A stretch of DNA of 29,514 bases from a virus, in the IMG/VR virus record IMGVR_UViG_3300025849_000152, positions 1 through 29,514 of that record; one strand, written 5' to 3'. Within the stretch, counting starts at the first letter, position 1; every line of letters starts with the position of its first letter. Below the pieces are notes generated by a model. That model was not told where the DNA came from. It worked only from the letters and a program-made list of their open reading frames with translations, and ran no database searches. Below are positions 1 through 29,514 of the stretch, in pieces. Both the position numbers and the translations under genes were made by a program.

Positions 1-504
1 ACAAACGGAAGCACAGTAACACGTTTACAAGATGCAGCATTTGGAGCTGGTAGCTCAGATTTAATAAACTCAACAGAGGGTGTGCTATATGCAGAGATAG
101 CAGCTTTAACGCAAACACCCGATGCCAATCAATCTATTGCTTTGTCAGATGGTACTGGGAATAATAATATTGTGAGAATTCGGTTTTTGAAAACGTCAGA
201 TAATACAATTAGAGTTCAAGTTCGTTCTGGTGGAGCCATAACTGTAAGTGTTAGTGGAATCGTAACAGATATAAAAGATTTTCACAAAGTGGCTATTTCC
301 TACAAAGTAAACGAAGTTAAGTTTTATATAGACGGGGTTTTAATACATACGGACACAATCGCAGATATGCCAATAGGATTGAATCAATTGTCATTTAGTG
401 ATGGTAATGGTATTTTAAATAATTTCTTTGGTAAAACTAAATGCGTAGCAGTTTTTAAAGAAGCTCTCACAGATGCAGAATTAACTTGTTTAACAACAAT
501 ATAA
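1..504 (+). CDS. Tail fibre / adhesin, LamG-like C-terminal part (5' truncated)
   Basis: The frame is open from base 1, so the gene begins outside the window; the in-frame GTG at 82 is not a convincing start. The visible 167 residues are a beta-rich, concanavalin/LamG-type module. They align by eye with the last ~160 residues of the fibre gene at 28011-29273: matching blocks are a TR-D-AG..DL..S.EG stretch, KVNEVKFYIDGVLIHTD against KLNDFKFYQNGSLIHSD, PIGL, F.G and a closing LT-A-E--L-T. Such domains bind glycans at the tips of phage fibres, so host-surface binding is the likely role. It lies upstream of the lysis genes, as expected at the end of a late operon. The missing N-terminus probably corresponds to the partial gene at the other end of the window (29452 onward). 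Confidence 0.75.
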   Translation, partial: TNGSTVTRLQDAAFGAGSSDLINSTEGVLYAEIAALTQTPDANQSIALSDGTGNNNIVRIRFLKTSDNTIRVQVRSGGAITVSVSGIVTDIKDFHKVAISYKVNEVKFYIDGVLIHTDTIADMPIGLNQLSFSDGNGILNNFFGKTKCVAVFKEALTDAELTCLTTI

Positions 505-514
505 AATAAATAAA

Positions 515-877
515 ATGTACATAGGAAAATACGAGTTTAAAGACCAAAAAACCGCTGAAGCTAAAATAAAGGGCTTAGGCGTAGCAAAAGACGAAGACGG
601 AAACGAATACCCAACGCACAAGCATAGTATCGTTAAACTTGGTAATATAGTCTTAGAGCGTGGCGAATACGACGACGAAGGCAAGGAAACTAAAGCACCA
701 GTGTTAAGCAGTAAGTATCACTTAGACGTAGCTTGGCGATTAGAAGACACTTATAGCGAAGATGGCGAACTAATTAAAGCGGACCACCCTTACGGTTGGA
801 AGTCGGCTAATGTAGACCTAGATAGTAACGGAGTACACTCGTTTTATGGGGTTGACTATTTAACACATAAATTCTAA
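515..877 (+). CDS. Hypothetical protein, 120 aa
   Basis: The ATG follows an A-rich leader ten bases after the fibre gene and the stop overlaps the next ATG (TAATG). The product is a charged soluble protein with no signal peptide or membrane segment. Short beta-strand-like stretches run through it (KHSIVKLGNIVLE near residues 37-49, then YHLDVAWRLED), ending in a SFYGVDYLTHKF tail. I do not recognise a family with confidence. Its place between fibre and lysis genes fits a late-expressed gene, perhaps a small virion or fibre-associated protein, but nothing in the sequence proves that. Confidence 0.7.
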   Translation: MYIGKYEFKDQKTAEAKIKGLGVAKDEDGNEYPTHKHSIVKLGNIVLERGEYDDEGKETKAPVLSSKYHLDVAWRLEDTYSEDGELIKADHPYGWKSANVDLDSNGVHSFYGVDYLTHKF

Positions 878-1041
878 TGACTATTGAAGATTTGAAACTT
901 GGAACATTTAATGCCATATCATTTATGGTAAGCTTTACGCACGTAGAAAACAGTTTAAAGGTTATACTTTTACTAGCTTCTATTGTTTATACAGTGCAAA
1001 AAATTTATAGTACACATAAAAAGAATGACAAAGAACTTTAA
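877..1041 (+). CDS. Single-TM micro-protein, candidate lysis/holin accessory, 54 aa
   Basis: This gene starts on the last base of the previous stop codon and overlaps the M15 peptidase start by 17 nt, which indicates translational coupling. A hydrophobic helix runs from about residue 27 to 41 (KVILLLASIVYTVQK) and is followed by a basic, polar tail (residues 42-54). A one-helix protein immediately before an endolysin-type gene fits a small holin, holin regulator or spanin-like partner. The larger 3-TM protein at 1395-1871 is the other holin candidate, so the exact role is open. Confidence 0.6.
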   Translation: MTIEDLKLGTFNAISFMVSFTHVENSLKVILLLASIVYTVQKIYSTHKKNDKEL

Positions 1042-1408
1042 GATAAAAGAATTTAACTGTAAGTGCGGTTGCGAAATGCCTAGCGAGGTTTTAATTAACA
1101 TTACTAAACTAGCAAATCAATTACAAGCAGTTAGAGACTTTACGTCTTACCCTATAATAATAAACAGTGCATATAGATGTGAGGATCACAATAACGCTAT
1201 TGGGTCAAATTCTAGCTCTCAGCATATTTTAGGTAAAGCTGCGGATGTTGTTATATTTGGACTAGATCCAGTTATTGATACTTACCCTTTATTAGAGGAC
1301 TTAATACTTTCTGGCTTTATCTTACAAGGTGGCTTAGGAATGTACGAAACATTTACGCATTACGATATTAGAAAAACTAAAGCACGTTGGAACAATGCCA
1401 AGTTATAA
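1025..1408 (+). CDS. M15-family peptidase (endolysin-like, D-Ala-D-Ala carboxypeptidase fold)
   Basis: Residues 46-74 carry the zinc-peptidase signature SAYRC...SSSQHILGKAAD, with His67 and Asp74 as metal ligands; a third ligand is probably His112 in THYD. This matches the Peptidase M15 family that trims or cuts peptidoglycan stem peptides. At 127 aa it is a bare catalytic domain without a cell-wall-binding domain or signal peptide, so it would need a holin to reach the periplasm. A Cys-rich CKCGC segment (12-16) precedes the core. I chose the ATG at 1025 over an upstream TTG at 983, because the family normally begins at this FK.-EF-C-CGC segment. It overlaps both lysis neighbours. Confidence 0.85.
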   Translation: MTKNFKIKEFNCKCGCEMPSEVLINITKLANQLQAVRDFTSYPIIINSAYRCEDHNNAIGSNSSSQHILGKAADVVIFGLDPVIDTYPLLEDLILSGFILQGGLGMYETFTHYDIRKTKARWNNAKL

Positions 1409-1871
1409 AGACAAAAACGGAACAACAAGAGTAGGAGACGCTTTAAGGTGGCTTGTAAAGCAAGGCAAGGTAGTTGCACCAGAAATACTTAAAATAGCTG
1501 GAAACGTTACTGGAATTGAGGCTCTGGAGCAGTTAGCGGATAAGATCAGCACAAATAAAACACTTTCTGAAATAGACAAGCAAATGCTATTAGAGGAGCT
1601 TCGCTTTGATATGATTGAAATGCAAGAGGTTACAAAGAGGTGGCAGTACGATATGCAGTCGGACAGTTGGCTAAGCAAGAACATAAGACCTCTAAGCCTT
1701 GCTTTCTTAACGTGTAGTCTATTTGTATATATTATTTTAGATAGTTGCTTAGAAGGCTTTAAAATAGCTAAGGAGTGGATAAATCTACTCTCTTCATTAC
1801 TCTTACTTGTATATGGCGGTTACTTTGGAGCTAGATCAATGGAGAAAATAAGCAAACACTGGAATAAGTAA
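1395..1871 (+). CDS. Holin-like protein (3-TM gene-transfer-release type), 158 aa
   Basis: A soluble N-terminal helical half (about 1-85) leads into RWQYDMQSDSWLSKNIRPL (about 83-101). I associate that motif with the 3TM holin family described for gene-transfer release (PF11351 as I recall). Two hydrophobic segments follow: SLAFLTCSLFVYIIL (about 102-116) and LLSSLLLLVYGGYFGA (about 131-146). The C-terminus is basic. The gene overlaps the M15 peptidase by 14 nt, completing a lysis cassette. It is the last gene before the regulatory gap, so late transcription probably ends near here. Confidence 0.7.
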   Translation: MPSYKDKNGTTRVGDALRWLVKQGKVVAPEILKIAGNVTGIEALEQLADKISTNKTLSEIDKQMLLEELRFDMIEMQEVTKRWQYDMQSDSWLSKNIRPLSLAFLTCSLFVYIILDSCLEGFKIAKEWINLLSSLLLLVYGGYFGARSMEKISKHWNK

Positions 1872-1899
1872 AAATTCAAAGTGTACCACATATGACAGT

Positions 1900-1978
1900 C
1901 TATAATAGCCTAGCCTATAATAGTATTTATATATATATAATAGCCTATAATAGACTAGCCTATAATAGCCTATAATAG
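1900..1978 (+). repeat. Six-copy CTATAATAG dyad array
   Basis: Five exact copies of CTATAATAG begin at 1900, 1915, 1945, 1960 and 1970; a sixth, degenerate copy (ATATAATAG) begins at 1935. Each unit is a 9-bp dyad, CTAT-A-ATAG, symmetric except for the centre. Start-to-start distances are 15, 20, 10, 15 and 10 bp, all multiples of 5 bp, and most spacers are CC or CCTAGCC. This is the form of a cluster of operator or iteron sites for a dimeric protein. It lies in the only sizeable gap (1872-2051) between the lysis module and the early genes. Confidence 0.85.
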
Positions 1979-2027
1979 AAAAAAGGAAAAATATTTTAAA
2001 GAAAAAAACAAATTCGTATTTTTTTTA

Positions 2028-2035
2028 TAGCTTTG
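2028..2035 (+). promoter_or_regulatory. Early promoter -7 box, TAGCTTTG
   Basis: The sequence fits the Bacteroidota housekeeping -7 consensus TAnnTTTG and lies 16 nt before the ATG of the NinG-like gene, downstream of the repeat array. I see no good TTG -33 element about 20 bp upstream; the region is A/T-homopolymer-rich, so an accessory factor bound at the array could matter. Confidence 0.45.
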
Positions 2036-2051
2036 TAATAAATAAACAATA

Positions 2052-2450
2052 ATGGCTAAAAAGAGCAAGAGAAAGAAATTGATCGAAAAATTAGACAATA
2101 TATTTTCTCAATATATAAGGCTAAGAGAAGCTAATAACGGAGTTGTTGAATGTTTTACTTGTGGAAAGCAAGAACACTGGAAGGGCAAAGGAATGCAGAA
2201 CGGACATTTTATGAGTAGAAAAAACCTATCTACTCGGTGGGACGAAGTTAATTGCCAAGTGCAATGCGTAGGTTGTAATGTTTACAGATACGGAGAACAG
2301 TATAAATTCAGTATACAGTTAGATATTAAGTACGGAGGCGGAACGGCAGAAGAGATGCTTGTAAAGAGTAGGGAGACTTGCAAAATAATGGATATTGAAC
2401 TATTAGAGAAAATTAATTATTACGAAAGTTTGGTTAAAGATTTAATTTAA
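2052..2450 (+). CDS. NinG/Rap-like recombination endonuclease
   Basis: A highly basic N-terminus (AKKSKRKKLIEKLD) is followed by a zinc-binding core: Cys34-x2-Cys37, the GHFMSR motif with His52, N67, and Cys72-x2-Cys75 in QCVGCN. This spacing and the RWDE-N-Q-QC--CN string are typical of phage lambda NinG (Rap), a structure-specific nuclease that cuts recombination and replication intermediates. The length (132 aa) is shorter than lambda NinG (about 200 aa), with the N-terminal region reduced. It is the first gene after the dyad array and early promoter and is followed by a terminator, so it seems to be its own transcription unit. Confidence 0.8.
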   Translation: MAKKSKRKKLIEKLDNIFSQYIRLREANNGVVECFTCGKQEHWKGKGMQNGHFMSRKNLSTRWDEVNCQVQCVGCNVYRYGEQYKFSIQLDIKYGGGTAEEMLVKSRETCKIMDIELLEKINYYESLVKDLI

Positions 2451-2507
2451 CGTAAATTTGCGTAGCCAGTTCTCTGACTGCTGGCTTGTTATCATTGTTT
2501 TACGAAA

Positions 2508-2547
2508 GGGAGTGGGCTAATTTTATTAGTTTTGCTCCTTTTTTTTT
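2508..2547 (+). terminator. Intrinsic terminator after the NinG-like gene
   Basis: A long hairpin pairs GGAG (2509-2512) with CTCC (2535-2538), continues through G-U pairs, and closes with CTAAT/ATTAG around a TTT loop, with one bulged T. Nine T residues follow (2539-2547). A smaller hairpin just upstream pairs AGCCAG (2464-2469) with CTGGCT (2481-2486). Together these fill the 2451-2550 gap. Confidence 0.75.
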
Positions 2548-2580
2548 CGTTCATAACTTTTTATATTGGATTATTTTTTG

Positions 2581-2588
2581 TAGATTTG
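2581..2588 (+). promoter_or_regulatory. Early promoter -7 box, TAGATTTG
   Basis: This is an exact TAnnTTTG match 29 nt upstream of the ATG at 2618 and directly downstream of a terminator, where a new early operon should begin. A correctly spaced TTG -33 box is not evident (the nearest TTG, 2566-2568, is only 12 bp away). Confidence 0.55.
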
Positions 2589-2617
2589 AAATGTAAAACA
2601 CTAAAACAGATAACATT

Positions 2618-2824
2618 ATGAAAAACCTTTACGAGAGATTAAAAGAAGAGTACAGAGACTCCTTTAACGACTATGTTAAAGTTAACAAGACTACTGGCGA
2701 ATCTATTATTGAAGAGTTAAAAAGAACAGAATACGTTAGCAGATTAAGCTATGGATGCGTTGTAATGCTGCAGTCAGCTACTGGAAGCTACGGAAATGCT
2801 TTTGACTTATTTAACGAAATGTAA
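2618..2824 (+). CDS. Hypothetical early protein, 68 aa
   Basis: This is the first gene after the 2581 promoter. The product is small and charged, predicted mostly helical (YERLKEEYRDSFNDYVK..., SIIEELKRTEYVSRLSYGCV), and has no membrane segment or metal motif. The ATG has the leader AACATT-ATG, shared with the gene at 5059. I do not recognise the family. Confidence 0.65.
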   Translation: MKNLYERLKEEYRDSFNDYVKVNKTTGESIIEELKRTEYVSRLSYGCVVMLQSATGSYGNAFDLFNEM

Positions 2825-2825
2825 T

Positions 2826-2969
2826 ATGACTTACTCAGAAGACGTAAACAGAGCAGCATCTAATCATACAATAGATTATCAAAACGCTAGGATATCAGCT
2901 TTAGAAAAAAGAGTCGAATTTCTGGAGGCTCAACTTGAAGTATCAAAACAAATTAACTTTAATAAATAA
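2826..2969 (+). CDS. Hypothetical coiled-coil micro-protein, 47 aa
   Basis: This short gene lies one base after the previous stop and ends three bases before the next ATG, so it is in a tightly packed operon. Residues 20-43 (NARISALEKRVEFLEAQLEVSKQ) show heptad spacing with leucines and valines, a short coiled coil that could mediate oligomerisation. No function can be assigned. Confidence 0.55.
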   Translation: MTYSEDVNRAASNHTIDYQNARISALEKRVEFLEAQLEVSKQINFNK

Positions 2970-2972
2970 ACA

Positions 2973-3359
2973 ATGAATAAAGACAAGCTAATGGAGTTAT
3001 ATAAAAAGTATAACCTAGACAAAGATGACTTTTTTAAGCATCAACACTACACAATAATTACTCGCCAAGGAATTGACAAGATACAAGCCTTAGAGCAAAT
3101 GAGCGTTTCTTACGAGGTTGTAAGGTGTGAGCCTAATTACGCAGTATTTAAAGCGTATGCAGAGAAAGACGGAAAAAAAATAGAAACATTCGGATCTGCT
3201 TTGAAAGGAGAAAATTACAAAGACGGAAACACAAACAGTTGGTACGTTCCAGAAATGGCAGAAAAAAGAGCGATGAGCAGAGCCGTACTAAAACTAACTG
3301 GGTTTTACGAACTAGGAGTATTTGGAGAAGACGAAAGCGAAAGTTTTAAACGAAATTAA
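2973..3359 (+). CDS. Conserved phage protein, possibly recombination/annealing-type, 128 aa
   Basis: The gene starts at an AAACA-ATG. The protein has an N-terminal helical part, then beta-rich AVFKAYAEKDGKKIETFGSA, then a helix PEMAEKRAMSRAVLKLTG and a final YELGVFGEDE. The ETFG...AEKRAxxRAVLKLTG arrangement recurs in flavobacterial phage proteins I remember, and it superficially resembles the core of Rad52/Sak-type single-strand annealing proteins. That is inference only. The context (NinG, SSB-like genes, helicase, RecE-type exonuclease) fits a recombination role. Confidence 0.6.
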   Translation: MNKDKLMELYKKYNLDKDDFFKHQHYTIITRQGIDKIQALEQMSVSYEVVRCEPNYAVFKAYAEKDGKKIETFGSALKGENYKDGNTNSWYVPEMAEKRAMSRAVLKLTGFYELGVFGEDESESFKRN

Positions 3360-3360
3360 T

Positions 3361-3753
3361 ATGAAGAGCGGAACTATAAAACACATTGATCCAGACGGAC
3401 AGTGGAACGGAATGAAAAAAAGCAAGGTTACTTTTAAAGACGGAAGAGCTTACACTTTTTTTTCTAAAGGCGAATTTGTTGGATCTATTGGAGACACCAT
3501 AAAATATACAGTCACTAACGAGGATATGTATAATGCTAAATTAATTAGAGAGGACTTAAAACCCAAAAAAGTCGTTTCTGAAATAAGAGAGGATAAAAAA
3601 GAAACCTTCAAAAGCTGGGTGCGTGAAGACCTTTACTTAAACGTAAGGACAAGCTGCATAATAGCAGCATCTAATTTTCACGCACAAAGAGTTTCGGACG
3701 TTGAGACTCTTATAAAAGACGCAGAACAAATGTATAATTGGATTAATAAATAA
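3361..3753 (+). CDS. SSB-like / OB-fold-type hypothetical protein, 130 aa
   Basis: I chose the ATG at 3361, one base after the previous stop; an upstream TTG at 3322 would overlap the neighbour. Residues 1-62 have a strand pattern like an OB fold: SGTIKHIDPDGQW, KKSKVTFKDGRAYTFFSKG, GDTIKYTVTNE. The C-terminal third (about 88-130) is helical and ends in AEQMYNWINK, a tail type that I link with phage DNA-binding proteins. Single-stranded DNA binding is plausible given the neighbours but not proven. Confidence 0.6.
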   Translation: MKSGTIKHIDPDGQWNGMKKSKVTFKDGRAYTFFSKGEFVGSIGDTIKYTVTNEDMYNAKLIREDLKPKKVVSEIREDKKETFKSWVREDLYLNVRTSCIIAASNFHAQRVSDVETLIKDAEQMYNWINK

Positions 3754-3764
3754 ATATAACAACT

Positions 3765-4058
3765 ATGAATGACAACAACAACACTGAATTTTTAAATTTC
3801 TTATTTGCTAGAAAGGGCAAGTTTGACTTTATTGTAACTAATGTGTCAGTAAAAGCTGACGAGATGATTGCTTGGCTTAAAGAAAACAAAGCTACTGCTG
3901 AGGCTAACAATGGGTTTATTACCTTTGACATACTAAAGGCTAAGAGTGATCCTAACAAAATGTATGCTAAATTCTTTAAACCGACTGAGGGGTACCAGAA
4001 GCCTATATCGGCTAAGGAGCATATGCCAGACAGAGAAAAAGCTGACTTACCATTTTAA
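3765..4058 (+). CDS. SSB-like protein with a DLPF C-terminal tip, 97 aa
   Basis: The last residues are REKADLPF. This closely resembles the acidic aromatic tip (D-D-I/L-P-F) of bacterial single-stranded DNA-binding proteins, which recruits recombination and replication partners. The body (FDFIVTNVSVKADEMIAWLKENKA...NGFITFDILKAKSDPNKMYAKFF) is short for a full SSB OB fold (about 110 aa) but shows matching strand-helix-strand elements. It follows another OB-like gene and is followed by a strong terminator, then the DnaB-like helicase. It may be a phage SSB or a decoy that engages SSB partners. Confidence 0.55.
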   Translation: MNDNNNTEFLNFLFARKGKFDFIVTNVSVKADEMIAWLKENKATAEANNGFITFDILKAKSDPNKMYAKFFKPTEGYQKPISAKEHMPDREKADLPF

Positions 4059-4064
4059 TCAAAG

Positions 4065-4088
4065 GGCTATCGAAAGGTAGCCTTTTTT
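4065..4088 (+). terminator. Intrinsic terminator with GAAA tetraloop
   Basis: GGCTATC (4065-4071) pairs with GGTAGCC (4076-4082) around a GNRA-type GAAA loop, followed by six Ts (4083-4088). It lies between the SSB-like gene and the helicase, 12 nt before the next ATG, so it probably reduces rather than fully blocks helicase expression. Confidence 0.8.
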
Positions 4089-4099
4089 AATACAAAACA

Positions 4100-5026
4100 A
4101 TGACAATAAACTATCACGAAACAATAGAGAAGCTCAGACAGATCCGTAATGGAAGCATTAAGGAGGGCTTAAGATTGGACATTCCAGACATTGATGAGCA
4201 CATAAGATTTAAGCCTAGTAATTTTAACGTTATTTTAGGTCAAGCTAACGTAGGTAAAACATCAGCAGTCTTGTTTCTTATGTTATGTTACTCAATTAAA
4301 CATAAAAAGAAATGGCTTGTATTTAGTAGCGAGAATGAACCTCACTCAATAGTTAGAAAGCTTGTGGAATATCTAGCAAATAAGCCGATTAATATGATTG
4401 AGGAGCTTGAGTTTATAGAACACACAGAGTTTATAGACGATCACTTTAAAATAATATCGCCAGAAAAATTATACACATACAGAGACTTATTAAGTTTGGG
4501 AAGGAGCTACAAAGAGGCTTGGGACTATGACGGTTTTATGATTGACCCATATAATTCCATAGTTAAAGATCCTATACTAATGAAGAGCATAGGAGGTCAC
4601 GAGTACGATTATCAAGCAACAACTGAGTTTAGAATTTTTTGCAAACAGAATAATATAACAATTTGGTTAAATGTTCACGCAAATACTGGAGCTATAAGAA
4701 TACTACACAGAGCAGATCACAAATACGCTGGTTACCCAATACCTCCACAATCTGGAGACGTAGAGGGCGGTGCTAAGTTTGTAAACAGAGCTGACGATTT
4801 TTGGGTTATACATAGGTACGTTCAACACCCTACTGACTTTATGATTACCCAGATACACGTTAGAAAGGTTAAAGAAGTTGAAACTGGAGGCAGACCTACA
4901 CCGCTAGACTTTCCGTTGCCTCTTAGGTCCGTTAAAAATAACGTTGGCTTTAGTATGGAGAACGAGAATTTAATAAAAAAAATTGAAGAGGATAGCCGAG
5001 CTAATAAGTTTCTAAGAAGTATTTAA
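4100..5026 (+). CDS. DnaB-like replicative helicase / RecA-fold ATPase, 308 aa
   Basis: The Walker A motif GQANVGKT is at residues 47-54, the glutamate-bearing FSSENE segment at about 75-80, and Walker B YDGFMIDP at about 143-150. A histidine-ended strand (IWLNVHANTG) and an arginine-rich IHVRKVKE stretch follow. This is the order of the DnaB/RepA/Twinkle (SF4) RecA-like core. No N-terminal DnaB domain or primase domain is present, so it is a minimal helicase; priming and polymerase presumably come from the host. It starts at AAACA-ATG after an attenuator-type terminator. A RadA/AAA_25-type ATPase is the alternative. Confidence 0.75.
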   Translation: MTINYHETIEKLRQIRNGSIKEGLRLDIPDIDEHIRFKPSNFNVILGQANVGKTSAVLFLMLCYSIKHKKKWLVFSSENEPHSIVRKLVEYLANKPINMIEELEFIEHTEFIDDHFKIISPEKLYTYRDLLSLGRSYKEAWDYDGFMIDPYNSIVKDPILMKSIGGHEYDYQATTEFRIFCKQNNITIWLNVHANTGAIRILHRADHKYAGYPIPPQSGDVEGGAKFVNRADDFWVIHRYVQHPTDFMITQIHVRKVKEVETGGRPTPLDFPLPLRSVKNNVGFSMENENLIKKIEEDSRANKFLRSI

Positions 5027-5058
5027 AAAAAAATGCTTATATTAGACAAAAAAACATT

Positions 5059-5289
5059 ATGATTTTATATGCGCTAGGCTTTCTAGTAGTTTTACTAATT
5101 GCTTTAATTGTCTTTACAAACGAATTTAATCCAGTCTTACAGTTTAATTTTATAACTGGGCTGGGTTTTTTATTTCTATATGACGAGGAATACGTTGAAG
5201 AGGGAAAACAAATAACATTTCAGCTTATGCTTGCAGTGGTTTTAATATCAATAACCTATGTGAAAGACGATGCTGGAGATACTATATAA
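5059..5289 (+). CDS. Small two-TM membrane protein, 76 aa
   Basis: Residues 2-20 (ILYALGFLVVLLIALIVFT) form a clear transmembrane helix. A second hydrophobic stretch covers roughly 53-68 (FQLMLAVVLISITYV), with an acidic DEEYVEEG loop between them. The gene overlaps the sigma factor start by 20 nt, so the two are probably coupled. The function is unknown; an early membrane protein next to a transcription gene could act in host takeover or superinfection exclusion, but the sequence does not decide. Confidence 0.65.
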   Translation: MILYALGFLVVLLIALIVFTNEFNPVLQFNFITGLGFLFLYDEEYVEEGKQITFQLMLAVVLISITYVKDDAGDTI

Positions 5290-5815
5290 ATACGATAGGC
5301 TTTGGATTAAGTATGTGCTAGAGCTTGGATGCAATATTGATACTGCAAAAGACATTGTACAAGAGTTTTACTTAAAAATGCACGAGAAAAACACAGACTA
5401 TCTCTTTAACAAAGACGAGCCTAATTTTTACGGCTGCTACGTTATACTTAGAAATATGATCTTTGACTTAAAAAGAAAGGAAAAACGTTTTATACTTGAA
5501 ACAGAAGAGAGTATAAAAGAAGAGAGCGAAGAGTTATATAGCGAGGACGATGTGCTGGATAAAATACAATGCGTATTTGAATGGTTAAAAGAAAATGACG
5601 CAGACTTAATTGATAAGAGCTTTAACTATAAAGAGATTAAGAAAATATATTTTAGTTCAATATTTAAAGAAGTTTTTTTAAACAAGAAAAAAATAAGCGT
5701 ATTTAGCCGAGAGTTAAACATAAGCTATGATTCGTTATACCATACAGTTCAATTAATCAAAAAAGAAATAAAACAAAAATATGAAACTAGGGACTTTATT
5801 AGAGAGGATCTTTAA
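5270..5815 (+). CDS. Phage sigma-70-family (ECF-like) RNA polymerase sigma factor, 181 aa
   Basis: Residues 25-75 match sigma region 2: AKDIVQEFYLKMHE, then NFYGCYVILRNMIFDLKRKEKR with its basic DNA-contacting end. After an acidic linker (77-97), the C-terminal part contains a helix-turn-helix (FSRELNISYDSLYHTVQLIKKEI, about 145-167) where region 4.2 should be. The two-domain size (181 aa) is typical of ECF sigma factors. In a phage this would redirect host core polymerase to late genes. The motif ACGTTATAWTRRT before four structural genes is the obvious candidate target. The start overlaps the upstream membrane-protein gene. Confidence 0.75.
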   Translation: MLEILYKYDRLWIKYVLELGCNIDTAKDIVQEFYLKMHEKNTDYLFNKDEPNFYGCYVILRNMIFDLKRKEKRFILETEESIKEESEELYSEDDVLDKIQCVFEWLKENDADLIDKSFNYKEIKKIYFSSIFKEVFLNKKKISVFSRELNISYDSLYHTVQLIKKEIKQKYETRDFIREDL

Positions 5816-5918
5816 AGTAACTGGCGTTAAGTGGCTAGTAAAACAAATACTAGGCGAAGACTGCGGTTGCGAAGAGAGGCGAGATAAAATGGACAACTTT
5901 AAATTTAAAAGAAAATGA
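5781..5918 (+). CDS. Cys-containing micro-protein (DCGC motif), 45 aa
   Basis: The gene overlaps the sigma factor 3' end by 35 nt and the next ATG by 4 nt. It has an amphipathic N-terminal helix (TLLERIFKVTGVKWLVKQIL) and then EDCGCEERRDKMD. As I recall, a TG-K-LV ... DCGC--R pattern is common in small flavobacterial phage proteins, some of them next to sigma-like genes. It has no known activity; paired cysteines suggest metal binding or a disulfide. Confidence 0.6.
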   Translation: MKLGTLLERIFKVTGVKWLVKQILGEDCGCEERRDKMDNFKFKRK

Positions 5919-6127
5919 CACTAAAGGAATACAATAATTGGGAGGAGTTTAGAAAAAGCACCAGCACAGAACTAAGCAAAGAGGAGGCTATAATGATTGC
6001 TGAATACTATGCTAGTGTTTACAATAAAAAATATAGTAAGCCTTGTACTTGCAATGGCAAGATTTACCAAAATATGATTAGCAAACTAAACACTCATTTT
6101 GAGAGCATAGAAAGACCTACTAAATGA
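5915..6127 (+). CDS. Hypothetical early protein, 70 aa
   Basis: The gene is joined to both neighbours by ATGA-type 4-nt overlaps. The product is mostly helical (EYNNWEEFRKST, KEEAIMIAEYYASVYNKKY), with a CTCNGKIYQNMISKLN segment containing a close pair of cysteines (residues 44 and 46). I do not recognise the family. Confidence 0.6.
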   Translation: MTLKEYNNWEEFRKSTSTELSKEEAIMIAEYYASVYNKKYSKPCTCNGKIYQNMISKLNTHFESIERPTK

Positions 6128-6585
6128 GCATAATAGATAAGTACGAGAAAGCGACAGTAGATCTCTTAAACTTAGACGGTTGGGCTTTAGAGTGGTGCGG
6201 TAAAGACAATACGTTTTATGATGCTAAAGGAATGACTCCAAAAGGAAACCCTTGCGTTATTGAAATGAAATTCAGAAACAAATACTATAAGACTAAGTTG
6301 CTAGAAAAAAAGAAGCACGAAAATTTAATGAGTTTGCCTAGTGAGGTTGTTAAAATTTACTTCGTTAATGATCCAAAAGGCAATTTTATGTATTGGCTGA
6401 ACAATATAGTGATGCCAGAAACAGAGGAGCTGGTTTGCCCAAAGACTACAATGTGGGACAACACTAAGGTAAACAAAGAAACTTATATGCTTACAGAGAA
6501 GCAAGCTAGTGTTATAAATTGGTACGAGACAGAGCCAGTTAAATTTGGAGTCTGGGACAATTACTTTAAGGGAACAGAAAAATAA
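6124..6585 (+). CDS. Putative PD-(D/E)XK nuclease, 153 aa
   Basis: Residues 32-51 read YDAKGMTPKGNPCVIEMKFR. The Asp33 ... Glu47-x-Lys49 arrangement on two strands is the PD-(D/E)XK catalytic pattern. A basic helix (YYKTKLLEKKKHENLMSL) and a strand VVKIYFVND follow, as in Holliday-junction-resolvase-type and other small phage nucleases of this fold. The C-terminal third contains a W-rich segment. It is the last gene before the origin-like gap, in a recombination/replication neighbourhood, so DNA-junction or repair cleavage is likely. Confidence 0.65.
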   Translation: MSIIDKYEKATVDLLNLDGWALEWCGKDNTFYDAKGMTPKGNPCVIEMKFRNKYYKTKLLEKKKHENLMSLPSEVVKIYFVNDPKGNFMYWLNNIVMPETEELVCPKTTMWDNTKVNKETYMLTEKQASVINWYETEPVKFGVWDNYFKGTEK

Positions 6586-6588
6586 AAA

Positions 6589-6609
6589 TGTTGATAAGCT
6601 TGTGGATAA
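6589..6609 (-). promoter_or_regulatory. Tandem DnaA-type boxes (candidate replication origin / operator)
   Basis: TGTGGATAA at 6601-6609 is the exact reverse complement of the canonical DnaA box TTATCCACA. TGTTGATAA at 6589-6597 is a one-mismatch copy in the same orientation, 12 bp away start to start. An A/T-rich stretch with a near-palindrome TTAATAATATTAA (6688-6700) follows within 100 bp. The gap 6586-6718 is otherwise free of genes. The phage encodes a DnaA domain IV protein (9373-9786). Confidence 0.65.
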
Positions 6610-6630
6610 CGTTTATTTCTTGTATATTGT
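6600..6630 (+). promoter_or_regulatory. Promoter-like TTG-N20-TATATTGT overlapping the DnaA box
   Basis: TTG at 6600-6602 and TATATTGT at 6623-6630 are 20 bp apart, close to the Bacteroidota TTG / TAnnTTTG layout, though the -7 box is imperfect. It would drive the small-gene operon starting at 6719. The -33 position lies inside the exact DnaA box, so a DnaA-like protein bound there could repress it. Confidence 0.4.
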
Positions 6631-6718
6631 AGTAAGTTAGTGAAACATAAAGTAAGGTATGCAAGGAAGACCCTCTAAAAAGAAACATTAATAATATTAA
6701 CCTTTAAAAATTAAAACA

Positions 6719-6850
6719 ATGACACACAAGATTTTACCCAGCGGATTACATTGCCTAGTTTTAGATACTGGCAGAATAGAGATTTACACAGAAACAGAGT
6801 GGCGACACTTGAGTTGGTGGGCGACAGTTAAACTAAAATACTTTAGCTAA
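6719..6850 (+). CDS. Hypothetical micro-protein, 43 aa
   Basis: The gene starts at AAACA-ATG, the same initiation context as several early genes, and its stop overlaps the next ATG by one base. The product is beta-like, with Trp at 28, 35 and 36 (TEWRHLSWWATVKLKYF). It is the first gene after the DnaA-box gap. No family is recognised; its position and start context support it being real. Confidence 0.5.
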   Translation: MTHKILPSGLHCLVLDTGRIEIYTETEWRHLSWWATVKLKYFS

Positions 6851-7095
6851 TGGATCTATTAAATAAGCAATTATTTGAAGCTAACTTCTCAGCAATAAGC
6901 CAACAGTTTATAGCTTGGAAGGAAGCGAAGCCAGACAATAAGAAGCTAGACAGTTTAGCAAAATGTTTATTTGAGATCTACATATATGCTAACGACTTAG
7001 AAATAAAGAGCCATACTGTGCAGAAGCAAGTTAATAAGTTTAGACACGAGAATTTGGAGTTAAAAATTAAATTAAAAAACAATGAGACAAAATAA
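6850..7095 (+). CDS. Coiled-coil hypothetical protein, 81 aa
   Basis: The product is all-helical. The C-terminal half (about 45-79) is a charged amphipathic helix (YANDLEIKSHTVQKQVNKFRHENLELKIKLK) with coiled-coil spacing. The stop region overlaps the next ATG (7082) by 14 nt. The function is unknown; oligomerisation or partner binding is likely from the helix pattern. Confidence 0.6.
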   Translation: MDLLNKQLFEANFSAISQQFIAWKEAKPDNKKLDSLAKCLFEIYIYANDLEIKSHTVQKQVNKFRHENLELKIKLKNNETK

Positions 7096-7201
7096 TTATT
7101 ACGAAGAGCCAGAAGAGTCCAGCAGTTGTTACCACTGTGGAAACGAAACAGACGGAGATACATACTGTTCAACCGCTTGTAAACAATACGACTTAGAATG
7201 A
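7082..7201 (+). CDS. Zinc-finger micro-protein, 39 aa
   Basis: The product contains Cys16-x2-Cys19 and Cys29-x3-Cys33 (CYHCG ... YCSTAC), a four-cysteine zinc-binding set resembling a treble-clef or Zn-ribbon knuckle. The N-terminus is acidic (YYEEPEESSS). The ATG follows AAACA and the gene overlaps both neighbours (14 nt and 4 nt). Such minimal Zn proteins often bind nucleic acids or act as adaptors. Confidence 0.6.
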   Translation: MRQNNYYEEPEESSSCYHCGNETDGDTYCSTACKQYDLE

Positions 7202-7329
7202 CGTCAGACTGCTGTGGAGCAGAAAACCTATGGGACGCTGGTATATGTGCGGATTGCGGAGAACACGCAGATTTTACAGAAACAGACGAATGTTTAACAG
7301 AAATAATAAAAAACAATGAAAACAATTAA
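7198..7329 (+). CDS. Second Cys-rich Zn-binding micro-protein, 43 aa
   Basis: Cys5-Cys6 and Cys17-x2-Cys20 (DCCGAENL..., ICADCGEH) form a second compact zinc site directly downstream of the first. The CCGA...ICxxCGEHA pattern appears in many short phage proteins. The gene starts in the stop of the previous one (ATGA) and runs 14 nt into the next, so three genes overlap in a chain. Confidence 0.6.
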   Translation: MTSDCCGAENLWDAGICADCGEHADFTETDECLTEIIKNNENN

Positions 7330-7684
7330 CAGAGAATTGATAGAGTTTATACACGAGGAGCTAGAGCTTAGTGTAGACAGAGAAGAGGTCAAAGAGCTTG
7401 TTGAAAAATTAGAAAATGACTTTGATTTTAACCAAGAGATTGACGGACAAGACTATCGGTTTATAAAGGATAGCGATATTTGGGACATATACGTAGAGGG
7501 CATACAAGAAATAACAGAAGACTGTTACGATATAAAAGCTCCTAAATGGTTAGCTATTGATTGGGAGGCAACGGCAGAGAATTGCTTTGTAGACGGCTAT
7601 GGACATCACTTTAATCACTATGACGGAGAAGAGATCGAGTACTGCTTTGACGACGAAAATTGGTGGATATTTAGAGAGAATTAA
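7316..7684 (+). CDS. Very acidic early protein, possible DNA mimic, 122 aa
   Basis: By my count there are 36 Asp/Glu and 10 Lys/Arg in 122 residues, a net charge near -26. The acidic residues are spread through the chain, not confined to a tail. The C-terminal half has a recognisable IDWEATAENCFVDGYGHHFNHYDG stretch (about 82-105, read here as two blocks around FVDGYG) and ends WWIFREN. I have seen DWEATA...DGYG-type sequences in other phage proteins but know no confirmed function. Charge and early position fit a DNA-mimic anti-defence protein, which is inference. Confidence 0.6.
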   Translation: MKTINRELIEFIHEELELSVDREEVKELVEKLENDFDFNQEIDGQDYRFIKDSDIWDIYVEGIQEITEDCYDIKAPKWLAIDWEATAENCFVDGYGHHFNHYDGEEIEYCFDDENWWIFREN

Positions 7685-7685
7685 A

Positions 7686-7817
7686 ATGGACAAAAAAGAA
7701 CTAGAAAACGAAATGAAAAAAGCAACGGATAAATTAGACTTTTTAATAGTGCTAGGAATTGCTAGTCTACTAATTACTATGGGGTTTATTATAGGCAGTG
7801 CTTATTGTATAAATTAA
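7686..7817 (+). CDS. Single-TM micro-protein, 43 aa
   Basis: I chose the ATG at 7686, one base after the previous stop; a longer reading from 7599 would overlap the upstream gene by 86 nt. A charged N-terminal helix (DKKELENEMKKATDKLD) precedes one transmembrane helix, about residues 19-39 (FLIVLGIASLLITMGFIIGSA). The product is a tail-anchored type protein with its N-terminus probably in the cytoplasm. Function unknown. Confidence 0.55.
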   Translation: MDKKELENEMKKATDKLDFLIVLGIASLLITMGFIIGSAYCIN

Positions 7818-7829
7818 AAACAAAAAACA

Positions 7830-8060
7830 ATGAATGACATCTTAAATATAAAAGCAACAACACAATTACATTCTACAAATGGAGTAGTACACATACAAGC
7901 AATCGGTTTTGATCCAGAGGACGGATATATTAACATTGAGTGGGACGCAAGGGAGTTACTGAACGATATACCCTCGCTTTACGCAATGGCAAAACAAGCT
8001 ATAAAAATAGAAGACAAACATACAAAAGCAAAATATAAACAATTTAAAAAAGAATTGTAA
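7830..8060 (+). CDS. Hypothetical early protein, 76 aa
   Basis: The gene has AAACA-ATG context after a 12-nt A-rich gap. The first half is beta-type (IKATTQLHSTNGVVHIQAIGFD...YINIEWD) and the second is a basic helix ending KHTKAKYKQFKKEL. The mixture suggests a small nucleic-acid-binding protein, but no family is recognised. The stop overlaps the next ATG (TAATG). Confidence 0.6.
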   Translation: MNDILNIKATTQLHSTNGVVHIQAIGFDPEDGYINIEWDARELLNDIPSLYAMAKQAIKIEDKHTKAKYKQFKKEL

Positions 8061-8311
8061 TGACTGCAAAAGAAAGGTACAAAGAATATAGTGTAAAAGT
8101 AAAAGAGTACGAAACTGATTTTCTTAAATTAGTACAAGACTTAGATATTTCAGAGTTAAAAAAATTAAGACTAGAAACTTTATTTAGTTGTTTTGGATAT
8201 ACAAAAGGATTGCAATATCAGGAACATAATAATTTAGCAAATAAGAAAATGAAAGACAACATACAAAAGCAAAATAAAAACAATTTAAAAAAGACCTATA
8301 ATGAAATTTGA
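8060..8311 (+). CDS. Hypothetical basic helical protein, 83 aa
   Basis: The product is helix-rich, with Lys-rich N- and C-terminal parts and an Asn/Lys-rich tail (NIQKQNKNNLKKTYNEI). It overlaps the next gene by 11 nt. Its end repeats the flavour of the previous gene's end (HTKAKYKQFKK against NIQKQNKNNLKK), and the DNA just before both stops is similar (ACATACAAAAGCAAAATA at 8018 and 8259), which suggests a local duplication. Function unknown. Confidence 0.6.
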   Translation: MTAKERYKEYSVKVKEYETDFLKLVQDLDISELKKLRLETLFSCFGYTKGLQYQEHNNLANKKMKDNIQKQNKNNLKKTYNEI

Positions 8312-8465
8312 CTTGAAAATTAAGCACCTTGGCAAAGTAGACAAGAAAGAAGAGCGAGACGTTTATGAGCTTACGTTTAAGACTTATAACGCACAAATTG
8401 AAGGTAAATTTGAGAGAAGCGAAATAAGGAACTTAATTGAACAATTAGACAACGCTATAATATGA
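8301..8465 (+). CDS. Hypothetical micro-protein, 54 aa
   Basis: This small charged protein (MKFDLKIKHLGKVDKK..., VYELTFKTYNAQIEGKFER) has a strand-strand-helix pattern. It overlaps the upstream gene by 11 nt and the downstream one by 4 nt (ATGA), as real genes in this operon do. No family is recognised. Confidence 0.55.
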   Translation: MKFDLKIKHLGKVDKKEERDVYELTFKTYNAQIEGKFERSEIRNLIEQLDNAII

Positions 8466-8608
8466 GAAAAGCAAAAGCATCACAAGTGCAAAGGATCGCT
8501 AACCTAGAAAAAATAATGAGCCAAATGTATTTAAAGATTGAAGCTTTTAAAATAAAAGTAGATCAACTTGAAAAAATGATAACAGATGACAATAAAACTA
8601 TTAGATAA
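8462..8608 (+). CDS. Hypothetical coiled-coil micro-protein, 48 aa
   Basis: An N-terminal basic segment (RKAKASQVQR) is followed by a heptad-like helix to about residue 41 (IANLEKIMSQMYLKIEAFKIKVDQLEKMI). It overlaps the exonuclease start by 23 nt, so translation of the exonuclease is likely coupled. It resembles the coiled-coil micro-protein at 2826-2969 in size and organisation. Function unknown. Confidence 0.55.
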   Translation: MRKAKASQVQRIANLEKIMSQMYLKIEAFKIKVDQLEKMITDDNKTIR

Positions 8609-9362
8609 CACAGAGCATAACATAAAGGATCTGGAACAGAAATGTTACTCAGACGAATTTTATTACGGATACTTAGGAAAAGCTGCTTTTTCCTCCAGTG
8701 CCTTAAAGCTATTGTTAGATAGCCCAAAAACATATCACTATATTACTAAATACGGACAAGAGCAGAACAGTCAAGCGTTACGTGACGGCTGGTTGTTTCA
8801 CACTATGATGCTAGAGCCAGAAAAAATAGACGACGTTGTTTTTGTAGACGTTCAAAGTAAAAACACTAAGAAGTTTAAAGAAGCTAAACTGGAATACCCA
8901 GACGTGTTTACAATGAAAGAAAAAAACGACTCAGAGCGTTTAGTAGATGCTATGAGCAAGAACAATACGGCTATGGAGTTAATGAGAGATAGCGTTACGG
9001 AGATACCAGCAATAGGTAATTTACAAGGCTATCCCTTTAGAGCTAAGGCAGATGTACTCAAAAATGCTGGAGGTCTTGTGGATCTTAAAACTACGATTGA
9101 TGTAAAGAACTTTGATAAAAGTGCCTCAAAATATCGTTATTATCTACAAGTGTATATTTATTGCAAACTATTTGGAGTGGATTATAAAGACTTTAAATTT
9201 TTATGTATTGATAAAAAGAACTTAGACATTGCGGTTTGGGACGTATCAAAAGACTTTTACGAAAGAGGAGAGCAAGAGGTTGCTAAGGCTATTAAAATAT
9301 ATGAACACTATAAAAGCGATGCTTTTGATATAAACGATTTTATAATTGAAGGCACACTTTAA
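8586..9362 (+). CDS. RecE-type exonuclease (PD-(D/E)XK, exonuclease VIII-like), 258 aa
   Basis: The PD-(D/E)XK core is clear: FHTMMLEP with His72, RAKADVL with Asp156, GLVDLKTT with Asp166-x-Lys168, and YYLQVYIY with Gln188 on the motif IV helix. This is the pattern of the RecE/YqaJ-related 5'-3' exonucleases (DUF3799-type). They resect double-stranded ends to give single strands for an annealing protein. The length equals a stand-alone catalytic domain. The annealing partner could be the protein at 2973-3359 and the SSB-like genes. The recombination genes are therefore split over two operons. Confidence 0.85.
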   Translation: MTIKLLDNTEHNIKDLEQKCYSDEFYYGYLGKAAFSSSALKLLLDSPKTYHYITKYGQEQNSQALRDGWLFHTMMLEPEKIDDVVFVDVQSKNTKKFKEAKLEYPDVFTMKEKNDSERLVDAMSKNNTAMELMRDSVTEIPAIGNLQGYPFRAKADVLKNAGGLVDLKTTIDVKNFDKSASKYRYYLQVYIYCKLFGVDYKDFKFLCIDKKNLDIAVWDVSKDFYERGEQEVAKAIKIYEHYKSDAFDINDFIIEGTL

Positions 9363-9372
9363 AACAGAAAAA

Positions 9373-9786
9373 ATGACAGAGAAAGAAATAACAAACTATA
9401 ATTGGTTAGCAGAAAGAATACTTTACTATACCGACATAAATGTACTAGACAAAAAAAGAACAAGAGAGAATGTAAATGCAAGAGTAGTTTTTTGCAAGAT
9501 AGCTAAAGAAACTTTCTGGTGCCGAGTTGGGCATATAGCAAAGTTTTTAGGCAAGGATCACGCAACTGTAATACATTCGGTTAAAGGTTTTGACGTAGTA
9601 AAAAATTACGAGCATAAGTTTTATAAAGCTTTTCAATTAATACTATTAGAACTGGAGGGCGAAGAGATGATTGTAAAACATTTTAACTTAGGAATGATTG
9701 ACGAAATTGACGAAAGAGTATTAAATTACAGAGAGTCGATAAAGGAGAAAGTAAACAAAATCACAAAATTAGTAGAAAACAATTAA
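9373..9786 (+). CDS. Stand-alone DnaA domain IV-like DNA-binding protein, 137 aa
   Basis: Residues 31-74 match the C-terminal DNA-binding domain of DnaA: R-x3-V-x-AR...IAKE, then IAKFLGKDHATVIHSVKGFD, with the diagnostic D-H-x-T-V-I-H at 62-68 that reads the DnaA box. No AAA+ (Walker) part is present. A helical C-terminus of about 60 residues (ILLELEGEEM...KEKVNKITKLVENN) replaces it and may bind a partner such as the helicase. I chose the ATG at 9373 over the TTG at 9346, which would overlap the exonuclease. DnaA-type boxes occur at 6589-6609. An initiator, a host-DnaA competitor or a repressor are all possible. Confidence 0.75.
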   Translation: MTEKEITNYNWLAERILYYTDINVLDKKRTRENVNARVVFCKIAKETFWCRVGHIAKFLGKDHATVIHSVKGFDVVKNYEHKFYKAFQLILLELEGEEMIVKHFNLGMIDEIDERVLNYRESIKEKVNKITKLVENN

Positions 9787-9787
9787 T

Positions 9788-10378
9788 ATGGAATTAGTAA
9801 AGATTACAGAAGTAAAGGGAAACAAAGATAACCCTCGTATCATTAAAGATGCTAAATTTAAAAAACTAGTCAATAGCATAAAGGACTTTCCAGAAATGCT
9901 TAAAATTAGACCGATAGTAGTAAACGGAGAAATGACTGTGCTAGGAGGCAATATGAGATTAAAGGCTTGTCAACAAGCTGGGCTAAAAGAAGTTTGGATT
10001 ATAAAAGCTGACAATTTAACAGAGGAGCAACAAAGAGAGTTTATAATAAAAGACAACTCTGGTTTTGGCGAGTGGGACTGGGACACGTTAGCAAACGAAT
10101 GGGACGTCGATAAGCTAGAGGACTGGGGACTTGATGTGCCAAGCATAGAGGAGTTTACTGGAGTTGAGGAGCAAGAGATTGAGTTTAGCGAATATTTAGA
10201 CGAATCACATAATTACGTCGTATTACTGTTTGACTCAGAGGTTGACTGGCTATCAGCACAAACTCATTTCGATATTAGCTCAGTACATTCAATGCGAGCG
10301 AATGGCAAACCTTGGTCTAAAGGCATAGGAAGGGTTTTAAATGGAGCTAAATACTTAAGAAGTATCAAAGATGAATAA
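9788..10378 (+). CDS. ParB-like N-terminal domain protein, 196 aa
   Basis: The ParB/Srx-type fold shows in NPRII (15-19), LVNSIKDFPEMLKIRPIVV (27-45), the nucleotide-binding VLGGNMRLKA (51-60) and FIIKDNSGFGEWDWDTLA (85-102). The C-terminal 60 residues (YVVLLFDSEVDWLSAQ ... GIGRVLNGAKYL) are a second conserved unit that I recall from phage ParB-like proteins. There is no HTH as in partition ParB. Its gene overlaps the first glycosyltransferase-like gene by 8 nt, so it is probably part of that cassette, perhaps as the DNA-recognising partner of a modification system. Confidence 0.75.
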   Translation: MELVKITEVKGNKDNPRIIKDAKFKKLVNSIKDFPEMLKIRPIVVNGEMTVLGGNMRLKACQQAGLKEVWIIKADNLTEEQQREFIIKDNSGFGEWDWDTLANEWDVDKLEDWGLDVPSIEEFTGVEEQEIEFSEYLDESHNYVVLLFDSEVDWLSAQTHFDISSVHSMRANGKPWSKGIGRVLNGAKYLRSIKDE

Positions 10379-11087
10379 CATATACATACCCTCTTACAAT
10401 AGAGCTGACAATGTTAGAACATACGAGTATCTGGGTTGCGGTAAAATAATCGTACCTAAAAGCCAAGAGAGTGAATACAAAAAAAGGTATGGCAGTGCCG
10501 TTCAAAGTATTGACGATAGCAGAGACGGATCGGTTGCTAAAAAAAGAAATGCTATTTTAGATCTTATTAAAGAAGAGCAAGAAGACGGATACGGCTGGAT
10601 TATTGACGATGACCTAGTAAAGGTTAAAAGAAAAAAAGAAAGCAAAGATCTGGAGGGAGACGAAACATTGGAGTTACTTGAGAAAATATACATAATGGCT
10701 AAAGACTCTGGTATTAAATATGCTGGCGTAGATTACTCGCTTGACAATATGAAGCTGAAAGACTATCAGCCTTTCTCGTTTACTAAGGTTATATTTGGAA
10801 GCACTTTAATTTGTGAGAATGACGGATTAAGATACGACGAGAGGTTTAAAATTAATGAAGACGTTGAGTTTTGGGTACAAAAGCTAAACTTAAATAGAAG
10901 GCTTCTAAAGGACAATCAATATGCTACTGTGTTCTACGGAGATGACGGAGGCAAAGATAGCGTAATAGGCTATACAAATGACGATAGGAGGGTGTATGCT
11001 ACTATGCTAAACAATAAGTGGGGAGAAAAAATAATGAACTGGAACAAAACAAGGTTTGAATTTAAAATACCAATTAAAGGCGTATGA
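10371..11087 (+). CDS. Glycosyltransferase-like protein 1 (possible TET-associated / GREB1-like GT), 238 aa
   Basis: The N-terminus NIYIPSYNRADNVRT, a basic AKKRNAILD (56-64) and a metal-binding triad WIIDDDL (Asp79-81) fit a GT-A fold glycosyltransferase, where the aspartates hold the nucleotide-sugar metal. The second half has YQPFSFTK, LRYDERF--NED-EFW and a final KWGEK...KIPIKGV. It is a paralogue of the next gene. The best family guess from memory is the TET-associated glycosyltransferase group of phages, proposed to modify oxidised DNA bases. No TET/JBP oxygenase or hydroxymethylase is in this window, so the substrate is unknown. Confidence 0.6.
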   Translation: MNNIYIPSYNRADNVRTYEYLGCGKIIVPKSQESEYKKRYGSAVQSIDDSRDGSVAKKRNAILDLIKEEQEDGYGWIIDDDLVKVKRKKESKDLEGDETLELLEKIYIMAKDSGIKYAGVDYSLDNMKLKDYQPFSFTKVIFGSTLICENDGLRYDERFKINEDVEFWVQKLNLNRRLLKDNQYATVFYGDDGGKDSVIGYTNDDRRVYATMLNNKWGEKIMNWNKTRFEFKIPIKGV

Positions 11088-11827
11088 AAATATATGCACC
11101 AAGCTACAAGAGAGCTAAGGGAGTTAAGACTCACAGAATAATAAAAGACGTGATTTACTGTGTTCACGAGTTTGAAGCAGAGGATTACAAAAAGCTAGGG
11201 TACAACGTAGAGGTTATGCCAGACAGTATTAAAGGAAACATTGCTAGAGTAAGAAACTATATGCTTGACAATTATATAGGAGACAAAGGCTTAATAGTTG
11301 ACGATGATCTGGAGGCGATAAAACGCTGGAACATAAAAGAAGGTAAGCCGAAACAAGAAACAATAAACAACATTACAGAATGGATTGAGCAAGGCTTTAA
11401 TATGTGCGAAGACGTAGGAGCAAAGCTATGGGGGGTTAACATCTTAGGGGACAAAGGTAGTTATAGAGAGTACTCGCCTTTCAGTTTAACTAATACTGTA
11501 TCAGCCTCCTTTATGGGCTTTCTAAACAACAAATTAAGGTTTGATGAAAGACTACCTTTAAAAGACGATTACGACTATTGTTTGCAGAACTTAAATGAAT
11601 ATAGAAAAATACTCAGACTTAACTATGCTTGTCTAGTAAAGAAGGATCACGGCAACTTAGGAGGTTGTGCCGATTACAGAACTATGGGCAGAGAAAGAGA
11701 TCAAATAAAACTAATGCAAAAGAAATGGGGCTCAAAGATTGTAAAGATAGACACTACTCAGAGAGGCAAGAAAAAAAAGAACTTCGACTTAAACCCAATA
11801 ATAAAAGCACCTATAAAAGGAATTTAA
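11084..11827 (+). CDS. Glycosyltransferase-like protein 2, paralogue of the upstream gene, 247 aa
   Basis: Aligned by eye with gene 1, it shares KIYAPSYKRAKGVKT, DYKKLGY, RVRNYMLD (56-62), VDDDLEAIKR (Asp73-75), YSPFSLTN, LRFDERLPLKDD, KKWGSKIV and the ending APIKGI. The order is the same; overall identity seems low (perhaps a quarter). It starts inside the stop region of gene 1 (4-nt overlap), so this is a tandem duplication that has diverged, perhaps to a second sugar or acceptor. A Lys/Arg-rich insert (QRGKKKKNFD, near 226-235) could contact DNA. It ends one base before the small terminase. Confidence 0.6.
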   Translation: MKIYAPSYKRAKGVKTHRIIKDVIYCVHEFEAEDYKKLGYNVEVMPDSIKGNIARVRNYMLDNYIGDKGLIVDDDLEAIKRWNIKEGKPKQETINNITEWIEQGFNMCEDVGAKLWGVNILGDKGSYREYSPFSLTNTVSASFMGFLNNKLRFDERLPLKDDYDYCLQNLNEYRKILRLNYACLVKKDHGNLGGCADYRTMGRERDQIKLMQKKWGSKIVKIDTTQRGKKKKNFDLNPIIKAPIKGI

Positions 11828-11828
11828 A

Positions 11829-12179
11829 ATGAACAAAACCGAACAACATAAAAAGGCAATATTAGAAGCACTTGAAAAACATCTCGGCATAGTCACAACG
11901 GCTTGTCGTATTGTAGGAGTAGGAAGGACTACTTATTACGGCTGGTTAAATGATGACGAAGAGTTTGCTAAACAAGTTGAGGATATACAGAACATAGCTT
12001 TAGATTTTGCAGAGAGTCAATTACATAAACAAATAGGAGACGGAAATACTTCAGCTACTATATTCTATTTAAAGACTAAAGGCAAGGGCAGAGGCTTTGT
12101 TGAGAGGCAAGAGATTACTGGAGCTAACGGAATGCCTACTAACTTTCAAATTGAAATAATTGAGAATACCGAGGATTAA
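11829..12179 (+). CDS. terS: Terminase small subunit, 116 aa
   Basis: An N-terminal helix-turn-helix (AILEALEKHLGIVTTACRIVGVGRTTYYGWLNDDEEF, about 10-45) has the GVGRTTYYGWL recognition-helix pattern of small terminases of the phBC6A51/PBSX type. The rest is a helical oligomerisation part (FAESQLHKQIGDGNTSATIFYLKTKGKGRGF) and an acidic tail. It binds packaging-start DNA and hands it to the large subunit, which overlaps its 3' end by 20 nt. Confidence 0.8.
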   Translation: MNKTEQHKKAILEALEKHLGIVTTACRIVGVGRTTYYGWLNDDEEFAKQVEDIQNIALDFAESQLHKQIGDGNTSATIFYLKTKGKGRGFVERQEITGANGMPTNFQIEIIENTED

Positions 12180-13323
12180 AACCAACGTAGTTTATAAGCA
12201 CCTACTCAATAGTAAAACAAAAATTGTAGTGGAGCAAGGGGGGACTAGGTCTGGTAAAACCTACAATATAATCCTATACATCATTTTTCAGTATTGCTTA
12301 AAAAACACAAAGAAGACTATTACGATTACAAGGAAAACGTTCCCTAGCGTTAGAGCTTCTGTAATGAGGGACTTTATAAGCATATTAAAAGAGTACGATA
12401 TATATAGAGAGGAGCAGCACAATAAATCAAATAGCGAGTATTACTTAAACGATAACTTAATTGAGTTTATTAGCGTAGATCAGCCTCAGAAAATTAGAGG
12501 ACGTAAAAGAGATCTACTTTTTATCAATGAAGCTAACGAGCTGGAGTTTGAAGACTGGCAGCAGTTAATCTTTAGGACTACTGATAAAATTATAATTGAC
12601 TACAACCCTTCAGACGAGTACCATTGGATATATGACAAAGTGCTAAACAGAGATGATGTGGAGTTTTATAGAACAACATACTTAGACAATCCATTTTTAG
12701 ATAATAGCATTGTAACGGAGATTGAAAGACTAAGAGAAACTGACGAACAATACTGGCAAGTATATGGACTAGGATTGAAGGGGGTTAGCAAGTCTGTTAT
12801 ATTTACTCACAGTGTAGTGGATAAAGTGCCAGACGATGCTAAGTTTATTTCTTTTGGCTTAGATTACGGATATACAAACGACCCAACTGCTTTGGTAGGG
12901 GTTTGGCTTAGAGGTTATGATTTATACATAAAAGAATACTTCTACCAGACTATGATGACTGGACACGATATACACAGAAAGTTCAAAGACATAGGCATAG
13001 GCAGGGAACTAATCTGGGGGGACTCAGCAGAGCCTAGATTAAACGATGAGCTTAAGCGTATGGGCTGGAATGTAAAAGCAAGTATCAAAGGAAGGGACAG
13101 TGTAAATGCTGGGATTGACTTATTAAAGAGATACAAGATAAACATCACAAAGGATAGCCCTCACGCTATACAAGAATTTAGAAACTATAAGTGGCTAGAA
13201 GACAAATCTGGAAACCTAACCAACAAGCCAGAGGATCGAAACAATCACATAATTGACTCGGTGCGTTATGGAACTTATAGCATAATAAGTAAGCCAAACT
13301 TTGGCAAGTATACAATTTCATAA
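12160..13323 (+). CDS. terL: Terminase large subunit (PBSX/XtmB-like), 387 aa
   Basis: The ATPase has Walker A GGTRSGKT (27-34) and Walker B DLLFINE (118-124). The RNase H-like nuclease has LDYGYTNDPTA (Asp235), WGDSAEPR (Asp288) and HIIDSVRYGT (Asp366). Order and length match phage terminases of the PBSX type, which translocate DNA into proheads and cut it. No in-frame ATG precedes the conserved KTNVVYKHL segment, so translation most likely begins at the TTG at 12160, inside the small-subunit gene. This is the one clear non-ATG start in the window. Confidence 0.9.
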   Translation: MRIPRIKTNVVYKHLLNSKTKIVVEQGGTRSGKTYNIILYIIFQYCLKNTKKTITITRKTFPSVRASVMRDFISILKEYDIYREEQHNKSNSEYYLNDNLIEFISVDQPQKIRGRKRDLLFINEANELEFEDWQQLIFRTTDKIIIDYNPSDEYHWIYDKVLNRDDVEFYRTTYLDNPFLDNSIVTEIERLRETDEQYWQVYGLGLKGVSKSVIFTHSVVDKVPDDAKFISFGLDYGYTNDPTALVGVWLRGYDLYIKEYFYQTMMTGHDIHRKFKDIGIGRELIWGDSAEPRLNDELKRMGWNVKASIKGRDSVNAGIDLLKRYKINITKDSPHAIQEFRNYKWLEDKSGNLTNKPEDRNNHIIDSVRYGTYSIISKPNFGKYTIS

Positions 13324-13337
13324 AAACATTAAATCTT

Positions 13338-13350
13338 ACGTTATATTAAT
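13338..13350 (+). promoter_or_regulatory. Late motif ACGTTATATTAAT abutting ATG
   Basis: This is copy 1 of the 13-nt motif ACGTTATAWTRRT, placed directly before the ATG of the tail-chaperone-like gene in the 27-nt gap after the large terminase. Three further copies share the same zero-nt distance to ATG (20783, 22076, 24808). Confidence 0.65.
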
Positions 13351-13998
13351 ATGAACATCAAACTAAATGTACCAAATAGACTTAGCGAAATAGCGTTGTC
13401 TGAATACGTCAAATACTTAAAGATCCTAGACATAAACGAAGAGGACGAGAATAGCGATGTTTTTGTTCAGCAGAAAGTGCTAGAAATTTTTTGCGGAGTG
13501 CCTTACAATAAGTCTTTAGAGTTTAAAGTAACCGATGTTACTAAGATTGTTTCGGTAATTAACAACACCTTAAATCAGCAGCCAGATTTAGTAAAGTCGT
13601 TTAAGCTTGGAGACACTGAGTTTGGATTTATACCTAAGCTAGACGATATGAGTTTTGGCGAGTATATTGACATTGACTCTAATTTAGGGGACTGGGACAA
13701 TATGTACAGAGTTATGAGTGTGCTATATAGACCTATTAAACAAAAGAGTGGGGACAAGTATTTGATTGAGGATTACAAAGGCGATGCATATCACGATGCT
13801 ATGAGGCATACTCCAATGGACGCAGTAATTAGTAGTTTAGTTTTTTTTTGGAATTTAGGCAAGGAATTGTCAGTGGCTATGATCGACTATTTGGAGACGG
13901 AGGAAACGGAGGGCTTGATGCAAGATCAAACTTTACAGAACGCTACGGCTGGTATAACTCAATTCAAGCACTTGCTGAGTTCGATGTGCTTAAAATAG
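13351..13998 (+). CDS. Tail-assembly-chaperone-like protein, zero-frame product, 215 aa
   Basis: A helical N-terminus (LSEIALSEYVKYLKIL) is followed by acidic, mixed regions (IPKLDDMSFGEYIDID; MSVLYRPIKQKSGDKYLIEDY) and a hydrophobic VISSLVFFWNLGKEL near residue 160. This pattern recurs in flavobacterial phages beside a second, -1-frame ORF, like gpG/gpGT tail chaperones. A run of nine Ts (13841-13849) allows a -1 slip at codon 166; the zero frame continues to 13998. The gene opens the tail module right after the terminase and has the late motif at its start. Confidence 0.65.
   Translation: MNIKLNVPNRLSEIALSEYVKYLKILDINEEDENSDVFVQQKVLEIFCGVPYNKSLEFKVTDVTKIVSVINNTLNQQPDLVKSFKLGDTEFGFIPKLDDMSFGEYIDIDSNLGDWDNMYRVMSVLYRPIKQKSGDKYLIEDYKGDAYHDAMRHTPMDAVISSLVFFWNLGKELSVAMIDYLETEETEGLMQDQTLQNATAGITQFKHLLSSMCLK
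13842..13848 (+). other. Candidate -1 ribosomal frameshift site, T-TTT-TTT
   Basis: In the zero frame the codons are GTT TTT TTT TGG; slipping back one base gives TTT TTT TTG. The -1 frame is closed by a TAG at 13833-13835 and open from 13836, so the -1 ORF starts almost exactly at the slippery run. The predicted fusion is 166 + 85 = 251 aa. No strong downstream stem was found by eye. Confidence 0.6.
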
Positions 13999-14105
13999 AT
14001 GAGGTTACAAGATTAAACTTACACACGTGTTTACACGCACTTAGTTATAAAAAAGAAAAAACAGAACTGGATAACAGTAGTATTAAAAACAAATTTAATA
14101 AATGA
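13848..14105 (+). CDS. -1-frame extension of the tail-assembly chaperone (T-like part), 85 codons
   Basis: This ORF overlaps the zero frame by 151 nt and has no ATG before its conserved part; only a TTG at 13848 is available. The sequence NFTERYGWYNSIQALAEFDVLKIDEVTRL (from about residue 28) is a recognisable phage unit: related proteins read GWY-SI--LA--D----EVT-L. It ends in KEKTELDNSSIKNKFNK. It is best read as the C-terminal half of a frameshift fusion that would recruit tail tube subunits to the tape measure. The alternative is a sequencing error in the T run that split one gene. It overlaps the next gene by 4 nt. Confidence 0.6.
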   Translation: MEFRQGIVSGYDRLFGDGGNGGLDARSNFTERYGWYNSIQALAEFDVLKIDEVTRLNLHTCLHALSYKKEKTELDNSSIKNKFNK

Positions 14106-14581
14106 GTGCAATAGAACATAGAGGAGCATTTGCGTATTACGATGTATTAGAAACATTGAAAGATGCTTTGCTTTCAGACGTAAACATTAACACAGTTACG
14201 GAAGGCGATATAACTCAAGTCAATTTAAACAAGCAAGACATTTTTCCTTTGTCGCATATAATTGTAAACAGTGTAACGGAGAACGGACAGATAATGACAT
14301 TCAACCTTAGCATTATGGCTATGGATATTGTAGACGTAAGTAAGAGCGAAACAGTAGATATATTCAGAGGTAATGACAATGAGCAAGATGTTTTAAATAC
14401 ACAGTTAGCGGTATTAAATAAATTTCTACAAAAACTTAGAAAGGGAAACCTACACTTTGACGCTTATCACTTAGAAAGCAGCGTAAACATTGAGCCGTTT
14501 AGAGATCGCTTTGAAAACCAAGTCGCTGGCTGGGTAGCAACATTTAGTCTGGTAGTGATGAATAACATAGACGCTTGTTAA
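14102..14581 (+). CDS. Tail terminator/completion-like protein, 159 aa
   Basis: A mixed alpha/beta protein: AYYDVLETLKDALLSDVNINTVTEG, FPLSHIIVNSV, a beta strand pair (IMTFNLSIMAMDIVDVS), a helix (NEQDVLNTQLAVLNKFLQKLRKG) and an end NQVAGWVATFSLVVMN--DAC. The closing V-GW-ATFS--V segment and size fit the lambda gpU / tail-terminator-type fold seen in phages of this group. Position next to the gp10-like gene supports a neck/tail joint role. Assigned from layout and pattern, not from a diagnostic motif. Confidence 0.6.
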   Translation: MSAIEHRGAFAYYDVLETLKDALLSDVNINTVTEGDITQVNLNKQDIFPLSHIIVNSVTENGQIMTFNLSIMAMDIVDVSKSETVDIFRGNDNEQDVLNTQLAVLNKFLQKLRKGNLHFDAYHLESSVNIEPFRDRFENQVAGWVATFSLVVMNNIDAC

Positions 14582-14582
14582 A

Positions 14583-15125
14583 ATGACTTACGAAAACTTA
14601 AAAGACGCGTTAGCAGAAGTAAGAGACCTTATAATAATGGAGTCTAAAGAAAACTTAATCGCTGCAAAAAAAGGCGGAGGAGCTTTAGAGGATAGCATTA
14701 AAGGCACACCAGTAACTGAGAATAACGATACGTTAAAGTTTCAAATACTAATGGAGGACTATGCTACATTTGTAGACAAGGGGGTCAGTGGGACTGAAAC
14801 AAAATATGACACACCATACTCTTATACGGATAAGATGCCTCCACCTAGTAGCTTAGACAAGTGGATTGTAAGAAAGGGCATAGCACCTAGAGATAACAAA
14901 GGAAGGTTTACAAGGAGAAAAATAGAGACAATAGGCTTTAAGAAATCAATACAGTTTTTAATTGCTAGATCTATATTCAAAAACGGTATTAAGCCTAGCT
15001 TGTTTTACACTAAACCCTATCACAAGTATTTAAAAAGCATAAGTAAAAGACTGGAGAAACAATACAGAGTCGATGTAATGGACTTTACTGAATTTATAAT
15101 AAAAGAATACAATGGCAAAAATTAA
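14583..15125 (+). CDS. HK97 gp10-like head-tail/tail-completion protein, 180 aa
   Basis: The sequence has YATFVDKGVSGTETKYDTPYSYTD near residues 60-82, a WIVRKGIAPRD segment, a basic RFTRRK patch, and ARSIFKNGIKPSLFYTKPYH near 138-157. Conserved VDKGV, ARSI--NGI and F-TKP elements identify the HK97 gp10-type minor tail / neck protein family. It probably sits at the head-tail interface and helps close the tail. It overlaps the next gene by 14 nt. Confidence 0.65.
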   Translation: MTYENLKDALAEVRDLIIMESKENLIAAKKGGGALEDSIKGTPVTENNDTLKFQILMEDYATFVDKGVSGTETKYDTPYSYTDKMPPPSSLDKWIVRKGIAPRDNKGRFTRRKIETIGFKKSIQFLIARSIFKNGIKPSLFYTKPYHKYLKSISKRLEKQYRVDVMDFTEFIIKEYNGKN

Positions 15126-16230
15126 CACAAGGAGCCCCTACTATATAAGCCTTACGGCTACAAACCTAACGCAAGTTGACTTTGATATCTGGATATACAC
15201 TGGCACTAAAATAACAGACCAAACAACTGGCAGTTTGTTTCGGTTGTCTTCGGTTGCTATTACTGATGTTGTGACTGTTGAAATAGCCGAGCTTGTAAGC
15301 GATTACATTCTAAGCACTTTTGATGGCGATTATGATTGTACTAATGTTTGGGTGGATTACAGAAGCAAAAATTACATTCAAGGTACAGAAGGAACTTATA
15401 CTGCTTTTACAACTCTAGGCGGGTTTAATGGCTATGGGTTTTTTGAAGACGGAGCTAACCCACAAAACAATCAAAGTTTATTACAGTCAAACACAACTAT
15501 ATTAAAGCTAGACGATGCACCAGTAAATTTGCCAGTAGACTCAAATAGTACAACAAGCGTGTCGTTTTACTATAAAGGAGAGCAGTTGTATACACAAGCA
15601 ATATCTAGCTCACTAGAAAGCGTAGATCAAATAAAATATATCACAAACACAACAAATGGAGCTGATGATTTTCAGCAAAGGGTTTTATTAGACGGAGGTA
15701 TTTTTGAGGGTAGCATTTGTTTAGAAGAGTTTAACAATGATTTTAGTATTTTTCCAGTTGACACTATTTACTTAGACGGATCAAACGGAGTTACATTAGT
15801 TAAAGTTAAAAACATAGAAGAGTGTAAATACCAGCCATACAAAATAACCTTTATTAACAAGTTTGGAGCTTTGCAAGACATTTGGTTTTTTAAGAGTAGC
15901 AGAGAGAGTTTAACTACTAAGACTGAAAAATTTAAAAGAAACATAGTTGTTAATGGATCTTACGACACTAGTAGACACCAGCAAAAAGTTTTAACTAAAA
16001 ATGGAAACGAGAAATTAAGTTTAAACACTGGGTTTTATCCAGAGTCTTACAATGAAATATTTAAACAGATGCAGTTAAGCGAAGACTGTTGGATTGAAAT
16101 AAACAATCAAACACTGCCTTTAAACGTTAGTAGCTCTAGTCTTGAGTATAAAACATCGTTAAATGATAAGCTAATAAACTACACAATAGACATAGAGTTT
16201 GCTTACGACACTATAAACAACATTCGCTAG
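15112..16230 (+). CDS. Tail structural protein, probable distal tail/baseplate component, 372 aa
   Basis: A long beta-rich protein with little helix; the MAKINTRSPYYISL start is one I recall for flavobacterial phage tail proteins. Aromatic Gly-rich strands (GGFNGYGFFEDGANP) lie near residue 105, and KITFINKFGALQDIWFFKSSRES near 244-266 resembles the NK-G----W-F strand of receptor-binding or distal-tail proteins. It overlaps its upstream neighbour by 14 nt and stops one base before the 863-aa gene, so the two are a pair. No sheath or tube signature is visible. The exact role is not fixed. Confidence 0.6.
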   Translation: MAKINTRSPYYISLTATNLTQVDFDIWIYTGTKITDQTTGSLFRLSSVAITDVVTVEIAELVSDYILSTFDGDYDCTNVWVDYRSKNYIQGTEGTYTAFTTLGGFNGYGFFEDGANPQNNQSLLQSNTTILKLDDAPVNLPVDSNSTTSVSFYYKGEQLYTQAISSSLESVDQIKYITNTTNGADDFQQRVLLDGGIFEGSICLEEFNNDFSIFPVDTIYLDGSNGVTLVKVKNIEECKYQPYKITFINKFGALQDIWFFKSSRESLTTKTEKFKRNIVVNGSYDTSRHQQKVLTKNGNEKLSLNTGFYPESYNEIFKQMQLSEDCWIEINNQTLPLNVSSSSLEYKTSLNDKLINYTIDIEFAYDTINNIR

Positions 16231-18822
16231 ATGCAAATATTAGAGCTTTATATAAAAGGATATAAGAGGATTAACGGGTCGGTTTCAAGTTTAACTACAA
16301 ACAAGTTAATTGACACAACGGCTCAGTTTACTATATTCGCACAAGTTGGCGACATTATCACGAGCAACTTAGATAGTCAAAGTGCTACAATTACGACAAT
16401 AGATAGCGACACTCAAGTTACTTTAAGTTACGATTTGTTTCCTACTTCATTAAGTACATTACCTCAATACCTATTAACTAGCGACTATATTAGAGTAGAC
16501 TTATTTAAAGACGAAAGTATAACTATAACAGATAGCATATTAAACGTTAGAGACATTGGCAAAGTCTTTACGCCATTTAGTCAGCAATTTAATCTACCAG
16601 CTTCTAAAGCAAACAGTAAGCTATTTAGGCATTACGAAAATGAGAACGTATTAAATAGTTTTGATGCAAGATACAGACACGATGCAATTATAAAACTAAA
16701 CGGCATTGACTACAAGAAAGGGAAAATACAATTTAAAAGCGTAGACTTAAAAGACAACGCAGCTTATGCCTACAAGATTGTTTTTTTTGGAGACACTGTT
16801 GAGTTAAAAGAAATTTTAGGTGATACAACGTTGGGGGGGTTAATATACGACCCTTCATTAAATTTTGAATATACTGATGCTAATATAGTTGCTAAATTGC
16901 AAACAAGTCAACAGGCTGCATCTAGCGATGTTATAGTTGCAAATATCCACCATACTAGAAATATGAGGATAGACGAGGAGGGGGTTTATAGGGACTATGC
17001 AACAGACCAATATTTACAATGGACTGACGTAAAACCAGCTATTAGATGTACTTCGATAATTGAGGCAATAAACGCTACATACCCAGAGATAGACATAAAA
17101 GGGTTTTTAAGAAGCACTACATTTAATCCTTTATATATGTGGATGCATAAGAACGAGGGCTATATAACTAATGCCGTTGAGGGTGGCGATAGTTTTGTAG
17201 TAAGAAATAGGTTTAGACAATCGTCTGGGGATTGGGAGTTTCAAAGCTCAAGTCCAGCAAGTATTGGCGATGCACGTACAATAAATACTTCTGGCATTCT
17301 TACAAGGTACAAGTTTTCACTTCAAATAAATGCTGGGGGTTCAACAATACCTTACACAGTTAGGTTTTTAAATTCAAGCACTGAAGCACTTATACAAGAA
17401 TGGAACTTAGAGGGAAACTTTACAGTTTTTAGGTACTTTAACCGCAATAGTTTCTCTGACGATATACTAGATGTTTTAGTTGAAATTGTAGCGGAAAACA
17501 CAATAGCCTTAACTCAGGTACTTACCGTTACAGAAGAGATAAGAGATATTTTTGCTTCTACTTATGTCAACCAGTGGTCTGCCGTATACGAGCCATACGC
17601 TGGAGATGCTGCAGTTGAAAATACTTTTGATATTGCTCAACAAATGCCTAAAATGAAAGTAATTGACTTTTTAAGTGGGCTATTTAAAATGTTTAACCTT
17701 GTGGTTTATAAGCAACCAGACGGAAGTATAATGACACAAAGGGCGCCTTACTGGAGTAACATAGGCAATGCATACGACATCACAAAATATGTAGATATGA
17801 GCAAGTCTACTGTTGAGCGTTTATTCCAACACAAAGAAATGGAATTTAAGTTTAAAAGCAAAAAAAGCTTTTTAGTTCAATTTTCAGACGATATCCAAAA
17901 TACAGAATTTTCACAAGAAATATATCCAAACGGAGGGCTTTCTAATTTTGACGGAGCGCCTTATGTGGTTGAGCTACCTTTTGAGAAAATGATGTACGAA
18001 AGATTAACGGACCAGTCAAATGGTAACCAGTCGTATATTCAGCAAGGAGCAATGTTGGACAAAAAGTTTGCACCAACAATAGGGGAGCCTCTTTTGTTTT
18101 GCCCAGAACTGCAAGAGAATACAGACAGTAGTTTTTTTCTTCAGCTACAAAACGGAGATGGACTTCAACCAAACTATTATAACAAACCTACACACTTGTT
18201 TCCGTTTCCACCTTATGCAGCACCACAAGGTAGATCGTCATTAAACTTTGGTATTGAAGCAGACGAATGGACTGGGGTTTCGCCAGGAAGTAGTAACTTA
18301 TTTAGCGAAGGATATTTAGATTATACTCAAGCAGTTTTTGATATTAACTCTAGGCTTTTAAAAGTATCGGCTTATTTACCTTTAAGCATAATTACTAAGT
18401 ATCAAATGAACGACACGTTTGTAATAAACAACAAGCCTTATAGAATAAATAAAATAAAAACAAACCTATTAACTAACAAAACGGACTTAGAGCTTTACAA
18501 TAAAAAGGAGTTTGTAGGGCAGATAGCTAATTCAGAGTTTGCGTTTTTAGGTAGGTTAGCACAAGTTAATGCAACGGCTGGAAGCACTTTTGTTTCTTTA
18601 GGCTGGGCACCATTACCTAATCCAGTAGCTAATAATATTCAAGGCTATTCTATTTACATAAACGGAGATAAAGAAAGCGATGTTAGTTATGATATAAGCG
18701 GTAAAACAGTGACTGGATTAACAAGCAATAGAAGCTATGATATTTTGGTAAAAGTAAGATACAATATTAACTCTGAGATAGCCTACTCTTTTGGAGTTGG
18801 ACAAACAATAACTACATTATGA
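16231..18822 (+). CDS. Large tail-tip/baseplate protein with C-terminal FnIII-like domain, 863 aa
   Basis: This is the largest gene in the window. Its N-terminal third carries FSQQFNLPASKANSKLFRHYEN (near 120-140) and a long beta-rich core; the middle has aromatic PFPPYAAP (near 665). The last ~90 residues (from AQVNATAGSTFVSLGWAPLP to SYDILVKVRYN...) read as a fibronectin type III-like sandwich, with the W and Y-x-V strands in place. Length, position next to the distal-tail protein and the Fn3 end fit a tail-tip or baseplate hub. It precedes the tape measure here, the reverse of the usual order. Confidence 0.65.
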   Translation: MQILELYIKGYKRINGSVSSLTTNKLIDTTAQFTIFAQVGDIITSNLDSQSATITTIDSDTQVTLSYDLFPTSLSTLPQYLLTSDYIRVDLFKDESITITDSILNVRDIGKVFTPFSQQFNLPASKANSKLFRHYENENVLNSFDARYRHDAIIKLNGIDYKKGKIQFKSVDLKDNAAYAYKIVFFGDTVELKEILGDTTLGGLIYDPSLNFEYTDANIVAKLQTSQQAASSDVIVANIHHTRNMRIDEEGVYRDYATDQYLQWTDVKPAIRCTSIIEAINATYPEIDIKGFLRSTTFNPLYMWMHKNEGYITNAVEGGDSFVVRNRFRQSSGDWEFQSSSPASIGDARTINTSGILTRYKFSLQINAGGSTIPYTVRFLNSSTEALIQEWNLEGNFTVFRYFNRNSFSDDILDVLVEIVAENTIALTQVLTVTEEIRDIFASTYVNQWSAVYEPYAGDAAVENTFDIAQQMPKMKVIDFLSGLFKMFNLVVYKQPDGSIMTQRAPYWSNIGNAYDITKYVDMSKSTVERLFQHKEMEFKFKSKKSFLVQFSDDIQNTEFSQEIYPNGGLSNFDGAPYVVELPFEKMMYERLTDQSNGNQSYIQQGAMLDKKFAPTIGEPLLFCPELQENTDSSFFLQLQNGDGLQPNYYNKPTHLFPFPPYAAPQGRSSLNFGIEADEWTGVSPGSSNLFSEGYLDYTQAVFDINSRLLKVSAYLPLSIITKYQMNDTFVINNKPYRINKIKTNLLTNKTDLELYNKKEFVGQIANSEFAFLGRLAQVNATAGSTFVSLGWAPLPNPVANNIQGYSIYINGDKESDVSYDISGKTVTGLTSNRSYDILVKVRYNINSEIAYSFGVGQTITTL

Positions 18823-18959
18823 TAAAAGACATTTTAGAAGGATTACAGTACGACTTTAAAGGCGAATACATAGACGTAGCAAAAGGTAAATACAAAATAC
18901 CAGAAACAATGAAGGAAGGATACAAACAATTAAAAAATGAGCTATGGCAGAAAAAATAG
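18819..18959 (+). CDS. Hypothetical micro-protein between tail genes, 46 aa
   Basis: Overlaps the tail-tip gene stop by 4 nt (ATGA) and the tape measure start by 16 nt. The product is soluble and lysine-rich (KDILEGLQYDFKGEYIDVAKGKYKIPETMKEGYKQLKNE). In its position between tail-tip and tape measure genes it may be a small tail-assembly factor. No family is recognised. Confidence 0.5.
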   Translation: MIKDILEGLQYDFKGEYIDVAKGKYKIPETMKEGYKQLKNELWQKK

Positions 18960-20761
18960 AAGTTGAAGTAGTAGCTAAAACAAGCAAAGCTGCTAAGGCT
19001 TTAAAAGACTTAGAAAATAGCCTTGAAGGAGTTCAAAGGTCTGCTCAAAAAAACAGAGAGGGCTTTCAAGTTTTAGACCAAGCTACTGGGGGTTATGCTG
19101 GTAAAATAAAAGACTTATCTGGATCAGTTAAGGGTGTTATTACTGGAGCTAAAGGGTTTATAAAGACTTTAAGAGGGGTTAAAGGAGCATTGATATCTAC
19201 TGGCATTGGTGCTTTAGTTGTGGCTTTAGGATTGATTGTAGCGTACTGGGATGATATTAAGGGTGCAGTAGACGGAACAACTCGATCACAAAGAGAGGGT
19301 TTAGCTGCTGCTGAAAAAATGAAGGAAGTAACTGCTGAACAATTAGCGGTCACTAATTCAATGGAGAATACTTTAAAGCTGCAAGGTAAAACAGAGAAAG
19401 AAATAAGAGACCTTAAAGTACAACAGACTAACGAGATTATACTTGCGACAGAGGCTCAGTTAGCCCAGCAAGAATCAATGAAAAAAACTCAAATAGAAGC
19501 TGCTGAAAGAAACAGAAAAATAGCTGCTGGTATTATAGCTTTTTTGACTTTACCAATAGGCATAATACTTGGATCAATAGATGCTATATCGCAAACACTT
19601 GCACAGTTAGGTATTATTGAGAAAGGAACTAGTCTAGCTGAGGACTTTGTGCTTGGAGCTGCGGAAATGATATTTGATCCAGAGGAGGTTGCTACGGAAG
19701 CCGATGCTACGATTAAAGAAACAGAGGCACAATTAAGAAAACTTAAAAACTCAAGGGACGGCTTTTTATTAAAAGACAAAGACGATAAAAAGAAAAAAGC
19801 TCAAGAGGATACAGATAATGCGATTAAAGCTGAAGAGGATCGGATTGCTGCCTTAGAAGCTATAAGAAAGGGCGAAATTGACACAGAGGCTGAAAGAAGA
19901 GCAGAGAAACTTAGGCTTGTAAATGAAGAGTACGAAGAGCTAAAGGCTTCTGCAATTAAATACGGAGAAGACACTGCTGCTTTAGAAGAGGCTAGGCTAA
20001 ATAAATTAAAGGAATTAAAGGACACGTTTAAAGTACAAGACGAAGCTGAAAAAATAGCTGAACAAGAAAAAAGAATACAAGAGCTTTCTATTGATAAAGA
20101 AACAGATCAACTAAGCTTTGACGAGCAAAGAGCTTTAATAGCAGAAAGAAGGGCTTTAACTTTAGAGGATCAGACCTTAAGTGATGAGCAAAAATTAGAA
20201 CTAAAAAAAGAGTTTGTTGCAAAAGAAACAGAAATAGACTTAGCTCAAAAGGAAGCTAAAGCTGATATACAAAACGCTACTTTAGACGTTGCTCAACAAG
20301 GTATATCTGTTTTAAAGAATATTGCTGGAGAAAACGTTGCCGTTCAAAAAGCATTGCTTATAGCTGAGAGTGCTGCTGGTATAGCTAAAATATTAGTAAA
20401 CACTGGAGTGGCTAATGCTAAAGCGGTTGCTGCCGTACCAGTTACTGGTGGACAACCTTTTGTTGCTATAAACTCCATAAGTGCTGGACTTGGTATTGCT
20501 GGCAATATTGCTGCTACTGCAAAAGGTCTTTCTGCTTTAGGAGGCGGAAGTCCAAAAAGCGGAGGAAGCGTGCCTAAGTCTGCTGGGGGTGGATCGCAAC
20601 CTCCTAGCTTTAACATAGTTGGAGCAAGTGAAACTAATCAGTTAGCAGATGCGGTTGCTGGACAAACTAATCAACCAGTACAAGCTTATGTAGTAGCTAA
20701 TGACGTTTCAAGCGCACAGAGTTTAGAGAGAAACATTGTACAAGGTGCAACGATAGATTAA
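18944..20761 (+). CDS. Tail tape measure protein, 605 aa
   Basis: The N-terminal coiled coil (KTSKAAKALKDLENSLEGVQ) leads to a hydrophobic segment, about 82-101, GALISTGIGALVVALGLIVAY followed by WDDIKG, a feature I recall from tape measures of this phage group. A second hydrophobic stretch is near 192-210 (IAAGIIAFLTLPIGIILGSI). A long Glu/Lys/Ala coiled coil covers roughly 255-445, and Ala/Gly-rich hydrophobic segments lie near 465-530. At about 0.15 nm per residue it would set a tail of roughly 90 nm. It sits behind, not in front of, the tail-tip genes. Confidence 0.8.
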   Translation: MAEKIEVEVVAKTSKAAKALKDLENSLEGVQRSAQKNREGFQVLDQATGGYAGKIKDLSGSVKGVITGAKGFIKTLRGVKGALISTGIGALVVALGLIVAYWDDIKGAVDGTTRSQREGLAAAEKMKEVTAEQLAVTNSMENTLKLQGKTEKEIRDLKVQQTNEIILATEAQLAQQESMKKTQIEAAERNRKIAAGIIAFLTLPIGIILGSIDAISQTLAQLGIIEKGTSLAEDFVLGAAEMIFDPEEVATEADATIKETEAQLRKLKNSRDGFLLKDKDDKKKKAQEDTDNAIKAEEDRIAALEAIRKGEIDTEAERRAEKLRLVNEEYEELKASAIKYGEDTAALEEARLNKLKELKDTFKVQDEAEKIAEQEKRIQELSIDKETDQLSFDEQRALIAERRALTLEDQTLSDEQKLELKKEFVAKETEIDLAQKEAKADIQNATLDVAQQGISVLKNIAGENVAVQKALLIAESAAGIAKILVNTGVANAKAVAAVPVTGGQPFVAINSISAGLGIAGNIAATAKGLSALGGGSPKSGGSVPKSAGGGSQPPSFNIVGASETNQLADAVAGQTNQPVQAYVVANDVSSAQSLERNIVQGATID

Positions 20762-20782
20762 ATACAAAAAAACAAATAATAA

Positions 20783-20795
20783 ACGTTATAATAAT
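20783..20795 (+). promoter_or_regulatory. Late motif ACGTTATAATAAT abutting ATG
   Basis: Copy 2 of ACGTTATAWTRRT, in the 34-nt gap before the protease gene. A TACAAAA element lies upstream, its C 19 nt before the motif's C, the same as at the 22076 copy. Confidence 0.7.
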
Positions 20796-21395
20796 ATGAG
20801 AATTGTAGAGCTAATAATAGAAGAGGACGAAGAATTTTCTGGAATTGATGCTATAAGCATAGTTGAATACCCAGCGATTGAAGAGAACTTTGTAGCGTTA
20901 AACAAAGACAAAGAATATAAACTAGCTGAGGCTGATAGTGATAAAAGACTCTTAACTGGAGCTTTATTGATACCAAACAAGACTATATATCGAAAGGAGA
21001 AAGAAGACGAATACTATATTTATTTTTCTAAAGATACAGTGCGGAAGGCTTCTGAAATGTATTTAATAAACAACAAACAAAACAACTCTACGTTTGAGCA
21101 TCAGTTTGAGCTTTCTGGGCTTAGTCTAGTTGAAAGCTGGATCTTAGAGGACAAAGAGAAAGACAAGAGTGCTATTTATGGTATGGACTTACCTTTGGGA
21201 ACTTGGGTGGGGACTGTAAAAGTCAATAACGAGAAAGTCTGGCAAGAGTTTGTTAAAACTGGAATGGTAAAAGGCTTTAGTATTGAAGGTTACTTTACTG
21301 AGAAAACTAAAAAAGAAGAGTTAAGCAGAGAAATTGAAGCTGGAATTGAGTTACTTAAAATTAAACAAATGATTTTAGAGAATGAAAGCAGATAA
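20796..21395 (+). CDS. Prohead protease, XkdF-like (Peptidase S78-type), 199 aa
   Basis: The signature of the PBSX XkdF-like protease is present in order: LLTGALLIPNKTIYR (52-66), YYIYFSKDTV, STFEHQFELSGLSLVESWIL (98-117, with His102 and Ser114 as likely catalytic residues), KDKSAIYGM, LGTWVGTVKVNN and KGFSIEGYF (159-167). It cleaves scaffold/capsid during maturation. It lies ahead of the scaffold and capsid genes. It carries the late motif right at the start. Confidence 0.85.
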   Translation: MRIVELIIEEDEEFSGIDAISIVEYPAIEENFVALNKDKEYKLAEADSDKRLLTGALLIPNKTIYRKEKEDEYYIYFSKDTVRKASEMYLINNKQNNSTFEHQFELSGLSLVESWILEDKEKDKSAIYGMDLPLGTWVGTVKVNNEKVWQEFVKTGMVKGFSIEGYFTEKTKKEELSREIEAGIELLKIKQMILENESR

Positions 21396-21600
21396 TAGCA
21401 CACCTAGTTTAACCAGTCCTAAGAACAGCAGACGAGCTTGTTTGTGTAAAGGTAAGAACACATATAGTAGGAAGTGCTGCGACGGCTCTTTGTGGGCGCA
21501 AGGTATTGGATCAATAAACAGAGTAACACCGATAGACTATTTACAACAAGAAAACGGAGACTTAATTTTACAAGAGGATAATTACAATATAAAAATATAA
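21382..21600 (+). CDS. Conserved Cys-rich small protein, 72 aa
   Basis: Contains RRACLCKGKNTYSRKCCDGSLWAQGIG (about 17-43) with Cys20, 22, 32 and 33, a compact four-cysteine arrangement typical of small phage structural-region proteins. It overlaps the protease by 14 nt and the next gene by one base. The cysteines suggest a metal site or disulfides; its location between protease and structural genes fits a virion accessory role. Function unknown. Confidence 0.65.
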   Translation: MKADNSTPSLTSPKNSRRACLCKGKNTYSRKCCDGSLWAQGIGSINRVTPIDYLQQENGDLILQEDNYNIKI

Positions 21601-22049
21601 TGGCAAATTTAAAAATAAGCGCTTTACCAGTCGCAACAGAATTACAAGGAGGCGAAATATTCGCTATCGTACAAGGTGGGGTTACTAAACAAACTACTTT
21701 AAACAATATAGACAACTATTTAATTCCTACTAGCTTAACAGTACAACCAGGCGTGACAGTTAATTTAGGCGATGCTATTTATGATGACGTAATACTTTTG
21801 AAGCTTACTTGGAGTGGTGCAAATGGAACGCAAGTTTTAAATTTACCTACTGCTGCTAGTCACACAAATAGAGTTATAAGGTTTTTATCTAATACTGGAT
21901 ATGCTAATGCAACTAGAACGGAATTAACACCAATAGGTGGGGACACTTTAGACGGAAGCGTTTCTCCTTATGTAATAAATAAAGAGTACGAAGGCATACA
22001 AGTCTGGAGTGACGGAAGCGAGTGGTTTATAATCCAGAAAAAAGCATAG
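21600..22049 (+). CDS. Beta-rich structural/decoration-type protein, 149 aa
   Basis: The N-terminus NLKISALPVATELQGGEIFAIVQGGVTKQTTL (2-35) is the phage-specific motif LP-A-EL-G-E-----QGG-TK-TTL, often found at the start of fibre or head-decoration proteins. A long beta-stranded C-terminal part ends in VWSDGSEWFIIQKKA. A trimeric beta structure is likely. It sits between protease and scaffold genes, so a head decoration or short fibre subunit is the best guess. Confidence 0.65.
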   Translation: MANLKISALPVATELQGGEIFAIVQGGVTKQTTLNNIDNYLIPTSLTVQPGVTVNLGDAIYDDVILLKLTWSGANGTQVLNLPTAASHTNRVIRFLSNTGYANATRTELTPIGGDTLDGSVSPYVINKEYEGIQVWSDGSEWFIIQKKA

Positions 22050-22075
22050 TGAAAATACAAAACTAATTTTAAAAA

Positions 22076-22088
22076 ACGTTATATTGAT
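22076..22088 (+). promoter_or_regulatory. Late motif ACGTTATATTGAT abutting ATG
   Basis: Copy 3 of ACGTTATAWTRRT, in the 39-nt gap before the 158-aa gene; TACAAAA again lies 19 nt upstream (C to C). The spacing to ATG is identical to the other copies (0 nt). Confidence 0.7.
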
Positions 22089-22565
22089 ATGAGTACAGAA
22101 AAAAGAGTGTTTGCGATATTAAAGAAAATAACTAAAGAGCAGAAAACTGAGCTATCAGCAGTAAGCGATTTACAAGACTGGTTAGACTTAAATGAAGTAG
22201 ATCAAGTTGCTTTTAGGATTACAGATGATTTAGCTGGAGCTTCTTATGAACTAAGTAATGCTATTGCTTCTTTTGAAAATGAGATAGCTAAATTTGAGAA
22301 TAAATACCAAGATATGCAGAACTTTCAAGTAGACGATTTTATAGATAGGAGCATTAAAGGAGGGGACTTAATAACAAACTATTTAAACTTGACTAATGAG
22401 CTTGGAATTGATGCAGAAGAAAACGAAGTATTTAATAGGGTTTATTCGCAAGTTACAGATATTTACCCAGACTTTATAGATAGGCTTGAAAATGCTTACA
22501 CAGATGCGGAGTCGGTAATTGACGAGCTTGAAAGTATTAACCTAGATTACATTACAAGGAATTAA
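22089..22565 (+). CDS. Hypothetical helical virion-region protein, 158 aa
   Basis: Acidic and almost fully helical: AFRITDDLAGASYELSNAIASFENEIAKFENKYQDM (about 41-76) has coiled-coil character, and ending helices read DRLENAYTDAESVIDELESINLD. It heads the scaffold-capsid transcription unit and has its own late motif. A scaffold-like or head-assembly factor is plausible from composition and place, but no family is recognised. Confidence 0.65.
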   Translation: MSTEKRVFAILKKITKEQKTELSAVSDLQDWLDLNEVDQVAFRITDDLAGASYELSNAIASFENEIAKFENKYQDMQNFQVDDFIDRSIKGGDLITNYLNLTNELGIDAEENEVFNRVYSQVTDIYPDFIDRLENAYTDAESVIDELESINLDYITRN

Positions 22566-22581
22566 TTAAATAAATATATAT

Positions 22582-23154
22582 ATGAAAACAACAGAAATGT
22601 TAAGTAAAATAAAAAAACTTCTAAATGCAGACGTAAAGTTAGCAGAAATGAAGTTAGACAATGGCACAGTAATCGAGGCAGAGAGCTTTGAGGCTGGGCA
22701 GTCTGTTTTTATTGTTACAGAAGACGACAAGGTAGCACTACCTATTGGAGAATATTCGCTTGAAGACGGACGTGCATTGACTATTGAAGAGGAAGGCATT
22801 ATTGCTTCTATTGGTAGCGAGGAAGCTCCAGCAGAAGAGGTTGAAGTTGAAGCTGAGGACGAAACTATCGAAACAGAAGTACCAGAAGAGATTGCACCAG
22901 AGGTTGAGGCTATTGTAGCTGCGGTTGTTGAGGTAATTGCTCCAGCACTTGAAGAGGTAAAAGAAGAGATCAAAGAATTAAAAAAGAAATTTGAAGAAAC
23001 TCCAAGCGAAGAGGATAAAGAAGAGAAAACAGAAATGAGCAAAAAATTCAACCATTCGCCAGAGAAACAAGCTTCAAAGAAAACAGAGATTAAATTCTCA
23101 CAAAACAGACCAACAACAATTTTAGACAGAGTATTAAATAAATTAAACAAATAA
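22582..23154 (+). CDS. Capsid scaffolding-like protein, 190 aa
   Basis: The N-terminal domain (about 1-72) has a beta pattern (KLAEMKLDNGTVIEAESFEAGQ, KVALPIGEYSLEDGRAL). An extremely Glu/Val/Ala-rich segment follows (about 78-125), then a coiled coil (EEVKEEIKELKKKFEE) and a basic C-terminus (KFNHSPEKQASKKTEIKFSQNRP). It ends two bases before the capsid gene. Acidic-helical centre, basic tail and position directly before the capsid are usual for scaffolding proteins removed by the prohead protease. Confidence 0.7.
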   Translation: MKTTEMLSKIKKLLNADVKLAEMKLDNGTVIEAESFEAGQSVFIVTEDDKVALPIGEYSLEDGRALTIEEEGIIASIGSEEAPAEEVEVEAEDETIETEVPEEIAPEVEAIVAAVVEVIAPALEEVKEEIKELKKKFEETPSEEDKEEKTEMSKKFNHSPEKQASKKTEIKFSQNRPTTILDRVLNKLNK

Positions 23155-23156
23155 AA

Positions 23157-24134
23157 ATGAGAAAAAACGTAAACTTAAGAGATGTAGCTAACCCAAGCGG
23201 ATCTCTAAACGGATTGACTACTACATATGCTGGAGAATTTGCTGGAGAATATATTGCTGCTGCTTTATTTTCTGGAAACACACTAGCTAATGGAGGTGTT
23301 ACAATCAAATCAAATGTAAAGTACCAAGAGGTAATTAAAAAACTAGCCGTTGGCTCTATTATAGTAGACGGAACTTGTGATTTTACTACTGAGAATGACG
23401 TAGTAACTTTAACTGAAAGAATTTTAACTCCAGAGGAATTTCAAGTTAACCTACAATTGTGTAAAAAAGACTTCCGTTCAGACTGGGAGGCTATGCAAAT
23501 GGGAGTATCGGCTTACGATAACTTACCACCTAAATTCGCAGATTATTTAATAGCTTACGTAGCTGCTAAAGTAGCTGAAAAAACTGAGCAAAATATCTGG
23601 AGAGGTGTTACTGCCACTGCTGGAGAATTTGACGGATTTACAACTAAATTTTTAGCTGATGCAACTGTAATTGATGTAGCTGGAACTGCTGCTATTACAC
23701 CAGCTAACGTAATTGCTAAAATGGGCGACACAGTAGACTTACTACCTAGCTCACTTTACGGATCTGAGGACTTATTTTTATATGTTTCGCAGAATGTAGC
23801 AAAAGCATATGTAAGAGCTTTAGGCGGATTTTCACTGCTAACTGGCGGAGCTGCTGGTACAGATGACAAAGGTACACAATGGTACAACGGATCTGGCGGT
23901 TTATCGTTTGACGGAATTAATATCTTTGTTGCTAACGGATTAGCTGACAACAATATGGTATTAGCTCAGAGATCTAACTTATTTTTCGGCACTGGCTTAC
24001 TTTCAGACCAAAATGAGGTTAAAGTTTTAGATATGGCTGACCTTGACGGATCGCAAAATGTACGTATGATAATGAGATTTACGTCTGGAGTTGAGTACGG
24101 TATCGGTAGCGAGATTGTATACTACGTAGCATAA
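23157..24134 (+). CDS. Major capsid protein, 325 aa
   Basis: After an N-terminal arm it has mixed domains with LNLQLCKKDFRSDWEAMQ-like content (VNLQLCKKDFRSDWEAMQMG, near 99-118), a long helix YLIAYVAAKVAEKTEQNIW (near 130-148), and a Gly-rich loop region (GGAAGTDDKG, near 231-240); the final strands are NVRMIMRFTSGVEYGIGSEIVYYVA. Length and arrangement fit HK97-fold capsids, and I recognise the type from flavobacterial siphoviruses. A strong terminator directly after it fits very high expression. Confidence 0.85.
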   Translation: MRKNVNLRDVANPSGSLNGLTTTYAGEFAGEYIAAALFSGNTLANGGVTIKSNVKYQEVIKKLAVGSIIVDGTCDFTTENDVVTLTERILTPEEFQVNLQLCKKDFRSDWEAMQMGVSAYDNLPPKFADYLIAYVAAKVAEKTEQNIWRGVTATAGEFDGFTTKFLADATVIDVAGTAAITPANVIAKMGDTVDLLPSSLYGSEDLFLYVSQNVAKAYVRALGGFSLLTGGAAGTDDKGTQWYNGSGGLSFDGINIFVANGLADNNMVLAQRSNLFFGTGLLSDQNEVKVLDMADLDGSQNVRMIMRFTSGVEYGIGSEIVYYVA

Positions 24135-24159
24135 CAAATAATTAATTAATAACGAAGAG

Positions 24160-24185
24160 GGGTGGGCATCTGCCTACCCTTTTTT
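24160..24185 (+). terminator. Intrinsic terminator after the capsid gene
   Basis: GGGTGGGC (24160-24167) pairs with GCCTACCC (24172-24179) around ATCT, followed by TTTTTT (24180-24185). This is a strong stem with only one G-U pair. Confidence 0.9.
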
Positions 24186-24204
24186 ATTTAAAACAAAAAA
24201 ATAT

Positions 24205-24735
24205 ATGGCTTGTTTATTAAACACTGGACGTAAAGTCCCTTGCAAGGATAGCGTAGGAGGCATTAAAGCTGCTTATTTCGCTGACTTTGGAACTATGGGA
24301 ACTTTGCAAACGTCTGCTGGAGAAGTTACTGCTTTCGGTAACACTTCACCAACATTAGACTTTTTTAAATACGATGTAAAAGGAAACTCTAGCTTAGAGC
24401 AGACTATTACTTCAAGCAGAGAAAATGGAACTGTTTTTTACGAACAGACATTAAATCTGACATTAACTAAATTAGACTTAGCTACTCAACAAGAATTGAT
24501 TGAAGTAGTAAAAGCTAGACCTCACGTAATGGTCGAGGATTACAATGGCAACTTCCTATTAGTAGGAGCGGTCAATGGAGCTGATTGTAGCGGTGGAACT
24601 ATCGTTACTGGAGCTGCTATGGGCGATTTAAGTGGCTTTACTCTAACAATGGCTGGGCAAGAAACCTTACCAGCTTTATTTGTAGATTCTGCTATTGTTG
24701 CTGCGGTTACTTCTGCTACACAAATAGAGGCTTAA
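24205..24735 (+). CDS. Major tail tube protein, 176 aa
   Basis: The sequence reads FKYDVKGNSSLEQTITSSRENGTVFYEQTLNLTLTKLD (about 52-90), then ARPHVMVEDYNGNFLLVGAVNGADCSGGTIVTGAAMGDLSGFTLTMAGQE. The strand-turn-strand pattern and closing GDLSG-TLT--G-E element are those of tail tube proteins in siphoviruses of this group. It sits alone between two similar terminators, behind the capsid gene; reading through the first terminator, or a separate promoter I cannot see, must supply it. Confidence 0.75.
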   Translation: MACLLNTGRKVPCKDSVGGIKAAYFADFGTMGTLQTSAGEVTAFGNTSPTLDFFKYDVKGNSSLEQTITSSRENGTVFYEQTLNLTLTKLDLATQQELIEVVKARPHVMVEDYNGNFLLVGAVNGADCSGGTIVTGAAMGDLSGFTLTMAGQETLPALFVDSAIVAAVTSATQIEA

Positions 24736-24759
24736 AAAGTAATAAGTAAAATAAAAGAG

Positions 24760-24787
24760 GGGTGGCTTAACGGTTACCCTTTTTTTT
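24760..24787 (+). terminator. Intrinsic terminator after the tail tube gene
   Basis: GGGTGGC (24760-24766) pairs with GTTACCC (24773-24779) around a 6-nt loop, followed by eight Ts (24780-24787). Flanks and lower stem (GAGGGGTGG ... TACCC-T) match the terminator at 24160, so the two look related. Confidence 0.85.
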
Positions 24788-24807
24788 GTGCAAAATTGTA
24801 AAAATAT

Positions 24808-24820
24808 ACGTTATAATAGT
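24808..24820 (+). promoter_or_regulatory. Late motif ACGTTATAATAGT abutting ATG
   Basis: Copy 4 of ACGTTATAWTRRT, just downstream of a terminator, where a fresh promoter is needed. A GCAAAA element lies 18 nt upstream (C to C). It shares the 11-mer TATAATAGTAT with the dyad array (1916-1926). Confidence 0.7.
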
Positions 24821-25177
24821 ATGAAGTTAATTAGTACAAGTGGAAACAAGACGTTTTATGTTATACCTAGAAAATATAATACTGGGAACTTGACTGTAAA
24901 ACTAAGAAATGAGACAACAAATATTAGCATAGAGGTTACTTCTACACCTATTATAGAAGGTAATTACTTAAAATTTGATGCAGTTTTTGGCTCTCTTATA
25001 GAAAATAACTTTTATAACTTAGAACTAATAGCTAGTAATGGCGGAGACATTGTCTATAAAGACAAAATTTTCTGTACTAATCAAACTATTAACCAGTCAA
25101 ACAATGATTACTACGACATAAATAAAGATCAATATATCACAGAGGATAGCTATAATAACGATTACGTAATAATATGA
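24821..25177 (+). CDS. Beta-rich hypothetical virion-region protein, 118 aa
   Basis: I use the ATG at 24821 (right after the late motif), not the upstream TTG at 24788, which would put coding sequence across the motif. An Ig-like strand pattern is visible: KTFYVIPRKYN, LTVKLRNETTNISIEV, FYNLELIASNGGDIVYKDKIFCTN. The C-terminus is Asn/Asp/Tyr-rich. It precedes the portal gene by a 4-nt overlap. Possibly a neck, decoration or head-fibre component; no clear family. Confidence 0.6.
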   Translation: MKLISTSGNKTFYVIPRKYNTGNLTVKLRNETTNISIEVTSTPIIEGNYLKFDAVFGSLIENNFYNLELIASNGGDIVYKDKIFCTNQTINQSNNDYYDINKDQYITEDSYNNDYVII

Positions 25178-26970
25178 GCATAAGAATTGTAAATTTAAGC
25201 ACCTATACTACTCCAGAGGTCAAAGAGTTCAAAAACAAAGACTGGGTAGCGTATGGAGAAGACAATAATTACTACCAGTATTTAATAGATAGGTACAATG
25301 GAAGTGCTACTAACAATGCTGCTATCAATGGCATTAGTCAAATGATATTCGGTAGGGGACTTGATGCTACAAATAGCAATAAAAGACCAGACGAATATGC
25401 TCAAATGAAGTCTTTATTAAAAAATGATGACGTAAGAAAGCTATCATACGACCTTAAGTTAATGGGACAGTGTGCTATGCAAGTAATTTACAATAAAAAA
25501 CACACTAGAATTATAGAGGTTGCTCATTTTCCAATAGAGACTCTTAGAAGCGGTAAGGCGAACGAAGAGGGCGAGATTGACTCCTACTACTATATGGCTG
25601 ATTGGAGCGATGTGAAACCGTCTGACGAGCCAGAAAGACTAGCTGCGTTTGGATCTTCTAAGGAAGAGATTGAAATATATTGCGTAAAGCCTTATAGAGC
25701 TGGGTTTTATTACTACTCTCCGGTAGACTATCAAGGGGGTTTACAGTACGCAGAGCTTGAAGAGGAAATTGCTAACTACCATTTGAACAACATAATGAAC
25801 GGTTTAGCACCTAGTATGCTAATAAACTTCAATAATGGTATACCAGACGAAGAGGAGCGAAGCATAATTGAGAGTAAAATACGAGAGAAATTTAGTGGAT
25901 CTAGCAATGCTGGTCGCTTTATATTGAGTTTTAACGATAACAATGAGTCTGGAGCTACTGTTGAGCCGGTACAATTATCTGACGCACATCAGCAATATCA
26001 GTTTTTGAGCGAAGAGTCGATGAGCAAGGTAATGGTATCGCATAGGATTATAAGCCCAATGCTTTTAGGTATTAAAGATAGCACTGGCTTAGGGAACAAC
26101 GCAGAGGAGCTAAAGACTGCTAGCGTATTAATGGATAATACTGTTATAAGACCATTTCAGAATCTGCTAATCAATGCTTTTGATGATATACTGGCTTTTA
26201 ATGAAATAACATTAAATCTATATTTTAGAACACTCCAGCCTTTAGAATTTGTTGACTTAGAAAATGCAATGACTAAGGAACAAGTAGAAGAGGAAACTGG
26301 CGAAAAACTAGAAACTCAACTAAAAAAACCTTGCTGGGACGGATATGAGCAAATTGGAACTAAAATAAAAGACGGCAAAGAAGTGCCTAACTGTGTTCCA
26401 TTGGAGGACATAGACAGATTAAAAAGCGAGATCTATGAGTCGTTAGTTAATTTAGAGGACGAAGATTTGAGTGACTATGAGCTTATTGATACTAGACCAG
26501 CGAATGATTACGATGACGCTTTAAATTCTAGTTTAAACTTAGCTAGCGCAGTAGCAAGCAGTCCTTCTAAAAAAAGCGAACAAGATACTTCAATTTTAAA
26601 AATAAGATACAAATATACTACTGGCAGATCAACGGCTGGGAAAAGCAGAGATTTTTGCGATAAAATGCTATCTGCAAATAAAGTATATAGAAAGGAAGAC
26701 TTGGACAAGCAGAGTTCTGACAATTCACAGTTTGCTCCAAAAGGAGAAAGCACGTACAATATTTGGCTTTACAAAGGCGGTGTTAATTGCTCTCATTATT
26801 GGGAACGTAGAACATATCTAAGAAAAAACAATGAACGAATATCGGTAGCAGAAGCAAGAGCTAAAATTATGCAGCTTGATCCTAGCTTAAGAAAGGAAGC
26901 TAAAATGCCAGTAAATGAGCCAGAGGTTGCACAAATAGCATCGGCTAAAAATAACTATTGGAGAAAATAA
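25174..26970 (+). CDS. Portal protein with C-terminal MuF-like extension, 598 aa
   Basis: Residues 1-350 show the portal core: W-AYGEDNNYY at 24-34, NGISQMIFGRGL at 52-63, LSYDLKLMGQCAMQVIYN at 90-107, the HFPIETLR strand at 118-125, and a C-terminal helix region around 280-335 (MSKVMVSHRIISPMLLGI). A linker with a KPCWDGYEQIGTKIKDG-KVPNCVP segment (385-409) follows, then a separate Cys/His unit about 477-553 (SRDFCDKML ... WLYKGGVNCSHYWERRTYLR). That last unit resembles the MuF-type minor head module fused to portals. Length (598) exceeds a bare portal of about 400-450 aa. Confidence 0.8.
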   Translation: MSIRIVNLSTYTTPEVKEFKNKDWVAYGEDNNYYQYLIDRYNGSATNNAAINGISQMIFGRGLDATNSNKRPDEYAQMKSLLKNDDVRKLSYDLKLMGQCAMQVIYNKKHTRIIEVAHFPIETLRSGKANEEGEIDSYYYMADWSDVKPSDEPERLAAFGSSKEEIEIYCVKPYRAGFYYYSPVDYQGGLQYAELEEEIANYHLNNIMNGLAPSMLINFNNGIPDEEERSIIESKIREKFSGSSNAGRFILSFNDNNESGATVEPVQLSDAHQQYQFLSEESMSKVMVSHRIISPMLLGIKDSTGLGNNAEELKTASVLMDNTVIRPFQNLLINAFDDILAFNEITLNLYFRTLQPLEFVDLENAMTKEQVEEETGEKLETQLKKPCWDGYEQIGTKIKDGKEVPNCVPLEDIDRLKSEIYESLVNLEDEDLSDYELIDTRPANDYDDALNSSLNLASAVASSPSKKSEQDTSILKIRYKYTTGRSTAGKSRDFCDKMLSANKVYRKEDLDKQSSDNSQFAPKGESTYNIWLYKGGVNCSHYWERRTYLRKNNERISVAEARAKIMQLDPSLRKEAKMPVNEPEVAQIASAKNNYWRK

Positions 26971-26971
26971 T

Positions 26972-27472
26972 ATGGCAACAGTTTTATTTATAAAGAGACA
27001 AGACGTAGTAAAAAACAGTATTATAGACGGAAACGTCGATACGGATAAGTTTATTTACTTTATTAAAATTGCACAACAGATGCACATACAGAACTATCTA
27101 GGCACTAGCTTATACGATAGAATTTCTGCTGACATATTAAATAACACATTATCTGGAAACTATTTAGCTTTAGTTAATGATTACATACAACCGATGCTTA
27201 TACATTTTGCTATGGTCGATTATTTGCCTTTTGCAAGTTACGAGCTTAGAAACGGAGGGCTATTTAAGCATAAGTCTGAAAACTCAGAAAGTCCAGCGAA
27301 AACAGAAGTAGATTTTTTAGCACAAAGACATAGAAATTTTGCGGAGTTTTACACTAGACGATTTATAGATTATATGGGCTTTAATAACAATTTGTTTCCA
27401 GAGTATAACACAAACCAAAATGCAGATATGTACCCAGACAAAGACGCTAACTTTGTTGGCTGGGTTTTATAG
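26972..27472 (+). CDS. Head-tail connector/adaptor-like protein, 166 aa
   Basis: Helical protein with IKRQDVVKNSIIDGNVDTDKFIYFIKIAQQMHIQNYLGTSLYDRI (7-51), YIQPMLIHFAMVDYLPF, and a final LFPEYNTNQNADMYPDKDANF. The AQ-MHIQ-YLGT-LYD-I motif is that of head-tail adaptors coded next to portals. It lies one base after the portal stop. Its probable place is the ring joining portal to the neck. Confidence 0.65.
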   Translation: MATVLFIKRQDVVKNSIIDGNVDTDKFIYFIKIAQQMHIQNYLGTSLYDRISADILNNTLSGNYLALVNDYIQPMLIHFAMVDYLPFASYELRNGGLFKHKSENSESPAKTEVDFLAQRHRNFAEFYTRRFIDYMGFNNNLFPEYNTNQNADMYPDKDANFVGWVL

Positions 27473-27479
27473 AGATTAT

Positions 27480-27575
27480 ATGGCTTATAAGATTAAAAAG
27501 AAAAACTTTAATAAGTTAATAGCTTATTTAAAAAAAGAAACAAAACCTTTATTAGTGGTTAAGAATGAGAAATAA
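27480..27575 (+). CDS. Basic micro-protein, 31 aa
   Basis: Short, very basic product (AYKIKKKNFNKLIAYLKKETKPLLVVKNEK) with 10 Lys in 31 residues. It starts 7 nt after the connector gene and overlaps the next gene by 11 nt. The strong overlap suggests it is translated. Function unknown; a DNA-binding or head-filling peptide is possible. Confidence 0.4.
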   Translation: MAYKIKKKNFNKLIAYLKKETKPLLVVKNEK

Positions 27576-28011
27576 CATAATACAAGCTAAATCTACTGAC
27601 AGTGTTTTTAGAGGCTATGCTTCTGAAAAAATAAGTGTTACTTGGCGACACTATATTAGTGCTATTAACACATACACGATATATGATGCTGGAGCGACTA
27701 CTGCGTTTCCCTTTGCTTATGGAGGGATACCAGTACCTTATAATGCTTATTTTACGTCTTTAAGTTTAGCAAGTATGCCTTATTTAACTAGACAGTTTCC
27801 AAACGGAAGCTCTGTAACTCTTAGCGTTTATGCTGACAATGTTTTATTAGGATCACAAACACAAGCTCACGCAAATACAGTAAGAGAATACGTTAAATTT
27901 GACTTTGGTAAAGAACTATCAATAAATGCAGACCAAGTAATTACGTTGAGGTTACAAGTAAACGGACAGTGGTGGTATTGTGCCACAACTTCAATAATAA
28001 CACAAAGATAA
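27565..28011 (+). CDS. Beta-rich virion-region protein, 148 aa
   Basis: A mostly beta-stranded sequence with Tyr/Thr/Ser-rich strands: KISVTWRHYISAINTYTIYDAG, SLASMPYLTRQFPNGSSVTLSVYADNVLLGS, VKFDFGKELSI-ADQVITLRLQVNGQWWY. This fits a jelly-roll or fibre-like subunit, for example a head fibre or tail appendage. It directly precedes the 420-aa fibre protein (stop TAATG overlap) and is probably in the same appendage group. No specific family. Confidence 0.6.
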   Translation: MRNNIIQAKSTDSVFRGYASEKISVTWRHYISAINTYTIYDAGATTAFPFAYGGIPVPYNAYFTSLSLASMPYLTRQFPNGSSVTLSVYADNVLLGSQTQAHANTVREYVKFDFGKELSINADQVITLRLQVNGQWWYCATTSIITQR

Positions 28012-29273
28012 TGGAGAATCCAATTTTAGCAATGATACCTAGCGGATATAAAGGGCAGACTGCCACAGTTCCACAGGTTTACTCTGTTTTACCTAGTGAT
28101 GGAAGTGGGGATTTTGATTTTGATAGAGCTAACGGACTTGCGACTAGAATAAATAAAGAGGGACTAATAGAAGAGGTGGCAAATGACACTCCAAGACTTG
28201 ACTACAAAAATAGCACTTGTCCAAGTTTACTTTTAGAAAGCGAGTCGACTAATTTACAAGCTTACAGTCAAGATTTTAACAATGCAGTTTGGTTTAAATT
28301 AAGAACAACAGTAACGTCTAATAACACAACGTCTCCAAGCGGAGAATTAAATGCTGATAAAATACAAAGAACGTCAACTAATGCAAGTTATATACAAGAC
28401 GGATTTACTAAAAATGCAAGTCAAATTCAATACACAACTTCGGTTTTTGTAAAACAAGGCGAAGGCGATTATTTAGCTTTAAGAGTACAAGGTAACTTCT
28501 TTGAAAGAATAGATTTAAGATTTCAGTTTTCTACTAAGTCATTTATTTACACAAACGAGGCTGGTATTGCTGTATTAAATAGTACAAGCGTAACTGAGTA
28601 TTCAAATGGCTGGCTTAAACTATCTTATTCGTTTTTATCTGACACTCAAAGCTCACTTAACAATTATTTTTCTGCAAGGGCTACTAGTGGAAACGTAGAT
28701 AGTAACGACACAAGCTCAACGGCTTTTGTTTATTTATGGGGTTGTCAAGTGGAACAAAGCACATTTGGCTCTAGCTATATACCAACGACTACAATACAGA
28801 CAAGGTTTGCAGATGTTTGTGGAAACGCTGGAAACGCTGATTTATTTGATAGCAATGAGGGGGCTATGTTTGTTGACATACAAAAATCATTTAAAGACAG
28901 TAGTTTTGGTAGAATTTCAATATCTGACGAAAGCTCTGCTAACCGAGTTGTAATTGGCAAAGAAAATAGTAACACACAATTTAGAATGTTTGTAGCGCAT
29001 ACAAACGGAACTATTGACGCTCAAAAATATACTGATGTTAACTTTGATGTTAGAAATAAATTTATTATAACTTGGAAACTAAACGATTTTAAATTTTACC
29101 AAAACGGTTCTTTAATACACTCTGACACATCTGGGAGTATACCAATAGGGCTTTCTAAGTTTGCTTTTAACGAAAACAATTTAGGTAGTCAAGACTTTTT
29201 AGGAAAAATAAATGGAGTGAGATATTACAATAAAGTATTAACACAAGCAGAAGCAATAAAACTAACAACATAA
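28011..29273 (+). CDS. Tail fibre / adhesin with LamG-like C-terminus, 420 aa
   Basis: The N-terminal 65 residues (VYSVLPSDGSGDFDFDRANGLATRINKEGLIEEV, near 23-56) are the conserved virion-anchoring motif of this fibre family. A jelly-roll-like carbohydrate-binding central part (about 70-255, e.g. YLWGCQVEQSTFGSSYIPTT) and a LamG-type C-terminus (about 260-420) follow. The last part is paralogous to the gene fragment at 1-504. It probably binds host surface sugars. I chose ATG 28011 over an earlier in-frame start at 27969, which overlaps the upstream gene. The gene starts inside the upstream stop. Confidence 0.75.
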   Translation: MENPILAMIPSGYKGQTATVPQVYSVLPSDGSGDFDFDRANGLATRINKEGLIEEVANDTPRLDYKNSTCPSLLLESESTNLQAYSQDFNNAVWFKLRTTVTSNNTTSPSGELNADKIQRTSTNASYIQDGFTKNASQIQYTTSVFVKQGEGDYLALRVQGNFFERIDLRFQFSTKSFIYTNEAGIAVLNSTSVTEYSNGWLKLSYSFLSDTQSSLNNYFSARATSGNVDSNDTSSTAFVYLWGCQVEQSTFGSSYIPTTTIQTRFADVCGNAGNADLFDSNEGAMFVDIQKSFKDSSFGRISISDESSANRVVIGKENSNTQFRMFVAHTNGTIDAQKYTDVNFDVRNKFIITWKLNDFKFYQNGSLIHSDTSGSIPIGLSKFAFNENNLGSQDFLGKINGVRYYNKVLTQAEAIKLTT

Positions 29274-29452
29274 TGGCAAATGAAATGTATGGCAGCTCGT
29301 GGTGGGGCATAGGAGTTATAACAAACACAATAAACTGGGGAGAGGTTTACTACCCTTATGCTTTAATTAGTGAATTACATAGGCGTGCTTCTTATTACGA
29401 GAATTTTGAAGGCACAGATAAAATATTAACCGATTTAGAAAACTGTTTATAA
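29273..29452 (+). CDS. Small appendage-region protein (SSWWG motif), 59 aa
   Basis: Begins ANEMYGSSWWGIGVITNTINWGEVYYPYA, a short start that I recall from small proteins coded beside flavobacterial phage fibres. The rest is Tyr-rich and polar, ending NCL. It starts and ends in one-base stop/start overlaps with the two fibre genes, so it is translated with them. It could be a fibre adaptor or chaperone. Confidence 0.6.
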   Translation: MANEMYGSSWWGIGVITNTINWGEVYYPYALISELHRRASYYENFEGTDKILTDLENCL

Positions 29453-29514
29453 TGAGTTTATTAAGAAAAGCGAGTATCGTAACGACTCCAACGGCTTACG
29501 AAAATGGGAAAATA
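29452..29514 (+). CDS. Start of a second tail-fibre gene (3' truncated, 21 codons visible)
   Basis: The window ends after 21 whole codons reading SLLRKASIVTTPTAYENGKI after the Met. This N-terminus belongs to the same fibre family as the gene at 28011 (its AY-NGKI aligns ahead of VYSVLPS). It fits as the missing start of the truncated LamG gene at 1-504, with which it is in frame if the ends are joined. Compared with the 420-aa paralogue, about 237 residues would be missing between the pieces. Confidence 0.7.
   Translation, partial: MSLLRKASIVTTPTAYENGKI

Follow-up and report, generated by a model that had tools for sequence, protein, structure and literature searches.

To our knowledge, all known phage DNA glycosylation starts from a hydroxylated pyrimidine, and the characterised TAGT-type activity that we know of uses hydroxymethylated or glucosylated pyrimidines. 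In TET/JBP-TAGT cassettes, a TET/JBP protein (PF12851) accompanies a glycosyltransferase of the TAGT family (PF20691), next to a ParB-like protein and in a slot before the gene for the terminase small subunit, terS (L097-L099 and other TET loci). T-even phages make the 5hmC nucleotide by means of a dCMP hydroxymethylase and their system, as described, has no ParB adaptor; the T6 beta-glucosyl-HMC-alpha-glucosyltransferase is itself a TAGT, and in T6-like phage this type of enzyme acts on hydroxymethylated/glucosylated pyrimidines and is held responsible for the second glucose on DNA (PMC13390438). A base-modifying enzyme likewise works with a ParB-superfamily protein in the Dpd system, where the ParB-like ATPase DpdB helps DpdA, a transglycosylase for preQ0, to insert the base into DNA; as described, that system has no tail-specific pairing of the kind reported below (PMC12839542). 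A ParBc protein is also encoded beside the DNA-modifying carboxymethyltransferase CmoX, an enzyme of C5-MTase chemistry, and its role there was stated to be "unknown" (PMC12783734).

The locus that we compare with these systems lies on IMG/VR record IMGVR_UViG_3300025849_000152, the full 29,514 nt of which were analysed and are called the window below. The window carries replication, packaging, head, tail and lysis genes; terminal repeats are absent, so that the contig may fall somewhat short of a complete genome. The gene order is ParB, GT1, GT2, terS, terL, and the first three genes overlap end to end (ParB and GT1 by 8 nt, GT1 and GT2 by 4 nt, ATGA), exactly as a sequence-only reading had described. 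The features are:

9788-10378, + strand: ParB-like gene (Pfam ParB_N and PHROG ParB families)
9788..10141, + strand: ParB/Srx N-terminal domain, residues 1-118, common slot platform (Pfam ParB_N, structure model)
10124..10141, + strand: approximate breakpoint on the upstream side of the exchange, at ParB codons ~113-118 (from comparisons with L279, L280 and G003)
10175..10375, + strand: GT2-specific ParB C-terminal tail, residues 130-196, proposed docking domain (tail-GT exclusivity, co-evolution)
10371..11087, + strand: GT1, optional second TAGT-family glycosyltransferase (PF20691, 52.9 bits)
11084..11827, + strand: GT2, core TAGT-family glycosyltransferase (PF20691, 46.2 bits; GT-A fold model)
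11300..11308, + strand: GT2 DDD metal/donor site, D73-D75 (invariant in 57/57 homologs)
11666..11668, + strand: GT2 Cys195 of the GGC motif, lineage-specific invariant residue (67/67 GT2)
11829..12179, + strand: terS, terminase small subunit, downstream slot border (PHROG; DNA similarity resumes there)

Directly upstream of the cassette, positions 9346-9786 encode a DnaA domain IV-type helix-turn-helix (PF08299), also present in one protein of the complete relative G002; the product is perhaps a phage replication initiator. At or near the contig ends, the products of positions 1-504 and 27969-29273 have LamG-like C-terminal parts that look alike by eye and are probably tail appendage proteins.

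The TET-associated (TAGT-type) identity proposed for both glycosyltransferases is borne out by Pfam, in which each scores well above the curated PF20691 cut-off of 27.5 bits, and both match the same PHROG family as the T6 enzyme, phrog_842 ("beta-glucosyl-HMC-alpha-glucosyltransferase"). They are, as had been noticed, diverged tandem enzymes (32% identity) with matching motifs: an N-terminal IYIPSYNRA or IYAPSYKRA, a DDD triad and a closing PIKGV or PIKGI. The triad, at residues 79-81 of GT1 and 73-75 of GT2, is also invariant in 11 GT1 homologs. The dN/dS of GT1 and GT2 is about 0.02-0.05 where synonymous change is unsaturated, and the cassette genes are under purifying selection. GT2 differs from the TAGTs of TET/JBP cassettes in Cys195, which is present in all 67 GT2 representatives and in 1/30 TET-linked TAGT representatives (the alignment of GT1 is uncertain here), and which by sequence comparison sets GT2 apart as a distinct group with its own clade. 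A catalytic role for this cysteine is speculation; the block that contains it is modeled with a pLDDT of about 61. "GT2" labels assigned within TET loci (scores 46-100) were rejected as distant TAGTs, true GT2 orthologs mostly scoring >240.

An AlphaFold2 model of GT2 (pLDDT 89, pTM 0.87) has a GT-A fold. A fold search had been suggested as a check, and it places GT2 with viral TAGTs, which supply its best neighbors among viral models; one of these is the beta-glucosyl-HMC-alpha-glucosyltransferase of Klebsiella phage PKO111 (TM 0.81). A VIA-align search of the PDB is led by polypeptide GalNAc-transferases (Z 13.5, 214 residues, 4.0 A). The top Foldseek match in the PDB is AvpGT, a promiscuous nucleoside 3'-O-glucosyltransferase (PMC11959488), and a sequence search matched GT2 to none of the solved structures. 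Because polypeptide GalNAc-transferases lead the VIA-align neighbors, we weigh a protein as the main rival to DNA as the target: GT2 would then glycosylate the ParB tail (or terminase), and the association of tail and GT2 would be that of substrate and enzyme, not of adaptor and enzyme. The viral TAGT neighbors argue against this, as does the placement of GT2 away from terL in several loci; taken with the properties of the tail described next, we regard a protein substrate as quite unlikely.

The first gene product had been read as a ParB/Srx-fold protein with an extra C-terminal unit, and both parts of that description hold. The protein matches Pfam ParB_N (PF02195) exactly at the cut-off (26.3 bits) as well as many PHROG ParB families, and the model of its N-terminal domain is nearest to the nucleotide-bound CTP-binding domain of M. 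xanthus ParB (Z 12.7, 89 residues, 1.5 A, 35% identity). In ParB CTPases, the GERR motif contributes a glutamate with a role in CTP hydrolysis; the window's ParB has GGNMR at this place, and hydrolysis of CTP by this protein is therefore uncertain. Partition ParBs of chromosomes and plasmids have a central parS-binding HTH domain and a ParA partner; ParB_N is the only Pfam match in the window's protein, in which any HTH would have to be a remote one. The region that follows ParB_N is the GT2-specific tail, which comprises ~65 residues (about 130-196) with the motif NYVVLxFxNdxDWLxAqthF...KGIGRVxxG and a model pLDDT of 45-81. Its invariant positions are N-Y, F, D-W, R-V and G. They include Tyr143, a residue that would suit a protein acceptor, but tail alignments contain no invariant Ser/Thr. 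They also contain no invariant His or Cys, which makes a role of the tail as a metal site producing the acceptor unlikely. Across 902 pairs of proteins with N-domain identity <35% (17-35%), the tails are on average 58% identical and the N-domains 25%.

Recurrence of the link between ParB and glycosyltransferase in other phages had been named as a test, and lack of recurrence is clearly contradicted. We scanned IMG/VR with GT1, ParB and a GT2 alignment and also searched 84,980 bacterial and archaeal species genomes; the best 80 of 454 viral GT2 matches were kept. A tailed ParB directly precedes GT2 in 201/201 loci with room upstream, and a glycosyltransferase lies within three genes of a tailed ParB in 204/204 loci with room downstream, counts that partly overlap since more than one scan may return the same contig; counted as proteins, the distinct tailed ParBs number 112. 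A supposed locus without GT2 (L167) was an ORF-calling artefact. Modeled as a profile, the tail identified 302 confirmed loci in a tail-only scan, and all 80 kept of these 302 agree with the pairing. Conversely, none of ~127 distinct ParBs encoded beside Mom, TET/JBP, DpdA or a fused methyltransferase has the tail. The phages and prophages belong to hosts in the Bacteroidota, Verrucomicrobiota (Roseibacillus), Spirochaetota (Treponema, Spirochaetia), Bacillota (Phascolarctobacterium, Streptococcus), Victivallaceae and Phycisphaerae, so that the ParB-GT2 pair occurs in at least six host phyla, with the proviso that several host records are metagenome-assembled genomes, for which the host named depends on the quality of the binning. 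GT2 has no match among 72,556 plasmids. Among 50,697 phage records, Streptococcus phage Javan291 is the sole confident match to the window's GT1, its GT-like protein or tail, which would explain why the module has so far gone unstudied.

The pairing extends to sequence distances. Among 71 non-redundant loci, the distance between GT2s rises with that between their tails (rho 0.65; 0.64 as a partial correlation that allows for the N-domain; 0/200 permutations) and is uncorrelated with ParB N-domain distance given the tail (partial -0.05). Because GT2 distance tracks the tail only, the tail evolves with the neighboring enzyme and not with the remainder of its own polypeptide. The strictly one-to-one relationship of tail and GT2 would be expected of an enzyme and its protein substrate too; the other enzymes found in the same genomic position, DNA modifiers with ParB tails of their own, suit docking better. 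GT1 is less constant. It sits between the tailed ParB and GT2 in many, not all, GT2 loci: 73/220 tail loci have GT2 without GT1, and in eleven loci a class I or FkbM methyltransferase takes its place. GT2 is the core enzyme of the cassette, and GT1 is optional. In one locus (L006, positions 3029-3655), GT1 and GT2 are separated by the gene for a C5-cytosine-methylase-like protein (PF00145) of 208 aa that contains an SPPC motif; the cassette is otherwise 95% identical.

ParBs close to that of the window are followed, before terS, by a range of enzymes. Pfam identifies TET/JBP with or without a TAGT, Mom, an FkbM-type methyltransferase and a C5-methylase-like protein, and PHROGs add a DpdA-like protein with QueC and QueD and a DNA methyltransferase fused to ParB. 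Two ParB-based scans yielded 66 tail/GT2, 31 methyltransferase fusion, 28 Mom, 17 TET, 10 ABC-ATPase-GNAT, 2 DpdA and 1 GT4-like loci, counts that are similarity-ranked and hence give no estimate of frequency. In ParB pairs from different classes the N-domains can be 94-99% identical and the C-termini 17-29%. DNA similarity holds at about 88-92% as far as ParB codon about 114 and returns from terS onward (81-93%), as seen in comparisons of GT2 contigs with Mom, methyltransferase, TET and ABC-GNAT contigs and of Mom with ABC-GNAT contigs. Because near-identical ParB domains are joined to different tails and enzymes, and because the breakpoints fall at ParB codon ~114 and terS, we conclude that this region is an exchangeable DNA-modification slot. 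Profiles of the GT2 (109), TET (67), Mom (23) and ABC-GNAT (7) tails matched all members of their own class, as expected, with zero cross-matches, a non-trivial outcome, and each non-fused class with enough members has its own ParB tail; ParBs of the methyltransferase class carry the enzyme itself, as a fusion, at the tail position. We found no earlier description of an exchangeable slot or of partner-specific ParB tails in the open-access literature.

Some slot occupants merit separate description. A 354-360 aa fusion of an ABC-type ATPase and a GNAT acetyltransferase (phrog_11143, a family without an assigned function; L087 3833-4897, L255 1925-3007 and about eight other loci) is encoded with its own ParB tail and, by analogy with Mom, may modify DNA. 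In L176, from an unclassified bacterium, a tailed ParB-GT2 pair (from position 2327) lies near a second ParB that is followed by two Mom genes, each module having its own tail type. TET/JBP follows ParB without a TAGT in L257, L258, L268, L282, L306 and L380, two of which have an FkbM-type methyltransferase; oxidised bases may be otherwise modified in these loci.

The 31.9 kb contig G003 (IMGVR_UViG_3300031841_000591; L400, L401) contains two alleles of the slot, at positions 1-2477 and 30169-31929, with breakpoints at ParB codon ~116 and terS. The upstream DNA, ParB N-domain and terS of the two alleles are 95-96% identical, the tails 34% and the GT2s 32%; the tail and GT2 of one allele match a different lineage from those of the other (69-79%). 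The two alleles reflect a duplication or else a strain variant that was assembled into both ends of a circular genome; since either origin entails it, the tail and GT2 moved as one piece. Judged from such comparisons, the tail and GT2 form one exchangeable module. They are adjacent within one exchanged segment, and breakpoints inside ParB would move the tail together with the enzymes even if it were functionally unlinked to GT2. Such hitchhiking adds to the association in close relatives but fails to explain its conservation across phyla, where N-domains retain 17-35% identity and the tail persists; moreover, none of the ~127 distinct ParBs with other partners keeps this tail, and the distance correlation is tail-specific. 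We therefore consider hitchhiking alone to be highly improbable.

No recognisable source of a hydroxylated acceptor accompanies the module. The absence of TET/JBP and of a hydroxymethylase had been remarked on at the outset, and family searches of the record agree: Tet_JBP (PF12851; positive controls L097 and L099 detected) and Thymidylat_synt, for dCMP hydroxymethylase (PF00303; control genomes positive), are absent from the window and 36 other GT2 records, and 2OG-FeII_Oxy_3 is absent from 20 GT2 records and has no match in the window's record, absences that rest on family models in records most of which are fragments. Neither the TET/JBP protein of TET-associated DNA glycosylation nor the dCMP hydroxymethylase of T-even type DNA glucosylation is thus found in the window by these models. 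Among relatives, G002 (127 bases) and G029 (144 bases) are probably complete because they have exact terminal repeats, and Javan291 was deposited as complete. Pfam identified no oxygenase, hydroxylase or hydroxymethylase among the non-structural proteins of complete G002 and Javan291, and the only ORFs common to eight diverse genomes (G002, G029, Javan291, the window and four more) are ParB and GT (phmmer E 1e-3). ParB is itself unlikely to make the acceptor, given that near-identical N-domains serve Mom, TET and methyltransferase cassettes.

These observations bear on the main rival concerning the acceptor, in which GT2 glycosylates DNA only once an enzyme of the phage or its host, missed by family searches, has supplied an ordinary oxidised pyrimidine (5hmC or 5hmU). 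The substrates of the T6-like enzyme are in its favor, sister phages pair a TAGT with TET/JBP at the same site, and the window may miss a few genes; however, the negative searches cover 37 records, Pfam identifies no oxygenase among the non-structural proteins of the two complete genomes, the eight genomes have no third gene in common, and TET and the tail never occur in one locus (93 TET loci, 220 tail loci). On balance we think a missed source of oxidised pyrimidine unlikely. A bolder proposal, which we advance tentatively as possible and somewhat short of probable, is that GT2, brought by the tailed ParB, adds a sugar directly to an unmodified base without prior hydroxylation, for example at an exocyclic amine or pyrimidine C5 and possibly via Cys195, as a self-sufficient two-gene system.

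Based on the conservation, exchange and co-evolution of these components, we favor, as the more probable account, a system in which the ParB platform and its docking tail deliver GT2 to phage DNA and GT1 decorates the sugar, with no need of TET/JBP or a dCMP hydroxymethylase. The ParB/Srx N-domain would serve as the shared platform on phage DNA, and the tail, judging from its co-evolution with GT2, would be a docking domain that recruits this enzyme specifically. GT2 would then use a host nucleotide-sugar to glycosylate phage DNA, the probable target because the other slot occupants are DNA modifiers. GT1 would subsequently add a second sugar or a variant decoration; we infer this order from the loci that have GT2 without GT1 and from those of sister phages in which a methyltransferase replaces GT1, a substitution that would suit methylation of the sugar. 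The modification would probably protect phage DNA from host restriction or CRISPR.

The exchangeable slot and its partner-specific ParB tails are the general result of the present analysis. ParBs are encoded beside many phage DNA-modification enzymes without an assigned role (PMC12783734). Partner-specific tails hint at an adaptor function, which could extend to the ParBc neighbors of CmoX, and at recombination at a single site as the means by which phages exchange one DNA-modification chemistry for another. The module itself is real and widespread and has so far gone uncharacterised; it is probably a variant of phage DNA glycosylation, and the chance that its chemistry is new is a fair one. 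A conserved two-gene module without a hydroxyl source implies either a new chemistry of nucleic acids or an unrecognised hydroxylating route. If GT2 does act on unmodified bases, direct base glycosylation would be a new chemistry, and a two-gene system for it would have spread among phages of at least six bacterial phyla, interchangeable like a cartridge with the Mom, TET, methyltransferase and 7-deazaguanine modules that use the same kind of ParB platform.
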